DNA of 64,000 nucleotides from a bacterium (GTDB lineage: Bacteria > Orphanbacterota > Orphanbacteria > Orphanbacterales > Orphanbacteraceae), in contig JALGYY010000035.1 of assembly GCA_025782575.1 (NCBI GenBank), positions 404,670 through 468,669 of the forward strand, read 5' to 3'. Under the pieces are notes generated by a model. It was not told the origin of the DNA. It saw nothing but the letters and a program-made list of their open reading frames with translations, and did not search any database. Each line of letters starts with the position of its first letter. Within the stretch, counting starts at the first letter, position 1. Shown here one piece after another: positions 1 through 64,000 of the stretch. A program made the translations under genes and the position numbers.

Positions 1-205
1 GCTCATCGGTGATGTCACAGACAACCGGGTTCGCCTCACCCCCCGCTGCCTCCACCAGGCCGGCCGCTTCTGCCAGGGTCTGTTCCGATCGCGCACAGAG
101 CGTGACGTGCGCCCCCTCCCCACCGAATCCGACGGCAATCGCGCATCCGAGTCCGGTGGAAGAAGCAACCACCAATACCGATTTTCCTTGCAAGCCGAGA
201 TCCAT
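1..205 (-). CDS. SDR-family oxidoreductase, N-terminal part (truncated by window edge)
   Basis: The reverse strand encodes MDLGLQGKSVLVVASSTGLG followed by ...AIAVGFGGEGAHVTLCARSE, 68 codons before the window ends. The Rossmann beta1-loop-alpha1 with a TGxxxGxG-like glycine pattern (ASSTGLGCAIA) and the CAR dinucleotide-binding segment are typical of short-chain dehydrogenases/reductases (NAD(P)H-dependent). The ATG at 205 has a good GGAGG Shine-Dalgarno about 8 nt upstream. Catalytic Tyr/Lys lie outside the window, so the substrate cannot be inferred. It is divergent from the response regulator gene at 358. Confidence 0.85.
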   Translation of the reverse strand, partial: MDLGLQGKSVLVVASSTGLGCAIAVGFGGEGAHVTLCARSEQTLAEAAGLVEAAGGEANPVVCDITDE

Positions 206-357
206 TTTGAAGCCTCCGTTCTTTTTTGGATTGTCCTGATTTACGTCAAAAGTCCTCTGAATACCCCGGAAAATCGATAGGGACCCCGCTAAAGACCGGC
301 GAGATGCGGACGATACTTGGAGTGTATGTCGATCTCAATCCGACGAGAGGGAAACCC

Positions 358-747
358 ATGGCCACTCATAAAATACTCGTTGTGGACGATCAGCAGGCGA
401 TCACCTGCTCTCTCTCCTTCTGCCTCATCAAGGAAGGGTATGAAGTCCTTGTCGCGGAAAACGGTCTCGATGCCGTCAAGATGGTGGTGAACAACACACC
501 CGACCTGATCATCTCGGACATCATGATGCCTGAGGTAGACGGTTACGAGCTCTGCCGCCGCATTCGGGAGTACCACAAAACACGAGATATTCCATTCATT
601 TTCCTGACAGCCCGGACCACTGACGACAACAAGGTCAAGGCGATCCAGATGGGCGGGGATGACTATATTGTAAAGCCTTTTGACCTGCAGGAGTTGCTGC
701 TCAAAGTTCGTCGCAAACTGGAACAGCGCGTCCCGGCCTCCCCCTGA
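358..747 (+). CDS. Single-domain response regulator (CheY/REC-like)
   Basis: A 129-aa stand-alone receiver domain with no output domain. The acidic pair Asp10-Asp11, phospho-acceptor Asp54 (in ISDIMMP), Thr84 and Lys106 (in VKPF) are all present, so it should be phosphorylated by a histidine kinase. The ATG at 358 is preferred over an upstream in-frame start at 226 because it follows a GAGAGG ribosome binding site and begins right at the REC fold (MATHKILVVDD). No kinase gene lies nearby, so it is an orphan here. It is 17 nt upstream of a small membrane protein gene and may be cotranscribed with it and the efflux genes that follow. Confidence 0.9.
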   Translation: MATHKILVVDDQQAITCSLSFCLIKEGYEVLVAENGLDAVKMVVNNTPDLIISDIMMPEVDGYELCRRIREYHKTRDIPFIFLTARTTDDNKVKAIQMGGDDYIVKPFDLQELLLKVRRKLEQRVPASP

Positions 748-764
748 AGAGGACCCCCGGAGCC

Positions 765-1226
765 ATGGAATTTACTATCCTGAGTGAATCGGAGCTGACG
801 GTTCTCTGGGTGATCGCGCTCCTCCTGCCTGCCGCATCTCATATTCTGGTACGAACCGCGGGCATGCGCATGGGAATCGATCCCGGAAGGGCGCTCCCTC
901 GTGTCACTCTCCTTACGGTCGCGACGATCACAACCCTGGTCTGGCTCACAGGCTCTCGGTTTTCCGCCGTCACCGTTGGAGAGGATTCCGTTCACATCGC
1001 CTACGCTATCCCCGGTGGCCGCGTGCTGGAACTCACTCGTGAGAACATCGCCGAGGTGCGCCTGACTGAGTCTCGATTCCCCAGAGCGGCCTACCGCGTT
1101 GAGATCGAATCGGCAAGTGGTCGAGTCTACCGTTCGGTCGGCGTTACTCCGAACGGTCTTAATCCCCTCTATGCGATCCTCGAAGAGTTCCGACCGGGCG
1201 AAACGCCCTACATCGCCCTCCGCTAG
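765..1226 (+). CDS. Small membrane protein with PH-like C-terminal domain, function unknown
   Basis: A 153-aa protein with two predicted hydrophobic segments (about residues 12-30 and 44-62), then a soluble C-terminal part rich in beta strands. The pattern (FSAVTVGEDSVHIAYAIPGG, then a conserved-looking EIAxVRL-type turn) resembles bacterial PH-domain membrane proteins. It is downstream of the response regulator and 42-57 nt upstream of the MacA-like gene. I do not recognise a specific family and infer only an inner-membrane location. Confidence 0.7.
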   Translation: MEFTILSESELTVLWVIALLLPAASHILVRTAGMRMGIDPGRALPRVTLLTVATITTLVWLTGSRFSAVTVGEDSVHIAYAIPGGRVLELTRENIAEVRLTESRFPRAAYRVEIESASGRVYRSVGVTPNGLNPLYAILEEFRPGETPYIALR

Positions 1227-1283
1227 CCGACCCCTTTTTGGTTCTCAACTGTCCCCCATAGCGATACAATGGCGGGCAAGGTC

Positions 1284-2513
1284 ATGAAAAAGAAACCGAT
1301 CATCATCGTTATCGCCTCCGTCGCCGTCGTCGCACTTCTTGTCGGCGCCAATCTGAAGCAGGATCGATCGAAGAGCGTTGAGGTCGAAACCGAGAAAATC
1401 AAACGCCGCAACATCAAGGCTGTCGTAACAGCCTCAGGAACCATCCAGCCGAGACGTCGCGTCGATGTATCAGCCAATCGCATGGGTACGATCACTCAGA
1501 TCGCCGTGCAGGAAGGGGACGTTGTCGAAGAAGGTGACTTTCTCCTCCAGATCGATCCCATCCAGTACGCACAGACCGTAGAACAATCCCTCGCTTCGAT
1601 CGCCTCTCTTCAGGCTGAACTCGAGCAGGCCGCTATCAATCTGAATCTTGCCGAGCAGGAGCTTGTTCGATTCGAGCGACTGCGAGAGCAGGACCTCGCC
1701 TCGCCTCAAGCTCTTCTGAAAGCGGAGACCGATTTCAAAGTGGCGCAGACCCGCCGCCGGGCACTCGTCGGGAAGAGACGGGAACAGGAAGCGATGCTCC
1801 GGAAAGGGGAGCACGATCTGGAACTGTCCACAATTCTGGCGCCCATGTCCGGAGTGGTAGTGAGCTTGAACGTCGAGGAAGGAGAAACAGCGGTCATCGG
1901 TACGATGAATCAGCCCGGAACCGTTCTCTTAAGCGTGGCTGATCTCTCCGAACTGGAAGCGGAAGTGGAGGTCGATGAGACGGATGTGGTCGAGATCGCC
2001 ACAGGGAACCGGGCCGTCATCTCCATCGACTCTTATCCGGATACCACATTCGGAGGGGTGGTGACTGAGGTGGGAAACAGCGCGATTCGCGTCGGGAGAC
2101 AGACCGAGTCTGTCGATTTCAAAGTGGTGATCAGACTGGACGATGCCATCCCCGGCGCGAGGCCGGGACTGTCGGCCACGGCAGACATCATCATCGCCGA
2201 GCGGGAAAACGTACTCTCCGTTCCTATTCAGTCACTTACAATCCGTACGGACAAGGACGATCGGGACAATGGAGAGAACGAGGATGATGTTCGCGACGAT
2301 GACCCGACGATCAAGCGCCGGCGTGATGACAGAGAAGGCGTGTTCGTTCTCGACGGAAAGATTGCGCGCTTCGTTGCCGTGGAGACCGGCATTGCGGGAG
2401 ATCTCTACTTCGAAGTCATCTCCGGCATCGCGGAGAACGACGAAGTCGTATCAGGTGACTTCAAAGCGATCCGGACCCTGAAAGACGAGGATCCCGTCAA
2501 GAGAGCCAAGTGA
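1284..2513 (+). CDS. MacA/HlyD-family periplasmic adaptor of an efflux transporter
   Basis: A 409-aa membrane-fusion protein: N-terminal anchor helix (IIIVIASVAVVALLVGA), biotinyl-lipoyl half-motifs (GTITQIAVQEGDVVEEGDF and later LAPMSGVVVSLNVEEGETA), a long alpha-helical hairpin between them (about residues 85-180) and a beta-barrel region. This matches MacA-type adaptors that couple inner-membrane ABC permeases to an outer-membrane channel. An unusual Asp/Glu/Arg-rich insertion sits near residues 320-350. ATG 1284 (MKKKPIII) is chosen for its AAGG-containing upstream sequence; ATG 1269 is the in-frame alternative. The stop overlaps the GTG start of the next gene (GTGA), indicating translational coupling. 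Confidence 0.88.
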   Translation: MKKKPIIIVIASVAVVALLVGANLKQDRSKSVEVETEKIKRRNIKAVVTASGTIQPRRRVDVSANRMGTITQIAVQEGDVVEEGDFLLQIDPIQYAQTVEQSLASIASLQAELEQAAINLNLAEQELVRFERLREQDLASPQALLKAETDFKVAQTRRRALVGKRREQEAMLRKGEHDLELSTILAPMSGVVVSLNVEEGETAVIGTMNQPGTVLLSVADLSELEAEVEVDETDVVEIATGNRAVISIDSYPDTTFGGVVTEVGNSAIRVGRQTESVDFKVVIRLDDAIPGARPGLSATADIIIAERENVLSVPIQSLTIRTDKDDRDNGENEDDVRDDDPTIKRRRDDREGVFVLDGKIARFVAVETGIAGDLYFEVISGIAENDEVVSGDFKAIRTLKDEDPVKRAK

Positions 2514-3736
2514 CGACCGAAGGGATCCGCGTCGCTCTTGCCGCCCTCACCGGGAACAAGCTCCGCACCTTCCTGACACTGCTCGGCAATATCGTCGGCA
2601 CAATGGCAGTGATCGCCGTCGTTTCATTGCTGGACGGCATCGACCTCTACGCGCGCCAGGAGCTGGCTGCCGAGGGGGCGAATGTGGTCACCGTCTCCCG
2701 GCTCGATCATTTTGAAATGCTGACCGATTTTGACTCCTTCGTTCAAGCTTACAGGCACAACCCTCAGTTGGAATGGGACGATCTACTCTACCTGCGTGAT
2801 CGCATTCCGGATGTTGAACTTCACGATGTCGTCACCAGGCGGAGGGCGACCGTACGGGCAGACGATCGTGCGGTGCGTGGTGTGGGGATCGAGGGACGGA
2901 CAGAAACCTTCAGCCTGGTCGAAAGCATAGAACTGAGTGGTGGCAGGACCATCTCTCCTCTCGAGGTGCGTCGGCGGAAACCGGTAGCGGTACTCGGAGC
3001 CGATCTGGCAGTGGAGCTCTTTCCCGGCGTCGATGCTATCGGAAGAACAGTAAAGATCGCGGGGCGTCATTTCCGCGTCATCGGCGTCTCTGCACCCCGT
3101 GCGAATCAACTCGGCGTGAACAGAAACCGCTACGCTGTAATCCCCTATCCGACGTTTGACAAATCCCTCGGTGATGGTTCTGATCTCGACCTCAAGTTTA
3201 GCGCATACACTCCTGATCTGGTACCCGACCTGATCGAGGAACTCCGATTCGCCATGCGTCTCAGACACGGTCTGAAACCGTCCGAGCCTGACGATTTTGC
3301 AATCACCACGAGAGACAGAATATTATCGATATGGGAAGGGATTTCCGCAGCAGTCTTCCGCGCACTTGTCGGTCTCGCCTCCATCTCGCTCGTGGTCGGA
3401 GGTGTGGTGCTCATGAACGTAATGCTTGTCGCAGTTACGGAGCGAACCCGCGAGGTAGGGCTTCGCAAGGCTCTCGGTGCGAGGCGCCAGGATATCCTCA
3501 TGCAGTTTCTCACAGAGTCGATCACACTCTCTCTTCTTGGTGGGGTGATCGGCGTCCTTCTCGGATTCGGAATCGCGGCAACCATCTCGGCATTCACGCC
3601 CGTGCCGAGCGCCATCGAACCATGGTCCGTCGGCGCCGGACTGGGAGTGACATTCGTAATCGGTGTCCTCTTCGGTACGTATCCCGCGACCCGGGCGGCC
3701 CAGCTCGATCCTGTGGAGGCTTTGCGCCATGAGTGA
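2510..3736 (+). CDS. MacB/FtsX-type ABC transporter permease, first copy
   Basis: 408 aa with the MacB topology: an N-terminal transmembrane segment, a large periplasmic MacB_PCD domain (about residues 45-260) and three C-terminal helices of the FtsX domain. The TERTREVGLRKALGARRQDI signature lies between the second and third helices. The C-terminus ATRAAQLDPVEALRHE is the classic MacB ending. There is no nucleotide-binding domain, so a separate ATPase is required and none is encoded in this window. It starts at GTG inside the adaptor stop codon and overlaps the next permease by 8 nt. Confidence 0.9.
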   Translation: MTTEGIRVALAALTGNKLRTFLTLLGNIVGTMAVIAVVSLLDGIDLYARQELAAEGANVVTVSRLDHFEMLTDFDSFVQAYRHNPQLEWDDLLYLRDRIPDVELHDVVTRRRATVRADDRAVRGVGIEGRTETFSLVESIELSGGRTISPLEVRRRKPVAVLGADLAVELFPGVDAIGRTVKIAGRHFRVIGVSAPRANQLGVNRNRYAVIPYPTFDKSLGDGSDLDLKFSAYTPDLVPDLIEELRFAMRLRHGLKPSEPDDFAITTRDRILSIWEGISAAVFRALVGLASISLVVGGVVLMNVMLVAVTERTREVGLRKALGARRQDILMQFLTESITLSLLGGVIGVLLGFGIAATISAFTPVPSAIEPWSVGAGLGVTFVIGVLFGTYPATRAAQLDPVEALRHE

Positions 3737-5015
3737 GTATCAACCGAGGCGAAACACCGGCGGAGATGCTCCCGGGGGGGCTGCACTGATGCGAGAGAAT
3801 TTCCTGCAGGCGTTCGAGGTGATTCGAGGGCGGCGTCTTCGGTCCGGTCTCCTGATTCTCGGCGTCGCGATCGGCGTCACCGCGATCCTTGCCGTCGTGG
3901 CCATCATGCTTGGCCTCGAATCGAAGATCGAGTCTGACTTCACCGCGGCAGAGAAACCCTATGTGAGCCTTCATAAGTACGACGCCCTCAAAGAAGGACC
4001 GCACAGTCCACGCGCGACGGCCCGCCCCGATATCAATCCCGGCGATGCCGAAATGCTTCAACAATATTGTGATGCGGCAGCGTTTATCGATTTTCGCTAC
4101 AAGCCTGCGGCGGGCAGGATCTGGCGCCTCTCCCGGGGAGCGGAGAGAACACAGCCGATATCAATTATCGGCACGGATATTTCCTTCCTCAATATTCATC
4201 CTATCGATATGGAGTACGGCCGCTATTTCAATGAACAGGAAGTGACACACAGAAAACCGGTGGTTGTTCTGGCATATGGTCCGGCGCAGGATCTCTTTCC
4301 TCACACCGACCCGATCGGACAGTCCGTCCGCATCGGGCCGCGCCAGTACGTTGTGATCGGAACGATCGCGCGAAGAAAATCGATCCTCGGCGGAATGGCG
4401 GACAATTTCGGGATCGTTCCCTGGACGACTTATGAAAAAGATCTGAAAGGCGAACTGGATGAAGGACAGGTCGTGCTCGCCCCCGTTACCGGCCGCTCTC
4501 TCGATGAACTGACCGAACAGGTGATCGAGGTCATGCGGGTTCGCCATAACATCCTCCCCGGCGATGAGAACGACTTCGAGACCCTCTCATCGGAAGCCTT
4601 CGCCGGAATCGTGGGCCGTGTGACGGGAGCGATCGGCATGGTGCTCATCGTGATTTCATCGATCGGTCTTTTAGTCGGGGGAATCGGCGTAATGAACATC
4701 ATGCTTGTCTCGGTGACGGAACGGACCCGCGAGGTCGGCCTCCGCATGTCACTCGGCGCGAGACGAAAGGATGTTCTCTTCCAGTTTCTGGTAGAAGCGT
4801 CAACGTTGACCGGCCTGGGAGGGTTTTTCGGCGTGATCGGCGGAATGGGGGCCGCATGGGGCGTCTCGCGAGCATCCGGCTTCCCGTTTAGAGTATCAGT
4901 CTTCTGGATCGTGATTGCCGTAGTCTTTTCGGCGGGGATCGGACTCCTGTTCGGCCTCTATCCGGCGAACCGGGCGGCCAAGATGGATCCGATCGAAGCA
5001 TTGAGACACGAATGA
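3729..5015 (+). CDS. MacB/FtsX-type ABC transporter permease, second copy
   Basis: 428 aa and paralogous to the preceding gene: N-terminal helix (LLILGVAIGVTAILAVVAIM), periplasmic MacB_PCD domain, then the FtsX domain with GGIGVMNIMLVSVTERTREV and a final PANRAAKMDPIEALRHE. ATG 3729 overlaps the upstream stop; ATG 3789 (MRENFLQAFEVIRG) is an alternative start immediately before the conserved region. Two different permeases probably heterodimerise, unlike MacB, which is a homodimer fused to its ATPase. The gene ends 13 nt before the convergent zinc-ribbon gene. Confidence 0.9.
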   Translation: MSEYQPRRNTGGDAPGGAALMRENFLQAFEVIRGRRLRSGLLILGVAIGVTAILAVVAIMLGLESKIESDFTAAEKPYVSLHKYDALKEGPHSPRATARPDINPGDAEMLQQYCDAAAFIDFRYKPAAGRIWRLSRGAERTQPISIIGTDISFLNIHPIDMEYGRYFNEQEVTHRKPVVVLAYGPAQDLFPHTDPIGQSVRIGPRQYVVIGTIARRKSILGGMADNFGIVPWTTYEKDLKGELDEGQVVLAPVTGRSLDELTEQVIEVMRVRHNILPGDENDFETLSSEAFAGIVGRVTGAIGMVLIVISSIGLLVGGIGVMNIMLVSVTERTREVGLRMSLGARRKDVLFQFLVEASTLTGLGGFFGVIGGMGAAWGVSRASGFPFRVSVFWIVIAVVFSAGIGLLFGLYPANRAAKMDPIEALRHE

Positions 5016-5028
5016 GGGGTGGGAAGAA

Positions 5029-5880
5029 CTACTCGTAGCCGGGCCCGCTACCACCGGGAGTCCACGCTGATCGATCGGGAGGATTGGGAACGACTACATC
5101 CGGCGGCACGAGGCTGGACACCAGGACGGACTGGGGGGAACAGACCGGTACGCAAGACGCGGGTGGAACACTCGGCTCATCCCGCCAGTCAATGAAATAG
5201 TATTCCCAGTCGGGGTTCGCACGTGGATCGATTCGGTCGGGCAGCATGTCCACTCGCCGAAGGATCGCCTCTGTATTCAGTACAGGGCAGAAGCGATGGG
5301 ATCGGGCGCGGGAGAGCAGCAGCCTCTTCAGCCGGTCCTTGTCGAGCAGGTAGACCTCGTCTTCGGTGATCCGACCGCAGCGAAGCCAGTCCTCTTCACT
5401 ATAGAACCCGAAACCGAGGCGGTGACAACCCCACCAGTTGAACCACTCGCTCGATTCGCCGAAACAGTACTGATTATCGCTCGGGCTCGATTCACGATCC
5501 TCGAAACAGTAGTAGCCGCCGTAAAAAAACGAGCGCCAGGTCTCTTCCCTCCCGTTCACGAAAAGCCGGAACGATTTCCAGCCACGAACGAGATTGGTGA
5601 TCCGAAGAAACTCCTTGGAGTCATCGGCGCGATAACCTACCCGGTGGATCGTGATCCCGTTCCTGCTGATCGTACGATAGTGGGGATTACCAATGCACAG
5701 GTCGAGTGCCGTCTGGAAGCTCGTTGAACGGCTTGCCTGGAACTCCACTTCGAGCCATCGGGGTGACTCGGGCTCGCCGCGGCGCCCTTGTTCCCCACGA
5801 AGGGCATGCCCGCAACGGGAGCAGTAGTTTTCAGTTCCCGCCAGTTCCTGGCTGCATACGGGACAGGATCTCTCTTGCAT
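5029..5880 (-). CDS. Zinc-ribbon protein of unknown function
   Basis: A 283-aa protein starting MQERSCPVCSQELAG with a CxxC-x10-CxxC zinc ribbon (Cys6, Cys9, Cys20, Cys23). The remainder is soluble and unusually rich in Trp, Tyr, Phe and Arg (for example RSFFYGGYYCFEDRES and SSEWFNWWGCHRLGFGFYSE). The tail is proline-rich. The reading frame stays open upstream into glnA, but ATG 5880 has a GAGG ribosome binding site and begins exactly at the zinc ribbon. No enzymatic motif is visible. It lies 107 nt downstream of glnA on the same strand. Confidence 0.75.
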   Translation of the reverse strand: MQERSCPVCSQELAGTENYCSRCGHALRGEQGRRGEPESPRWLEVEFQASRSTSFQTALDLCIGNPHYRTISRNGITIHRVGYRADDSKEFLRITNLVRGWKSFRLFVNGREETWRSFFYGGYYCFEDRESSPSDNQYCFGESSEWFNWWGCHRLGFGFYSEEDWLRCGRITEDEVYLLDKDRLKRLLLSRARSHRFCPVLNTEAILRRVDMLPDRIDPRANPDWEYYFIDWRDEPSVPPASCVPVCSPQSVLVSSLVPPDVVVPNPPDRSAWTPGGSGPGYE

Positions 5881-5987
5881 GGGTACCTCAAAGGAAAAGC
5901 CGGCACTCGGCACGGCGCCACCTGAAGAGTATACCCACCATCCTACCGGCAGACAAGGTGGCCGCCGGCTCGACTCGCGTCGGTAGG

Positions 5988-7313
5988 CTAGTAGGCGACC
6001 AGATACTTCTCCCTCTCCCAGGGATGAACCTGCTGGAGATATTCGATCCAGACGGCTCGTTTTCCGTCGATATAATGTGCGGAAATATGAGCGCCGAGAG
6101 CCTCCATTATGACTTTGTCCTTCTCCAGGGCATCGATCGCCTGGCCAAGGTCGATCGGCAGATCGCTGATCTTGTGACGCCTCTGTTCCCGCTGGCTCAT
6201 CTGATAGATGTTCTTGTTCACCGGAGGACCCGGATCGATCTTTTTTTCGATGCCGTCCAGCCCCGCAGCGAGAGTTGTAGCAATCGCGAGGTAGGGATTC
6301 GCGGCCGGATCGGGGATACGGAGTTCGCATCTGGTGGCGATCCCCCGGCGATCGGGCACACGGACAAGGGGCGAACGGTTCTTCTCTGACCAGGCGACTT
6401 TAGTAGGAGCCTCAAAGCCGGGGACGAGTCTCTTGTAGGAATTCACGAGGGGATTGGTGATCGCCAGAAAGCCCCGGGCATGCTTGAGGAGGCCCCCGAT
6501 ATAGTGGAGCGCCACCGGGGAGAGTTGATACTCCGCCGTCTTCTGGTAGAACACGTTCTTACTGCCTTTGAAGAGTGACTGGTGGCAGTGCATCCCGGAG
6601 CCGTTCATTCCATAAAAGGGCTTCGGCATGAACGTCGCATGCATACCGTGCTGGCTCGCGATCTTGCGGACCACAAACCGAAAAGTCATCAGGTTGTCGG
6701 CGGTCGTGATCGCATCGGCATACTTGAAGTCAATTTCATGCTGGCCGGGCGCCACCTCATGATGGGCCGCTTCCACCTCGAAGCCCATCACCTCGAGATG
6801 GTGCACAATATCCCGCCGCACTTCTTCCCCCTGATCGACCGGGGCGAGGTCGAAATACCCCCCGGCGTCGTGGGTCTCGGGAATGATGTCGCCGTTCCCG
6901 TCGCGGGGAAGCAGGAAGAACTCGGCTTCGGGACCGGCCATCATGGTGTATCCCGATTTTTTCGCTCTCTCACAGATTCTCTTGAGCGCCTGGCGCGGAC
7001 AGCCTTCGAACGGTCGTCCATCCGGGTAAGCCACATCGCAGATCAGCCTCGCCGTTCCCCAGGTTTCACCCGCCCGCCACGAAAAGACCCGAAATGTATC
7101 GAGATCGGGCACCAGAATCATGTCCGACTCCTCGATTCGAGAAAACCCCTCAATCGACGAACCATCAAAGAGGATCTGCCCGTCCAACGCCTTCTCAAAC
7201 TGCGATCGGGGAACTTCCACATTCTTGGTTATGCCGTGGATGTCCGTGAACATGAGACGCAGAAACTGGACGTTCCGCTTGTCCGCCTCTTTTAGAATCT
7301 CTCTTTTGGTCAT
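5988..7313 (-). CDS. glnA: Type I glutamine synthetase
   Basis: Catalyses ATP-dependent synthesis of glutamine from glutamate and ammonia, the main route of ammonium assimilation. The 441-aa protein shows the N-terminal beta-grasp with FTDIHGITKNVEVP and FDGSSIEGF, the catalytic EAEFFL and APGQHEIDFK segments, the ATP loop (FMPKPFYGMNGSGMH), the NRSPLVRVP region and a PWEREKYLVAY C-terminus. Its length and ending are typical of the short GSI-alpha (Bacillus-like) form rather than the longer adenylylated enteric form. ATG 7313 (MTKREIL) is chosen for its AAGGAGA site; an upstream ATG at 7331 lacks one. It is divergent from pilT. Confidence 0.96.
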   Translation of the reverse strand: MTKREILKEADKRNVQFLRLMFTDIHGITKNVEVPRSQFEKALDGQILFDGSSIEGFSRIEESDMILVPDLDTFRVFSWRAGETWGTARLICDVAYPDGRPFEGCPRQALKRICERAKKSGYTMMAGPEAEFFLLPRDGNGDIIPETHDAGGYFDLAPVDQGEEVRRDIVHHLEVMGFEVEAAHHEVAPGQHEIDFKYADAITTADNLMTFRFVVRKIASQHGMHATFMPKPFYGMNGSGMHCHQSLFKGSKNVFYQKTAEYQLSPVALHYIGGLLKHARGFLAITNPLVNSYKRLVPGFEAPTKVAWSEKNRSPLVRVPDRRGIATRCELRIPDPAANPYLAIATTLAAGLDGIEKKIDPGPPVNKNIYQMSQREQRRHKISDLPIDLGQAIDALEKDKVIMEALGAHISAHYIDGKRAVWIEYLQQVHPWEREKYLVAY

Positions 7314-7394
7314 CTGTTCTCCTTCACTCAATCGGGCAGGCGCCCCGGTCCGATGTGTACAGCTCGACAGTCATCTTACTATCATTTGTCACAA

Positions 7395-7516
7395 TTATCG
7401 GCCTTGGAGAGCCCCAACACAACACAAATATGCAATTTGACAGGAAACGAATGGTCAATCTGCATTTTCAATGAAGCACAGGCGAGGCTCACAGAAAGCC
7501 TCGGGACGGCCGATAA
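7395..7516. repeat. Widely spaced 9-bp inverted repeat flanking the glnA/pilT divergent promoters
   Basis: TTATCGGCC at 7395-7403 and its exact complement GGCCGATAA at 7508-7516 bracket the 228-bp intergenic region between glnA (minus) and pilT (plus). A separate 7-bp hairpin (CGAGGCT/AGCCTCG) lies at 7483-7503. A minus-strand promoter-like pair TTGACC and TGCATA, about 18 bp apart, lies near 7430-7460. The arms could be operator half-sites, but a chance match is possible. Confidence 0.35.
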
Positions 7517-7541
7517 TCAGAAGAGTGCGGGGAGGATATCC

Positions 7542-8659
7542 ATGCCTAAAATTGATGCAATTTTCAAAATAGTGCTAAAAGAGGGCGCTTCAGACCTTCA
7601 TATGGTCAGCGGAGCCAAGCCGATGCTTCGCGTGCAGGGCGAAATCCGACCGATCGACTACGATGAAATCAGCGCCGATCTGGACAAGCGCTCTTTTCGG
7701 CGAGATCATGAACGCCGGACAGAAAGAAGAATTCGATCGGGAAGGTGATGTGGATTTCGCCTATGAAGTGCCGGGTGTAGTCCGATTGAGATGCAATATC
7801 TACCGGCAGAAGAATGGCATCGCCGGTTGCTTCCGCCTCCTCCCCACTCGCATAATGACTCTCCAGGAACTGAACCTCCCCGAGCATTTACAGGAGTTCA
7901 CGGACTACGAAAAGGGGGATCGTCGTGGTCACCGGAACAACGGGCAGCGGGAAGTCGTCCACTCTGGCAGCTCTCATTGACCACATCAACCGGACCAGAA
8001 AACTTCATATTTTGACGATCGAAGACCCGATCGAATACGTCCACCAGAGCCGATTGTCCCTCGTGAATCAGCGAGAGGTGGGGGCCAATACAAGATCGTT
8101 CGCACGAGCACTTCGCGGCGCCCTTCGCGAAGACCCCGATATCATTCTCGTGGGTGAAATGAGAGATCTCGAGACGATCAGCCTCGCCATCACTGCCGCG
8201 GAAACGGGCCATCTCGTATTCGGAACACTTCATACACCAAGCGCTCATCAGACTGTAGATCGCATTATCGATTCATTTCCCGCAGACCGGCAGGAACAGA
8301 TACGCACCTCCCTCAGCGAATCTCTTCGGGGAGTGATCGCGCAAAAGCTGATTCCCCGCGCCGATGGATCCGGACGGATCGCCGCGCTCGAGATTCTAAA
8401 ATGCACCCGCGCGATTTCAGCGCTCATTCGTGACGGCAAGACGTTCCAGATCCCCTCGATGATGCAAGTCGGGAAGAAAGACGGGATGCTCAGGCTGGAT
8501 GAAGAGATCGTTCGCCTGATCAAAGAAAAAACGATCGAGCCTCATGTAGGACTGCAGTTCGCCAACGACAAAGAACTCATTCGGCCCCTTCTTCCCCGTA
8601 TCAATCCGGCCAGAGTGGCACCCGTGGATAGAGTCGCTCAATCTGCAAATTCGTTATGA
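7542..8659 (+). pseudogene. pilT: Type IV pilus retraction ATPase PilT, disrupted by two apparent single-base insertions
   Basis: The three reading frames, joined, give a full-length PilT of about 371 aa: N-terminal ASDLHMVSGAKPMLRVQGEI, Walker A GTTGSGKSS, HILTIEDPIEYVH Asp box, ILVGEMRD Walker B, HLVFGTLHT His box and the AISALIRDGK motif equivalent to PilT AIRNLIRE. ATG 7542 follows GGGGAGGAT. The frame changes once near 7682-7695 (one extra base restores DKALFGEIMNAG) and once in the five-G run 7914-7918 (one fewer G restores EKGIVVVTG). Either the gene is a recent pseudogene or the sequence contains errors. The second site is a homopolymer, typical of sequencing error; the first is not. 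Confidence 0.85.
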
Positions 8660-9165
8660 AAAATAAGTCGGAATCGGAGGCTCGATCGCTTCTGGGCAAG
8701 GACGACCTGATCGGGTCGCTCAAAGTAGCGGGCATCTTCGATCTCTGCCAGTTCCTGATGCTGAACAGGAAGAGCGGCACCCTTACCCTGTTTCGGCGGG
8801 GAGGAACATCCCGCCTCTACTTCATCAATGGACAGATCATCAATGCGTCCCAGGAACCGGAAGGGAAGCAGGGTAGAGAGATCGCCCTCCAGACACTTCG
8901 GATCGATCGGGGAGGATTCAGGTTCCGAGAGCAAAACCCTTCCACTTCTCATCTTATCAAGGACGTCACCCAGAACCTCCTTCTCGATGCGGCTCGGTTG
9001 ATTGACGAGTCTATGTTGGACGGCGGCAAGGATCCCGGCGATACGACAACCGGATCGCTGGAGGAGGAAGTCCTTCACAAACAGGAAGTCGGTGAAGAAG
9101 TTAGAAAGCTTTTCACCATGATCGAGGAAGAGGTCGCGAGTGAAGGCGAGGCACCTCCTAATTGA
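8656..9165 (+). CDS. DUF4388 (PATAN-like) domain protein
   Basis: A 169-aa protein whose first about 110 residues match the DUF4388/PATAN pattern: GSLKVAGIFDLCQFLMLNRK, then SGTLTLFRRGGTSRLYFINGQIINA and a GGFRFRE strand. This domain is common next to gliding/twitching motility and two-component genes and is thought to be a protein-interaction module. Its ATG overlaps the pilT stop (ATGA), so it is translationally coupled to pilT, and its 3' end overlaps the next gene by 26 nt. Context suggests a regulator or partner of the pilus retraction system. Confidence 0.82.
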   Translation: MKNKSESEARSLLGKDDLIGSLKVAGIFDLCQFLMLNRKSGTLTLFRRGGTSRLYFINGQIINASQEPEGKQGREIALQTLRIDRGGFRFREQNPSTSHLIKDVTQNLLLDAARLIDESMLDGGKDPGDTTTGSLEEEVLHKQEVGEEVRKLFTMIEEEVASEGEAPPN

Positions 9166-9916
9166 CACGATCCTCGGCCATGCAGTCGGAGCGAAAGCAG
9201 AGCAGGTCATTCTGCGAATCGGTCGCCCACCGATGCTGGTGCGCTCCGGCAAGGTAGCGGATAGGCTGAGCGGTCATGTGACCGCAGAGACGATTCAAAC
9301 CGCCATGAGTCGCGCGGGCGAATCGATGGAATTCAAATATGACGGACAGGTCTGGCGCCTGGCGGCCTCCTGGCCGGGTGAGGGAGTGGCTCTCCGATTC
9401 AAGGGGCGGGCTCCCTCCCTGGAAGAGACCAATCTTCGCGAGGAGATGCTCGATGCGATACTGGCCAGGAGACCGGGTCTCGTGCTGCTGGTCTCCGATC
9501 CCCCCGACAGACGCCGGTATCTGTGCCAGGCCGTTCTCGACCATGCGGCCGGACAGGGCAGCATCGTTCTATCGGTGGGGGAACATCCAGGTGCGGACGA
9601 AGTCGGTCGAATCCTCTCGGTCTCGCCACCGGCCAGGACAGAAGAGAGAGTACGCATTATCGATCAGGCTCTCGCCCTGTCGCCGGCGCTGGTGAGCTTT
9701 CCGCAGGTTCGAAACGGGAATGACGCGGGGCTGGTTCTCGACCTCGTACGGGCGGGCCTGACCGTTCTCGCGAGTCTCCCCGGCCGGGACGGTGGGGACG
9801 CCCTCTGCCGGACTGCCGACTGGTTCCGGACTTCGATTGACCGCCTGGTGAGAGACAAAAAAATCGGGGAGAACGAGGTGACACGCTTCACCCCTCTTCT
9901 CCCCAATCCTGCTTGA
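9140..9916 (+). CDS. PilT/GspE-like protein without a P-loop (degenerate ATPase paralog)
   Basis: 258 aa. The N-terminus (GAKAEQVILRIGRPPMLVRSGKV) parallels the PilT ASDLHL-GxPPxxRxxGxx region. The stretch LVLLVSDPPDRRRYLCQAVLDHAA sits where PilT has LVLVTGPTGSGKSTTLAAMLDY, so fold order appears retained but the Walker A lysine is gone. Downstream, a segment like SPALVSFPQVRNGNDAGLVLDL replaces the Walker B/Asp region. It starts at GTG 9140 behind a GAGG-like site, inside the end of the DUF4388 gene. Probably a non-catalytic subunit or regulator of the pilus motor; the assignment is an inference from pattern, not from a profile search. Confidence 0.6.
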   Translation: MKARHLLIDTILGHAVGAKAEQVILRIGRPPMLVRSGKVADRLSGHVTAETIQTAMSRAGESMEFKYDGQVWRLAASWPGEGVALRFKGRAPSLEETNLREEMLDAILARRPGLVLLVSDPPDRRRYLCQAVLDHAAGQGSIVLSVGEHPGADEVGRILSVSPPARTEERVRIIDQALALSPALVSFPQVRNGNDAGLVLDLVRAGLTVLASLPGRDGGDALCRTADWFRTSIDRLVRDKKIGENEVTRFTPLLPNPA

Positions 9917-9938
9917 ACGAACCGGCTGGAACTCCTGG

Positions 9939-12308
9939 TCAGCTCTCCGGCATCTCTTCTATTTTGCGCAGATAAACCCGGCTCTCCAGATTTTTCTTGA
10001 ACTCACGGAAGAACTTCTCCAGATCGGGCGCCTGCTCAGCGGCGATACGATAATTGACCGGCTCCAGACTATAGCTCATCTCGAAGATCACGAGAGGCTC
10101 GAGTCTGATATCCTCGACCACCTCGAACGTATCCCCAACGGCAAGGGTATCAAGAACATCCACCCAGTTCTCTTCGGCCTCATAGTAGAAAGCCATATCG
10201 CCGAACGGGTAGTTAGCCTCGAAGTTTTCAGGAAGCATGTCTTTGATCACTTCATATCCTTCGGGCACTACGAATTCCACTCTTTCCGAACCGGACTCCG
10301 GAAACGGGAAACTGATCACCGTTTTTCTAGTAGCGGCATTTACGGGGAAGATCTGCGCCGGCACCATCTGGCCGAACATGCCCCCCTTCAGGACGAGCGT
10401 ATCGCCCTGCTCTTCGACGAACCCGCCTGGGTACTTTATATCAAAAACGATTCGATAGGGATCATCGTTCGATGTGCCCCGGTCGTGATCCCATCCTGTG
10501 ACGAACGCGCCGTCCGGGAAGTTCAGACCGAGCCAGTTCTGCTGCATCACCTTCCCCTGATTCGCTCCGTGTGCGTAGAACCGGTTACGGTAGTAACGAT
10601 TCTGCTCCCCCGCAAATTCCACGGTGTCGCTTTTCACCCAAGAACCGTCCTCCTGACGGTTTATCCTGCCGACGGCGTCGAAACGATTATTTTTCGACCG
10701 GGAATCCTGAGTCTGAAGCCAGTCGGGCGTCCCGGGACGAATCGGGAGTATGGCGGTGAACTCGAACGACGCGGGATCATCTTCGATGCCGACGCCCTTA
10801 TCCGATGGGTCGAGAAGGAACTCGTCATCCTCGGTCTTGACAACGACGAGAGCACGATCGAACTGGAAGAGTCCGGGGAAGACGCGAACCAGTCCCCCTG
10901 TTTCATTGGCAGTGGCGATCCCGAAGTCCGCATCAAAACCGGCGTAGCGCAGCATGGATACCAGAAAGAGTGCTAGGTCCCCCCGAGTCACCCGCTCCAG
11001 ATTAACTGTATCGACAGGCCGATTCGGAACGTAACCGTCGACACCCAGTTTGATCGGGATAATGTCGAACTTCTCCTGAGCCGCCCTGAATAATGCAGCG
11101 ATCTTTTCACTGTCTGTCAGCTCCGCACTCGGGAGGTCATCCGCCGGTTCCTCGATCACCTCCTCGCCAAGCGCGTCATCTTCTTCGGCAAATTCATCGT
11201 CTTCATCCGCAAACTCATCGTCCTCGTCGGCAAACTCGTCAAATTCGTCGAACTCGTCCGCTGCAGCAGCTTCGGCTTCCGCTTCGAGACGTTCCTGCTT
11301 GGCGGCTTCCGCATTTTCGAGCGCCTCCCGGACGATCGGACCCACTGCCGCATCGTTCCCGCTCGAAGCGAGCCGCTGCTCCACTTCAGCTGAGTACCAG
11401 CTCAGAATCTCTTCCCAGGACCTCTTGAAATTGGGATTCACCATGACACGGGGGGCGGACTCGACCGGTGGAAGGCCGAACTGTTCCACGGGGTTGGCCG
11501 CAATGTTGTTGTAGGTCCACTTCATCGTCGTCATCTCACCTTGAGGCGTCGACACGGTCGACATGACGAGATGGGCGTCACGATCCCCTTCCCGTTGTGC
11601 CGTCAGAGCCTGCCCAAGCCAGTTGAACTGGGCCTTAAGGGCGGTTCGATCGTTATAGGTAAACTCCGCCTGATAGGTGGGGAGATCGAAGTGGAACTGG
11701 AAGTCCATATATCCGTACTCATTCTCCCCCTCTATCGTGTAATAGAGGCTTACCACGCCGGGTACGGGAATCTCATCCAGACTGAACACGAGCTCAGTGA
11801 CATGGCTGTAGAGGTCAGACTCATCCGGAAGAGCGCGGCGGAGAGAGATCGCTCCATCCGGTATCTCCCGGAACTTGCCTTTGGTGTCGACGATTTCGAC
11901 GCTCGTCCGGATCGCGGTCTGCCCGGCCTGGAGGGGAATGACCCACTCCTGAAACCGGGCGGCGGCCACCTCGTCGAGAATGGCATACTTCTGCTCCACA
12001 CGGGTACTGGTGGTGAATGAAGAACCGAGTGCCTGTGTGGCGGACCGGGAGCCTGTAATGTCGCTCTGCGCGGAAGCATCCTGGCGGACGACATCACCGG
12101 TGTACTCAAAGTCGAAATTGGCACGGTCAAGCAGGCAGACAAGACTCTCATGCTCGTACTTCTTCTGCACGTTCTTCCAGAATTTATCGGTCTTTTCACC
12201 CGCCTGAAGAGACCCGGCAACAACGACCGTGCCGCCGATCAGCAGAACTCCCACGGTGAGAACGTGCCAATATCGGTTCCGAACCAGTTTCATCCGAGTG
12301 CCTCTCAT
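9939..12308 (-). CDS. Secreted DUF3857/transglutaminase-like protein with acidic repeat
   Basis: 789 aa. After a signal-anchor (WHVLTVGVLLIGGTVVVAG) comes a DUF3857-like region (YAILDEVAAARFQEWVIPLQ; EIPVPGVVSLYYTIEGEN), a linker with an Asp/Glu/Phe tandem repeat, then a transglutaminase-like core (VTRGDLALFLVSMLRYAGFDADFG, DRALVVVKTEDDEFLLDPSD) and a C-terminal beta-rich domain as in DUF3858. A clear catalytic Cys is not visible at the usual start of the core helix, so enzymatic activity is doubtful. ATG 12308 has AGGAAGGG upstream; ATG 12293 is an alternative. Such proteins are common in Bacteroidetes-like and delta-proteobacterial genomes; role unknown, periplasmic or surface. Confidence 0.75.
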   Translation of the reverse strand: MRGTRMKLVRNRYWHVLTVGVLLIGGTVVVAGSLQAGEKTDKFWKNVQKKYEHESLVCLLDRANFDFEYTGDVVRQDASAQSDITGSRSATQALGSSFTTSTRVEQKYAILDEVAAARFQEWVIPLQAGQTAIRTSVEIVDTKGKFREIPDGAISLRRALPDESDLYSHVTELVFSLDEIPVPGVVSLYYTIEGENEYGYMDFQFHFDLPTYQAEFTYNDRTALKAQFNWLGQALTAQREGDRDAHLVMSTVSTPQGEMTTMKWTYNNIAANPVEQFGLPPVESAPRVMVNPNFKRSWEEILSWYSAEVEQRLASSGNDAAVGPIVREALENAEAAKQERLEAEAEAAAADEFDEFDEFADEDDEFADEDDEFAEEDDALGEEVIEEPADDLPSAELTDSEKIAALFRAAQEKFDIIPIKLGVDGYVPNRPVDTVNLERVTRGDLALFLVSMLRYAGFDADFGIATANETGGLVRVFPGLFQFDRALVVVKTEDDEFLLDPSDKGVGIEDDPASFEFTAILPIRPGTPDWLQTQDSRSKNNRFDAVGRINRQEDGSWVKSDTVEFAGEQNRYYRNRFYAHGANQGKVMQQNWLGLNFPDGAFVTGWDHDRGTSNDDPYRIVFDIKYPGGFVEEQGDTLVLKGGMFGQMVPAQIFPVNAATRKTVISFPFPESGSERVEFVVPEGYEVIKDMLPENFEANYPFGDMAFYYEAEENWVDVLDTLAVGDTFEVVEDIRLEPLVIFEMSYSLEPVNYRIAAEQAPDLEKFFREFKKNLESRVYLRKIEEMPES
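11179..11241 (-). repeat. 21-bp tandem repeat, about 3 copies, coding for an acidic heptad
   Basis: Three consecutive 21-bp units lie inside the DUF3857 gene, differing at a few third positions. They encode the repeat D-E-F-A-D/E-E-D. A shorter DEF triplet repeat follows on its 5' side in the gene. The resulting linker is strongly acidic and could bind calcium or act as a flexible spacer. Such slippage-prone repeats often vary in copy number between strains. Confidence 0.8.
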
Positions 12309-12399
12309 AAACCCTTCCTTCTCTGCAGGGCAGCAAAGCCCTTGATCGTCGATCCGACTATCCATGATTCTTCGAGAAACGACCACTGTTTGACAGCCG

Positions 12400-13053
12400 T
12401 TAGATTTCCATCGTCTCGCCCGGTTCGAGGACCCGGATCTCCGCCTTTTCCCTGGCGTATTCAACAAAAGCGTCCGCGCTCTGATCGATAATCGGAAATG
12501 TCCGATAGTGGATCGGGACGGCTATCCTGGCGCCACAGAGTTGGACAGCCTTCGCCGCCGAGCGCGCACCCATGGTGAAACGGTCACCGATCGGGACGAA
12601 CGCCACGTCGATCTGGAAGAACTCCGGCAGAAGTCCCATATCCGCGAGAAGTCCTGTATCTCCCATGTGATAGACGGTACGGCCGTCCATCTCGACAATC
12701 ACGCCGGTCGGGTCGGACGCGGGGGAGGAATGGGATGCATTGACCAGGCTGAACCGAACACCATCGTTTTCTACACTGCCTCCGATACCCATCGGTTCCG
12801 TAGTAATCCCCTCATTCCCCGCCATATCGGTAAGCTCGAAGACCGATACGAATGTCGCGCCTGTTCGCCTGCAAATATCGAATGAGTCACCCAGGTGGTC
12901 CATATGGTCGTGAGTAGCGATCACGAAGTCCGCCTCTGTTATGTCAGAAGCCGCGATCGCAGCCAGATCGTTCCCCGTCAGAAATGGATCGATATAAATC
13001 GTTTTGCTTCCGACCAACTCAACAGCGGAATGACCTAAGTACCGTATTTTCAT
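12400..13053 (-). CDS. UPF0173-type metal-dependent hydrolase (metallo-beta-lactamase fold)
   Basis: A 217-aa protein of the YtkL/UPF0173 type: N-terminal MKIRYLGHSAVEL, IDPFLTGN, the metal-binding HDHMDHLGD motif (HxHxDH), YHMGDTGL for the bridging Asp, and PIHYRTFP near the C-terminus. It likely binds two zinc or similar ions; the substrate is unknown for the family. ATG 13053 follows a perfect AGGAGGT site, so upstream in-frame codons to 13296 are not part of the gene. It sits directly downstream of a long divergent intergenic region. Confidence 0.92.
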   Translation of the reverse strand: MKIRYLGHSAVELVGSKTIYIDPFLTGNDLAAIAASDITEADFVIATHDHMDHLGDSFDICRRTGATFVSVFELTDMAGNEGITTEPMGIGGSVENDGVRFSLVNASHSSPASDPTGVIVEMDGRTVYHMGDTGLLADMGLLPEFFQIDVAFVPIGDRFTMGARSAAKAVQLCGARIAVPIHYRTFPIIDQSADAFVEYAREKAEIRVLEPGETMEI

Positions 13054-13334
13054 CAGAATGACCTCCTGTTTTCCGGGCCGCCCCAGTATACCCGCCTCTC
13101 CCGAGACCTGCAACCGGCTTTGAGAGGGTTCTTGCGAGGGAGAGTTCGCGGGACGCGTCCGGCTCGGACCGGGGGCACCCCGGCTCGTATGGCGGGCCGG
13201 CCCCCACTGGACGAATTCCCGGTCTTTTGTTATAAACGACGTGAGGGTGGGACTGACAGACCGCCGATAGACATCAGAACCCTCTCCCATGATCATCAGG
13301 AAACTGATAGTTCTGACATCCCGGAAAGGGACCC
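13054..13334. other. Divergent intergenic region
   Basis: 281 bp between the UPF0173 hydrolase (minus) and the small secreted protein (plus). A TATAAA hexamer occurs near 13230 and could be a plus-strand -10 element, but no convincing -35 partner is seen. The part nearest the hydrolase gene is GC-rich. No gene, tRNA or clear terminator is visible. Confidence 0.4.
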
Positions 13335-13934
13335 ATGCTAAGTGCCGTTTTCATGCCGATCGCGTTTCTGGCCGGACTCGCCGGTCTACCCTCTCCTTCA
13401 ACTGAAAAGATCGACGAAGCACTTCCATGCGCGTCATGGATGGTTGCCGAAGAGACTCATGTGGTCGTTACGGCAGACTGCGTCGAACTCGAGGGGCGCT
13501 GTCGGCTCCGTGATGTTGGTGGCACAGGGGAACGCCGTGTGCGCTATCCCCTGCCCCATGCTGACGCGGAACTGGTCGGCGCCTGGATTCGTTCACAGGG
13601 GGGGGACGAGCAGCCGCTCACGGTGATACTGGATGGTTCCGGATTTCTTTTTGATCTACCGCCGGGTGGACAGGGAGATCGGGTTCGACTCCGCTATCGA
13701 ATCCGGCGGGATAAGAATGCAGAAAGGATCGTTCTTCGGGATCGGGAGACCTGGGGTCGAGAACTGGAAGAAGCAGAATTTCTGATCTACGTCGCCGAAG
13801 ATCTGGACGAGCCGTCTCTTTCCTATCCGTTCCGATATCGGGGGCGGACGAACGCCCACTCTGTTTATTATTATCGGGCTGCGCCGTTTCTGCCCGACAA
13901 CGATCTCGTCATTTCCTGGCCTGCCGGACACTGA
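13335..13934 (+). CDS. Small secreted protein of unknown function
   Basis: 199 aa starting MLSAVFMPIAFLAGLAG, a probable signal peptide, followed by a beta-rich domain (THVVVTADCVELEGRCRLRD; RVRYPLPHADAELVGAW; DRVRLRYRIRRD). The architecture resembles the immunoglobulin-like or vault-inter-alpha-trypsin beta domains that describe an outer-surface strand pattern, but I cannot name a family. Two Cys around residues 50-56 might form a disulfide. A GAAAGGGA ribosome binding site precedes ATG 13335. It ends 19 nt from the convergent AgmX-like gene. Confidence 0.65.
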   Translation: MLSAVFMPIAFLAGLAGLPSPSTEKIDEALPCASWMVAEETHVVVTADCVELEGRCRLRDVGGTGERRVRYPLPHADAELVGAWIRSQGGDEQPLTVILDGSGFLFDLPPGGQGDRVRLRYRIRRDKNAERIVLRDRETWGRELEEAEFLIYVAEDLDEPSLSYPFRYRGRTNAHSVYYYRAAPFLPDNDLVISWPAGH

Positions 13935-13953
13935 TCCCTGCTTCAGACCTGTG

Positions 13954-14883
13954 CTACTGATCGTGACTGAAGTGGAATGAGTACCGTACTACAGTTTCGC
14001 ATCCATTCTGGACCGGGAATTTCCAGGCGAAAATTCTCACCTTGATACACTCTTCCATTTCCGATTCCCCGATGGTAGTGGCAAGAATATCCACAGTATG
14101 CACACGCCCTGTCGGAGAGATGATGAACCGAACGCCCACTTCCCCTTCCCGGCCGGGTGACCGGAGAAGGAGCCTGTTGTAGCAGCTCCGGATCCCACCC
14201 TTGTGCTTCGCTACGACTCTGGCGATTTCGGCCTCTTCCCTGCAACCGTCCGCTCCGTCAAGAGAGAACTCCGCACCATCGATCGCGCCGTCTCTTCGCT
14301 CGAGCACGAGGGCATCGCTCGAACCATCCCCCAGCGAAGCGACCAGGTTACTCGCTCTCTGCTTCGCCACACCGCCGCCGAATCCGCTGCCCATACCGTC
14401 ACCGAACCCGATTCCCGACTCACCTTCGGCCTGGCTCCCGGATATGCGGCGAACATCGCCAACACCCCGGAGAAGTTGCGATATGCCGTCCGATGCATAG
14501 ACTGAGCCGTCCCGTGCCGATGCCACGCGGGTTCCCGTCTTCGTTCCACCCAGCTTCCCGAGCACACCCATCTTCGTTACCCGCTGGAGAGGATCGCCCC
14601 CTCCCCCACCTGACCTCCTGCCCTTCGGGGGTGCTTCACTCTTTACACCCTTACGTTTCCCTTTGGACACCGGGATCTTCGGAGCAACCGGTTCCGGCAG
14701 ATTGAGCATCGCCGTTTCCGGTGGCTCGAACCGTATCTCGATAACCGCCGGCTCTTCCATGGCCCATACCCCGGCCGGAAGGAACGGTGTCAAGTCAACG
14801 CGAGCGACTCCCACACCGAAGATGAGATGAAGTCCGATCGATCCCATCGCCAGTCTCCGGAACAGAGGGCTCTCTTTTCTCAT
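13954..14883 (-). CDS. AgmX/PglI-type C-terminal domain protein (TonB-like energy transducer)
   Basis: 309 aa: one N-terminal membrane segment (about residues 12-30), a long Gly/Ser/Lys/Pro-rich periplasmic linker, and a C-terminal about 90-residue domain with IARVVAKHKGGIRSCYNRLL, GEVGVRFIISPTGRVHTVDI and AWKFPVQNGCETVVRYSFHF. This is the AgmX/PglI (GltJ C-terminal) TonB-like fold, with paired Cys typical of the family. It is predicted to span from inner membrane to outer-membrane partners and be driven by the TolQ/TolR-like genes just upstream. Its ATG overlaps the stop of the preceding TolR-like gene (ATGA). Confidence 0.85.
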   Translation of the reverse strand: MRKESPLFRRLAMGSIGLHLIFGVGVARVDLTPFLPAGVWAMEEPAVIEIRFEPPETAMLNLPEPVAPKIPVSKGKRKGVKSEAPPKGRRSGGGGGDPLQRVTKMGVLGKLGGTKTGTRVASARDGSVYASDGISQLLRGVGDVRRISGSQAEGESGIGFGDGMGSGFGGGVAKQRASNLVASLGDGSSDALVLERRDGAIDGAEFSLDGADGCREEAEIARVVAKHKGGIRSCYNRLLLRSPGREGEVGVRFIISPTGRVHTVDILATTIGESEMEECIKVRIFAWKFPVQNGCETVVRYSFHFSHDQ

Positions 14884-15356
14884 TGCTGAATCCCTCCCGG
14901 CCGGTCAGAGCGTTCGTACGCGGCCAGCGCCAGATTGGAATAGCCGGCCTGATGGCTCGTGAAAAGAACGGCATAGAGCATATCGAACGGCACCAGCCGA
15001 TCTCCCTGGATCAGCACCCTTCGACTCGATTCGTCCGTACCCACCACATCACCAAGCTCTTGGGCCAGCCCTGGAATGAGCAGCTCCCCTTTCCAGTTTT
15101 CAAACGTAGCCACCATCTTGGGACCTACCGAAACACCATTGGCTGTAACGGCGATCACCCGATCGGTCTCCATTACTCTTTCATTTGATGTTGATTCGGG
15201 AAGCTCCAGATCCTGCGCGGCATGCAGCAACGCTCCCTCCGGTGAAAACGAAAGGAGAAGAAAGATGAGAAGGATGGACAGGATGTCGACGAGTGATGTC
15301 ACAGTTAGCACCGTGGCCTTCCTCTTTTGCCTGCCGGTTCTGCGAGATGGCCTCAT
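14880..15356 (-). CDS. ExbD/TolR-family protein, with conserved membrane Asp
   Basis: 158 aa with a basic N-terminus, one transmembrane helix (SLVDILSILLIFLLLSF) and a periplasmic ExbD domain. Asp24 in the helix corresponds to the proton-translocating Asp of TolR/ExbD, so this copy looks functional as a stator component. The periplasmic part has the ExbD pattern (VSVGPKMVATFENWKG; SRRVLIQGDRLVPFDMLYAV). It is 1 nt downstream of the second ExbD-like gene. Confidence 0.88.
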   Translation of the reverse strand: MRPSRRTGRQKRKATVLTVTSLVDILSILLIFLLLSFSPEGALLHAAQDLELPESTSNERVMETDRVIAVTANGVSVGPKMVATFENWKGELLIPGLAQELGDVVGTDESSRRVLIQGDRLVPFDMLYAVLFTSHQAGYSNLALAAYERSDRPGGIQQ

Positions 15357-15357
15357 C

Positions 15358-15843
15358 CTACATACCCTCCCCGGTCGGCGCCGAATGAAGGGCGGAAAGG
15401 GCGATCTCCCCGAATCCCGCCACCCGGCATATGTCCATCACACCCAGAACATCTTCATAGGCGACGGATCGATCAGCTGCGACAGTCACTTTCTGTTCGT
15501 CCGGATATTCGTGGCGGATCGCTTGCAATAGCGCGGCCAGTTCGGCCGGTTCATACGCGCCATCCTCTTTCAAAACGGTCGGAAGAAACCCGCCGGTCCC
15601 CCCCACCGTGATCCCCTGCTCGGACACCACCACAAGAAGACTCAGATCCGTATGCGCTTCATACTGGGACGCTCCCTGCTCGCCGCTCCCCTTGGGGGGC
15701 AGGTTGAGATCGAGAACGGTCACTTTGGCGAAAACGGCGGCGAGCAGGAGAACCGGCACCAGAACGGTAAACAGGTTCATCATGGGAACCATGTCAACGT
15801 CCGCCACTTCCGCTGCGGCGCGAGCCGCCCGACTTGGCCTCAT
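15358..15843 (-). CDS. ExbD/TolR-family protein with Asn in place of the membrane Asp
   Basis: 161 aa with N-terminal AEVADVDMVPMMNLFTVLVPVLLLA and a periplasmic ExbD-like domain (VTVAADRSVAYEDVLGVMDICRVAGFGEIALS). Alignment by eye with VTPLVDVMLVLL of canonical family members puts Asn23 at the proton-conducting Asp position, suggesting this subunit cannot itself carry protons. Paired TolR-like subunits, one modified, recall the two TolR-type proteins (AglQ, AglS) of myxobacterial gliding motors. It overlaps neither neighbour (2 nt after TolQ-like, 1 nt before ExbD). Confidence 0.88.
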   Translation of the reverse strand: MRPSRAARAAAEVADVDMVPMMNLFTVLVPVLLLAAVFAKVTVLDLNLPPKGSGEQGASQYEAHTDLSLLVVVSEQGITVGGTGGFLPTVLKEDGAYEPAELAALLQAIRHEYPDEQKVTVAADRSVAYEDVLGVMDICRVAGFGEIALSALHSAPTGEGM

Positions 15844-15845
15844 GT

Positions 15846-16793
15846 TTATTCTCCCGCCGTGACGTACTCGGCAATCTTCTTTTCTGTCTCCGCGATCCCC
15901 ATCTTGGTCTCTTCGTAGGGACTTGCCTGGTCCGTTTTATTCCACTCCTCGATCAGATTCGTCATGACCGCGAGTCTCGTTTCCAGTTCTTCGGACGCAC
16001 GATCGGCACGAGACCCCAGAAGCCCGTGCATGGCGAGCGTCGGAATGGCGACGAGCAATCCGAATCCGGTGGTTGCCATCGCCACCGAAATCCCCCCGGC
16101 CAGGGCGGCCGTCCGCTGGGCCGCTGCGACACTGGCAACCGCCTCGAACGCGAGAATGAGCCCGACAATTGTGCCGAGAAGACCGAGCAGCGTGGAGATG
16201 TTGGCGCTCACGGCAAGAAGCGGAAGACGGCGCTGAATCACAGGCGTCTCCGCAAGATAAGCTTCGTCGATCAAGTTCTGAAGTTCATGCCTCCGGTGGC
16301 CATGCCGGATTCGAAGTACTCGCTGCGCAATCCGGCCGAAAGGTGTATCGCTTCGATCAGCCAGGGCTCGGGCCTCTTCGATCCGCCTGTCTCGGACAAG
16401 TCGGATAATCTGATCAAAGCTCTCCCGACTTCTCTCACCTGCGCGAAAATAGAGAAAGATCCCTTTCTCGATCGCGACGGCCGCAGCGAACCCGCTGACG
16501 AGAAGAATCGCCCACATGAAAGGTGCACCCGCACCCTGGAACGCGTGACCGGCGAACCGAATCAGTTTCCCCACTCCGGGCGGTTCAGGAACCGTTTTAG
16601 CAGGGACCGCTACTCCCCCGAGCGGAACCGCTGGTGTCGTCGCCGCCACCGTTGCTCCGGCTGTTCCCGGCGCAGTTACCGGCTGCGGTGTCGTGCTTAC
16701 CGCCATCTGGGCCGCCGCTCCGGATGCCATCATCATCAGAAAGAACCCCATGAGCGGGATCCAGGCTCTCTTAGTCATATTCCTCATTCTCAT
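15846..16793 (-). CDS. MotA/TolQ/ExbB-family proton channel protein
   Basis: 315 aa: an N-terminal signal/anchor and an Ala/Thr/Pro-rich periplasmic extension (about residues 30-75), then the three-helix TolQ core. Core motifs include NISTLLGLLGTIVGLILAFEAVA and LAGGISVAMATTGFGLLVAIP, in which the pore-lining threonines are preserved. It should form the pentameric stator channel for the TolR-like pair encoded next. The N-terminal extension preceding the first core helix is longer than in E. coli TolQ and more like AglR/ExbB variants of gliding clusters. Confidence 0.92.
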   Translation of the reverse strand: MRMRNMTKRAWIPLMGFFLMMMASGAAAQMAVSTTPQPVTAPGTAGATVAATTPAVPLGGVAVPAKTVPEPPGVGKLIRFAGHAFQGAGAPFMWAILLVSGFAAAVAIEKGIFLYFRAGERSRESFDQIIRLVRDRRIEEARALADRSDTPFGRIAQRVLRIRHGHRRHELQNLIDEAYLAETPVIQRRLPLLAVSANISTLLGLLGTIVGLILAFEAVASVAAAQRTAALAGGISVAMATTGFGLLVAIPTLAMHGLLGSRADRASEELETRLAVMTNLIEEWNKTDQASPYEETKMGIAETEKKIAEYVTAGE

Positions 16794-16796
16794 CGG

Positions 16797-17096
16797 TTAC
16801 CTTTCCTTTCCATCTATGAGTTCTACTGTTTGACTATCGAAATCCGATTTGATCACAGGGAGAAGCCAGTCCTCTCCGAGTTCCCGTTCGATCGGGAATA
16901 GTTCGTAGAGAAAGTCGGCACTCCGTTCCCGGATAAAGAGTGTCGAAGGGTGGGGAACCTTTCCCTCGATATTGAGCTTGTCGAGATCGATTACCTGCCT
17001 CTTCGGTTTCTGTGCCGACTTTTTCCCGGCATCGTCCCCCTGGGCCGGCGCACCGATCAAGAGTGCGAGTACAATCACCCATCCAAAGTGTTTCAT
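16797..17096 (-). CDS. Small secreted protein of the TolQ/AgmX cluster
   Basis: 99 aa: signal peptide (MKHFGWVIVLALLIGAPAQG), a Lys-rich stretch with KPKRQVIDLDKLNIEGKVPHPSTLFI and an acidic C-terminus. The segment NIEGKVxxPxxxFI recurs in short proteins encoded with AgmX/TolQ genes and may be a peptide that docks to the energised complex. It overlaps the TPR gene upstream by 4 nt (ATGA) and lies 3 nt upstream of the TolQ-like gene, so it is clearly in the operon. Confidence 0.72.
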   Translation of the reverse strand: MKHFGWVIVLALLIGAPAQGDDAGKKSAQKPKRQVIDLDKLNIEGKVPHPSTLFIRERSADFLYELFPIERELGEDWLLPVIKSDFDSQTVELIDGKER

Positions 17097-20000
17097 CGAG
17101 CATCACTCCCTGTTGCGGTCCGGTTCTCGTTCATTCGGTAAGACAGCGACGGAGATTCAGGCCCGCCCGGGACCTCTTCGATTTCCTCCATCCAACGCAG
17201 TCCCCGTTCCTCGAACGGTGTGGCTTTCTCTTCAAGTAATGACCGATAGAAGGCGAGTTCCTCTTCAGAGAGGCCGGGGGGCGCAGGCGCCTGCCGAAGC
17301 TCGGCGGCACCACGCTGGTTCCAGCCGGCCGCCTTGATGGCAAGATCCGAGAGGCGACGATTCAGAATGTAAGCTGCAGATCCCTCTGACTCACCCTGGC
17401 GTCCCAGTAGCTCGGCCGCCGCCTGCCACCGATCTTCCGCCAGGTTCAATGCTGAAATCCAATCGACGAGCGCGTCCGAATGCACCTCGAACCACGCTTC
17501 ATCCGGCTCATCCGTTCGAGCAGGCAGGCTCGCATGATCAAGGGCACTTGAAGCCATCTGCATCAGCGAATCGGCAAGCTCTTCATAGAGCGGCACAACA
17601 TCTCGTGTCGGATCTGTGAAGGTCTCCCGCAGTGCGAGCGCGTCTGAGTAGTAAGGCTCCAGCAGATCGATGTCGGGCACCCGTCCCCGATCCCATTCTC
17701 GAAGAAACGCCGCCCGCCCATAGGCCTCGAGAAGATGGGCCAGCTCCCGAGCAGCGGGAGCGGTGATCTTCTCGAAGTGGAGGGAGATTCCGGCGCGATA
17801 GTGCTTCACCGTCTCCTGCATGAGGCGGGCAGGACCGGAAGAACCTTGCCCGCTCCGCCAATTCGCCAGAGATGAATCAAGACTGACTCGGTTGTTTCGC
17901 GCGAGCGCAAAGTGGGCGCGGGCGGCCGGGAAGGCCTCTCGCTCCGTGGGTGTCGCGCCCACTCTGTCCATCGACACTGTCTGATCGTATGCTTCCAACC
18001 CGTTGCCATAGTTTCTGATCGCTACTTCAAGCTGATTCTCAAGTTGCCGGTTCTCCCCTGCCCGGACCCATAGTTCGGTCGAGCCCGCCTGGGGGACCGT
18101 TGACAATCCCGCGCACCTTTCGAATGCGGCGGCCGCTTCGCCGTAAGACGATTCCGATTCATGGAGTTCAGCAAGATGGAAGAGTGCCGAGCCCGCTTCG
18201 CCGCTCCCCTCATGGAGCCGGGATACATCCTCAAAGCCTTGCTTCGCCCGGCTTGGATCCCCCGCCCTGGAAAACGCCCGGGACGCTTCGAGAAGGTCCC
18301 TTGGAAGATTCGTGAGAGAGTGACTGGCAGTTAAGAACCGGGCAGCTGCGTTGCCGTCGCCATTCTGTTCCGCTTCAAGAGCGCACGCCCTGATTTCGGC
18401 AGCCGGCTCATCCCGCCCCGCTAAATACACGACTACACTTTCGGCGACAGCCAACCCATGCTGATAGCGCCCCGCCCGAACAAGACAAGCCATCTGCCGC
18501 GGGAGGGCGTCCAGTCTTACATCCGAGTCGGGGTAGTTTTCGAAGATCGTTCGATAGGCGTGGGCGGCTTCGAGCCAGCGCCCCCCATCCTCCATCCCGT
18601 TCGCCGCAAGAAAAGCGCTCGCGGCCGCCCGGTCCATGTTCTCGGAGCGATCAGTCCGATCAGACGCGGTTTCGGCCGCCAGAAGATAGTATCGCTCGGC
18701 TTTGCTCTGCTGATCGAACCGGGAGGCCATACGTCCCGCACGAACTGCCGCCTCCGATCGAAGAGGGGAGTCTTCGCGAGCCGCGATCATTCCGCAAAGG
18801 GCGATACTTCGCGTCCCGTCTCCCTCGTCGGCCAGCCTTTCCGCTGCCACAAGAATCGCCTTCTCCGCCTCCACCTCGCCTCGATCCTGAGCATCATATC
18901 GTTCCGCCCCATCGGCCAGCTTCCAGCCGGGCGCATTTCCATCCCGAAGGGCGAGAAAGGCGCCGCGAAGGGCCTGCCTCTTTTCGTCCGCCTCAAGGGC
19001 ATCCCAGTCGATTCGGTCATAGCTTTCGATACTCGATTCGAACTCGCCGAGCCGATACCAGGCCTCTGCAGCAAAGAGGAGAGCGCGATCGGCCTCTCCC
19101 CCCCCGCTCAACTCGCTTACATAGAGCTCGAAGAGCGCCGCCGCCACGGCGAGGTCACTGTCGCCCCCGGCGCGGTACCGAATGAGCGCCGCGTTCCACA
19201 GGTTTCGCTGAACCCGTCGATCTGTATCATCGATTCGATCCATGTCATGACGGTGTATCGTTCGCCACGCGCCCGTCGGTCCATACTTCTCGTGGAAGAG
19301 TTCCATCTCACGCCCCGCATCGATCTTCTCGCCCCGAACTGTCAAGCACTCGATGATCTTGTCATGAAGAGCGGGAGCGTCGTCCTCGTCAGGGTGGGTC
19401 GAGAGGACGCTTCTGTATGCACGCTCCGCCTGCACAGAACGATCCTGGTCGAGCAGAACATCAGCCAATGCGGTTACCGCGAGCCGGCGATAGGCGGGAT
19501 CTTCGAATCGAGCGGCAAAACCGTCGAGATCATCCGGGTTCGTTTCGGTCTGCACCAGCGCGAGTGAGCGGAGAACTTCGCCGAGTCCTCCTCCACCGTG
19601 ATCAGATCCGCTGGTTTCGAAGGCGCGATCGGCGGCGCGCTGAAAGGCGTACCCGGCCTGGAGGGCAGAATTCGTCTTAAGGTGACACCAGCCGGCCTTG
19701 TAGTCGATCTTGAACCGGGCGGGATCCCCTCCCCACGCGACCGCGGAATCGTAGGCGATGAGAGCCTCTCTCCAATTCTCCGCGGCGAACTCGAGGTCCC
19801 CTACTCGAACGGCGGCACGGGCACGATAGGGTGACGCCTCCCCGTCCATAATGATCTCTTCGTAGAATTCGATCGCACGATCGTTCCTGCCCATGTCCTC
19901 GTAGCAAACCGCCAGGGCATACACTGCTTCCCCGTGACCCGAAAAATCGGGGTACTGTTCGATGATCTCCGTATAGGCAGCAATAGCCCGTTCATAGTTC

Positions 20001-20263
20001 AGCGTCGGTCGGTTCGAATTGAGCCCGTCTTCGTACGCGACCACCGATTCGAAGTGCACTTCTTTTTCCCGGGCGGCGTAAAGCCCGGCAAGCTGGATCA
20101 GCACCGGCGCCCGCATATCACTGTCAGGATAACGATCCAGCAGAGCTTCGAAGCGGGCGATGTTGTCGCCCCGCTCGGATGGTTCACTTCCGAACGCCCC
20201 GTTAACGGCGGAAATGCCGACCAGGAAAGCGATCACCAATATCATCCCAATGGATTGCTTCAT
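17093..20263 (-). CDS. Large periplasmic TPR-repeat protein
   Basis: 1056 aa: signal peptide (IGMILVIAFLVGISAVNG) followed by many degenerate TPR/Sel1-like helical repeats, for example ALAVCYEDMGRNDRAIEFYEEII, AYRTIFENYPDSDVRLDA and AAAAFERCAGLSTVPQAG. Such proteins act as periplasmic scaffolds. Gene order next to TolQ/TolR/AgmX resembles the periplasmic TPR components of the myxobacterial Glt gliding complex, an inference from context. ATG 20263 is chosen because it opens a signal peptide and has an upstream AGAGGAA; the frame is open to 20404. Confidence 0.85.
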   Translation of the reverse strand: MKQSIGMILVIAFLVGISAVNGAFGSEPSERGDNIARFEALLDRYPDSDMRAPVLIQLAGLYAAREKEVHFESVVAYEDGLNSNRPTLNYERAIAAYTEIIEQYPDFSGHGEAVYALAVCYEDMGRNDRAIEFYEEIIMDGEASPYRARAAVRVGDLEFAAENWREALIAYDSAVAWGGDPARFKIDYKAGWCHLKTNSALQAGYAFQRAADRAFETSGSDHGGGGLGEVLRSLALVQTETNPDDLDGFAARFEDPAYRRLAVTALADVLLDQDRSVQAERAYRSVLSTHPDEDDAPALHDKIIECLTVRGEKIDAGREMELFHEKYGPTGAWRTIHRHDMDRIDDTDRRVQRNLWNAALIRYRAGGDSDLAVAAALFELYVSELSGGGEADRALLFAAEAWYRLGEFESSIESYDRIDWDALEADEKRQALRGAFLALRDGNAPGWKLADGAERYDAQDRGEVEAEKAILVAAERLADEGDGTRSIALCGMIAAREDSPLRSEAAVRAGRMASRFDQQSKAERYYLLAAETASDRTDRSENMDRAAASAFLAANGMEDGGRWLEAAHAYRTIFENYPDSDVRLDALPRQMACLVRAGRYQHGLAVAESVVVYLAGRDEPAAEIRACALEAEQNGDGNAAARFLTASHSLTNLPRDLLEASRAFSRAGDPSRAKQGFEDVSRLHEGSGEAGSALFHLAELHESESSYGEAAAAFERCAGLSTVPQAGSTELWVRAGENRQLENQLEVAIRNYGNGLEAYDQTVSMDRVGATPTEREAFPAARAHFALARNNRVSLDSSLANWRSGQGSSGPARLMQETVKHYRAGISLHFEKITAPAARELAHLLEAYGRAAFLREWDRGRVPDIDLLEPYYSDALALRETFTDPTRDVVPLYEELADSLMQMASSALDHASLPARTDEPDEAWFEVHSDALVDWISALNLAEDRWQAAAELLGRQGESEGSAAYILNRRLSDLAIKAAGWNQRGAAELRQAPAPPGLSEEELAFYRSLLEEKATPFEERGLRWMEEIEEVPGGPESPSLSYRMNENRTATGSDAR

Positions 20264-20328
20264 GCCAGCCGTTCCTCTTTCAGTGACTGTCTGATCCGCA
20301 CCCTGGTCGCGACCCGTCTCGAAGACGG

Positions 20329-20925
20329 CTACCGGAGAGCGGTTCTCTCCAGGTTCTTCAAAGTCAGGCGCCGACCCACACCATCGGCAAGGACGTCGGC
20401 GCAATCGAGAGCGAGTGCCACTACATCTCGAAGGTGACCCGGATCAGTCCTTCCCGACAGAAGCCGGCCATCGCGATGCACCACTATTCCCTTGTCCAGG
20501 TCGTAGACCCGAATCATCATCGACACTTCCGGCGAGTCCCATTGATCACCCGCCTCAAAACTAAGGATCTGGCCCAGAACGAGAATGTCGCAGCCGGTCA
20601 CCCTCTGAATCGCCCTGAGATCCTCTCTCGACGTTCCATGGGGAGCATTTTCCCCGGCATCCGAGAACAGCCCCTCCAGCTCACGAGGCCCTGCCACCTC
20701 AACTTCGCCGAGAGAAAGTCGTGTGGCGAATTCATAAGCCAGTTGCGATCCCATATTTTCCTTTGGTCCCTCTCCGCCCCCGTCAAACACCATGACGGCT
20801 ACCCGCCTCGCGGGTATGCTGTCGTCCGGCGCATGCACCGCTATCCGGCCCGACGAGGAACATCCCATGAGACCGGCTGCCATACAGCAGCACCAGACAA
20901 TCAGCAGATGCGTTTTCGTTTTCAT
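20329..20925 (-). CDS. Outer-membrane-type lipoprotein, CsgG/GNA1162-like
   Basis: 198 aa with signal peptide and lipobox LMGC (Cys22). The mature part has a pattern like curli-secretion/LpoB-type lipoproteins: RRVAVMVFDGGGEG..GSQLAYEFATRLSLGEVEVAGP..L, a helix, then CDILVLGQILSFEAGDQ and a strand pair MMIRVYDLDKGIVVHRDGRL. Probably periplasmic-facing and anchored to a membrane. It sits between the TPR gene and a small secreted protein in the same operon. Confidence 0.8.
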   Translation of the reverse strand: MKTKTHLLIVWCCCMAAGLMGCSSSGRIAVHAPDDSIPARRVAVMVFDGGGEGPKENMGSQLAYEFATRLSLGEVEVAGPRELEGLFSDAGENAPHGTSREDLRAIQRVTGCDILVLGQILSFEAGDQWDSPEVSMMIRVYDLDKGIVVHRDGRLLSGRTDPGHLRDVVALALDCADVLADGVGRRLTLKNLERTALR

Positions 20926-20943
20926 AGTTATTCCCCTTCTTCC

Positions 20944-21426
20944 CTACCACCCCATATAGAGCGACAAACTAAAATGGGCGAGAAAGCCCAGACCGAACGC
21001 GAGTTTCTTTTCATCACCGTCGGAAGTGAAAAACGTGGCCAGTGCACCGGCCATGACACCTTTGCCGAACGCGTAGTAAGTGACTTCCCCGCGCGAAAGC
21101 TCCAGGTCGTCTCGTCGAAAGCGACCTGAGGCGCGAAGGGAGCTGGGTGAATCCATTTTGCCGCCCAGAGGATCGTCAACGATCAGGAAGTTTTCTACTT
21201 CGCCGGTAGACCAGCGGATCTCACGCACCTCCGCGAGAGGAAGTAGCCGGCTTTCACCGGCTCCCTTCTCCAGAAAGACGAGATCCGCTGAATCAATCGA
21301 AAGAACACGCCCCTTCTTCTCTGATAAATCAGCAAGCGTGATGGCATCCACTCCCAGGTCGCCGGCCCATACGGGTCCGCCAACGAGAACGGCAATCAAC
21401 AGCAATCCTGAAATCGGCATTCTCAT
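20944..21426 (-). CDS. Small secreted protein of unknown function
   Basis: 160 aa with signal peptide (ISGLLLIAVLVGGPVWA), then a soluble domain with KKGRVLSIDSADLVFLEKGAGESRLLPLAEVREIRW. That pattern resembles a small SH3-like barrel that names a cofactor or position (as in some DUF proteins with VRSIxxxxxxxxLxxG patterns). A C-terminal hydrophobic stretch (VMAGALATFFTSDG, LAFGLGFLAHFSLSLYMGW) may insert in a membrane. ATG 21426 overlaps the upstream stop by 4 nt. Family not recognised. Confidence 0.65.
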   Translation of the reverse strand: MRMPISGLLLIAVLVGGPVWAGDLGVDAITLADLSEKKGRVLSIDSADLVFLEKGAGESRLLPLAEVREIRWSTGEVENFLIVDDPLGGKMDSPSSLRASGRFRRDDLELSRGEVTYYAFGKGVMAGALATFFTSDGDEKKLAFGLGFLAHFSLSLYMGW

Positions 21427-23216
21427 TGGTTCTGCCCCTCTCTCGATCCGGTCACCGAACCGGCAAGCTCCTGTTCATACTGGATCTGAGCGAGAGAAAA
21501 CTCCGCTCGTTCACGGATCTTCTTTCTCAATAGAACCGCCTCTTCCGGGTCGATCGACTCGGCGAGAATCAACTCGTCATTCAAGCGATCAAGAACCAGT
21601 GATTCATGGCGTACACGATACCCGGCGAGTTGATCGTTCCCCCCCTCGGCACGATCCCCCATGAGGAGCGCCACGATCCGGTACTCCACCGGTTCGATCT
21701 CTTTCAGCAAACGATCGCGGGTTTCATCGAGCCGGATGCGGGCGGCCGCCTGAGCGCGCTCACCCTCCTGCCAGCTGCTGCAAAGTAAGAGCGCCGACTC
21801 GAATGCCTCGGCGGAGCTGTCGAACCGCCGGAGCCTCGCTTCGCAGGTTCCAGCCAGAATGCTCGCTTCTCCCCGCCATCTCGGCGGCGCATCATCTCTA
21901 ACATGAGCGAGATACCCGAGGGCACGAGCGTAGTCTCCCTGCTCGGCAGCCACCCAGGCGAGACCGAGGCTGGCACGAGAGCGGTAATCCCCCTCCACCA
22001 GGGCGTACCACTTGGCGGCTGACTCGCCGTCACCGCGGGAGAAATGGAGGTCGCCGATAGCTACGAGCGCCTTGTCACGAAGGCGCCTGTCGGATTCGGT
22101 CACCGCACCGGGGGCGGCTACGGCAGCGAGAGCGGCCTTCGCCGCTTTCGTGTCCCCGTTTGCCCGATACGGATCAGCGAGCGCATACCGGGCAAACCGG
22201 TACCACGCGCTCTCAACCGGCACCGATTGAAGCCGGGCGATCGCTCCGTCACGGTCGCCCATTCGAAGCATGGATAGCCCCGACAGATAACGGGCAGCCG
22301 CGTTCTCCGCAGTCTGTTTCCATTGATTGTCGATACGGCGGCCCAGCACGATCACTTCCTCGTCTTCACCGTCATCGAACTTGAGATCCATCATCTGATA
22401 GAGCGAACGGCGGCCGAATTGAGTCTCTCCCAGACTCGCATAGACCTGCCTGGCTCCTTCTTTCATTCCCAGTTCCTGCAACGACCGCCCGAGATAAAAC
22501 TGGGCTTCGTCCCGCAGATCGCTCTTCCCGTACCGGTGAACGATGGAGCCGAATTTATCCGCGGCATCCCAGAACTCTCTCTTTTCGTAGTGCTTGATCG
22601 CTTCCCGCCAGATGGCGTGATCCCTCGCCACGTAGAGGGGACCGAAACGCTCGGCAAGACCCATTTTCTTCGTGAGAAGCCGGACACCGTAAACCACACG
22701 ATCCTGATTCGTATTGATCGGGATGACGTAGCTCCCCCCCACATCAACCTGAGCGGTGAGCATCACTTCCCCTGTGTGTGTCGAGATCATCCGGCAGCCC
22801 ATTTCGAAATGAGGCTTACCTTTCCAGCCGAAAAAGCTCTCCTTTTCGCTGTATCCGATGATGGTCCCCACAAAAACAGCGTCTACCTGCAGCTCCTCAC
22901 CCAGGTGACGCGCGACAGGGCGAGTCACGCCATGCTCATAGCCATACCGCTTCATGAATTCTCGAACTTTGTAGCGGTCCACAAGGGCGGGAAAATATTT
23001 ATGCGCTTCGATCGAGAATGCGTCCGTTGCGAATTCGGCCAGGTGAGCCGGGGCGTCCGGGCTCTCCTGAAAGAAGAGCAGAACCGCCACGTTATCCACT
23101 GTATGGAGTTCCATAGGCGGCCGGCGTTTGACGATTACTCCTGATGAACACGAAATTGTCACCGCCGCGATGATGAGCCCCGCGATGGTCGTTAGTCTTT
23201 GAAAGCGATGAGCCAT
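21423..23216 (-). CDS. TPR-repeat lipoprotein, first gene of the envelope operon
   Basis: 597 aa starting MAHRFQRLTTIAGLIIAAVTISC with a lipobox-like ending TISC (Cys23). The first 200 residues form a lipoprotein domain similar to the neighbouring 198-aa protein (VDNVAVLLFFQESPD; LQVDAVFVGTIIGYSEKE; FEMGCRMISTHTGEVMLTAQVDVGGSY). The rest are TPR repeats (EAQFYLGRSLQELGM, AARYLSGLSMLRMGDRDGAIARLQ). AAGGAGAG precedes ATG 23216. As the first minus-strand gene after the long divergent region, its promoter probably drives the whole operon down to 13954. Confidence 0.82.
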   Translation of the reverse strand: MAHRFQRLTTIAGLIIAAVTISCSSGVIVKRRPPMELHTVDNVAVLLFFQESPDAPAHLAEFATDAFSIEAHKYFPALVDRYKVREFMKRYGYEHGVTRPVARHLGEELQVDAVFVGTIIGYSEKESFFGWKGKPHFEMGCRMISTHTGEVMLTAQVDVGGSYVIPINTNQDRVVYGVRLLTKKMGLAERFGPLYVARDHAIWREAIKHYEKREFWDAADKFGSIVHRYGKSDLRDEAQFYLGRSLQELGMKEGARQVYASLGETQFGRRSLYQMMDLKFDDGEDEEVIVLGRRIDNQWKQTAENAAARYLSGLSMLRMGDRDGAIARLQSVPVESAWYRFARYALADPYRANGDTKAAKAALAAVAAPGAVTESDRRLRDKALVAIGDLHFSRGDGESAAKWYALVEGDYRSRASLGLAWVAAEQGDYARALGYLAHVRDDAPPRWRGEASILAGTCEARLRRFDSSAEAFESALLLCSSWQEGERAQAAARIRLDETRDRLLKEIEPVEYRIVALLMGDRAEGGNDQLAGYRVRHESLVLDRLNDELILAESIDPEEAVLLRKKIRERAEFSLAQIQYEQELAGSVTGSREGQNQ

Positions 23217-23543
23217 TCTGGTCTCTCCTTCGGGCAATGAGCCGCAGACATAGCGACGCCTCACCCAATCCCATGTTCGAAATCGCAAGAGACATGCCAC
23301 GGTCATATGAACCGCAGTTCATTGGCCGGTAAGTGAACAGGGCGCCGAAACCGACGGGGAATTCGGCGTTTCCGTCTGGTCAATCTAAGACCGCAGTCAG
23401 CGCTTGCTCCCCACGCCTGCGGTTCAAGGAGTGATCCTCTGTTCAGATTCCGCACAAGGAATCGACGTTGACATCGAGGAAATCAACCCCCTACCCTTGA
23501 GGATCGGAGCGTGAGGTCGATTCCCTGAGAGAGGAAATTGATT
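23217..23543. other. Divergent intergenic region with hairpin and promoter candidate
   Basis: 327 bp between the envelope operon (minus) and the Clp-like gene (plus). It holds a 7-bp stem-loop (CGCCGAA/TTCGGCG at 23343-23368) and a plus-strand promoter candidate described separately. No gene is visible. The hairpin has no T-tract and is not a terminator; its role is unknown. Confidence 0.45.
23468..23497 (+). promoter_or_regulatory. Candidate sigma70 promoter for the Clp-like gene
   Basis: TTGACA at 23468-23473 and TACCCT at 23492-23497 are separated by 18 bp, about 45 nt before the start codon. The -35 is perfect and the -10 weak. The evidence is only sequence similarity. Confidence 0.35.
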
Positions 23544-25379
23544 ATGGACACGAAAGAACCGATTCCAGAGATCCTGAAGCCGCGGGAAATCTCCATTCTC
23601 GACCAGATTTCCGTAAATATGTCTGAAAGTCTCCTGGAGAGACGTTTCGGCTCGATTGTCCCCTGGAAAGAAGAGGTAAACCGCCTTCTCGAGACGCTCC
23701 AGAAGCGGAGCAATCACAATGTGTTAATGCTGGGGCCTTCAGGAGTCGGGAAAAGAACCATGGTCCTCAGGCTGGCTGAGCAGATCGCAGCAGGACGGGT
23801 TCCCCCCCGATTACGAAACAAGGACATCCTGGAGATCACCCTCCCCTCTGTTCTTCCTCTCATCCAGGATACGGATGAGTTCGAGAAAGTGCTCTTTCTC
23901 GCCGTAAAAGAGGCGCTCGACCGGGGAGATGTCATTCTCTATTTCAATCAGCTCGATAACTTTCTTGGCTCATCGGACGGAAGTTTTCTGGATGCTTCCT
24001 ATCTACTAGAAGCGACCACCCGGCAGGCGGACCTGCAAGTGATCTCCTCGATGTCGGACTGGGCCTACAGAAAACTGGTAAACGAGCATCAGTGGCTACG
24101 GTTCAACCTGGTTACGTTGGGAGTGAATGAGCCTTCGCCCCAGATGGCGAAAAAGATCTTGCGCGTGGTCCGGGCCAAACTGGAGAGCTTCCATGAACTC
24201 GAAATTACTGAAGAAGCGGTCGACAAAGCGATCGATCTCTCCAACTACTATCTGAAGACGCGGGTTCTCCCCGGCAAGGCGCTCGAAATTCTCGACGAAG
24301 CTTGCGCGGAAGAAGTCGTGCGGGCCATGCGGAATCGCCGGCATCGCGAAAAGGTCGTAACGGCCGATCGAATCTCGGAAACGGTAAGCAAGAAGTTCGG
24401 TATTCCCGTGGATAAGCTACGGGATAGAGCGGGAAGCGAGCTGCTCCATATCGAGGACCGTCTGAAGGACCATGTTAAGGGACAGGACGATGCGATTCGA
24501 AAGGTGTCAAATGTAGTCCGAGTGGCCAAGCTGAACCTCTCTTCCAATCCGAACCGCCCCGACGGCGTATTCCTGTTCGTCGGCCCGAACGGTGTGGGGA
24601 AGACGGAACTCGCCAGGCGACTCGCGATTGAACTCTTTGGCGGCGATGAGCATCTCATCAAACTCGATATGGCACAATTCTCGGATGACGACGCCGTGCA
24701 GAAACTGGTCGGTGGCCCGGGCATGTCAGGTGTCAAGAAAGGGGTTCTCTCCCGTCTTCTCGAGAAGAGGCCGAACGCTGTCTTTCTTATTTCCGGCATC
24801 GAGAAAGCAAACGCCAGAATCGGTCCGATTCTGCTTCAGATTCTGAACGAGGGGCAGACCGTCGATGATGAAGGTCGGATTCTCTCGTTTGCGAGCACCA
24901 CAATGGTGATGGTAGCGAATTCGGATAACCTGATGCCCGATGAACAGGAGCGAACCGTCGGCTTTACGGAAACGGCCGACGAGAAGAAGCTATGGAACCA
25001 GCGTCGGGCGATCGAGACGGCGACGAGGGAGTACTTCGGGCCTGACTTTCTTGCCTCTTTCGATGAACTCGTCTTCTTCGACCCGCTGACACCTGAATCG
25101 GTGAGCGAGATTACCGCGCTCGAAATCGATCGGATTCGTGTACGGCTCGGACGCCAGGGTATTCAACTGGCGGTGGAGCAGGACGTATTCGATCTCGTTG
25201 CGGGTGAGGGAAGCTCGCGGTCCACCGGTGCAAAACAGGTCGCCCATGCAGTGGAGAACATGGTTCTGCAACCGGTTTCCCACTATCTGCTAAAGCATTT
25301 AAACGCCAAGAAGATCCGTCTCATAACGAAGAAAGATGCGATTCAGGTCGTGGGTGGTCATTCGAAAAAGCAGGTCTAA
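23544..25379 (+). CDS. Clp/Hsp100-like double AAA+ protein with degraded catalytic motifs
   Basis: 611 aa with two AAA+ modules and no N-terminal Clp-N repeat or M domain. Walker A motifs are intact (GPSGVGKR, residues 64-71; GPNGVGKT, 347-354). Walker B1 reads VILYFNQLD (130-138) instead of an IDE motif, and Walker B2 reads AVFLISG (412-418) where Clp proteins have LLDEIEK. The D2 pore loop is GMSG (393-396) instead of GYVG, and FLNR, with the arginine finger, is FLAS (502-505). It may still bind ATP but probably does not hydrolyse it or thread substrates normally. ATG 23544 follows GAGAGGAAA. A monocistronic unit closed by the terminator at 25427. Confidence 0.85.
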   Translation: MDTKEPIPEILKPREISILDQISVNMSESLLERRFGSIVPWKEEVNRLLETLQKRSNHNVLMLGPSGVGKRTMVLRLAEQIAAGRVPPRLRNKDILEITLPSVLPLIQDTDEFEKVLFLAVKEALDRGDVILYFNQLDNFLGSSDGSFLDASYLLEATTRQADLQVISSMSDWAYRKLVNEHQWLRFNLVTLGVNEPSPQMAKKILRVVRAKLESFHELEITEEAVDKAIDLSNYYLKTRVLPGKALEILDEACAEEVVRAMRNRRHREKVVTADRISETVSKKFGIPVDKLRDRAGSELLHIEDRLKDHVKGQDDAIRKVSNVVRVAKLNLSSNPNRPDGVFLFVGPNGVGKTELARRLAIELFGGDEHLIKLDMAQFSDDDAVQKLVGGPGMSGVKKGVLSRLLEKRPNAVFLISGIEKANARIGPILLQILNEGQTVDDEGRILSFASTTMVMVANSDNLMPDEQERTVGFTETADEKKLWNQRRAIETATREYFGPDFLASFDELVFFDPLTPESVSEITALEIDRIRVRLGRQGIQLAVEQDVFDLVAGEGSSRSTGAKQVAHAVENMVLQPVSHYLLKHLNAKKIRLITKKDAIQVVGGHSKKQV

Positions 25380-25426
25380 CGGAAAGCGGGCGGGAAATCT
25401 GACTCGCTGACTGATTGCAATGCAGT

Positions 25427-25466
25427 AGAGGGTCAACCCGAATCATAACGGGCTGACCCTCTTTTT
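25427..25466 (+). terminator. Rho-independent terminator after the Clp-like gene
   Basis: AGAGGGTCAACCC pairs with GGGCTGACCCTCT (13 bp with one G-U pair, loop GAATCATAAC-type) and is followed by TTTTT. It lies 48 nt after the Clp-like stop and before the convergent vWA gene. No A-run precedes the stem, so termination is expected mainly for the plus strand. Confidence 0.9.
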
Positions 25467-25490
25467 ATATGCTCCCCCTTCGGCCCTAAC

Positions 25491-28484
25491 TCACTGGTTA
25501 TTCGGGAAGCGGGGATCCCATCGGGGAACGACCGGGTCGTCCAGGTCCCAGTTCTTTCTCCACTCGAGAGCGCGAGCGGCGTCGATCAACCGGATCGCCT
25601 CCTCGATTTCCTTCGATGGGGTGATGTCACGGGATGCATCCCTCGCCACATCGTAAACGAATCCCAGATCGCTCTCACGGGCCCAATAGGACTTGCGCAG
25701 AATTTCGGCGAACTCGGCGATTGCCGCGTCGAACCGGAAGCGCGGGGGCGCGTTCTCGAATCGATCGTGGACGTCGCGGAGCCGAATCGACTCTTCCCTC
25801 TCCGTCACCTTGCCCGTTTCCGGACTCTCCCAGCGGAGACGAACGGTCGCCAGTTTTTTACTTTCCGGACGCTTTTCCAGTTTCACTTCGAACAGCGCCG
25901 TCACCTCATGACCGGCGCCCACTTCACCGGCATCGACCTGATCGTTACGGAAGTCCCTGTCCGCCACGTCACGGTTTTCATAACCGATGAGACGGTATCG
26001 TCGAACCGTACCCGGTTCGAAATCGACCTGAACTTTGACCTGTTTGGCGATCGACTGGAGTGTGCCGGTCAGGTTCTCGACGAATACGCGCCGCGCTTCG
26101 TCGATGTCGCCGACGTAGTAATAATTACCGTCTCCATTGTCGGCCAGCTTCTCCATCAGCACGTCGTTGTAGTTTCCCATGCCGAAGCCGACCGATGTCA
26201 GTTCGACACCGCGGGAAGCGTCCCGGGCGATTCGCTTCAGGATGTCTTCCGCGCCGGTACGCCCAACGTTGGCCACGCCGTCGGAGCAGAGAATGACACG
26301 GTTGATCCAGCCGGGCTGAAACGCGCGGGCTGCGTTAATATAGCCTTCGACCAGGCCCTGTTCCGCATTGGTCGATCCTGACGGGGTGAGGGAAGCGATA
26401 GCTGACTCGATTATACTGCGATTCTCGAGCGACATCGGCGGAAGCACGGTACGAGCCCGGCTGCCGTAAACGACGATCGCCACATGATCCTGCCCCTTCA
26501 GTTCATCCAGCAGCAGAAACAGAGTCCGCTTGACGAGCTCGAGCCTGTTTTCGCGGGCCATCGAACCGGAGACGTCGATCACGAATGTCAGGTTGGCCGG
26601 CTTCCGGTTTCGAACGTCGATTTCGCGTCCCTTAAGACCGACCCGCAACAGAACCAGATCTTCGCCGAAGCGCGAAGGTGCTGCGTCCAGATGAATGGCA
26701 AACGCATTCTCATCTTCCCATCCCCGCCTGTCGTAAGATGCGGGAACGAACTCGCTCGGTCGGGGCGGAGCGTAACGGTGATCGAAGAAGTTAATGAACT
26801 CTTCGACGCGGACAGCGTCCTTCGGCGGAAGGGTGTGCCGCTCCAGATAAGAGCGAGTGAGCGTGTACGAGCCGTTGTCCACGTCTACCGCGAATGTCGA
26901 GAGCGAATCATCCATCGGGTCGATGAATGGATTGACGCCGTAATGCTCGAAGAACATGGCGTCGAACGCCCGCCCGTTCACCGGGTCTGTGCCACCGACG
27001 GAAATGGGGTAGCGTTGTGATTCGGATTCGTGGAGATCATTCACGGCACCGAATAACTTGAAACTGCTCCCCGCTTCGGACTCACTCTTCGGCTCTGAGG
27101 AAGTGGGCCCACCCCCGCCACGGAAGAGTCCCTTTACATTGCCCCAGTTCCCTTCTTCAGGGGCCGGCTCACTGTCGGTTTTGCGAGTATCGGAACGGTG
27201 AGAGACATCTTTTTCGGGGGATGGTTTCGATCCGTTCATGTATCCCAGCGCGTGCAGCCTACCCTTCTGCTCTCGATTCAATTCGATCTTGTCGTGGTGG
27301 TCGGTTACTTCGATTGCATCGAGCGTGGTGCGCGAGGTATCGAGCTGCACATTGATAGTGGTCGTTTCTCCGACCTTGATTTCTACATTCTCAATTTCCC
27401 GGGAATAGTATCCGATTCGGTTGACTTTGATCTGATAGACACCGGCAGGAATCGACGGCACGCTGAAAGTGCCGTCCGACTGCGTAGTCCCTCCACGGCC
27501 GATGGCTCCGATAATGATATTTGCATACGGGATCGGCTTTCCGTCCAGGCTTGAGTGAACGGTTCCCTCAAGGGTCCCCGCTCTCTGGCTTTGGGACCTA
27601 GCCATTCTCCGTTTCTTAGCCTCGGCGCCCCATCGGTTTGCTTCGGCAATCCTTCTCTTGTCAGAGTCCGCAATCCACCGTTTCTCAGACTCCGCGCGAC
27701 GTCTCTCACCCCTGGCCACCCGCCGTGCTTCAGCCTCCGCCTCGCGCTGTTCCGCTTCCTGCTGCCAGATCGTGGCGAGCGAACCGACCGCCGAGTAAAA
27801 GTGGAAGACAGGCATGATGGTGCCGCCCGGTTCACTCCCTCGTACAGGAATGATGTTCTCCCGGACGGGCTCCCCGCCTGCATGAGCGGCCGGAGCTGAG
27901 GAGCTCTTGGTCGGCACATCGGAGAGCGCTTTATCCGCAGGTGCCTTGTCGGCGGGCGGCTTATCGGCAGGCAGTTTGAAGGAAAGCGTTCCATCTTTCT
28001 TCTGAAGCGCGGACTTCGCCTCCCCTGCCGCCTGCTTCGTTGCGACCTCTGCCGGCCGACTCTGTTTCACCGTCTTCTGCGGGGGCCGCTCCTCGTTTAC
28101 AATTACACTAGGTACAACCCGATCGTCTTCTGGCGCGACATCGGGCGTCACGTCGCCGGGCGCCGCATCATGCACTAGAGCACGCTCCTCAGTCGACTCA
28201 GGAATCCCAGGACCCTGCAAGACCGGCTGTCCTTCCTGAATCAACTCATGCGGGGCCGTACCTGATGCCAGGCGATCGACCTCTGTCTTCTTCGTGTCAT
28301 CGAGATTCACATAAGTAATCAAAAGCAGGACGGCAAGCGCCGCACCACCAATTGCGGCCGGCATGGGCAGCCAGGGGATCCCCCGCCTGCGCCCTTTCTT
28401 TCTCTCGTCCGTGATCGCCTGCCAGATCCGGCGCTGCTCATCGTCTGTCATTTTTGCGCATTGCTTTTCGAATTGCTCTTTCAT
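25491..28484 (-). CDS. Membrane-anchored vWA protein with carboxypeptidase-regulatory-like domain; candidate anti-sigma factor
   Basis: 997 aa. Order: cytoplasmic N-terminus of about 40 residues, one transmembrane helix (about 42-60), a long Ala/Lys/Asp-rich linker, a carboxypeptidase-regulatory-like beta domain (about 300-385; GTVHSSLDGKPIPYANIIIG, TTQSDGTFSVPSIPAGVYQI), a YfbK-type region (DSLSTFAVDVDNGSYTLTRS), a vWA domain with MIDAS motif FVIDVSGSMA (near 630) and a C-terminal DUF3520-like domain. Its start overlaps the ECF sigma factor stop (ATGA). The short cytoplasmic tail, TM helix and coupling suggest it could sense envelope state and bind the sigma factor, an inference from organisation only. 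Confidence 0.85.
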   Translation of the reverse strand: MKEQFEKQCAKMTDDEQRRIWQAITDERKKGRRRGIPWLPMPAAIGGAALAVLLLITYVNLDDTKKTEVDRLASGTAPHELIQEGQPVLQGPGIPESTEERALVHDAAPGDVTPDVAPEDDRVVPSVIVNEERPPQKTVKQSRPAEVATKQAAGEAKSALQKKDGTLSFKLPADKPPADKAPADKALSDVPTKSSSAPAAHAGGEPVRENIIPVRGSEPGGTIMPVFHFYSAVGSLATIWQQEAEQREAEAEARRVARGERRRAESEKRWIADSDKRRIAEANRWGAEAKKRRMARSQSQRAGTLEGTVHSSLDGKPIPYANIIIGAIGRGGTTQSDGTFSVPSIPAGVYQIKVNRIGYYSREIENVEIKVGETTTINVQLDTSRTTLDAIEVTDHHDKIELNREQKGRLHALGYMNGSKPSPEKDVSHRSDTRKTDSEPAPEEGNWGNVKGLFRGGGGPTSSEPKSESEAGSSFKLFGAVNDLHESESQRYPISVGGTDPVNGRAFDAMFFEHYGVNPFIDPMDDSLSTFAVDVDNGSYTLTRSYLERHTLPPKDAVRVEEFINFFDHRYAPPRPSEFVPASYDRRGWEDENAFAIHLDAAPSRFGEDLVLLRVGLKGREIDVRNRKPANLTFVIDVSGSMARENRLELVKRTLFLLLDELKGQDHVAIVVYGSRARTVLPPMSLENRSIIESAIASLTPSGSTNAEQGLVEGYINAARAFQPGWINRVILCSDGVANVGRTGAEDILKRIARDASRGVELTSVGFGMGNYNDVLMEKLADNGDGNYYYVGDIDEARRVFVENLTGTLQSIAKQVKVQVDFEPGTVRRYRLIGYENRDVADRDFRNDQVDAGEVGAGHEVTALFEVKLEKRPESKKLATVRLRWESPETGKVTEREESIRLRDVHDRFENAPPRFRFDAAIAEFAEILRKSYWARESDLGFVYDVARDASRDITPSKEIEEAIRLIDAARALEWRKNWDLDDPVVPRWDPRFPNNQ

Positions 28485-29059
28485 GACCTCTGCTCCTGCA
28501 TTGGGGTTGCCGAATTGAGGTCGGCGGCATCTTGTAAAAGTGTGCGAAGCGCTTCTTTCCCTCGATGATGGTGGACCCGGGCAGTCGGTTCGCTGATACC
28601 GAGCGATTCGGCGATTTCGCGAAATGAGTAACCCATCCACTCTCGAAGCAAAATGACGCTCCGCTGACGGTCGGAGATCTTCTTGAGCGATCGATGAAGA
28701 AGGGCCGCTTCCAGAGGATCACCGAATGAATGGTCCACCGGAATCTCGGCGACGTCATCGAGTGAGAAGGTCTGCTTCATCCTGCGGAGAAACCGGCGCT
28801 TCCAGTCACGTGACCGTCGAATCGCGATTCCACAAAGCCACGCTTCGATCGATCCCTCACCACGAAACGAATGAATCCCCCGTACGGCGCTCACGTATGT
28901 TTCCTGAAGTACGTCCATGGCATCCTCACGATTTCCGATGTGGTAGAAGATGAGGCCGAACAGCCTGCCCCGCGTTTTGTCGTAGAGTTCGCGCCACGCG
29001 AGATCTTCACCATCGATCAGACGTTTTGTGAGTTTTTGATCCGGTGCGTCGGCATTCAT
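28481..29059 (-). CDS. ECF-type RNA polymerase sigma factor
   Basis: 192 aa with sigma region 2 (DLAWRELYDKTRGRLFGLIF, NREDAMDVLQETYVSAVRGI, GEGSIEAWLCGIAIRRSRDW) and region 4 (SDRQRSVILLREWMGYSFRE, AESLGISEPTARVHHHRGKE). Regions 3 and 1 are absent, as in extracytoplasmic function factors. ATG 29059 (MNADAPD) is preceded by GAGAGGAA; ATG 29092 is an alternative. It is translationally coupled to the membrane vWA protein downstream, which may act as its regulator. Its own target promoter cannot be defined here. Confidence 0.93.
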   Translation of the reverse strand: MNADAPDQKLTKRLIDGEDLAWRELYDKTRGRLFGLIFYHIGNREDAMDVLQETYVSAVRGIHSFRGEGSIEAWLCGIAIRRSRDWKRRFLRRMKQTFSLDDVAEIPVDHSFGDPLEAALLHRSLKKISDRQRSVILLREWMGYSFREIAESLGISEPTARVHHHRGKEALRTLLQDAADLNSATPMQEQRS

Positions 29060-29194
29060 CCGGAGATTCCTCTCACTTGTTCGTAGTTCCATTCCCGTTC
29101 TGTGCTCATGGAGTCGCAGGTCCGGATCGGAACGTTTACAGATGCCGGGAAGACTGTACGATTATTTCGTGCAGGGAGGGGGTGAGGTGAGTGG

Positions 29195-30427
29195 CTATCC
29201 CCGGCTCGCAAGCAGAGTCTTCAGCCGCCGTTGAAGATCGACCTCGTCGCCGGGCTCGAATCCGATCTTTCTTTCGACAATCGTCCCCTCTCGATCAATG
29301 AGAAAGAGAGTAGGAATCCCTCCCACCTGATAAGTCCGTCCTGTAACGCCCCCCATGCGACGATCCATGACAACGGGAAACGAGAAACCGTTTTCTTCCA
29401 TGTAGTGGTCGACATGAGAAACGGAATCGTCGTAACTGACCGTAAACAGCAACAGGTTCTGCTCTTCAAACCGCTCGACGAGATTGACAAGTTGAGGAAC
29501 CTCCTCAACACATCCGGATCACCAGGTGGCCCAGTAGGCGAGAAGTGTGGGCCGGCCATCGCGGACGGCGGAAAATTGAATGGAGCGGCCCGAGCGGTCA
29601 GGCAGCCGGAAATCAGGTGCCCGATCTCCTATTAGAAGCGCCGTCCGAGGCTCAGGCGGAATTGAAGGCGTTCCCCAAACGACCCATTGCCCGGCAGGAT
29701 CCCATCGGTCGAGCGTAAAGGCCCGGCCGTCGATCAGGAATGATTCATCGAGTCTAAATCTTTCCACACTGTTTCGGTTCCCGTCAAACATGCCATCACC
29801 GTTCTGATCGATCAGGAGGAGATCCTCAGCCTCGAACAGTCCGTTCCCGTCTCCGTCGTAGAGCGCGAACCGCGGGCCTCCACCCGGAAACTGAGCCTGA
29901 CGGAGCTCGGCGGATTCATAACGAAATTGAACGCTTCCGTTTCTGGTGCGAAGAAGGGGGAGTATGCGAAAGGACGGGGCCGGCAGATCGATCGGCTCGG
30001 ATTGGAAGTAACCGGGATGGCCGGGATAAGGGGTAATCAGGAATTCGACAGTCGGATGATCGGTCCCCTGATACTCGATTCGGAACTGCATGTCGTCGAG
30101 CACCCCGCCCCGAGTGGCACGTAGCGACACGATCGCCTCCGTGCCGCCATCTCCCCCGCGGGGAAGTTTCACTGTCCATTCGACGACCTCATCCGGTGAC
30201 GGTACTTCGTCGTTCAAAGAAGCTTCTACTGTCATCTCCAACTGGGGCGAGGCGCTCCATACGGGATGCTCGCCCAGAGGAACGGTCTCCAGTTCTGTAG
30301 GACCGGAGCTCCCACCACAGGATAGCGCGAGGATCAGAAGGACGCCGAAGAGCGCGCGGGACCCGGCTCCTGCTCGATTGAATTCCCCAGGTGCAGTACC
30401 GGAAACTATTGGTCCGTAGTTTCTCAC
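29195..30427 (-). CDS. Selenocysteine-containing thioredoxin-like (TlpA/AhpC-TSA) lipoprotein, in-frame UGA as Sec303
   Basis: 410 aa when the UGA at 29519-29521 is read as selenocysteine. Order: signal peptide with lipobox ending at Cys37, a beta-rich domain (about 45-240) containing Ca-binding-like loops (DGDGNGLFEAEDL, DQNGDGMFDG), and a thioredoxin fold: APDFRLPDRSGR, LLAYWATW, then U303-S-G-C306, GFSFPVVMD and cis-Pro372 in GGIPTLFLID. Sec replaces the attacking Cys of CxxC. Sequence continues in frame with perfect family similarity on both sides of the UGA, and a SECIS-like hairpin follows. GTG 30427 overlaps the kinase stop (GTGA). Likely an envelope thiol-disulfide or peroxide-related reductase; the partner is unknown. 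Confidence 0.88.
29491..29509 (-). promoter_or_regulatory. Bacterial SECIS-like hairpin for selenocysteine insertion
   Basis: Starting 9 nt after the UGA on the minus strand, GTTGAGGA pairs perfectly with TCCTCAAC around a GGT loop (8 bp). Opening the top pair gives the loop AGGUU, which resembles the AGGUCU loop of E. coli fdhF from memory, and the distance from UGA to the loop (16-17 nt) is similar. This is the position and shape needed for SelB-dependent recoding. Confidence 0.85.
29519..29521 (-). other. In-frame UGA codon predicted to encode selenocysteine
   Basis: TGA on the minus strand falls at the first residue of a thioredoxin-type CxxC motif, in WATW-UGA-SGC. Many other genes in the window end in TGA, including ATGA/GTGA overlaps, so the code is not globally reassigned. 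Confidence 0.85.
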
Positions 30428-31329
30428 CCGCCCCTCTTGCTTGATCCGTGATGCCCGAAATCATGGGGAAGTCTCACTTTGAGCGCCCCCGGTTTCAGGG
30501 TGTAATCGAGCACCGCACCCGCTTCGATCGGTTCACCATCGACATGGAGCGGGCCCCGGTTCGTTCTGGTAATACGCGCGGCGCGACAACGGTAAATCTC
30601 CACTTGCGGAATCGACCGGATCGAACCATCAAAAAGTCTGGGTGAATTCACCACTACTTCGAGGGCGTTCAGACTTCGAACCATGACAACATCCAGGATG
30701 CCGTCAGTCGGGTCGGCTTCGGGAGCGATGATCGCACCGGAACCGAACTGGCTTGTATTGGCAACGGTCACGAGAAAGACGGGAGCGATCACTTCCATGT
30801 CATCGAACTGCAGGCTGACTTCTACCGGCCTGTACTGGAGTGATTCCCGAGCCGCGATCCCGAGATAGGGAAGCAGGCCGCGCACCTTGCTGCGGGTGAA
30901 TTCTTCGCCGACAATCGCGTCAAAACCGAGTCCCGAAACACAGAAGAACGGCTCACCGTTCACATAACCGACATCGAGCGAAACGTCGCGGCCGCCACGA
31001 AGGACCTGGTACGCGCCTCGCAAAGTCGAGCCGATTCCAAGTGCCCGCGCGAAGCCGTTCCCCGAGCCGAGAGGGAGCACGCCGAGTGTGGACCCTGTAC
31101 CCGTCAGGGCATCAGCGATATGGTGCACCGTCCCGTCGCCACCCGCCGCGACTACAAGATCAACACCGCTCGCTGCGGCCGATCGGGCGGAGGAAATCAG
31201 ATCTTCCTCACTGCGAGGCACAAGGACCGTCACCTGATCATCCGGCAGGACACCGGACACACGTTCCCCGAGTCGCTGTCTGTCCCTGGGGAGTCCGGCC
31301 TTGGGATTGACGAGTACTGTTACTTGCAT
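30424..31329 (-). CDS. Diacylglycerol kinase-family lipid kinase (YegS/BmrU type)
   Basis: 301 aa of the DAGK catalytic fold: N-terminal VLVNPKAG, the nucleotide-binding GGDGTVHHIADAL, LPLGSGNGFARALG, and GLGFDAIV. It probably phosphorylates a membrane lipid such as diacylglycerol, sphingoid base or undecaprenol-related substrate; the specificity cannot be decided. ATG 31329 begins right at the fold; ATG 31368 is an alternative immediately next to a hairpin that would occlude its ribosome site. Its stop overlaps the start of the selenoprotein gene, so the two are cotranscribed. Confidence 0.88.
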   Translation of the reverse strand: MQVTVLVNPKAGLPRDRQRLGERVSGVLPDDQVTVLVPRSEEDLISSARSAAASGVDLVVAAGGDGTVHHIADALTGTGSTLGVLPLGSGNGFARALGIGSTLRGAYQVLRGGRDVSLDVGYVNGEPFFCVSGLGFDAIVGEEFTRSKVRGLLPYLGIAARESLQYRPVEVSLQFDDMEVIAPVFLVTVANTSQFGSGAIIAPEADPTDGILDVVMVRSLNALEVVVNSPRLFDGSIRSIPQVEIYRCRAARITRTNRGPLHVDGEPIEAGAVLDYTLKPGALKVRLPHDFGHHGSSKRGG

Positions 31330-31370
31330 GACGGAAGTCAGGATAGCAGAAGTGGATTCGGGTGCCATGC

Positions 31371-31399
31371 AAAGAGGGCCACCAACGGCAGCCCTCTTT
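31371..31399. other. 9-bp stem-loop upstream of the lipid kinase gene
   Basis: AAAGAGGGC at 31371-31379 pairs with GCCCTCTTT at 31391-31399 around an 11-nt loop, then GAAAAAA on the plus strand. It could be a leader hairpin of the minus-strand lipid kinase transcript. Neither side shows a convincing T-tract in transcript direction beyond TTT. Confidence 0.4.
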
Positions 31400-31822
31400 G
31401 AAAAAATGCCCCCCGCCTAATCCGTGCCCACAACTCGGAAACCCAGGGTAGTCTATGGAATCCCTATCATAGATTTGGCTCATGACGAAGCGGCCACGAG
31501 TAATGAGCAGGGGACAATTCCGTTATCACCCGAGTTGTCTGATTAAATACACTAACAAGTCCCGTGCCAGGGGCTTCCGATTCCCGCCACCCTATCTTCT
31601 TACTGGATACCAAGTTACAAAGGGGGATTCGGGCGTACACTCGGTTCACAGATTTGTAGGAAGGCACCTACGGTTTCTGTAGGATTCCAACTCATGTTAT
31701 CCACGATAAGATCATCATAATTAATTGGTTTGTATATGATTATAAAATTTTTAAGTGGTACAACAATAATGAGGGGTACACTACATAGTATGTAGTTTCC
31801 GGGCGATTATCGTTTGTTCTGA
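31400..31822. other. AT-rich intergenic region with palindrome
   Basis: About 420 bp, distinctly AT-rich compared with its surroundings (for example TATAAAATTTTTAAG near 31740). An 8-bp palindrome ACTACATA-G-TATGTAGT sits at 31780-31796, close to the end of the regulator gene. The shorter stem CCTAC/GTAGG lies near 31670. This is the likely promoter area of the lipid kinase/selenoprotein operon. No convincing ORF is seen. Confidence 0.5.
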
Positions 31823-34267
31823 CTACAAAGGGATGGGAATCTTCAGTTTTTTCACTCTGTACCACATGGCGCGCTCAGAAATTCCCAGAAGTCGAGCCGC
31901 TTTCGACTGAATCCAGCCGGTTCGCTCAAGGGCGTCCCGGATCATTTCCCGTTCATAGTCCGCCAGGCTCTCGGCCAGATCCCTCAATTCCTCTCCCTGG
32001 CCTCCGGATTCCCTCTCCTCCTGCCAGACAAGAAGGGCCGGTGGAAGGTCCTCGATAACAATCTCGTTGCTTCCTCCCATCACGAGGGATCGCTCCAGGC
32101 AGTTATTGAGCTGCCGGACGTTCCCAGGCCACGGATACTGGTGGAAGAGGCGCATGACCGCCGGAGAGACCTTTCTGGGGGCGAGCCCCTGCTCCTCACA
32201 GCAGCGACGGATCTGGTGGTCCACTAGAGCCGGGATGTCTTCCCTCCGCTCACGTAGCGCGGGGAGGTGAATCGCGACGACATGTAGCCGGTAATAGAGA
32301 TCCCGCCGGAACCGGCCCGCCTCCATCTCCTCCTGAAGGTCTCGATTGGTTGCCGCCAGGATCCGGACATCGACGGGGCGGGGCTGATCGCCCCCCACCC
32401 TTTCCACGATCCTCTCCTGAAGGATTCGAAGGACCTTCGCCTGGGTCACCATGCTCATGTCTGCTACTTCGTCAAGGAGAAGAGATCCGCCGTCGGCCTG
32501 CTCGAACTTCCCCATTCGCCGATCGACGCCGGTAGCCACTCGCTCCTCGATCCCGAACAACTCGCTTTCAAGCAGCATCTCTGGGATGGCGGCGCAATTG
32601 ATTTTGACGAACGGGCCTTCCCGCCTGGCTCCATTGTAATGGATAGCGCTTGCCACCAGCTCCTTTCCCGTTCCACTTTCTCCAGTGATTAATACCGAAG
32701 AACGTACTTCACCCAGTTTCCAGATCGAATCGAATACGTTTCGCATGCCTTTTGAGTCACCGACGATATTCTCGAGCCCATACCGCTCCGTGATTTCCTT
32801 CTTGAGTCGATCCGCCTCTTCCAGGCGGCGGGCGAGGCGCTCCTCCTCGACCGCAAGCGCCGCCTGGCTCACGAACAACTCCAGAACTTGTACGAGTTCC
32901 TCCGTCGGCCGCCTTCCGCCGATCGGATCCTCGGCCACCAGAAAGCCGAGCGGCTCGCTCTCGCCCCGCTCCAGAGGGACAATGAGCCGGTCGCCCGAGG
33001 CCCAGAGTTCACTCGCCTCATCCCGGCTCTCCCCTCCGATCCCGGTTACGAGATAGGCGACGCCCACACGACTCGCGTCACCCAGAAATGAACTTTGAAG
33101 CGCCCGGGGAGCGAAGAGCTGATCCTCCACTACGGTCGCTTCGTCATTCACGTAACCATGCGAGCTGATCGCACTTCTGGTCCCCTCGGCGTCATGAATC
33201 CGGATCATCACTTTCCGGAAAAGTCCCGCCTGGACGATTGCCCCGACAATCAACTCCAGTTTTTCCGCCACTGATTCGATATGGGGAAGTCTCGTAGCGA
33301 TCTCGAACAGGTAGGCCATCTGACTCTTGGCTTCCTGAAGTTGAACCGTCCGCCGGTCAACCATATGCTCGAGACCTTCAGCATAGTCCCGAAGTCTCGA
33401 CTCGAGTTCCCGCCTTCTCGTAAGATCTCTTCCGACGAAGTGCAGGAAAAAACGGTCTTCCCCTTCGCGAATCAGATTGGCCCGGAACTCGTAGAACAGT
33501 TCCGCACCGTCTCGATCATGCAGTGTCATTTCGAATGGCCGGAGCTCCCTCTCTCCCTGTACAAGAGCGTCCTTCGTCTTGCTGAACTTGTTTGCGGCCT
33601 TCTCGCCCAGCAGATCTCCGAGCGTCTTCCCTACCACGCCATCTTCTTCAAGACCGAATTGGATGAGACCCCCTCGGTTGATTCGGATCAGACGAAGATG
33701 AGTATCACAAAGGAAATTGAGATCCGGTGCGTGGTCCAGGAGGTGTCGGTAGAGTTGTTCGCTCCGCCTGGACCGGTGAAGCAGACGGGCATTGTCGAGG
33801 GCGATGCCGATCTGGCCCGCCACCGCGGCAAGGAGAGAGAGGTCCCCCTTGGAGATAGAGCCTGTCGATTCAGACCCGATATTCAGCACTCCCAGAACTT
33901 CCCCTCTCGCACGAATCGGCTCGCTGACGAACGAGCGCAGGCCGAGGTCGAAAATGAAACGCCGCAGGACGCGGTCATCGCCGCTCGTATCGCGAACCAC
34001 TATGCGGATTCCGGTTTCGGCCACTTCGCCGATGATTCCCTCACCGACTCGCAATTCGTCGTACTCTTCCAGAAGCCTTTGGGGAAGCCCGACACCAGCT
34101 CGGCGAGTAAGAACGCGCTTCATCGGATCGAGAAGGAAGATCGCCCCGCTTTCGAAATCCAGACGGCGGACCACACGGTCCAGAACAACCTGCAGGTTGT
34201 CATCTGGAGAATCTGATGCGGCGAGAAGAGAGAATATCTCCTCGAAGAGAACGCGTTCAGTCTGCAT
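31823..34267 (-). CDS. GAF-PAS-GAF-AAA-HTH regulator (NtrC-like, GAFTGA variant)
   Basis: 814 aa: GAF domain (about 20-165), PAS domain (170-290), a coiled coil, a second GAF (330-480), the AAA+ domain (about 490-720) with Walker A GESGTGKE and Walker B GGSLLLDEV, and a C-terminal Fis-type helix-turn-helix (SKAARLLGISERAMWYRVKK). The loop that contacts sigma54 reads ERVATGV instead of GAFTGA, so canonical sigma54 activation is uncertain. It probably senses small ligands or redox through the GAF domains. ATG 34267 has a GGAG site about 11 nt upstream. Its signals and targets are unknown. Confidence 0.88.
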   Translation of the reverse strand: MQTERVLFEEIFSLLAASDSPDDNLQVVLDRVVRRLDFESGAIFLLDPMKRVLTRRAGVGLPQRLLEEYDELRVGEGIIGEVAETGIRIVVRDTSGDDRVLRRFIFDLGLRSFVSEPIRARGEVLGVLNIGSESTGSISKGDLSLLAAVAGQIGIALDNARLLHRSRRSEQLYRHLLDHAPDLNFLCDTHLRLIRINRGGLIQFGLEEDGVVGKTLGDLLGEKAANKFSKTKDALVQGERELRPFEMTLHDRDGAELFYEFRANLIREGEDRFFLHFVGRDLTRRRELESRLRDYAEGLEHMVDRRTVQLQEAKSQMAYLFEIATRLPHIESVAEKLELIVGAIVQAGLFRKVMIRIHDAEGTRSAISSHGYVNDEATVVEDQLFAPRALQSSFLGDASRVGVAYLVTGIGGESRDEASELWASGDRLIVPLERGESEPLGFLVAEDPIGGRRPTEELVQVLELFVSQAALAVEEERLARRLEEADRLKKEITERYGLENIVGDSKGMRNVFDSIWKLGEVRSSVLITGESGTGKELVASAIHYNGARREGPFVKINCAAIPEMLLESELFGIEERVATGVDRRMGKFEQADGGSLLLDEVADMSMVTQAKVLRILQERIVERVGGDQPRPVDVRILAATNRDLQEEMEAGRFRRDLYYRLHVVAIHLPALRERREDIPALVDHQIRRCCEEQGLAPRKVSPAVMRLFHQYPWPGNVRQLNNCLERSLVMGGSNEIVIEDLPPALLVWQEERESGGQGEELRDLAESLADYEREMIRDALERTGWIQSKAARLLGISERAMWYRVKKLKIPIPL

Positions 34268-34473
34268 GGGTGATGCTCCGATCGTGCGATAGGGCGTACT
34301 CCAGTATACCGAATGAGCTCATTCTGATCAAGCTCACGGACTGGCGGGGGCGGTGCGGAACCCCTCCCATCATCACTCCACTTGTCTTCCCGGCTTGCAT
34401 ACAATCCGAAGGATCGATAGTCTCAGCCGGGACGGGTATGAAAAGCCCGTGAAATGGAGAAGGAGGGCCCCAC

Positions 34474-35961
34474 ATGTTACGACGGCAGGATTTTCTTTTC
34501 CTGTTTCTCACTTTTGCCGCTCTCTATCTAGCCACATCCGGTGGGCGATTATACGTCAACGATTCCTATATCAAGCTACAGACCGCGCGCGCACTTGTTG
34601 ACCGCGGCTCTCTCTCGATTCGCGCACACGGGCAGCTTACGGTCGTCTCGCCGAAAGACGGTCAGTCGTATGCGAAATTCGCCATTCTCCACTCCCTTCT
34701 CTTTGCCCCGGCCTGTGCGGCAGGTGGATGGATGTTATCCGCGGGATGGATTGACGCGGCCGAACGCCCCTATGTCGATGGAACGCTGGCGAGTCTCTGG
34801 AGCCCCCTCCTCGCCGCACTCGGTGTCGCTCTCTTTTATCTCACCGCTCGATCGGCAGGTGGCCCGAGGCGGGGGGCCCTTCTTGCTGCGATTCTGTTCG
34901 GCGCCGGGACGATGATCTGGCCATACTCGAAGAGAGGGTGGACGGAGATACCCCAACTCACGCTCCTATTGGGCGCGACATGGGCACTGCTCGACTCGCG
35001 CCGAACCCGTCCCATGGCCCGTCTCTTTCTCTCTGGAATTCTGCTCGGTGGAGTCGTCGCTCTCAGGATTACCGGCGTGGTTCTTCTCCCTCTTTTCTTC
35101 CTGGTGTTGCTCCTGCCACGCCAATGGACTCCATCCCTGTTCAAGAGACTGGCTGTCGTAGTCTGCGGCATTCTGCTCGTTGCGATCCCTCTCGTCGCGT
35201 TTGCCAATCTCTATCGATTCGGAAGCGTTCTCTCTCTCTATACGTGGAGGTCAGGAGGCTTTACGACTCCTTTCTGGAAAGGGTTGTGGGGACTGCTGGT
35301 CTCACCGGGAGAATCGTTTTTTCTCTATTCGCCTCTGATTCTCTTTGCCTGCATCGGCTATCGAAAACTGTGGCGCGCCGACATTCCCGCCGCCATTCTT
35401 TCTTTCGGTGTTCCGGTCACTCTGATATTGCTTTACTCATCATGGTGGTTTCACGCGTACACATGGGGGCCACGATTCCTGCTCCCCGCCATTCCGTTCA
35501 GCCTGCTCCCGCTCGCCTTCCTGTTTCGTGAGATTCGTCCGGCCTGGAAGCGTGGCCTCGTGGGAGCAATCGTCGTAGTCTCCGTCACTATCCAGCTCTT
35601 GGGCACTCTCTATCATCTGGGTGGGCTGGACGAACTTTCCGCCCCTCTCATTCGTGCCGGATGGCTGGCGCCGGATCGCATTGTCACGCGCGAACAGACC
35701 TGGACCGACCCGAACCTGACACGCCTCGCCTCCCACTCTCTCGTTTTCCTGGAAAATCTGGCCGATCCCTTTGACCGGAGACCGGGAGGGGCGCCGCTCG
35801 ATATCTGGCCTCGCACTCTGCGCGATCAGTTCAAGTTACCGATGGGAGTGAGTCTCGTTCTGGAATCGGCTCTAGTGATCGGGGTTCTGGCAGGAGCGAT
35901 TCGCCTGAGGAAATGCTGGCGAAGCGCACATGAAGAGGATCAGGGCGCCGGAAGAGTATAG
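34474..35961 (+). CDS. Polytopic membrane protein, putative GT-C-type glycosyltransferase
   Basis: 495 aa with about ten hydrophobic helices. The first periplasmic loop begins with NDSYIKLQTARALVDRGSLSI, a pattern like the Asp-containing loop 1 of GT39/GT-C glycosyltransferases, and includes GWTEIPQLTLLLGATWAL. It may transfer a lipid-linked sugar, but no substrate can be inferred. A strong AAGGAGGG site precedes ATG 34474. It is divergent from the regulator gene and its 3' end overlaps the pilP-like gene by 22 nt. Confidence 0.75.
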   Translation: MLRRQDFLFLFLTFAALYLATSGGRLYVNDSYIKLQTARALVDRGSLSIRAHGQLTVVSPKDGQSYAKFAILHSLLFAPACAAGGWMLSAGWIDAAERPYVDGTLASLWSPLLAALGVALFYLTARSAGGPRRGALLAAILFGAGTMIWPYSKRGWTEIPQLTLLLGATWALLDSRRTRPMARLFLSGILLGGVVALRITGVVLLPLFFLVLLLPRQWTPSLFKRLAVVVCGILLVAIPLVAFANLYRFGSVLSLYTWRSGGFTTPFWKGLWGLLVSPGESFFLYSPLILFACIGYRKLWRADIPAAILSFGVPVTLILLYSSWWFHAYTWGPRFLLPAIPFSLLPLAFLFREIRPAWKRGLVGAIVVVSVTIQLLGTLYHLGGLDELSAPLIRAGWLAPDRIVTREQTWTDPNLTRLASHSLVFLENLADPFDRRPGGAPLDIWPRTLRDQFKLPMGVSLVLESALVIGVLAGAIRLRKCWRSAHEEDQGAGRV

Positions 35962-36446
35962 ATAATCCCGTCACGTCCGATCAGGACCCACCCAACATCG
36001 ATCTGCTCGATCCGCCACCCCTGGAATGCCTCACCCCTCATGAGAGGGCCGGACCGATCTTCACCCAGTTCGATTACCACAGCGTTCTCCCCCCCACCTC
36101 TTTCAAGGACGAGCACGACGCGCGGTATCATCGCTCGCTTACCTGGAACCACGCGTGGTCTCGGCACGGGGGGGACGACCGAAGCTCCTCCTGCCCCACC
36201 AAACCGTAGAAACGGAGATCGCGTCGGCGCCTGAGAGCGACTCTCACCCGCAAGGCGGTCGATTCGTTCGCTCGCCGCGAGAGTTTCAGTTCCCGGCAGG
36301 AGCGCGCGTGAATCCACGACTCTCGCTTCCGGAAGTGAAGGAGGCTCCTCACGAAGCTCACCCACAACAGCAGATGCGCGAAACAGGCCGAACAGGACGG
36401 CGGGAACCAACAGGATCGCTCCGATTTTCGAGAGAGAATCGCTCAT
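35940..36446 (-). CDS. PilP/GspC-like pilus assembly or secretion protein
   Basis: 168 aa: a short cytoplasmic stretch, one TM helix (IGAILLVPAVLFGLF), a proline-rich linker (GASVVPPVPRPRVVPG) and a C-terminal HR-like domain (GRGG..NAVVIELGEDRSG, GEAFQGWRIEQIDVGWVLIG). This is the PilP/GspC arrangement that connects the inner-membrane PilN/O complex to the secretin. Start ATG 36446 overlaps the pilO stop (ATGA). Confidence 0.65.
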   Translation of the reverse strand: MSDSLSKIGAILLVPAVLFGLFRASAVVGELREEPPSLPEARVVDSRALLPGTETLAASERIDRLAGESRSQAPTRSPFLRFGGAGGASVVPPVPRPRVVPGKRAMIPRVVLVLERGGGENAVVIELGEDRSGPLMRGEAFQGWRIEQIDVGWVLIGRDGIIYTLPAP

Positions 36447-36937
36447 CCGACATTCCATTCCTTGAGAACGAGAACTGTCATGGAAAGCGAAAGCTCATCC
36501 CCATCTCCTGTCAGGGACCAGTCTTCGATCACGAAGGGCGCGACCTGTCTATCGATCCAGTCAAAGAGACTGTGTACTTCGGTCAGGTTCATTTTCACTG
36601 TCAGCATATAACGGTTACCTGAACGATCGACTGTCCGTTCCCAATTGATCTCACTTTCGGAAGCCCGCGACAACGCCGGTTCCCATCGATCACGGGGATC
36701 GTAGTCGTCCAGAATGCTCTCCGGCCGGGACGGTTCGGCGATTGCCAGGTAGTCACCAGCTTCGATCAATAATTTCCGGGCAGCTTGTAAATGACCCGCC
36801 CGCCTGTCGAGATCATCGGCCGCAGCCGTCAGAGTAGCGCCCCGCCCGCCCGGTTGATCCCCTAACAGGATGCCGCTCACCAGAAACACCAATACAAGAA
36901 ACGGTCCGGCTGCCAGGGGAAGCATCCTCCGCATCAT
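36443..36937 (-). CDS. pilO: PilO/GspM-like pilus assembly protein
   Basis: 164 aa with an N-terminal TM helix (LAAGPFLVLVFLVSGILL), a coiled coil and a C-terminal ferredoxin-like domain (NRYMLTVKMNLTEVHSLFDWI). Such PilO proteins form heterodimers with PilN and connect to PilM. Its start overlaps the pilN stop (cgATGATG / TGA). The family assignment rests on order and topology because sequence is poorly conserved. Confidence 0.7.
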   Translation of the reverse strand: MMRRMLPLAAGPFLVLVFLVSGILLGDQPGGRGATLTAAADDLDRRAGHLQAARKLLIEAGDYLAIAEPSRPESILDDYDPRDRWEPALSRASESEINWERTVDRSGNRYMLTVKMNLTEVHSLFDWIDRQVAPFVIEDWSLTGDGDELSLSMTVLVLKEWNVG

Positions 36938-37452
36938 CGACTCGCCATCCTCCCGGACAAACGGATCTGGTAGCGATCGTCCTCCCGATTTTCAATCGTT
37001 CCAAAAGGGAAATCCTCATGGACGAACTGTAGCCCGCTCAAGGACTCGAGCAGACCCTCGGGCGTTTCTGTCCCCCGGACAATACGTGCACTGATCAGAA
37101 CTTCGCCTACCTCTCGATTGTAGTCGATCGACTCCAAGTCGTGGCCGTCCGGAAACGCGGAAGTCAACTCCGTAAGAAAGGGAGCCCAGAGAGACCGGTG
37201 CGCCCGTGCGGCCACGACGGAAAGCCGGCCCTCGAGAGCCCGTCCGACCGAGCCTTCCTGGTACGCCAGATTCGCTTCCCGATCGACGAGCGCCGCAAGG
37301 ACATCCTGCGATCGCCATCCGATCCAGGTGAGACCGGCGGCGTAGATCACAAACGACAAAATCCCGACCAGCAGGCATATTCTGGTAAGAGTCGGGAGCC
37401 AGTCTTCCGATTCTTCGACGGATGATACTCGCAGGAAGTCGATGTCATACAC
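36934..37452 (-). CDS. pilN: PilN-like pilus assembly protein
   Basis: 172 aa: N-terminal VYDIDFLRV (in the position of the PilM-binding INLLP motif), one TM helix (ICLLVGILSFVIYAAGL), a coiled coil and a C-terminal domain with LESIDYNREVGEVLISARIV. GTG 37452 is chosen because it has TGGGAG about 8 nt upstream and begins at the PilN motif; a further GTG at 37467 would overlap pilM more. It is 2 nt downstream of pilM. Confidence 0.72.
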   Translation of the reverse strand: MYDIDFLRVSSVEESEDWLPTLTRICLLVGILSFVIYAAGLTWIGWRSQDVLAALVDREANLAYQEGSVGRALEGRLSVVAARAHRSLWAPFLTELTSAFPDGHDLESIDYNREVGEVLISARIVRGTETPEGLLESLSGLQFVHEDFPFGTIENREDDRYQIRLSGRMASR

Positions 37453-37454
37453 GA

Positions 37455-38510
37455 TCAGGACTCCCACCAGCGTGTGAGCCCGGCGGCAACGAGAAACTGG
37501 GGACCGATTTCGCTCAGCAGATCTTTTTTCCGCTCCGGCCAGCTGTCCGGGAGGTCAAAGATCTCGAACGGGTCGATCAGATGGACAGGCAGGGCGAGCC
37601 GGCTTTGAAGCACCGAGTCGATGCCATGGATGAGCGCCCCGCCGCCGGCAAGATAGAGCCGCCTCACCGGGCCGTTTCGAATTCTGTATTCGTTCAGACA
37701 GGAAGAGACTTCCTCGGCAAGCTGATCGAGAGTGTGACGGAGAAGTTGTGGAAGTGCCGCGGTTCGTTCCCGCCACTCGGGCCGGAGCTTGGCGAGCGCC
37801 ACATCCGCCCGTTTCACGCTGTCAGCCTCTCCCCGGGAGAGACCGCACCGCACAACCAGTTCCTGTGTAAAACTCGCTCCGCCGACATGAATGGAACGAA
37901 CGAAAAGCGGTCCCCCCTCCCGCGCGAGAGCGATCCAGCTTCCTGTAGCTCCAACCTCCAACAGACCCCAGCAGGATCCGTCTCTCGTTTCGGTTCTGCT
38001 GTGAATCAGATGGTTGACAGCGGCAAGAGGCGCCGGTTCTACGCGACGAAGCCTTACCCCCGACTCCTGCAAACGGTCCCGATAGCGTTCCGCCGCGCCC
38101 GTCGGCGCCAGGACGACCAGCACCGACATGCGATGTTGATCGCGATCCCGACCGACGATCTGATGGGCGACAGTCATCTCCGTCCCCGCTGCCGCAGGCA
38201 CATGTCTCCGAATTTCAAATGGGAGTGTCGATCGAAGTTCCGACTCGTTCTGATAGGGAAGTTCGAGATGCCGGATATGCACCTCTCTGCTTGGGATCGA
38301 ACAGTGAATCCTGTTCTTGCCCCCGCCGAACCCCAGTTCACGGAGGAGAGGCCCGAGCTGGCCGGCGTGGGAAACGCTCTTCAGCGAGAAGTCACAGAGG
38401 CGCGGATGGGTGCCACCTATCCGAACCCGGATCGCTTTGGCGGTATCACCCGCCCAATCCAGGCCGATTATCGTTCGCCTCTTACCCCACATACCTCCCG
38501 CCGGTGTCAT
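37455..38510 (-). CDS. pilM: PilM-like actin-fold pilus assembly protein
   Basis: 351 aa of the actin-like ATPase fold: TIIGLDWAGDTAKAIRVRIG (phosphate 1), PYQNESELRSTLPFEIRRHV, GLLEVGATGSWIALAREGGP (phosphate 2), VGGASFTQELVV and YLAGGGALIHGIDSVL. PilM binds PilN on the cytoplasmic side of type IV pilus assembly. ATG 38510 follows GTGAGGACC; ATG 38492 has its GGGAGGT too close to the codon. It begins a four-gene operon pilM-N-O-P-like; no pilQ secretin follows. Confidence 0.82.
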   Translation of the reverse strand: MTPAGGMWGKRRTIIGLDWAGDTAKAIRVRIGGTHPRLCDFSLKSVSHAGQLGPLLRELGFGGGKNRIHCSIPSREVHIRHLELPYQNESELRSTLPFEIRRHVPAAAGTEMTVAHQIVGRDRDQHRMSVLVVLAPTGAAERYRDRLQESGVRLRRVEPAPLAAVNHLIHSRTETRDGSCWGLLEVGATGSWIALAREGGPLFVRSIHVGGASFTQELVVRCGLSRGEADSVKRADVALAKLRPEWRERTAALPQLLRHTLDQLAEEVSSCLNEYRIRNGPVRRLYLAGGGALIHGIDSVLQSRLALPVHLIDPFEIFDLPDSWPERKKDLLSEIGPQFLVAAGLTRWWES

Positions 38511-39136
38511 GGTCCTCACGATTGTTATACCGCAGGTAGATAGGCAAACCAAGGGGAAAGGCGCCGACGCGCCTGACAGAAAAAGAAAAGGCCGCCTTCC
38601 CGCCGTGATTCCATAGGGGGGTGGAGGTGCGGACGTCCACCTCCGCGCACGGAGTCCAAACGGTCAAGCGGCTCTTTTATTGTAGACCAGAATCGCCACG
38701 AATGCACGCACTCCCCGCAAGATCCGGGGGGGGCGGGGACAGCCAGGGGTCAGGGGGTGAACCGTGCGATTCCGCCATCCCCCCCAGCGGAAAACTCCCC
38801 GCCCTTCCCTGTCTCTTGTCACCAATCAAGTGGTCGATTCTATCGTTTCTAAAATCAACGAGTTACCCTGAATCTCTCAAGTCAATCGAGGGTAACCGCC
38901 TCTCAAGACTGTCCTCGAAAAGACAATCCGAAAAGGGATCGCCATTCTAGGAACGGGGCCGATGTCTGTCAACATAAAAGGAGAGATATTAGAGGAATTC
39001 CTCCTAATTCATTTTGTTGCATATAGTTACATCGGATACCCTCGAATGGCCATTTAGGGGACCGCCACGTCGATCCGATCATGGGCGGACTGATCGAAAG
39101 GGGACTCTACCGACATCCTCTGGCGGAGAGAGAAGA
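38511..39136. other. Long intergenic region with three inverted repeats
   Basis: 626 bp between pilM and tRNA-Arg. It contains a GGAGGTG/CACCTCC stem-loop (38621-38646, extendable by two pairs), an 8-bp inverted repeat GTTACCCT/AGGGTAAC (38862-38896) and an imperfect palindrome around GAGGAATTCCTC (38988-39008). Short open frames here look non-coding. Likely the pilM promoter and regulatory sites; some of the region may encode an unrecognised RNA. Confidence 0.5.
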
Positions 39137-39212
39137 TGGTACGCCCGAGAGGATTCGAACCTCCGACACCTGGCTCCGGAGGCCAGTGCTCTATCCACTG
39201 AGCTACGGGCGC
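39137..39212 (-). tRNA. tRNA-Arg, anticodon CCG
   Basis: A 76-nt cloverleaf on the minus strand: acceptor GCGCCCG...CGGGCGT (with a G-T end pair), D arm, anticodon stem CTGGC/GCCAG with loop CTCCGGA, T arm GGTTCGAATCC and an encoded CCA tail. The anticodon CCG reads the Arg codon CGG. It is directly downstream of trpB. Confidence 0.95.
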
Positions 39213-39295
39213 ATCATGGACAAGTCATCGGGAGTATAGTGGATTCGCCCCGGCACTCCAATCGCTTTTCCAACCCTCTATTGCCGAACTCTGAG

Positions 39296-40489
39296 TCAAG
39301 CGCCATTCTCATCGAGCGCGGCGACCGCCATCACATCTTTATCCCCCCTGCCGGAGAGATTGACAATAATCGTCTGTCGGCGGCTCATTCGGGGAGCGAC
39401 CCTTCGCACATAGGCGATCGCGTGGGCGGATTCGAGGGCGGGTACGATCCCCTCGGTGCGGCTCAAATAATAGAAAGCGTCGAGTGCGGCCTTGTCTCCC
39501 ACCGAGGTGTAGGAGACGCGATCGATCGATCTTAGATAGCTGTGTTCGGGGCCGATCGCCGCATAATCGAGCCCGGCTGAAACGGAGTGAGTCGGAGCGA
39601 TCTGGCCGTTCCGGTCGTGTAAAACATAGGTGCGGGTTCCTTGAAGAACGCCGAGCGATCCGCCGGAAAAGCGGGCAGCATGATTTCCGAGCTTTCGGCC
39701 GGTCCCGCCGGCCTCGACTCCCACCATGTCGACTTTTTTGTCGTTCAGGAACGCCGTAAAGAGACCGATCGCGTTCGACCCTCCCCCGACACAGGCGATC
39801 AGCAGATCGGGGAGCTTTCCCTCTTTGCTGAGCACCTGCCGGCGCGCTTCTTTTCCGATGATCTTCTGAAAATCACGAACCATGACCGGGTAGGGATGGG
39901 GACCGAGAACCGACCCCAGCAGATAGTGCGTGGTCCGTATGTTGGTGACCCAGTCCCGCATCGCTTCGTTGATCGCGTCTTTGAGAGTCTTCGATCCGGA
40001 ATCAACAGGCACCACACGGGCACCGAGCATCTTCATGCGAAAAACATTCAGCGCCTGCCGGACAGTGTCCTCCACGCCCATGTATACAACGCAATCCTGG
40101 CCGAAAAGCGCGGCGGCGGTCGCTGTAGCGACTCCATGCTGCCCGGCACCCGTTTCGGCGATGATTCGTTTCTTCCCCATTTTGCGGGCGAGCAGTGCCT
40201 GGCCTATGCAATTGTTGATCTTGTGGGCGCCCGTATGATTCAGATCTTCTCGCTTCAAGTAGATACGGGCGCCTCCCAGATCGGCGGTCATGCGCTCGGC
40301 GAAATAGAGCGGTGACGGGCGGCCGCAATATTCTGAAAGGTAGTACTCGTATTGTTTCCGGAATTCCGGATCCCGGATCACCTGCTTGTACGCCCGCTCC
40401 AGTTCAAGAAGCGCCGGCATCACAGTCTCGGGAACGAATCGGCCGCCGAACTCTCCGAAATATCCCGCACGATCCGGGCCGCTCTTCAT
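39296..40489 (-). CDS. trpB: Tryptophan synthase beta chain
   Basis: A 397-aa PLP enzyme that joins indole and serine to make tryptophan. The TrpB1 signature includes [12 protein letters not shown], the PLP lysine in [31 protein letters not shown] and LSGRGDKD. Its ATG overlaps the trpF stop. No trpA follows in this window, although TrpB is normally activated by TrpA. Ordinary length; no sign of decay. Confidence 0.97.
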
Positions 40490-41121
40490 CGTTCCTCCCC
40501 CCTCTCCGAAAACGCCGCCCTGGCGCGCTCGATGAACTCCCGAACCAGCCGGGGATCTTTGAATCCGGGCGAAGCCTCCACACCGGTGGATACGTCCACG
40601 CCATCCGGTGCGGCCACACGAATGGCCTCTGTTACATTATCAGGCGAGAGCCCGCCAGCCAGTAGAAACGGCCTGGGCGGTTCGGTTTCCTGCAGAATCT
40701 CCCATCGAAACGACCTGCCCGTTCCCCCTCGCTTGTGTCGATCCCGGGTGTCGAAGAGCCAGAAGTCAGCAGGAAAAGCGGCCGTCCCCTCGAGATCTCC
40801 CGTCTTTTCGATCCCGAACGCACGGATAACGGGCAAGCCGATCGTCTTTTTGTGGGAAGAAGTCTCCTCACCGTGGAGCTGAACAATCGAAAACCGGGCA
40901 AGGTGCGCGATTTCACGAACGACCGCCGGGTCTTCATTCACGAACACACCGACAGCCTGCGTGGATGAGCCGTCAAGAAGGCGAACAAGTTCCGCCGCTC
41001 GATCCGGTTCGATCCGTCGAGGACTCGGCGCGAGAACAAATCCAGCAAAATCCGCCCCACCATCCCTCACGACTTTCACATCTTCTTCGCGGGTTAGCCC
41101 GCAGATCTTGATCAGACTCAT
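40486..41121 (-). CDS. trpF: Phosphoribosylanthranilate isomerase
   Basis: A 211-aa (beta/alpha)8 enzyme that isomerises phosphoribosylanthranilate to the carboxyphenylamino deoxyribulose phosphate. It begins with [10 protein letters not shown] (catalytic Cys), followed by [27 protein letters not shown] and the phosphate loop [10 protein letters not shown] and DVSTGVE. Start and stop overlap trpC and trpB by 4 nt each (ATGA). Confidence 0.96.
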
Positions 41122-41900
41122 GCCCCTTCGCCCATCAGCTCCCGCACTCCGATAGCCGGATCCGGATAACGCAACAATGTCTCCCCGATCAGAATAGCGT
41201 GGAAACCCAGCCGCTCGAGTTCCACGACGTTCTCTCTTGTCCGAATCCCGCTCTCGCTCACGCGGATCACATCGTCCGGAAGCTCAGAGCCTAATTCGAA
41301 TGAGGTTTCGAGCGTGACCTCGAACGTCGAAAGATTCCGGTTATTGATGCCGATGATCTTCGCTCCCGCGTCAACGGCCGCCTCCAGTTCTTTGCCGTCG
41401 TGAATCTCGACGAGTCCGTCGAGACCATACTCGGCGCCCATCTCGATATACTCGCTCATCTGGCTACGGGAGAGAATGGCCGCGATCAAGAGAAACGCAT
41501 CGGCCCCGGCGGCGGCGGTTTCGGCGACCTGGTACTCATCGATCACGAAATCTTTTCGGAGAATCGGCTCCGGACAGGAATTTCGCGCGAGGCGAAGATA
41601 GTCGAGAGAACCTTGAAAGAAGCGCTCATCCGTGAGTACGGAAATCGCTGCTGCGCCTCCTTTGTCGTATGACTTTGCGATCTCCGCGACATCAAAATCA
41701 TCCCGGATCATGCCGACCGATGGTGAGGCCTTCTTGATTTCCGCGATCAGAGAAAGGGAATCGGTTTGAAGGGCGCCGATAAAAGACCGCCCCGCCCATT
41801 CTCGATCCATGGCCCGTCTGCGCATTTCGTCGAAGGAACAGGCGCTCTTCCGCGAGACGAGTTCTTCCCGCTTCGCCCGGACGATCTCATCTAGAATCAT
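41118..41900 (-). CDS. trpC: Indole-3-glycerol phosphate synthase
   Basis: A 260-aa single-domain TIM-barrel enzyme converting the TrpF product to indole-glycerol phosphate. Motifs: LIAEIKKASPS, ISVLTDERFFQGS, ILRKDFVIDEYQV, DAFLLIAAIL, GINNRNL and VSESGI. Stand-alone rather than fused to TrpF. It lies 9 nt after trpD. Confidence 0.97.
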   Translation of the reverse strand: MILDEIVRAKREELVSRKSACSFDEMRRRAMDREWAGRSFIGALQTDSLSLIAEIKKASPSVGMIRDDFDVAEIAKSYDKGGAAAISVLTDERFFQGSLDYLRLARNSCPEPILRKDFVIDEYQVAETAAAGADAFLLIAAILSRSQMSEYIEMGAEYGLDGLVEIHDGKELEAAVDAGAKIIGINNRNLSTFEVTLETSFELGSELPDDVIRVSESGIRTRENVVELERLGFHAILIGETLLRYPDPAIGVRELMGEGA

Positions 41901-41909
41901 TAAGCTCCC

Positions 41910-42974
41910 TCAGGATCCCGGGAGGAGGTCGCCCGGACCTTTGCCGAACGATCGCAGGAACTCCAGACGGTCGCGAGCCGCGCCGGTATCGATCGCGTCG
42001 GCCGCGCAAGCCGTCCCCTCGGGCAGGCTGGTCACTTTGCCACAGATATAAAGCGCGGCAGAAGCGTTCGCGAGGACGGTATCCCGATGGGGCCCTGGTT
42101 TTCCGTCGAGGATCTCGATCGCTATGTCGGCGTTTTTTTCGGGAGCGCCCCCCAGAATCGACTCAAACTCGATCTTCTCGAGGCCGAAGTCAGCCGGCGA
42201 TACCGTTCGCGTTTCGACCGCGCCCTCCCGCAGCTCAGAGACGATCGTGTTTCCGGTAAGCGTGATTTCGTCGGTACCGTCTTCGCCATGAACCACCCAG
42301 GCACGATCCGCTCCCAGCCTGGACAACACGCGGGCGATCGGCTCGGTGAGGTCTCTGTCGTACACACCGAGCAACTGATAGCGGGCGCCCGCCGGGTTCG
42401 TGAGCGGGCCGAGCACATTGAACATGCTTCGGACACCGATCTCCCTGCGTGGTCCGATCGCGTACTTCATCGCTTCGTGAAGCATGGGGGCGAACAGAAA
42501 CGCGATCCCCCCCTTCTCGAGGCACGCCTCGAGATCGGCGACCGAAAGCCGGATGTTGACGCCCAGGATTTCAAGGAGATCGGCGCTCCCGCACTGGCTC
42601 GAGACTGAATAGTTGCCATGTTTGGCCACGGTCAGACCAGCGCCGGCCGCAACGATCGCCGTCAAAGTAGAGATGTTGAACGTACCCTTCCGATCCCCAC
42701 CGGTTCCGCAGGTATCGAGTATCGGGCCTCCCGAAACATGGACACGCTTGGCCTTTTCACGCATGACCGAAGCGGCGCCGACAATCTCGTCGATCGACTC
42801 ACCCTTCATACGCAACCCGATCAGGAACGCGGCGATCTGGGCGTCGGTAGCGCGCCCCTCCATAATGGCGGACATCGCCCCACGTATTTCAGCCACAGAA
42901 AGGTCCGCGCGGTCGTTGATGATCTTCTTGATTGATTCGGAGAGAACGGCGTCCTTGCCCGGACCTCCGCTCAT
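41910..42974 (-). CDS. trpD: Anthranilate phosphoribosyltransferase
   Basis: A 354-aa enzyme joining anthranilate to PRPP. It has DTCGTGGDRKGTFNISTL, KHGNYSVSSQCGSADLLE and VHGEDGTDEI. The N-terminal region of about 35 residues (MSGGPGKDAVLSESIKKIIN) precedes the fold. The ATG overlaps the trpG stop (ATGA). Not fused to trpG. Confidence 0.96.
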   Translation of the reverse strand: MSGGPGKDAVLSESIKKIINDRADLSVAEIRGAMSAIMEGRATDAQIAAFLIGLRMKGESIDEIVGAASVMREKAKRVHVSGGPILDTCGTGGDRKGTFNISTLTAIVAAGAGLTVAKHGNYSVSSQCGSADLLEILGVNIRLSVADLEACLEKGGIAFLFAPMLHEAMKYAIGPRREIGVRSMFNVLGPLTNPAGARYQLLGVYDRDLTEPIARVLSRLGADRAWVVHGEDGTDEITLTGNTIVSELREGAVETRTVSPADFGLEKIEFESILGGAPEKNADIAIEILDGKPGPHRDTVLANASAALYICGKVTSLPEGTACAADAIDTGAARDRLEFLRSFGKGPGDLLPGS

Positions 42975-43537
42975 GTCACTTCGAGGAAATTGCGGAGAAT
43001 CTGCTTTCCACGCACGGTGAGAATCGATTCGGGATGGAACTGAACGCCCCAGACAGGATACTCCTTGTGGTGAAATGCCATGATTTCCTTGTCTGCAGTC
43101 CAAGCATCTTTTTCAAGACAATCAGGAAGGCTTCGTGGTTTCACGACGAGGGAATGATAGCGGGTCGCCTCGAATGGATTGTCGATTCCACGAAAGATCC
43201 CTTTGCCGTCATGAATGATATGAGACGACTTACCGTGCATGAGGTTTTTTGCGTAGCCTATTTTCCCGCCGTAAGCCTCGCCGATACACTGATGGCCCAG
43301 GCAGACGCCGAGAATGGGTATCTTGGAACCCAGAGTCTTTACGACATCAACGGAAATGCCAGCATCCCGAGGGTAGCCCGGTCCGGGAGAGATCACGATA
43401 TGATCCGGCTTCCGCCGCGCCACTCCGGTGACGGAAAGCGAGTCGTTCCGCACAACATCCACCTTCTCGCCCATCTCACCAAAATACTGGACGAGGTTGT
43501 ACGTGAAGGAATCATAGTTATCGATGACGAGAATCAT
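42971..43537 (-). CDS. trpG: Anthranilate synthase glutamine amidotransferase subunit
   Basis: 188-aa class I glutaminase supplying ammonia to TrpE. The Cys nucleophile is in GVCLGHQCI, and the catalytic His/Glu in GVQFHPESI. It begins MILVIDNYDSFTYNLVQYFG. May also serve aminodeoxychorismate synthase (PabA) because TrpG/PabA proteins are often shared. Located between trpE and trpD. Confidence 0.96.
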   Translation of the reverse strand: MILVIDNYDSFTYNLVQYFGEMGEKVDVVRNDSLSVTGVARRKPDHIVISPGPGYPRDAGISVDVVKTLGSKIPILGVCLGHQCIGEAYGGKIGYAKNLMHGKSSHIIHDGKGIFRGIDNPFEATRYHSLVVKPRSLPDCLEKDAWTADKEIMAFHHKEYPVWGVQFHPESILTVRGKQILRNFLEVT

Positions 43538-43546
43538 CGGATACTT

Positions 43547-45028
43547 CTACTCCAATCCCCGGGCGGCTCTCTCGAGCGCCTTCTGCAGAGCGCCCGCTTT
43601 GCTTAGAGTCTCCTGGTATTCCAATTCCGGAACTGAATCCGCGACGATTCCGGCGCCCGCACCTATATAGGCACGCTGACCCTTCGTTACGATCGTCCGG
43701 ATCGCGATGCAGAGATCCATCATTCCGGCGAATCCGAAGTAGCCCACCGCGCCGGCATAAATGCCCCGTCGCACCGGCTCCAGCTCTTCAATAATCTCCA
43801 TCGCACGGATCTTCGGCGCCCCTGATACCGTGCCGGCCGGAAAACAGGCACGCACGACATCGAACGGGGATAACCCATCCCGGAGGCGGCCGGTTATGTT
43901 CGACACGATATGCATGACATGAGAGTACTTCTCGAGTGTCATCAGCTCATCAGTAACCACAGTACCGAACTCACTCACACGACCGAGATCATTCCGGCCG
44001 AGATCGACGAGCATGACGTGCTCGGCTATCTCTTTGGCATCGCTGAAAAGATCTCTCCGCAGCGTTTCGTCCTCCGCCGCGTCTTTCCCTCTCGGCCGGG
44101 TTCCGGCAATCGGCCGGAGCTCGAGGCGACCGCCTGATTCCTTTACAAGGACTTCAGGGGACGATCCGATAATCTTCATGTCCTGAAAATTGAGATAGTA
44201 CATATAAGGAGACGGGTTGATCGTCCGAAGAGCGCGATAGACATCAAAAGGATCGGAATGAAGTACGGTTTCAAGCCTCTGGGAAAGAACGGTCTGAAAG
44301 ACATCCCCGTTCTTGATATACCGTTTGATCCTGCGGACCTGTTTGCAGAACGCTTCTTTCGTGAACGTGCTCTTGTAGCGTAGGGTAACCGGTTCTGATG
44401 CTGTATGCGACCGATCGTGAATCGGTTGTCTCAGTTTTTCGATTACGCTCTCAATCCGGTGGATCGCGTTCCGATACTCCTTCTCAATGTCGCCCCCCTT
44501 GCCCGTCCGGGCGTGGGTCAATACTTTCACGCTGTGGTTCAGATTGTCGAAGATTAGATTGGTACCGGCGAAGAGGAAGCAGGCGTCGGGCAACTCGAGG
44601 TCATCATCGGTCGTGGACGGAAGTTTTTCGAACCGGCGAACCGCGTCATAGCTGAGAAATCCGACAGCACCGCCATAGAACGGCGGAAGTCCCTCCACTT
44701 CAACAGGACGGAATGAGCGGAAGATCTTCTCTACCGGTTCAAGCGGATCTTTGACTTTCGACCGACGGATCGCCTTCCCCGGACGCTCCACCTCAGCCTG
44801 ATTCCCTGATACGCGCACAACCACTTCCGGGTCGATTCCGATAATGGAATAGCGCGCCAGCTTCTCCGAACCCTCGACGCTCTCGAGCAGATAGGAATAA
44901 GGACCTGCGCCCAGTTTCAAGAAAGCGGAGACGGGAGTTTCGAGGTCGGCAAGGATTTCACGATAAATCGGAACGAGGTTTCCCCGCCCGGCAATCTCGC
45001 GAAACTTAGGCCATGAAGGGATGATCAT
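43547..45028 (-). CDS. trpE: Anthranilate synthase component I
   Basis: 493-aa chorismate-utilising enzyme. The N-terminal domain with LLESVEGSEKLARYSIIG is the Trp feedback-binding region; the catalytic domain has PSPYMYYLNFQD, SPEVLVK, RPIAGTRPRGKD, MLVDLGRNDLGRV, and GTVSGAPKIRAME. First gene of the trpEGDCFB operon on this strand. I see no leader peptide with multiple Trp codons in the 51 bp before pgsA. Confidence 0.96.
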   Translation of the reverse strand: MIIPSWPKFREIAGRGNLVPIYREILADLETPVSAFLKLGAGPYSYLLESVEGSEKLARYSIIGIDPEVVVRVSGNQAEVERPGKAIRRSKVKDPLEPVEKIFRSFRPVEVEGLPPFYGGAVGFLSYDAVRRFEKLPSTTDDDLELPDACFLFAGTNLIFDNLNHSVKVLTHARTGKGGDIEKEYRNAIHRIESVIEKLRQPIHDRSHTASEPVTLRYKSTFTKEAFCKQVRRIKRYIKNGDVFQTVLSQRLETVLHSDPFDVYRALRTINPSPYMYYLNFQDMKIIGSSPEVLVKESGGRLELRPIAGTRPRGKDAAEDETLRRDLFSDAKEIAEHVMLVDLGRNDLGRVSEFGTVVTDELMTLEKYSHVMHIVSNITGRLRDGLSPFDVVRACFPAGTVSGAPKIRAMEIIEELEPVRRGIYAGAVGYFGFAGMMDLCIAIRTIVTKGQRAYIGAGAGIVADSVPELEYQETLSKAGALQKALERAARGLE

Positions 45029-45079
45029 ATCGGCTCCCGCCCGCTGTTCTTGCCTTGGAAGAACTGGATAACTCGTTGC

Positions 45080-45640
45080 CTATCTGGGGGTTTCAGTGTT
45101 GCAGGGGTACGTAGCCCTGTCAAGCGATTTCCCCCGGAGAGTCACCGCCCAGACCCGCAAGTACATGGCAAAAGAGAGGACCAGAAAGCCGGTCGCGATC
45201 TTGAGTGAGTAGCCGGTCATTGTAGGAACCGGAATCATCCAGATGAGAAGGGTGATCATCAGGACATTGATCGTGATCTTCCCCATGAGGTTGGCAGAAG
45301 GGACGAGTCCGGTATGGCGTCGCATCCACTCACCACCGAACAGAATAGCCGCGTCACGCGCGACGATCGCAATCAGGAACCAGCCTGGAAGATCATGCCA
45401 GATATGTAGTGAAAGGGCGACCGATGCGGCGATCACCTTATCGGCTACCGGATCGAGAATCCGGCCCAAATCGGTGATGGCACCCAGGCGTCTGGCGGCA
45501 TATCCGTCCAGCCCGTCGGTCACGAGACAAAGGGCGAGAACCGCGAGAGCCGCGGGGGTATCCCCCTCCCGAATCGCCAGGCAGACCGGAATCGATAGCG
45601 TCAGGCGAAAGAGAGAAAGTAGATTGGGGAGCGCGTGCAC
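45080..45640 (-). CDS. pgsA: CDP-alcohol phosphatidyltransferase, probably phosphatidylglycerophosphate synthase
   Basis: 186-aa membrane enzyme with the CDP-alcohol phosphotransferase motif DGLDGYAARRLGAITDLGRILDPVADK, here split as DGLDGYAARR and DLGRILDPVADK. Several TM helices follow. The product is likely PGP for phosphatidylglycerol; a close cousin acting on another alcohol cannot be excluded. GTG 45640 (MHALPNLLSL) follows GAAGGGAA. Confidence 0.85.
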   Translation of the reverse strand: MHALPNLLSLFRLTLSIPVCLAIREGDTPAALAVLALCLVTDGLDGYAARRLGAITDLGRILDPVADKVIAASVALSLHIWHDLPGWFLIAIVARDAAILFGGEWMRRHTGLVPSANLMGKITINVLMITLLIWMIPVPTMTGYSLKIATGFLVLSFAMYLRVWAVTLRGKSLDRATYPCNTETPR

Positions 45641-45651
45641 GGGTGTTCCCT

Positions 45652-47352
45652 TCAGGATCCCTCGCGGGCCGCCCGCAGGATCTCCTCTGCATGGGGTACG
45701 CTGACATCGCGACGTGAATCGCCGCCCATCATTCGAACCAGCTCATCCACCCGCTGGTCCGAATCGAGAGTCCGGATACCGATTAGTGTCCGGCCACGAC
45801 TCACTTTTTTCTCGACCCGAAGATGTCGGTCCGCCTGGCTGGCGATTGCCGGCAGATGAGTGATACAAACGATCTGGCGACCCCGGCCCACTTCCCGAAG
45901 GGCGTCGGCGATCTTTTCGCCCACATCCCCCCCCACACCGGCGTCAATCTCATCAAAAAGGGCGGTCGGTACCTGGGCCGCATCGGCGATGACTCGCTTC
46001 AGCGCAAGCATCACACGGGAAAGCTCACCACCGGATGCCACTCGTCGCAGGGGATGAAGTTCCTCCCCTCGATTTCCGGCGAAACGGAACTCAACACGAT
46101 CCGCTCCGTTTCGGTCGCACCGCGCGCGAATCTCCCCGATCGTCACCTCGCCATCGGGGTCCTCGTTAGGCAGGACGGAGATTGAAAAGCGAGCGCCTCT
46201 GAACGCCAGATCGGCGAGGCCTTTTTCGATGCGCTTCCCGAGCCGGGTCGCCGCGATCCGCCGTTTCTTCGACAGCTTGTCCGCCAGAAGCGAAGCTTCT
46301 TCCGAGTGCGCTTTTGCAATCCTTTCCAGATCACGAAGAGCTGCTTCCCCCCGGTCAAGGTCCGCGATCTCCTCCCCGATCTCCCGGGAGTACTCCAGTA
46401 TCTCTTCTACGGAGCGCTTGTATTTTCTCTTGAGCCCTCTGATCGCTTCGAGCCTTTCGATCACCTGGTCGATCCCCTCCGGCCCTGAGTCGACGCGATC
46501 GTTCAATTTGTTCAGCGCTAGAAGAGCATCGTCTATCTCGCAGATCGCACGCCGGCATGCTTCCGCCGCGGCAGGAGCCTCCTCACCGTGAGAATCGAAT
46601 CGCTCGAGTTTGTCGGCCGCCTCACCGAGCCGATCCACGGCCGCTCCTTCACCCTCATGAAGCACATCCCGTGCGAACCAGATCGCTTCCCGGACCTGCT
46701 CGGCCTCCTTCAGGATCCTCTCCCTCTCCTCCAGCTCTTCCTGCTCGCCGGGAAGGAGTCCCGCCTCCTCGATTTCACGGAGCTGCCAACGTAAATAGTC
46801 CTCCCGCTGGCGGATCGAATCGAGCCTCTTTTCCTCGGCCGCATAAGCACTCCGAGCCTCTCTGGCCAGGACGAGCGCATCAGAAAATGCGTCGCGCTCA
46901 CGATGGGCTCGGGCGAACAGATCGAGATAGGCCCTCTGCCTCGCTGACTCGAGCAGCCCCTCCTTCTCACTCTGACCATGAATGTCGATCAGCTCCCCCG
47001 CCCAGACGCGCAGCCGGTCGAGGGGGATGAGTCGTCCGTTCGCTTCCACCCTTCCCCGCCCCGTTTTCGGAACCTTGCGCTCAATCAGGAGCGCCCCATC
47101 TTCATCGGCATACTCCGCCCCGGAAAACTGATTGATATCGGATATGTCGAAGAGTCCCTGAAAGAGCGCATGATCCGCGCCCTCCCTGACGAGAGGTTTC
47201 GAACTTTTTCCACCGAGCAGAATACTAAGGGCTTCAAATAAAATCGTCTTGCCCGCACCGGTTTCACCCGTGATTACGTTGAGCCCCAGGCCGAATTCGA
47301 TAGCCACGCTGTCCACAAGAGCGAAGTTCCTGATTCGAAGCTCACGAAGCAT
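45652..47352 (-). CDS. recN: DNA repair protein RecN
   Basis: 566-aa SMC-like ATPase for double-strand break repair. Walker A is GETGAGKTI, Walker B is in PTALFDEIDAGVGGDVGEKI, and a signature GGELSRVMLALK precedes it. A central coiled-coil separates them. 11 nt upstream of pgsA and 4 nt after nadK, so it is in a larger unit. Confidence 0.96.
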   Translation of the reverse strand: MLRELRIRNFALVDSVAIEFGLGLNVITGETGAGKTILFEALSILLGGKSSKPLVREGADHALFQGLFDISDINQFSGAEYADEDGALLIERKVPKTGRGRVEANGRLIPLDRLRVWAGELIDIHGQSEKEGLLESARQRAYLDLFARAHRERDAFSDALVLAREARSAYAAEEKRLDSIRQREDYLRWQLREIEEAGLLPGEQEELEERERILKEAEQVREAIWFARDVLHEGEGAAVDRLGEAADKLERFDSHGEEAPAAAEACRRAICEIDDALLALNKLNDRVDSGPEGIDQVIERLEAIRGLKRKYKRSVEEILEYSREIGEEIADLDRGEAALRDLERIAKAHSEEASLLADKLSKKRRIAATRLGKRIEKGLADLAFRGARFSISVLPNEDPDGEVTIGEIRARCDRNGADRVEFRFAGNRGEELHPLRRVASGGELSRVMLALKRVIADAAQVPTALFDEIDAGVGGDVGEKIADALREVGRGRQIVCITHLPAIASQADRHLRVEKKVSRGRTLIGIRTLDSDQRVDELVRMMGGDSRRDVSVPHAEEILRAAREGS

Positions 47353-47356
47353 GCGG

Positions 47357-48193
47357 TTACTCCCTGCTTCCCCAGTGCAGCTTTTCGCGAAGCACGTCGT
47401 AAAAACCGGGCCCGCCCGTTCGAATCAGGCGGGTTCGATGGGGAGACATGCTGACTTTGACGACAGTATGTGGCGAGAGGGGAAGTGACTCCTGGCCGTC
47501 AACCGTCAGGCGGAGTTCCTCGTTTTCATCGGGAAACCGGATCTGGATTTCCTCGTCCTTCGGGAGAACCAGAGGGCGGATACCCAGAGTATGGGGACAG
47601 ATAGGGGTGATCAGTATTGCGTTCATGGTAGGAGTGACGAGCGGGCCTCCGGCCGACAGGTTGTAAGCGGTCGAGCCCGTCGGCGTCGACAGGATAAGTC
47701 CGTCCGCCGTGTAGGCATTTACCCTCGCCCCCCCTACGTAGGTCTCGAAATGCCCGATTCGAGTAGCGCCTGCCCTATGGACGACCGCATCATTCAGGGC
47801 TGTGAATCGGCCCAACTCTTTCCCGCCGGAGTCGACGCGAACCAGGAGGTTCATCCGGCTCTCCACCGTGTGTTCGTTACGGCGGACCATTTCGAGCGTC
47901 TCCCGGAGCCTGCCGATTCTGAGCTCGGTTAGAAACCCGAATTTCCCCAGATTCGCGCCTAGAATTGGTGTTTCGCAATCGGAAAGCATGCGGGCAGCGC
48001 CGAGAAGAGTACCGTCCCCCCCAAGGGTCACGACGAGATCGCACGAGGAGAGTTCGCGACGTTCTTCATCGCTCGGAGCGATCGACTCGAGGGTAAAAAG
48101 GCCTACACCGTTTTCGTCAGCCCATTCCGCGAGCCGGGCCGACGCCTCACGGACGCCCTCTTTTGTCATGTTGGCGACTACACCGATTCTCAT
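47357..48193 (-). CDS. nadK: NAD kinase
   Basis: A 278-aa ATP (or polyphosphate)-NAD kinase. Markers: LGGDGTLLGAARML, GANLGKFGFLTEL, LNDAVVHRAGATRIGHF, DGLILSTPTGSTAYNLSAGG and PICPHTLGIRPLVLP. The ribosome binding site is weak. Confidence 0.96.
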   Translation of the reverse strand: MRIGVVANMTKEGVREASARLAEWADENGVGLFTLESIAPSDEERRELSSCDLVVTLGGDGTLLGAARMLSDCETPILGANLGKFGFLTELRIGRLRETLEMVRRNEHTVESRMNLLVRVDSGGKELGRFTALNDAVVHRAGATRIGHFETYVGGARVNAYTADGLILSTPTGSTAYNLSAGGPLVTPTMNAILITPICPHTLGIRPLVLPKDEEIQIRFPDENEELRLTVDGQESLPLSPHTVVKVSMSPHRTRLIRTGGPGFYDVLREKLHWGSRE

Positions 48194-48214
48194 AGGTGTT
48201 CAGCCCCGTATGAT

Positions 48215-49102
48215 TCAGCCGATCCGGTCGACCACGAACCTCGCAACAGCAGCGAGGAGGCGGTCATCCGTATCGAAAGGAAGTGACTGCACAGATCGAT
48301 CGACGAGCTCGTGTGCCAAGCGGAGGGAGGATTCCTGGCCGATCAGGCCGGGATAGGTGGTCTTCCCACGCTCCGCATCCTTCCCGACTCGCTTGCCCGC
48401 TTCTTCCGCTGTGGCCGTTACGTCAAGCAAATCGTCAGCGATCTGAAACGCGAGGCCGAGCGATTCGCCGTACTGTCTGATCGATGCGATCTCGGATTCC
48501 GAAGCACCCGCACCGACCGCACCTAAAATAGCAGATGCCGCGATAAATGCGCCCGTCTTTTTGCGATGTATCTGCTCGAGCCTATCCTGCGCCGTCACCG
48601 GCTCTCTCTCCGCGAGCAGGTCGAGCGCCTGGCCGCCGACCATTCCCGAAACACCAACGGCCGACGCGAGCTCGGCGGTCATCCGGATTCGCCGATCGGC
48701 GGGAATGTTCCCGGCGCGCGCCAGCTGAGCGAATGCCTCTGTATGCAGGCCGTCTCCGGCGAGAAGAGCCACCGCCTCGCCGTGAGTGACGTGACAAGCG
48801 GGCCGTCCCCGGCGGAGATCATCGTCATCCATGCAGGGCAGATCGTCGTGGATCAATGAGTAGGTATGAATCATCTCGAGGGCGGCCGCGATATCGTCGA
48901 TCGCGCAAGGCTCTCCACCCGCGGCATCAAACGTCAACATACAAAGAATCGGGCGAATCCGTTTCCCGCCGGCGAAGAGAGAATCGCTCATGGCAAGAGT
49001 CACACCGCCGTCATCAGGTCGGGACTCGGGCATCGCCCTCTTCAGCGCCCCTTCCACTCTCTCGCGATAAGGCTTCAGCAGAGACGGGAGGTTTTCGTTC
49101 AC
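48215..49102 (-). CDS. ispA: Short-chain polyprenyl diphosphate synthase (farnesyl/geranylgeranyl type)
   Basis: 295-aa isoprenoid synthase with GGKRIRP, the first Asp-rich motif HDDLPCMDDDDLRRG, and the second FQIADDLLDV. The form DDxxxxD (with the two-residue insertion typical of bacterial FPPS) is seen as DDLPCMD. Exact chain length not inferable. Overlaps xseB by 4 nt. Confidence 0.93.
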   Translation of the reverse strand: MNENLPSLLKPYRERVEGALKRAMPESRPDDGGVTLAMSDSLFAGGKRIRPILCMLTFDAAGGEPCAIDDIAAALEMIHTYSLIHDDLPCMDDDDLRRGRPACHVTHGEAVALLAGDGLHTEAFAQLARAGNIPADRRIRMTAELASAVGVSGMVGGQALDLLAEREPVTAQDRLEQIHRKKTGAFIAASAILGAVGAGASESEIASIRQYGESLGLAFQIADDLLDVTATAEEAGKRVGKDAERGKTTYPGLIGQESSLRLAHELVDRSVQSLPFDTDDRLLAAVARFVVDRIG

Positions 49103-49350
49103 TCGCCGCCGTCCTCCGACTTGCCGAAGTCGACACGCCGGGGCGTCTCTCCTTCATCGATCAATTTCGAAACGCGCACCTCGGCCTTCTCGAGTGCCGA
49201 GCGACAACCCTTTACGAGCTTTGTCCCCTCTTCAAAGAGTTTGATCGAGTCGTCCAGCCCGGCGCCTCCGCCTTCGAGAGCGCGCACGATCTCCTCGATT
49301 CTCTTCATGCTCACTTCCCAATCGAAACCGTCGGCTTTTTTCGCGGTCAC
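49099..49350 (-). CDS. xseB: Exodeoxyribonuclease VII small subunit
   Basis: 83-aa protein, WEVSMKRIEEIVRALEGGGA and LDDSIKLFEEGTKLVKGCRS being the XseB helical hairpin. Start GTG 49350 (VTAKKADG) with a strong GGAGGAGAAG upstream, inside the xseA stop (GTGA). The frame is open upstream to 49506 but that is not XseB. Confidence 0.93.
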   Translation of the reverse strand: MTAKKADGFDWEVSMKRIEEIVRALEGGGAGLDDSIKLFEEGTKLVKGCRSALEKAEVRVSKLIDEGETPRRVDFGKSEDGGE

Positions 49351-50609
49351 TCTTCTCCTCCCTCTTCGTCGCCGGGCTCTTTTCCCGGATCGATCGATTC
49401 CGCCCGTGCCAGCACACTTCCTCTTCGGAACCGTACTTCCAGCAGGTCCCCCTTCGCCACGTTCCGTCCATCCGTAATGGCATTCCCTCCCGAGGCGGGC
49501 CGGCAAATGCTGTATCCCCGATTGAGAACCGAGAGAGGGTCAAGCGCATCGAGCTTACCCGAGAGACCGGCGATCCTCTCCCGGAATCGCTCTTCCACAC
49601 GCCGGAGAGCCAGACCGATTCGGGTAGCCAGATCATCGAGACGCTGCGCTTCTTCCCGGAGACGAGCCCGTGGCTCACCCAGCGCGCGACTCTCGGCGAA
49701 TCGCTCCAGTCTCTCCCTCCAGAACCGAAAAATCTCCCTGATACGCCTGACAAGGCGATCGCCCAGTCGGTCAAGATCCGCCTGTACGTTTGCGAGCGAG
49801 GGGACCAGTATTTCCGCGGCCGCTGTCGGGGTAACAGCGCGTACATCCGCCACCATGTCGGAAATCGTCACATCCACCTCATGCCCTACACCCGAAATGA
49901 CGGGGATCTCCGATCGATAGATCGCCTCCGCCAGTACTTCTTCGTTGAACGCCCAGAGATCCTCGAGCGATCCCCCTCCCCTCCCGACGATCAGGACATC
50001 CGCCTCGCCCCACTCGTTCATTCGACTGACCGCACGGGCGATCTCTTCCGCCGCACCGACCCCCTGGACCCGCACAGGGTAGAGCAGAATTTCCACTGGC
50101 ATGCGGGATTGAAATGTCCGGATCATGTCATGAATCGCCGCACCGGTCGGTGACGTGATGATTCCGACTGTGGTGGGATGAGCCGGCAGCTGTTTCTTCC
50201 GTTCCGCCGCAAACCAGCCACGCTTCTCCAGCTTGTCAACGAGCTGCCGGAAAGCAAGTTCGAGTTCCCCCTTTCCAACCGGGATCATTCGATCGACGAG
50301 AAGCTGGTAGTCGCCCCGAGGCTCATAAACGGTGACGTCACCCAGCAATCTGACTTTGAGACCGGCTTCGGGGCGGAACTTCAGTTTGCTGTTCTTGCCG
50401 CGGAAGAAGACGCAACGAATCTGCGCCCGTTCATCTTTGAGTGAGAAGTACATGTGACCGGAAGAGTGGTGGGTGAAGTTCGAGATCTCCCCTTCCACCC
50501 AGACCATCGGGAGTGCGTTCTCCAGGACCGATTTGACCCGGCGCGTCAGTTCAGCGACCGACCAGATCTTCTCCTCCGGCCGGTGAGACTTGCCGGCCGG
50601 GATCGCCAT
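49347..50609 (-). CDS. xseA: Exodeoxyribonuclease VII large subunit
   Basis: 420-aa nuclease with N-terminal OB fold (VWVEGEISNFTHHSSGHMYF, SLKDERAQIRCVFF), then the catalytic region TVGIITSPTGAAIHDMI, DVLIVGRGGGSLEDLWAFN and ISGVGHEVDVTISD, and a C-terminal coiled coil. Overlaps folD stop region by 1 nt. Normal length. Confidence 0.96.
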   Translation of the reverse strand: MAIPAGKSHRPEEKIWSVAELTRRVKSVLENALPMVWVEGEISNFTHHSSGHMYFSLKDERAQIRCVFFRGKNSKLKFRPEAGLKVRLLGDVTVYEPRGDYQLLVDRMIPVGKGELELAFRQLVDKLEKRGWFAAERKKQLPAHPTTVGIITSPTGAAIHDMIRTFQSRMPVEILLYPVRVQGVGAAEEIARAVSRMNEWGEADVLIVGRGGGSLEDLWAFNEEVLAEAIYRSEIPVISGVGHEVDVTISDMVADVRAVTPTAAAEILVPSLANVQADLDRLGDRLVRRIREIFRFWRERLERFAESRALGEPRARLREEAQRLDDLATRIGLALRRVEERFRERIAGLSGKLDALDPLSVLNRGYSICRPASGGNAITDGRNVAKGDLLEVRFRRGSVLARAESIDPGKEPGDEEGGEE

Positions 50610-51502
50610 TACTCGTCTGCCCCCATGGCCGCACGCACGGTTGCCTGCAGAAGAAGCGCCGTCGTGACAGGTCCGACGCCGCCCGGCACCGGCGTGATCC
50701 GCGAAGCGACCGTACAGGCACTCTCATAGTGAACATCTCCTACCAGCCGCCAGCCCCGCTTGTAGGCGGGGTCATCGATCGCATGTGTGCCGACGTCGAG
50801 GACAACCGCCCCCTGGCGGAGCCATTCCCCTTTCACGAACTCCGGCTGACCGATCGCCGCTACCAGAATGTCGGCCTGGGCGCAGAAGTGAGGAAGATCC
50901 CGCGTGCGGGAATGGCATACGGTGACCGTGCCGTTCCCCCCTGTCGACTTGTGCAGCAGCATGGAGGCGAGAGGCGCCCCGACTACTTTGCTTCGCCCGA
51001 GAATGACCACATGACGGCCCTCGACATCGATCGTCTCCCGTTTCAGGATCTCCATCACCGCCAGTGCCGTACAGGGGACGAACCGGGGCCTGCCGAGCGC
51101 GAGGAGCCCCGCATTCCACGGGTGCATCCCTTCCACGTCCTTTCTGTGATCCAGCCGGGTATAGACGCTCTGATCATTCACTCCCGATGGGAGGGGCAGG
51201 CTGAACAGCACGCCGTGAACCGATCGATCTTCGCTCAATCTCGCCGCCTTCAGACCGAGCGCCCTCTCGGCGTCCTTGAGCGGGACGATCTCCACCTCAG
51301 ATTCAATTCCCACGCGGGCACAGGCTTTGGCCCGTGATTTCATGTAAGACTCGAATGACGGATCCTCGTCGTCTACGGCAACCGAGACGAGCCGGGGGAT
51401 CACGCCCCTTTTGATCAGTCGCTCCGCGTCGGCCTTGACCCGCTCTTCGATCTTCTTCGCGATCGCCCTGCCGTCGATCCGAATATCGCTGGATTGTTCC
51501 AT
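50609..51502 (-). CDS. folD: Bifunctional methylenetetrahydrofolate dehydrogenase/cyclohydrolase
   Basis: 297-aa one-carbon enzyme interconverting methylene- and formyl-THF with NADP. Y..S..KAC (SYMKSRAKACARVGIE), FSLPLPSG, KDVEGMHPWN (usual KDVDG), VVILGRSKVVGAPLA, and PVPGGVGPVTTALL support the call. The PCTP loop reads PCTA, and D of KDVDG is Glu here; mild deviations. Lies 3 nt downstream of rny. Confidence 0.93.
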   Translation of the reverse strand: MEQSSDIRIDGRAIAKKIEERVKADAERLIKRGVIPRLVSVAVDDEDPSFESYMKSRAKACARVGIESEVEIVPLKDAERALGLKAARLSEDRSVHGVLFSLPLPSGVNDQSVYTRLDHRKDVEGMHPWNAGLLALGRPRFVPCTALAVMEILKRETIDVEGRHVVILGRSKVVGAPLASMLLHKSTGGNGTVTVCHSRTRDLPHFCAQADILVAAIGQPEFVKGEWLRQGAVVLDVGTHAIDDPAYKRGWRLVGDVHYESACTVASRITPVPGGVGPVTTALLLQATVRAAMGADE

Positions 51503-51505
51503 GAT

Positions 51506-53065
51506 CTACTTGGCGTACTCCACAGCCCGGGTTTCCCGGATAACAGTCACCTTGATCTGGCCGGGGTATTCCAGATCCTTCTCGATCTTTCGCGCGATCG
51601 CGACGGAGAGAGAGGACGCATCGTTATCATTGACGGCGCCACCTTCCACCATGATCCGGATTTCCCGCCCCGCCTGAATGGCGAACGCCTTTTCGACCCC
51701 CTTGAAGGACTGAGCGATCGCCTCCAGTTTCTCGAGTCGCTGCACGTAGGATTCGAGCGTTTCCCCTCGTGCTCCCGGTCTTGCACCGGAGATCGCGTCG
51801 GCCGCCTGGACAAGCGGAGCCAAGAGCGAAATCGGCTCGACATCATCATGGTGAGCACGGATCGCGTTGACTACCAGCTCGGGCTCGCCATGCCGTTCGG
51901 CCACATCGCCGCCGATCAGAGAATGTATCCCTTCGACTTCGTGGGTGAGCGCCTTACCGATGTCATGAAGAAGGCCACTCCGCTTGGCGAGTTGCAGGTC
52001 GATTCGAAGTTCCGCCGCCATGATCCCGCAAAGCCATCCGACTTCTTTGGAGTGTGCCAGAACATTCTGGCCATAGGACGTCCGATAGTGGAGCCGTCCC
52101 AACAGTTGCATGAGCCGCGGTCTCAATCCGACTATCCCCATTTCGAGTGTCGTCTGCTCGCCGATGTCGCGGATCTTCTCCTCCATCTCTTTCGCGGACT
52201 TCTTTACGACCTCCTCGATCCGCCCCGGGTGGATCCGCCCGTCGGCTATGAGTCTCCCCAGACTTGCCCGTGCAATTTCGCGTCGAATCGGATCGAAGCC
52301 GGAGAGGACAACGGCACCAGGCGTATCGTCGATAATGACGTCGATTCCGGTCGCCGCTTCGAATGCACGGATATTACGGCCTTCCCGACCGATGATCCGC
52401 CCCTTCATCTCGTCATTGGCAAGCGTAATAACTGAAACAGTCGTCTCCGCTGAATGGTCCGCCGCACAGCGCTGAATCGCGAGCGTTACGATCCTCTTCG
52501 CCTCTTTTTCAGCGGTCCGCTTGGTCTCTTCACGGATCAGGCGAAGCTTCTTCGTCGCCTCATGCCTAGCCTCTTCCTCGAGGTTCTTCATGAGATCCCG
52601 CTTCGCCTCCGCCGCAGTGAGTCCGGCAATCCTCTCGAGCTGATTATTCTCCCGCTCTACTGCCCTTGCGAGCTCTTCCCGCTCTTTTTCCAGTTCTGCC
52701 CCAACCTGCTTCAGCTCCCGCTCCCGGACTTTCGCGTCCGTGTCTTTCTTGTCGAGCAGGTCTACCCGGCGGTTAAGGCTCGCTTCCTTGTCGGAGACTT
52801 TCTTTTCGAGCTTCTGCAGCTCCTTCCTCTTCCCCTCCGTATCTCGATCGAACTTCTCTTTGGCCTTGTACCATTCGTCCTTGGCCTCGAGCGTCGCTTC
52901 TCTTTTGCGGGTTTCCGCATCCTTCTTCGCCTCGTCGATCATTCTTGACGCGATGTTCTCGGCCGAGCGCACTCGGCCGCGGCCCCTGTTCGACTGGATG
53001 AGCCAGAGAACGATCGCGATCGCGACGCCGACTCCGACGGAGATGAGGATTTGGCCGAGACTCAT
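51506..53065 (-). CDS. rny: Ribonuclease Y
   Basis: 519-aa membrane-associated endoribonuclease that starts mRNA decay. Order: N-terminal TM helix, long coiled coil (residues about 30-200), KH domain ([20 protein letters not shown]) and an HD domain with [10 protein letters not shown] and [12 protein letters not shown]. The conserved C-terminal [18 protein letters not shown] ends the protein. Confidence 0.96.
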
Positions 53066-53145
53066 GGTCTCCCTCCCGTGGGGTATGACTCCCCTCTATT
53101 AATGAATGCAAACCGAACGGGGCATTGTGCCCCGCCCGTCGTATC

Positions 53146-53213
53146 AAAACAAAAAAGCCCTGCCGGAACTCCCCCGAGACACCATAGAGGTGCAGGGGGT
53201 GCCCGGGCAGGGC
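53146..53213 (-). terminator. Structured stem-loop/terminator between zapA and rny
   Basis: GCCCTGCC pairs with GGCAGGGC (8 bp), enclosing CCCCC/GGGGG and CACC/GGTG helices, then TTTTTT on the minus strand. A 6-bp CCGCCG/CGGCGG hairpin precedes it at 53237-53255, just after the zapA stop. Probably a Rho-independent terminator of zapA. The location, between zapA and rny, is where 6S RNA genes lie in several bacteria, but the structured segment is too short for 6S. Confidence 0.75.
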
Positions 53214-53262
53214 CCCTATGAACCGTATCGGAGAAGCCGCCGTGAAGTCCGGCGGTCAGGGA

Positions 53263-53556
53263 TCAATCGTCTACCGCATCTTCAAGGAGAACGGCCAGCT
53301 CCTCGGCTCTCTGATCGACGAGATGCTGTTCAGTCCCATGTTCGCCCTTAGCTCTGTGGAGATCATCGGCGATGTTCATCGCCACCAGGATGGCGATCTT
53401 CGTTGTGGAAGAGACTGTACTCTTCCCCTGAAGCTCGCGCATTTTATCATCCACATAGCGAGCAATCATTTCGATGTACTCGGGATCCTCCTCGGCCTGG
53501 ATATGATAGTCGTTCCCGAATATTGTGACTTTTGCGCTTCCCTTGGGAGATTCCAA
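53263..53556 (-). CDS. zapA: Cell division protein ZapA
   Basis: 97-aa FtsZ-ring-associated protein. KVTIFGNDYHIQAEEDPEYI and VARYVDDKM-like (IARYVDDKMREL) match ZapA. TTG 53556 as start, behind GAGGCG. Followed by the structured region and rny. The ZapB-like coiled-coil gene is just upstream. Confidence 0.85.
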   Translation of the reverse strand: MESPKGSAKVTIFGNDYHIQAEEDPEYIEMIARYVDDKMRELQGKSTVSSTTKIAILVAMNIADDLHRAKGEHGTEQHLVDQRAEELAVLLEDAVDD

Positions 53557-53693
53557 GTTCGCCTCGCAAACGATTGATTCTTCTCGTGAGCCGGTTCTCC
53601 GGCACGGCCCGGGATCAACGATCCCGCCGCCCGGCCCGGTCTGTCTTGGTATAGCACAGTCTATCGATCTATGAAAAAGGGAAGGCCCGGAGA

Positions 53694-53969
53694 TTAACCT
53701 TCGAAAGTATCAATCCGCTCGAGCATCTTAGCAACCTGCTCACGGACTATCTCCTGGCTTTTCCTGTATTGCGCGTTCTCTATCTGGATCGTCTGCTGGG
53801 CGCGATCTGATTCTGCCAGACGGGCGATCTCCTCTTCGAGCGCCTTGACTCGAGCCTCGAACTGCCCCTTTTCGGCGACCCACTCTCGCCGCTCGCGGAC
53901 GTGCCTCTCGATCTTGCTCCGTACCCGGGCAATCTGCGCATCGAGGTTTTTGAACTTCAAGTCACCCAT
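53694..53969 (-). CDS. Short coiled-coil protein, ZapB-like
   Basis: 91 aa and almost entirely coiled coil (NLDAQIARVRSKIERHVRER; FEARVKALEEEIARLAESDR). The position next to zapA suggests the ZapB-like division protein. The ATG at 53969 (MGDLKFKN) has AAGGAG 10-11 nt upstream; an upstream in-frame ATG (54053) lacks one. Sequence is too low-complexity to be sure. Confidence 0.65.
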   Translation of the reverse strand: MGDLKFKNLDAQIARVRSKIERHVRERREWVAEKGQFEARVKALEEEIARLAESDRAQQTIQIENAQYRKSQEIVREQVAKMLERIDTFEG

Positions 53970-54065
53970 GAGACACCGCTCCTTAGCGGTTATCAAAATA
54001 GCACATCGGGCGCCCCCGTCCCAACTAAATACGGGATTCTGATCAGGCGTCACCCCAGCGGGCTA

Positions 54066-54419
54066 CTAGACTTCCGTACGCGCCACTTCAACGAGGCTCT
54101 CGAAGACCTCCGGTTCGTGGGCAGCCAGATGGGCCAGAACCTTCCGGTTAAGCCCTACATTGGCCTTGGAGAGACCGTTCATGAATCGGCTGTACGAAAG
54201 ACCATGCAGCCGTGCTGCCGCGCCGATCCGAACGATCCAGAGCCGCCGATATTCCTGCTTCTTCAGTTTCCGGCCCCGATACGCGTGCTGAAGCGCTTTG
54301 ATCGTGGCTGCGGAGGCACTGCGGAACAGAGTCCCGCGGCTTCCCACGAAGCCTTTCGCGCGCCGCATGATCTTTCTGTGCTTCTGGGCCCCCGGAGGAC
54401 CGCTCTTTGCTCTAGGCAT
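54066..54419 (-). CDS. rplT: Ribosomal protein L20
   Basis: 117-aa bL20, with the basic N-terminus and the RKIMRRAKGFVGSRGTLFRS, AYRGRKLKKQEYRRLWIVRI, NGLSKANVGLNRKVLAHLA motifs. It follows infC by 54 nt; no rpmI lies between. AGGAGA precedes ATG 54419. Confidence 0.97.
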   Translation of the reverse strand: MPRAKSGPPGAQKHRKIMRRAKGFVGSRGTLFRSASAATIKALQHAYRGRKLKKQEYRRLWIVRIGAAARLHGLSYSRFMNGLSKANVGLNRKVLAHLAAHEPEVFESLVEVARTEV

Positions 54420-54436
54420 GACTCCGTTCTCCTAAT

Positions 54437-54455
54437 CGCCGGGTAAGGCCCGGCG
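54437..54455 (-). promoter_or_regulatory. Stem-loop between infC and rplT
   Basis: A perfect 7-bp stem (CGCCGGG/CCCGGCG) with loop CCTTA on the minus strand, in the 54-nt space that usually contains rpmI. It may be an L20 autoregulatory or transcript-end structure; no T-tract follows it. Confidence 0.5.
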
Positions 54456-54473
54456 GTCATTCTCGATTAATCC

Positions 54474-55052
54474 CTATTCCTTCGCCGCCGGTTTGGACTC
54501 ACGAGTCCCCGAAGCCGGCTTCGATTGCTGCTGCTGCTTTCCCGCCTTTGGGGAAAGGACGAGGGACATGGTACGCCCCTCCATCTTGGGCGCCACCTCT
54601 ACATTGGCAAATTCGCCCACGTCCTCGACGAAACGGTCCAGTATTTTCCGCCCCAGTGGTATGTGGGCGAGTTCCCGCCCCCGGAAAATAATGGTTACCT
54701 TGACCTTGTCACGGGCCGCTAGGAATTTGAGTGCATGTCGAAGCTTGAAATCATAGTCATGCTTCTCGATTTTGGGTCGAAGCTTGACCTCTTTCAGATG
54801 GGTGACGTGCTGTTTCTGCTTCGACTTGCGGGCCCGCTTCGATTCCTCGTACTTGAAGCGCCCATAGTCCATGATCCGGCAGACGGGAGGTCGCGAGTTG
54901 GCGGCCACCTCTACCAGGTCGAGGCCCTGTTCCTCCGCCATGGCGAGAGCCTCCGGGGTCGAGAGGATTCCGACCATCTCTCCGTCTTCCCCGACAAGCC
55001 GCACCTGTGGAACGCGGATCCTGCGATTCACCCTTACTTCTTTGTCTTTGAT
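54474..55052 (-). CDS. infC: Translation initiation factor IF-3, with an AUC start codon
   Basis: 192-aa IF-3 that binds the 30S subunit and enforces start-codon selection. The N-terminal domain reads IKDKEVRVNRRIRVPQVRLV, then LDLVEVAANSRPPVCRIMDY, followed by the C-terminal domain (KEVKLRPKIEKHDYDFKLRH; VTIIFRGRELAH). Family alignment puts the start at the ATC codon at 55052-55050, preceded by GGGAGGA with 8-nt spacing; a GTG at 55031 would truncate the conserved N-terminus. AUC/AUU start codons are known for infC and let IF-3 repress its own synthesis. The start lies inside thrS (19 nt overlap). Confidence 0.93.
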   Translation of the reverse strand: MKDKEVRVNRRIRVPQVRLVGEDGEMVGILSTPEALAMAEEQGLDLVEVAANSRPPVCRIMDYGRFKYEESKRARKSKQKQHVTHLKEVKLRPKIEKHDYDFKLRHALKFLAARDKVKVTIIFRGRELAHIPLGRKILDRFVEDVGEFANVEVAPKMEGRTMSLVLSPKAGKQQQQSKPASGTRESKPAAKE

Positions 55053-56845
55053 CTTTTTTCCTCCCTCGAGATCAAGCCTGTCTCCTTCCGGTCGATATCA
55101 CCCCGTATGCGCTCGACGAACGCATCGACGGACATGACGCCCTCATCGCCCGCCGCACGACTCCGCACTGCTACCTGCCCCGCATCGGCCTCACGGCCGC
55201 CGAGAATCAGCATGTACGGGACGCGCTCTTCGCGGGCCCGCCGGATCATGGCGCCGAGCTTATCGCCCGACTTTTCGGTTTTTACACGAATGTCATTTGC
55301 CAGGAGAGCATCCGCCACAGTTTTGGCATAGTCCTCCTGCTTATCCGTAACGGGGAGCAACCTCACCTGCTCGGCAGCGAGCCAGGTCGGGAATGCACCC
55401 GCATAGTGCTCTACAAGACAGGCGAAGAATCGCTCGAAACTGCCGAGCAATGCCCGGTGGATCATGATCGGACGGTGTTCCCCCCCATCAGATCCACGAT
55501 ACTTCATATCGAACCGCTCGGGCAGATTGAAATCGACCTGGATGGTGGAACATTGCCAGGCCCTGCCCAGGCTGTCACGGATCTTAACATCGATCTTGGG
55601 ACCGTAGAATACACCTTCGCCCGGATCTTCATCCCACTCGAGCCCGGAAGCGTCGAGAGCGGCGCGCAGGGCGCCAGTGGCCCGATCCCACTCATCGTCC
55701 CCCCCCACCGACTTCTCAGGCCGTGTGGAGAGGAAAACCTCGAACTCCTCGAACCCGAACGTGCGAAGCATGTGAAGAGTGAATCGGAGAACCTCTTCAA
55801 TCTCTTCGCGAAGATTATCGGGCGTGCAAAAGATGTGGGCGTCATCCTGTGTAAAGCCACGCACCCTCTTCATGCCATGCAATTCGCCAGACTGCTCATA
55901 CCGATAAACCGTACCGAGTTCCGCGTAACGAATCGGCAGACTCCGATAGCTCCGGAGCCGGCTCTTATAGACATGAATATGGAACGGGCAGTTCATCGGC
56001 TTCAGCCGGTAGTTCTGGTTATCGATCTCCATCGGCGCATACATGCGGTCCGAATAGAAATCGAGGTGACCGGAGAGCTGCCAGAGATGTTCCTTGGCAA
56101 TGTGCGGCGTATAGAGCGCCTCATAACCGTTACGAAAGTGCTCGTCGTACCAGAAGCGCTCAATCTCATTTCGGATGCGCGATCCTTTCGCATGCCAGAA
56201 AATCAGCCCGGGACCGTAGGATTCGTCCACGGAAAAGAGATCGAGTTCTTTGCCGAGCCGCCTGTGATCACGCTTCTCCGCCTCAGCGAGCGTCTCGATG
56301 TAGTGATCGAGTTTCTCATCCGAATAGAACGCCACGCCATAGACCCGCTGAAGCATCTTGTTTTTCTCATCTCCCCGCCAGTAGGCACCGGCAAGAGAGA
56401 GGAGTTTGAACGATTTGATTTCGCCGGTCGTCTCGAGATGGGGCCCCCGGCAGAGATCGACGAAGTCAGCATGCCTGCAGAGTGAAAGCGGCTCGTCCTC
56501 GGGGAATGACTCGATCAGTTCCACCTTGTAGTTCTGCCCGAGCTTTCGAAAAAGCTCGAGCGCATCGTTCCTTGAAATCGCTTCCATGTTGTACGTGTGA
56601 TTACCGGAAATGATCTTCCGCATGACTTTTTCTATCTTCGGAAGATCTTCAGGGATCAACTTATGATCGAGATCGATGTCATAGTAGAAGCCGACGCCCC
56701 CGTACTTCTCCCCCACTCTTGTCGGCGGGCCGATAGCGAATTGCGTATCCGGCCAGATCGACTGAATCGCCGACGCCATCAGATGGGAAGTCGAATGCCT
56801 GTAAACTTCGTACTTCTCAGTTTCCTGGTCGTTCTTCCTGATCAT
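55034..56845 (-). CDS. thrS: Threonyl-tRNA synthetase lacking the N-terminal TGS domain
   Basis: 603-aa class II synthetase, shorter than the usual about 640 aa. It starts MIRKNDQETEKYEVYRHSTS, right at the editing domain (HSTSHLMASAIQSIW, with the zinc-like SLCRHADFVDLCRGPH region), then the catalytic core (PMNCPFHIHVYKSRLRSYRS, RVRGFTQDDAHIF), a zinc-binding site and the C-terminal anticodon domain. The absence of a TGS module is notable. In Firmicutes thrS-infC-rplT operons often contain a T-box; I see only a hairpin at 56907. Confidence 0.95.
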   Translation of the reverse strand: MIRKNDQETEKYEVYRHSTSHLMASAIQSIWPDTQFAIGPPTRVGEKYGGVGFYYDIDLDHKLIPEDLPKIEKVMRKIISGNHTYNMEAISRNDALELFRKLGQNYKVELIESFPEDEPLSLCRHADFVDLCRGPHLETTGEIKSFKLLSLAGAYWRGDEKNKMLQRVYGVAFYSDEKLDHYIETLAEAEKRDHRRLGKELDLFSVDESYGPGLIFWHAKGSRIRNEIERFWYDEHFRNGYEALYTPHIAKEHLWQLSGHLDFYSDRMYAPMEIDNQNYRLKPMNCPFHIHVYKSRLRSYRSLPIRYAELGTVYRYEQSGELHGMKRVRGFTQDDAHIFCTPDNLREEIEEVLRFTLHMLRTFGFEEFEVFLSTRPEKSVGGDDEWDRATGALRAALDASGLEWDEDPGEGVFYGPKIDVKIRDSLGRAWQCSTIQVDFNLPERFDMKYRGSDGGEHRPIMIHRALLGSFERFFACLVEHYAGAFPTWLAAEQVRLLPVTDKQEDYAKTVADALLANDIRVKTEKSGDKLGAMIRRAREERVPYMLILGGREADAGQVAVRSRAAGDEGVMSVDAFVERIRGDIDRKETGLISREEKRSKTKK

Positions 56846-56906
56846 CTTTCCGATCTCTCTCGACCTTCCCGGCCCTCGCTATCCCATTTCGAAGAAAGGA
56901 GATAAT

Positions 56907-56930
56907 GGGGCCTCCCTTGCGGGAGACCCC
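56907..56930 (-). promoter_or_regulatory. Stem-loop in the thrS leader
   Basis: GGGGTCTCCC pairs with GGGAGGCCCC (one mismatch) around a 4-nt GCAA loop, between tRNA-Val and thrS. No T-tract follows, so I do not call it a terminator; it may be a processing or regulatory element. Confidence 0.4.
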
Positions 56931-56954
56931 GATTCGGAACGGCTGGAAAAAGAA

Positions 56955-57031
56955 TGGTGGGCGATACTGGACTTGAACCAGTGACTTCTTGCATGTCAAG
57001 CAAGCACTCTAACCAGCTGAGCTAATCGCCC
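56955..57031 (-). tRNA. tRNA-Val, anticodon GAC
   Basis: A 77-nt cloverleaf on the minus strand: acceptor GGGCGAT/ATCGCCC, anticodon stem CTTGC/GCAAG with loop TTGACAT, T arm CTGGTTCAAGTCCAG and encoded CCA. Anticodon GAC reads Val codons GUC/GUU. Confidence 0.95.
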
Positions 57032-57086
57032 GTCTTTCTTATAGTTACAATTCAACCCCGGAATTATAGGTTGGGTCGGTTTGCTG

Positions 57087-59063
57087 TCAAGCCGAATCGC
57101 CCGACTCACCATTCCCATCCTCATCCGTCGTTTCTACCTCTTCCGGAGCTGCCGGAGCTGCCTTCGGAGTGTCCTCCGATTTGTCCGTCTGTGCTTCCTC
57201 CGGCTCCATCGACTCACTCTCTTCCAGAGTGGCGTTTTTAGCCTGAGAGAGGTCGACCATGTCTGCCAGTGAGATCCTGCCGCTTCCGGTTGAGCGGCTC
57301 CGGTATTCACTCACTTCCGACTTCTCCTCACCCTCGAAGAACGCCTTTACCGAAAGGACGATCCGTCGATTCTGAGGATCGAGCCTTACAACGCGAAGCT
57401 GAAGCTTCGCATCCGGCTGGAGGCCCGCGTTATTGTTCCGCGTCATCTCCTCAGGAACCTGGTTGAGCGGCACGAATCCCTCGAGATCGTCGCCGATATT
57501 AACCACGACACCCCGCTCCACCACCTTGGTCACGACCCCTTCAACGGCCGTTCCCTCGGGAAGCTGGTGTGCGAGAGTCTCCCATGGATCGTTCTGAACC
57601 TGCTTGAGGCCGAGCGAGATCCTTCGATTCTCCTTATCAATATTGAGAACCATCACTTCCACATCCTCGCCCTTCTTGACCACCTCGTTGGCATGCTTGA
57701 TCCGCTTGGTCCAGGACATGTCCGATATATGCACCAGGCCGTCGATCCCCTCCTCGAGTTCGACGAATGCGCCGAAGTTCGTGAGGTTTCGCACTTTACC
57801 TGTGAACCGGGAACCCACCGGATAACGTTCGTCAATTGTGAGCCACGGATCGGGTTCGGTCTGCTTGAGGCCGAGAGAGATTTTCTCGTTCTCCCGGTCG
57901 ACCCTGAGCACCATCGCCACAATCTGATCGCCCACAGTGAGGATCTTAGAGGGGTGGCGAATATGCTTGGTCCAGGACATCTCGGAGACGTGAATCAGAC
58001 CCTCGATTCCCTTCTCTAGTTCGATGAACGCGCCGTAATCGGTAATCGAAACCACCCGGCCGTCCACCTTCTCGTTCACAGGATAGCGGTCTTCCACGTT
58101 TTCCCACGGGTATGGTGTCATCTGCTTGAGCCCAAGCGAGATCCGCTCCCGCTCCTTGTCGAACTCGAGCACCTTTACCTGGATCGTCTCGCCGATGGAG
58201 ACCACCTCTGACGGGTGGCCGATTCGACCCCACGACATATCGGTGATGTGGAGAAGACCATCGATGCCGCCGAGATCGACGAACGCTCCGAAGTCGGTGA
58301 TGTTCTTCACCTGGCCTTCTCGGATCTGTCCCCTCTCCAGTTCCTGGATCAGTGACGCCTTTTTCTTGTTCCGCTCTTCCTCGAGTACCACCCGTCGGGA
58401 TACCACGATATTGCGGCGGCGTTTGTTCAACTTGATGATCTTGAACGGGAAGACATCCCCGATTAGATCATCCAGGTTGGGCACCTGCCGGAGTGCCACC
58501 TGGGAACCCGGCAAGAAGGCTTCCACGCCGAACAGATCGACCACGAGGCCACCCTTGATACGGCGCTGCACCGTTCCTTCCACTACCTCGCCGGCGTCGT
58601 AGGCGTCCTTGATCTGGCTCCAGACCTTCAGGAAATCGGCTCGCTGCTTCGAAAGGACCACCAGGCCGTCCTGGTTTTCGAGCCTCTCGAGGTAGACGTC
58701 GAGTTCCTCACCTACCGTGATATTGACCGGTTCGGGGAATTCGGCGAGAGAGATCACACCTTCCGATTTGAATCCCACATCCACGAGAACCTCGTTCTCG
58801 CCGACCTTGAGAATCGTTCCTCGAACGATCTGTCCCTCGGCGATCTCCTGCATCGATTCTTCGTACATCGCGAGGAGATCAATGACATGCTGCTTGTCCC
58901 CGTCTTCTTCGTCATCGACATTGACGAAACGGATAACGGGTTCTTTTCGTGCGGGCGCGTCGGAAGCAGCGGTAGACACGGCCGGCTGCGGGCTGGGGCT
59001 CGAATCCTCCGTCGCCGAGGCGACGTTCTCTTCGGGCATCTCGCCCAGGTTTCTTTCCTCCAT
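57087..59063 (-). CDS. rpsA: Ribosomal protein S1
   Basis: 658-aa bS1 with six S1 RNA-binding repeats, each like GGIDGLLHITDMSWGRIGHP or EEGIDGLVHISDMSW, and an acidic C-terminal tail. The N-terminus has about 60 extra residues (Pro/Ser-rich, acidic). It helps mRNA binding to the 30S subunit. A CGCCCTT/AAGGGCG hairpin lies 34-50 nt before the start in the leader. Confidence 0.96.
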   Translation of the reverse strand: MEERNLGEMPEENVASATEDSSPSPQPAVSTAASDAPARKEPVIRFVNVDDEEDGDKQHVIDLLAMYEESMQEIAEGQIVRGTILKVGENEVLVDVGFKSEGVISLAEFPEPVNITVGEELDVYLERLENQDGLVVLSKQRADFLKVWSQIKDAYDAGEVVEGTVQRRIKGGLVVDLFGVEAFLPGSQVALRQVPNLDDLIGDVFPFKIIKLNKRRRNIVVSRRVVLEEERNKKKASLIQELERGQIREGQVKNITDFGAFVDLGGIDGLLHITDMSWGRIGHPSEVVSIGETIQVKVLEFDKERERISLGLKQMTPYPWENVEDRYPVNEKVDGRVVSITDYGAFIELEKGIEGLIHVSEMSWTKHIRHPSKILTVGDQIVAMVLRVDRENEKISLGLKQTEPDPWLTIDERYPVGSRFTGKVRNLTNFGAFVELEEGIDGLVHISDMSWTKRIKHANEVVKKGEDVEVMVLNIDKENRRISLGLKQVQNDPWETLAHQLPEGTAVEGVVTKVVERGVVVNIGDDLEGFVPLNQVPEEMTRNNNAGLQPDAKLQLRVVRLDPQNRRIVLSVKAFFEGEEKSEVSEYRSRSTGSGRISLADMVDLSQAKNATLEESESMEPEEAQTDKSEDTPKAAPAAPEEVETTDEDGNGESGDSA

Positions 59064-59096
59064 GCTGACTTCGTTCCTCCTTCGAACATAGAATTC

Positions 59097-59113
59097 CGCC
59101 CTTGAGAAGGGCG
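59097..59113 (-). promoter_or_regulatory. Stem-loop in the rpsA leader
   Basis: CGCCCTT pairs with AAGGGCG around CTC; just upstream of the rpsA ribosome binding site (AAGGAGG). S1 mRNA leaders in other bacteria carry structures that bind S1; that role here is inference. Confidence 0.45.
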
Positions 59114-59233
59114 TCCGTGCTCACAGAACACGAACTTGTATCGTAATAGTAAACCAGGGTGAGTTACCAGAGGAAAATTCAAGCCCGCAGACTGGCCCGA
59201 AAACCGGCCGTCAGCGGGTGGAGCCCACTCCCG

Positions 59234-59851
59234 TCAATCGGGATCGTGCCGCTCTTTCAGGGCCCTCAGTTCCCGGGTGACTGTCGCCGCGATCCTCTCG
59301 TAGCGCTCCCTGCGGGTCTCTTCGGGACGGATCTCCCCTGTGGGGATCGCCTCCCCGACGAACGCCCGCATCCGTCCCCGCCGGATAATAGAGCGCCAGA
59401 GGTGGGTCGTGCCACGTACGTAAACCGGGATGATCGGCACATTTCCGAGCGAAGCGATCATTCCGATGCCGCGAAAAGCGTCATGGATCCGGCCGTCCGG
59501 CGACCGCGTACCTTCGGGGAAGAGAAGAAGAACCTCTCCGCTTCGGAGCAGCCGAATCACCTTCTGTAACGTCGACCGCCCCACCCCTCCCCGATTGACC
59601 GGGATGGAGTTGTACAATGTGATCAGCCTCCCGAGCATGAAGACATCAAACAGCTCCCGTTTGGCGAAAAAGTGGGCCTCCCGCTCGATCGCCAGCCCGG
59701 CGATAATGGGATCCGCATAGGATACATGATTCGACGCTACGAGTACCCCCTTCTCCGATAGAATTCGTTCGGCACCGACAACCCGGTAACCGAAGAGAAT
59801 CTGAGCCGAATAGCGAAGGAAACTCCAGCCCAATCGGTAGACAGGTCTCAC
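59234..59851 (-). CDS. plsC: 1-acyl-sn-glycerol-3-phosphate acyltransferase
   Basis: 205-aa membrane acyltransferase of phospholipid synthesis. HX4D motif in ASNHVSYADPI, then LYNSIPVNRGG and FPEGTRSPDGRI. GTG 59851 overlaps the cmk stop (GTGA). Confidence 0.93.
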   Translation of the reverse strand: MRPVYRLGWSFLRYSAQILFGYRVVGAERILSEKGVLVASNHVSYADPIIAGLAIEREAHFFAKRELFDVFMLGRLITLYNSIPVNRGGVGRSTLQKVIRLLRSGEVLLLFPEGTRSPDGRIHDAFRGIGMIASLGNVPIIPVYVRGTTHLWRSIIRRGRMRAFVGEAIPTGEIRPEETRRERYERIAATVTRELRALKERHDPD

Positions 59852-60516
59852 GCGCCCCGGCTCCTCGCAAGCGCGACGATACGCGTAATCTGCTCTTCGA
59901 TCGTAAGGCCGGTAGTGTCGATTTCAACACCCCCATCGGGGAACGTAAGGGGAGCCAGCGGCCGGGAAGAGTCGCGGCGGTCCCGCTCTTCGATTTCCTG
60001 CAGGACATCGTCCAGTCCCTTTTCAATCCCCGCGCGGCGCAGTTCCAGACGACGCCGGCCCGCCCGCTCCCTCGAATCGGCATTCAAATAGATCTTAAGA
60101 TCGGCGTCGGGGAAGACGACACTTCCCGTATCTCTGCCGTCGAGAACGAGCGCACCGTCCTGCCCCGGTTCCCGTTGAATCTCGAGCAGCACGTCACGCA
60201 CTTCCGGTACGGCCGACAGAGGGGAGACGAGTGCCGTCACCTCAGGCGATCGGATTTCGCCTGACACATCCACGCCGTCGAGGAGAACCTGCATGTCGTC
60301 GTCTTTCCACCGGGGAGCGACATTGTGGCCTTCAATCGCCTTGAGCGCTTCGGGCGAAAAAGCGTCCGTCACACCCGCTCGAAGAACCGCGAGAGCGAGT
60401 GCCCTGTAAAGCGCGCCCGTATCGAGATACCGATACTCCAGCTCGCGGGCAACCCCACGAGCGGTCGTCGTCTTGCCGGCGCCGGCGGGACCGTCGATCG
60501 TGATGATGAGGTTCAC
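59848..60516 (-). CDS. cmk: Cytidylate kinase
   Basis: 222-aa (d)CMP kinase. P-loop DGPAGAGKTTTARGVA, then YLDTGALYRA, LVLDGRDTGSVVFPDADLKI and lid ERAGRRR. GTG 60516 (VNLIITIDGP) with AAGGAGAGCAG upstream, inside the aroA stop (GTGA); the open upstream frame to 60600 is not translated. Confidence 0.95.
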   Translation of the reverse strand: MNLIITIDGPAGAGKTTTARGVARELEYRYLDTGALYRALALAVLRAGVTDAFSPEALKAIEGHNVAPRWKDDDMQVLLDGVDVSGEIRSPEVTALVSPLSAVPEVRDVLLEIQREPGQDGALVLDGRDTGSVVFPDADLKIYLNADSRERAGRRRLELRRAGIEKGLDDVLQEIEERDRRDSSRPLAPLTFPDGGVEIDTTGLTIEEQITRIVALARSRGA

Positions 60517-61841
60517 CTGCTCTCCTTCCGAGTGAGCGCTTTTCCAAGGCCGACTCGGCCCAGGAGATCGACGAATTCCGGAAATGACGTATCCACACAT
60601 GACACGTCTTTGATGCGACTCTTTCCCCGGGCAGCCAGGGCGAGAATCGTCGCGGCCATCGCGATTCGATGATCTCCGCCGCTTGCGATCGTGGCCCCTT
60701 TGATCTTCCCCTCTGCCCCGGCACCGCGGAGAAGAAACCCGTCTTTCTGTTCGTCGACGGCGAGTCCGAACCGGGAGAGAACCTCCACAATCAAGGCGAT
60801 TCGATCGCTCTCTTTCAGCCGGAGCTCGGCGGAGTCGGATACCCGGAACACACCCCGACAGACCGCGCCCGCCATGGCGAGTATGGGGATCTCGTCGATC
60901 AGCAGGGGAACTTCGGCACCGCCGATTTCCGTTCCCTTCAGGACTCCCGCCCGCGCTCTTACCCGGATCAGTTCTTCGGGGCCTTCGCTCTCCATCGGCT
61001 CCCGGACAAGGTCGGCTCCCATACGGTCGAGAACGTTCAGAAACGCGGTGCGAGTCGGATTGGACAGAATCCCCTCCACACAGACATCCCCTCCGGGGAC
61101 GATCAACCCGGCCACGATCAGAAAGGCTGCGGAAGAAGGATCGCCCCCCACATCGATGGGCGCGCCGGACAACAAGGATCCTCCCTGCAGGCGAACTGTC
61201 GTCCCCTCCGTTTCGATCGCGCCTCCCATGTAGGCAATCAGCCGCTCGGTGTGATCCCGGGATCGGGTGGGTTCCACCAGAACGGTTTCCCCCTCCGCAC
61301 CGAGGCCGGCGAGAAGAATCGCCGATTTCACCTGGGCTGAAGCGACCGGCGTTTCGTACCGGATCCCGTGAAGCGCTTCCCCACTGATCGTCAGCGGAAG
61401 AAGGGATCCATCGCGCTCCCCGGTGATCGACGCACCCATCAACCTGAGAGGATGCACGATCCGGCCCATCGGCCGGGTACGCATCGATTCGTCGCCATCG
61501 ATCGTGGTGGGAAAACTCTGCCGCGCGAGAAGACCGGCAAGGAGACGGGTGCCCGTTCCGGAATTACCCATGTCGAGGGGAGCGCCGGGTGACCGGAGGC
61601 GGCCGGCACATCCCTGGACACGGAAGATCCCGTCTTCCTCATCGATCACTACGCCGAGCGCACGCAATGCGTTTACAGTGCGCATGCAATCGTCCCCCCG
61701 ATTGGCCCCTCGGACAACGGTCTCCCCGGTTGCCGAGGCACCGAGCAGAAACGCCCTGTGGGTGATCGATTTGTCGCCGGGAATGGGGACAACGCCCTGG
61801 GGTACGGCACCCGAAGAGAGACGGAATTCGACCTGGGCCAT
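60513..61841 (-). CDS. aroA: 3-phosphoshikimate 1-carboxyvinyltransferase (EPSP synthase)
   Basis: 442-aa enzyme of the shikimate pathway, condensing shikimate-3-phosphate and PEP. It has IPGDKSITHRAFLLGA, GNSGTGTRLLAGLL, TRPMGR, LKESDR and GGDHRIAM. The GNSGT form is unlike the E. coli GNAGTAMR class, consistent with a more Gram-positive-like class. Confidence 0.95.
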   Translation of the reverse strand: MAQVEFRLSSGAVPQGVVPIPGDKSITHRAFLLGASATGETVVRGANRGDDCMRTVNALRALGVVIDEEDGIFRVQGCAGRLRSPGAPLDMGNSGTGTRLLAGLLARQSFPTTIDGDESMRTRPMGRIVHPLRLMGASITGERDGSLLPLTISGEALHGIRYETPVASAQVKSAILLAGLGAEGETVLVEPTRSRDHTERLIAYMGGAIETEGTTVRLQGGSLLSGAPIDVGGDPSSAAFLIVAGLIVPGGDVCVEGILSNPTRTAFLNVLDRMGADLVREPMESEGPEELIRVRARAGVLKGTEIGGAEVPLLIDEIPILAMAGAVCRGVFRVSDSAELRLKESDRIALIVEVLSRFGLAVDEQKDGFLLRGAGAEGKIKGATIASGGDHRIAMAATILALAARGKSRIKDVSCVDTSFPEFVDLLGRVGLGKALTRKESR

Positions 61842-61845
61842 GGGG

Positions 61846-62859
61846 TCAGATCCGGCGGCCGACGGCGGTGGCGACTTTGCGGAGATCTTTCATCATCGCG
61901 GCAAACCGCCGGGGGAGCAGGGACTGATCGCCATCCGAGAATGCGTCCTCGGGGACTTCGTGCACCTCGATCATCAAGCCGTCCCCACCCGCGGCCACGC
62001 CGGCCCTCGCCATCGGGGCGACCCAGCGCCACGCTCCCGTGCCGTGTGACGGATCGACGATGACGGGTAAATGGCTCATATGATGGATGAGCGGAACGAT
62101 TGATAGATCAAGAACATTCCTCGTAGCCGTATCGAATGATCGGATGCCCCGCTCACATAGTATGACGTTGTAGTTGCCGTTCGACAGGACGTACTCCGCC
62201 GACATGAGGTACTCGGTGAGTTTGGTCATCATGCCTCGCTTCAATAGAACCGGCTTGCCCGACTTACCCACTTCTTTCAGCAGGTTGAAGTTCTGCACGT
62301 TTCGCGCACCGACCTGCAGAACGTCCGCGTAGCGGCAGACGAGCTCCACATCCCTTGTGTCCATTACCTCGGTCACCACATAGAGACCGGTCTCTTCCCG
62401 CGCCTCGGCCAGGATCGAAAGCCCCTCCTCGCCGAGCCCCTGAAAGCTGTACGGCGATGTACGGGGTTTGAACGCGCCCCCGCGTAAGAGTGTAGCGCCG
62501 GCTTTCTTCACTTTGTGCGCGATCGCGAGAAGATCGGTTCGGTTTTCCACTGAACATGGTCCGGCGATGACGGGCAGCTTCGGACCGCCGAACGGAAGTT
62601 TTCCTACATGGACGAGCGCGTCATCCGGACGGAACTCCCGGTTGGCGAGCTTGTATGGCGTGTCGATCGGAATGACCCGCGCTACGCCGCGAAGTTCTTC
62701 AATCCCCGCTTTCCTGGTTGCTGCGGGATCGCCGATAGCGGCAAGAATGGTACGTTCGGTCCCCGGAGAGTAATAGATCGCGGCCCCGATCAGGCCGAGA
62801 CGGCGCACAACTTCCTTGCGCTGAGACTCGGTAATGGACTTTCGAAGATGAACGATCAT
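61846..62859 (-). CDS. aroF: 3-deoxy-7-phosphoheptulonate synthase (DAHP synthase, type I-beta)
   Basis: 337-aa enzyme of the first shikimate step. N-terminal ferredoxin-like regulatory domain (residues about 1-70: MIVHLRKSITESQRKEVVRR) as in Thermotoga-like type I-beta, followed by the TIM barrel with IAGPCSVENRTD, LRGGAFKPRTSPYSFQG, VGARNVQNF, LLKRG and VDPSHGTG. It is 4 nt upstream of aroA. Confidence 0.95.
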   Translation of the reverse strand: MIVHLRKSITESQRKEVVRRLGLIGAAIYYSPGTERTILAAIGDPAATRKAGIEELRGVARVIPIDTPYKLANREFRPDDALVHVGKLPFGGPKLPVIAGPCSVENRTDLLAIAHKVKKAGATLLRGGAFKPRTSPYSFQGLGEEGLSILAEAREETGLYVVTEVMDTRDVELVCRYADVLQVGARNVQNFNLLKEVGKSGKPVLLKRGMMTKLTEYLMSAEYVLSNGNYNVILCERGIRSFDTATRNVLDLSIVPLIHHMSHLPVIVDPSHGTGAWRWVAPMARAGVAAGGDGLMIEVHEVPEDAFSDGDQSLLPRRFAAMMKDLRKVATAVGRRI

Positions 62860-62862
62860 AGT

Positions 62863-63600
62863 TTACTCAACGCCGAGCCGGACCGCTTTACGAAGCTTCA
62901 CGATCTCATCTTCCCTGAGATACCGCCACTCGCCGACAGGGATGCCCCGCAGGCTTACCGGGCCGTAGCAGATCCGGCGAAGCTTCTCGATCTTCCAGCC
63001 GAGCTCTTCTGACATTCTCCGAATCTCTCGATTCTGTCCTTCGATCAGAACGATTTCGAGGGTGGTTGTCTTTGTCCCCCGATGAACAAGATTGACTTCT
63101 TTCGGTCGGAGGAGCCGGCCACGATTCATGACTCCCCGACGAAATCTTGCAATCATTCTATCATCGATCTCCCCTGCAACGCGCAGTCGATAGGTTCTGG
63201 GGACCTGATAGCGTGGATGCGCCAGCCTGTGGGCCAATTGACCGTCATTCGTAAAGAGCAGAAGCCCTTCGCTCATCCGGTCGAGCCGGCCGACGGAAAA
63301 TATGGGATTGGGGGCGCCCTTCATCAGATCGAACACATTGCGCCGACCTTTAGGGTCCTTCGAGGTCGAGATGAAATCGACCGGCTTGTGGAGAACGATG
63401 TAGACAATTCGGCGGGCAACTTTCACGGTTCGAGCGCCGACACGGACATGGTCCTTTTCGGGATCGACTTGGAGTGCCAGATCCTTGACCAACTGACCGT
63501 TGACCGTAACGCGCCCTTCGCTTACCAGATCCTCGACCTTGCGACGCGAACCGAGCCCGGCGGCGGCGAGGAATCGATTGATCCTGATAGTCACTCCCAT
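62863..63600 (-). CDS. rluB: Ribosomal large subunit pseudouridine synthase B
   Basis: 245-aa RsuA/RluB-type enzyme. It starts MGVTIRINRFLAAAGLGSRR (S4 domain), followed by the pseudouridine synthase domain with the catalytic Asp in VGRLDRMSEGLLLFTNDG and GQNREIRRM. ATG 63600 (or 63609) chosen because the scpB stop is at 63641; the frame is open to 63687. Confidence 0.93.
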   Translation of the reverse strand: MGVTIRINRFLAAAGLGSRRKVEDLVSEGRVTVNGQLVKDLALQVDPEKDHVRVGARTVKVARRIVYIVLHKPVDFISTSKDPKGRRNVFDLMKGAPNPIFSVGRLDRMSEGLLLFTNDGQLAHRLAHPRYQVPRTYRLRVAGEIDDRMIARFRRGVMNRGRLLRPKEVNLVHRGTKTTTLEIVLIEGQNREIRRMSEELGWKIEKLRRICYGPVSLRGIPVGEWRYLREDEIVKLRKAVRLGVE

Positions 63601-63640
63601 ACTCTGCATCCCACTAATCAGGAGGCGCTGCCTGCTCAGG

Positions 63641-64000
63641 CTAGCCCGCCTCCCCGTCAAAGTCTTCTCCGGATTCCGATCGTTCATCAGCCCCGGCGGT
63701 AACCAATTCAGACGGAGTGTCAGAATCCTCTATCGTCTCAGAGCTCTCGGCCGGGCTCTCCTCTCCCCCGTCATCCTCTCCGGTCGGCCCGAGTTTCTCC
63801 ACTACTTCCGCCTCGACCTCCTCGATCTCCCTGGCCTTCATGATCTCTGAAAGCTCGTCTATCCGAGGGAGTTGATCCAGGCCCTTCAAACCAAAATGAT
63901 TGAGGAAGAAATCAGTCGTACCGTAAAGAAGGGGGCGGCCGACTCCTTCGGCTCTCCCTTTCAGAGTGACGAGGCCCCTTTCAAGAAGGGTCTTCAGGAC
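63641..64000 (-). CDS. scpB: Segregation and condensation protein B, C-terminal part (truncated by window edge)
   Basis: The minus strand encodes a winged-helix end (VLKTLLERGLVTLKGRAEGV, GRPLLYGTTDFFLNHFGLKG) of ScpB followed by an acidic tail of about 70 residues. ScpB works with ScpA and SMC in chromosome segregation. The N-terminus is outside the window. Confidence 0.9.
   Translation of the reverse strand, partial: VLKTLLERGLVTLKGRAEGVGRPLLYGTTDFFLNHFGLKGLDQLPRIDELSEIMKAREIEEVEAEVVEKLGPTGEDDGGEESPAESSETIEDSDTPSELVTAGADERSESGEDFDGEAG

Follow-up and report, generated by a model that had tools for sequence, protein, structure and literature searches.

The gene under study is located on the minus strand of the window, the 64-kb stretch of DNA that was analysed, at positions 29195–30427. 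The host genome of the window is 4.88 Mb in size, comprises 49 contigs and is 95% complete. From a GTG start codon at 30427 the reading frame contains a single TGA (29521–29519, minus strand) and then remains open until a TAG stop codon that ends at 29195. With the TGA read as a putative selenocysteine (Sec303), the product would be a selenoprotein of 410 residues. Directly upstream, on the same strand, lies a gene for a lipid kinase of the YegS/diacylglycerol-kinase type (30424–31368), the stop of which overlaps the start of the selenoprotein gene by four bases (GTGA). This gene pair, with the kinase first, is kept in all five orthologous loci, and the arrangement suggests that kinase and selenoprotein are co-translated. 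Positions 25491–29092 of the window contain a gene for an ECF-type sigma factor, followed by one for a large VWA, YfbK C-terminal and carboxypeptidase-regulatory-like protein; the sigma factor/VWA pair is also found near the orthologue at locus L099, about 5 kb further away.

The encoded protein begins with a predicted signal peptide and lipobox (LALS-C37; 30317–30427, minus strand), assigned by a sequence rule. The signal peptide is conserved, and Cys37 invariant, in six sequences, comprising all five orthologues and a Cys-containing homologue. Residues 38–262 (29642–30316, minus strand) form a beta-rich domain that is predicted to be all-beta with a mean pLDDT of 80.2, and for which searches with Pfam, NCBIfam, PDB sequences and folds gave no relative (best fold match E = 0.06, TM about 0.2). 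The domain contains a conserved acidic stretch, DxDxNG...DxNxDGxxDGNRNS (residues 191–215 and on; 29783–29857, minus strand), with columns that are invariant in the orthologues. This stretch has the look of calcium loops and may possibly bind metal. The initial annotation had described the region as a beta/EF-hand-like domain; its beta-rich nature agrees with the prediction, but the EF-hand label amounts to a weak motif resemblance (Pfam EF-hand with 11.1 bits and E = 0.38, below the cut-off of 25 bits). The C-terminal part (residues 264–410; 29198–29638, minus strand) is an AhpC-TSA/ResA-TlpA-like domain of the thioredoxin fold, with the active-site motif U303-S-G-C306 and a cis-proline, Pro372, in the sequence GGIPT. 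Its predicted model (mean pLDDT 75.8) is nearest to ResA/DsbE. The Pfam domain, the NCBIfam scores and the nearest PDB folds all support the earlier assignment of the protein as a TlpA-like lipoprotein.

Read through the TGA, the active site has the context WATW-U-SGC-VEEVPQL, and 107 residues follow U303. Pfam recognizes one AhpC-TSA domain that runs without interruption across the TGA (residues 266–385, 78.1 bits, cut-off 26), and the UGA aligns with the catalytic Cys of homologous proteins. Both the location of the TGA (29519–29521, minus strand) at the first Cys of a CxxC motif and the continuation of the frame for 107 codons with thioredoxin features, as originally proposed, are thereby confirmed.

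The candidate phylum is represented by seven genomes of one family, five of which carry a full-length copy of the gene, namely the present genome and four others; the orthologues span three genera, including that of the genome studied here. The four orthologues are 42–47% identical to the present protein (E values of 1e-83 to 1e-103). The TGA is found at the identical codon in all five copies, and the coding sequence downstream of it is conserved as well. Identity to the present protein amounts to 58–62% in the part after the TGA, as compared to 39–40% in the part before it. The dN/dS ratio of the post-TGA part (Nei-Gojobori) is 0.14–0.20 for close pairs and for pairs with the present protein, and 0.50 for the remaining pair (L055/L057). 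The better conservation and low dN/dS beyond the TGA therefore indicate that this sequence is translated and selected. The relatives thus retain the TGA together with a downstream part that is not degenerate, which settles the comparison of homologues suggested in the initial annotation, and the presence of the same TGA in five independent genomes excludes a base-call error. Were the TGA a true stop, the gene would be a truncated pseudogene, or would encode a 302-residue protein followed by an independent downstream ORF. With translation table 11 the ORF does end at 29519, and an ORF of 85 residues with a TTG start lies downstream. However, five species belonging to three genera share the codon, purifying selection is strong both before and after it, there are neither frameshifts nor further stops, and termination would cost every species half of the active site, which makes a true stop extremely improbable.

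Named records that belong to this group comprise Candidatus Eisenbacteria OFTM309 (JAJCZU010000006.1) along with two MAGs that were submitted under the name Gemmatimonadetes (JABDJQ010000395.1 and JAGUYC010000324.1). In the search of genome contigs a single-protein query gave no match and an alignment query gave four, and plasmid records yielded ordinary TlpA/ResA matches only. The orthologue is absent from two genomes of the phylum (G001 and G003), though both contain tRNA-Sec and SelB, so that Sec is presumably used elsewhere in these genomes. In G005, a fragmented genome that is 82% complete, SelB was found and tRNA-Sec was not.

Nine nucleotides past the TGA begins a perfect hairpin, GTTGAGGA-GGT-TCCTCAAC (29491–29509, minus strand), with eight Watson-Crick pairs, a loop of 3 nt and a distance of 17 nt from the UGA to the loop, in agreement with the 8-bp, GGU-loop hairpin first noticed there. 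According to the rules given in PMC13188914, bacterial SECIS elements have a loop of 3–9 nt with a G within the first two positions, a stem of 4–16 bp, a spacing of 16–37 nt and an MFE of at most -7.5. The hairpin satisfies all of these limits (GGU loop of 3 nt, 8 bp, 17 nt, -13.5 kcal/mol). Of the 2024 TGA triplets in the window, counted over both strands, only one has a perfect hairpin with an 8-bp stem and a 3-nt loop at that offset. When the same peptide is recoded with synonymous codons, an 8-bp stem within the 39 nt past the TGA turns up in 0.05% of cases. For each of the five orthologues the probability of such a stem, given its own peptide and local codon usage, is 0.0003–0.0005; nevertheless, all five share one and the same stem of 8 bp, with a 3-nt loop starting with G, at the identical offset. 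Amino-acid-invariant columns have identical codons in five of six cases within the hairpin, versus 14 of 102 elsewhere (Fisher p = 5.6e-4), and the frozen codons GTT, CCT and CAA are locally non-preferred. In a comparison of 47 distinct thioredoxin CxxC/UxxC sites from the retrieved loci, an 8-bp stem is present only at the TGA sites and in one Cys-containing relative, the next-best stem, which no other Cys site exceeds, being 6 bp.

The hairpin might also be a by-product of codon or peptide constraint, with Sec insertion directed by another element. Consistent with this, its folding energy is only mildly below that of recoded sequences (z -1.85), because the peptide VEExPQL itself favours a stem; folding energy was dropped as proof of a SECIS element, and precise base pairing and its conservation were relied on instead. 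The Sec clade shows no covariation, since the hairpin is almost invariant and is partly forced by the same peptide, and the sole compensatory pair occurs in the Cys relative (G277). An Rfam search around the gene gave no match. Nevertheless, the rarity of the exact pairing under synonymous recoding, the freezing of codons against local preference and the agreement with every bSECIS constraint make a by-product very unlikely.

Components of the Sec machinery, a search for which had been recommended in the initial annotation, were all found in the genome, i.e., tRNA-Sec with anticodon TCA (72.7 bits), SelA (524.6 bits), SelB (378.6 bits) and SelD (379.1 bits). Readthrough of the UGA without Sec, either by a near-cognate tRNA or by genome-wide reassignment of UGA, would preserve the downstream frame likewise. 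Such readthrough is scarcely credible, however, in view of the position of the codon at the catalytic Cys of CxxC, as in the Cys homologue, and of the SECIS-type hairpin and full Sec pathway; moreover, TGA ends other genes of the window, such as the kinase gene ending at 30424, and occurs in the selD gene at its Sec position. By the sequence criteria, the reading of the TGA as selenocysteine is close to certain, and that the gene encodes a selenoprotein is held with very high confidence.

The in-frame TGA of selD has the context ATKAG-U-AAK (L104:1531-1533, G000:C46). SelD of this genome is thus probably a selenoprotein itself, an indication that the gene under study is not the only one here to use Sec. 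Formate dehydrogenase was also considered as a second selenoprotein and was rejected, as no homologue with a TGA was found.

The Cys-containing relative with an 8-bp stem, G277 (JAGLYR010000024.1, MAG RS_13_32), belongs to a different phylum and shows the whole architecture with Cys instead of Sec (WAS-G-C-GGC, TGC at L058:1484). It keeps a perfect 8-bp hairpin at the same offset, GTTGCGGA-GTT-TCCGCAAC (L058:1484-1514), in which one A-U pair is replaced by C-G, a synonymous CCT-to-CCG difference exactly compensating a GAG-to-GCG difference. Given the peptide, the chance of this exact pairing is about 0.0008. The G277 genome contains tRNA-Sec (anticodon TCA) and SelB. An altered codon meaning in G277 was considered and rejected: the second hit to pass the tRNA-Sec threshold is, according to ARAGORN, a tRNA-Leu, and the tRNA-Sec has anticodon TCA, so that nothing points to recoding of a Cys codon. 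The phylogenetic tree places G277 next to the Sec clade as its sister (support of 100/99 for the six together), and the outer Cys homologues are without hairpin. The simplest count is therefore a single Cys-to-Sec change, in which case Cys would be ancestral in G277, without any reversion, and its hairpin would predate Sec as a pre-adaptation or have arisen by chance; in line with this, a search of its own phylum gave no Sec relative. Against it stand the low chance of the exact hairpin, the exact compensation by a synonymous change, the tRNA-Sec and SelB of the genome, and the precedent of SECIS-like remnants described earlier in Cys homologues (PMC1794560), and we regard an ancestral Cys as a credible but rather less probable explanation. 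The hairpin of G277 is likely a remnant SECIS element, and the likeliest history, its direction being read from one sequence on a long branch, is a Sec-containing ancestor followed by a recent Sec-to-Cys change in G277. Bacterial changes of this type are rare and mostly confined to FdhA and SelD, as stated in PMC13188914.

In reviews, selenoproteins are grouped according to domain and Sec motif, and UxxC selenoproteins with PF00578, cd02966 (also as UGC) and PF08534 domains are already catalogued (PMC9312934, PMC13188914). With the Prx-like thiol:disulfide oxidoreductase selenoproteins (PF00578, UxxC/UxxU; PMC9312934, PMC13188914) the present protein shares PF00578, a UxxC motif that begins with Sec and a SECIS element; its PF00578 score (78.1 bits, cut-off 26) and its U303-S-G-C306 motif place it among their UxxC members. 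Unlike these, the domain is fused C-terminally to a beta-rich lipoprotein domain, and the proteins constitute a separate orthologous group in one candidate phylum. The thiol-disulfide isomerase-like, UGC-containing TlpA and Redoxin-family selenoproteins (cd02966, PF08534; PMC13188914) have a similar TlpA/redoxin fold with an attacking Sec, but in the table of that source the N-terminal domain is not described for them. The NCBIfam family NF041054 (ResA-like WAxxUGC), the nearest curated model, is alike in its ResA-like domain, WAxxU motif and UGA-encoded Sec, but has UGC in the motif of its name where UxGC (UxxC) is found here, and differs in the N-terminal part; three orthologues score 49.8, 40.2 and 47.7 bits against its cut-off of 300. 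ResA, DsbE and StoA (closest PDB entries 4nmu, 3gl3 and 1st9) have the same fold, position of the CxxC site and cis-proline, but are single-domain Cys proteins, whereas here Sec occurs in a two-domain protein, with scores of 88 bits for the ResA equivalog (cut-off 170) and 52 bits for DsbE (cut-off 123). Comparable N-terminal parts are found ahead of Cys-type TlpA domains in other phyla (G012, G106 and G088), which indicates that the fusion is probably older than Sec. The selenoprotein had been announced as new, and this is correct for the orthologous group and the N-terminal domain but not for the kind: with UxxC Prx/TlpA-like selenoproteins known and catalogued, it represents a new orthologous group within a known kind. 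TlpA/redoxin-like genes with one in-frame TGA are also seen in other phyla (G012, G022, G037, G038, G054, G306 and others), and probably encode more UxxC selenoproteins.

In the mechanism that we propose, SelB carrying Sec-tRNA-Sec would bind the hairpin 9 nt past UGA 303, so that Sec would be inserted there in place of termination. The product would then be exported and lipid-anchored at Cys37. In the ResA/TlpA-like C-terminal domain the selenolate of Sec303 would attack and Cys306 would resolve, and disulfides or peroxides would be reduced outside the cytoplasm, both the reductive direction and the substrates being presumed; the N-terminal beta domain probably binds a substrate or partner. 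The protein is most likely a thiol/selenol oxidoreductase that is exported, anchored by lipid and, like ResA/TlpA, active in the reducing direction.

A literature search retrieved no paper naming Eisenbacteria together with selenocysteine. We tentatively suggest, with somewhat divided confidence, that the proteins form a distinct subfamily, in which a new beta-rich, calcium-binding-like lipoprotein domain is joined to a Sec-containing TlpA domain, which is coupled to a lipid kinase, and in which one recent Sec-to-Cys reversion has kept a functional-looking SECIS element. With these findings a candidate phylum gains a well-supported group of selenoproteins. In each genome with this gene, standard annotation, which stops at the TGA, would split the protein halfway through its active site. 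The Cys form of G277 with its matching hairpin is a tangible example on which Sec-to-Cys conversion can be studied and, if the proposed history is true, would represent a Sec-to-Cys reversion beyond the families, chiefly FdhA and SelD, to which such cases are said to be confined.
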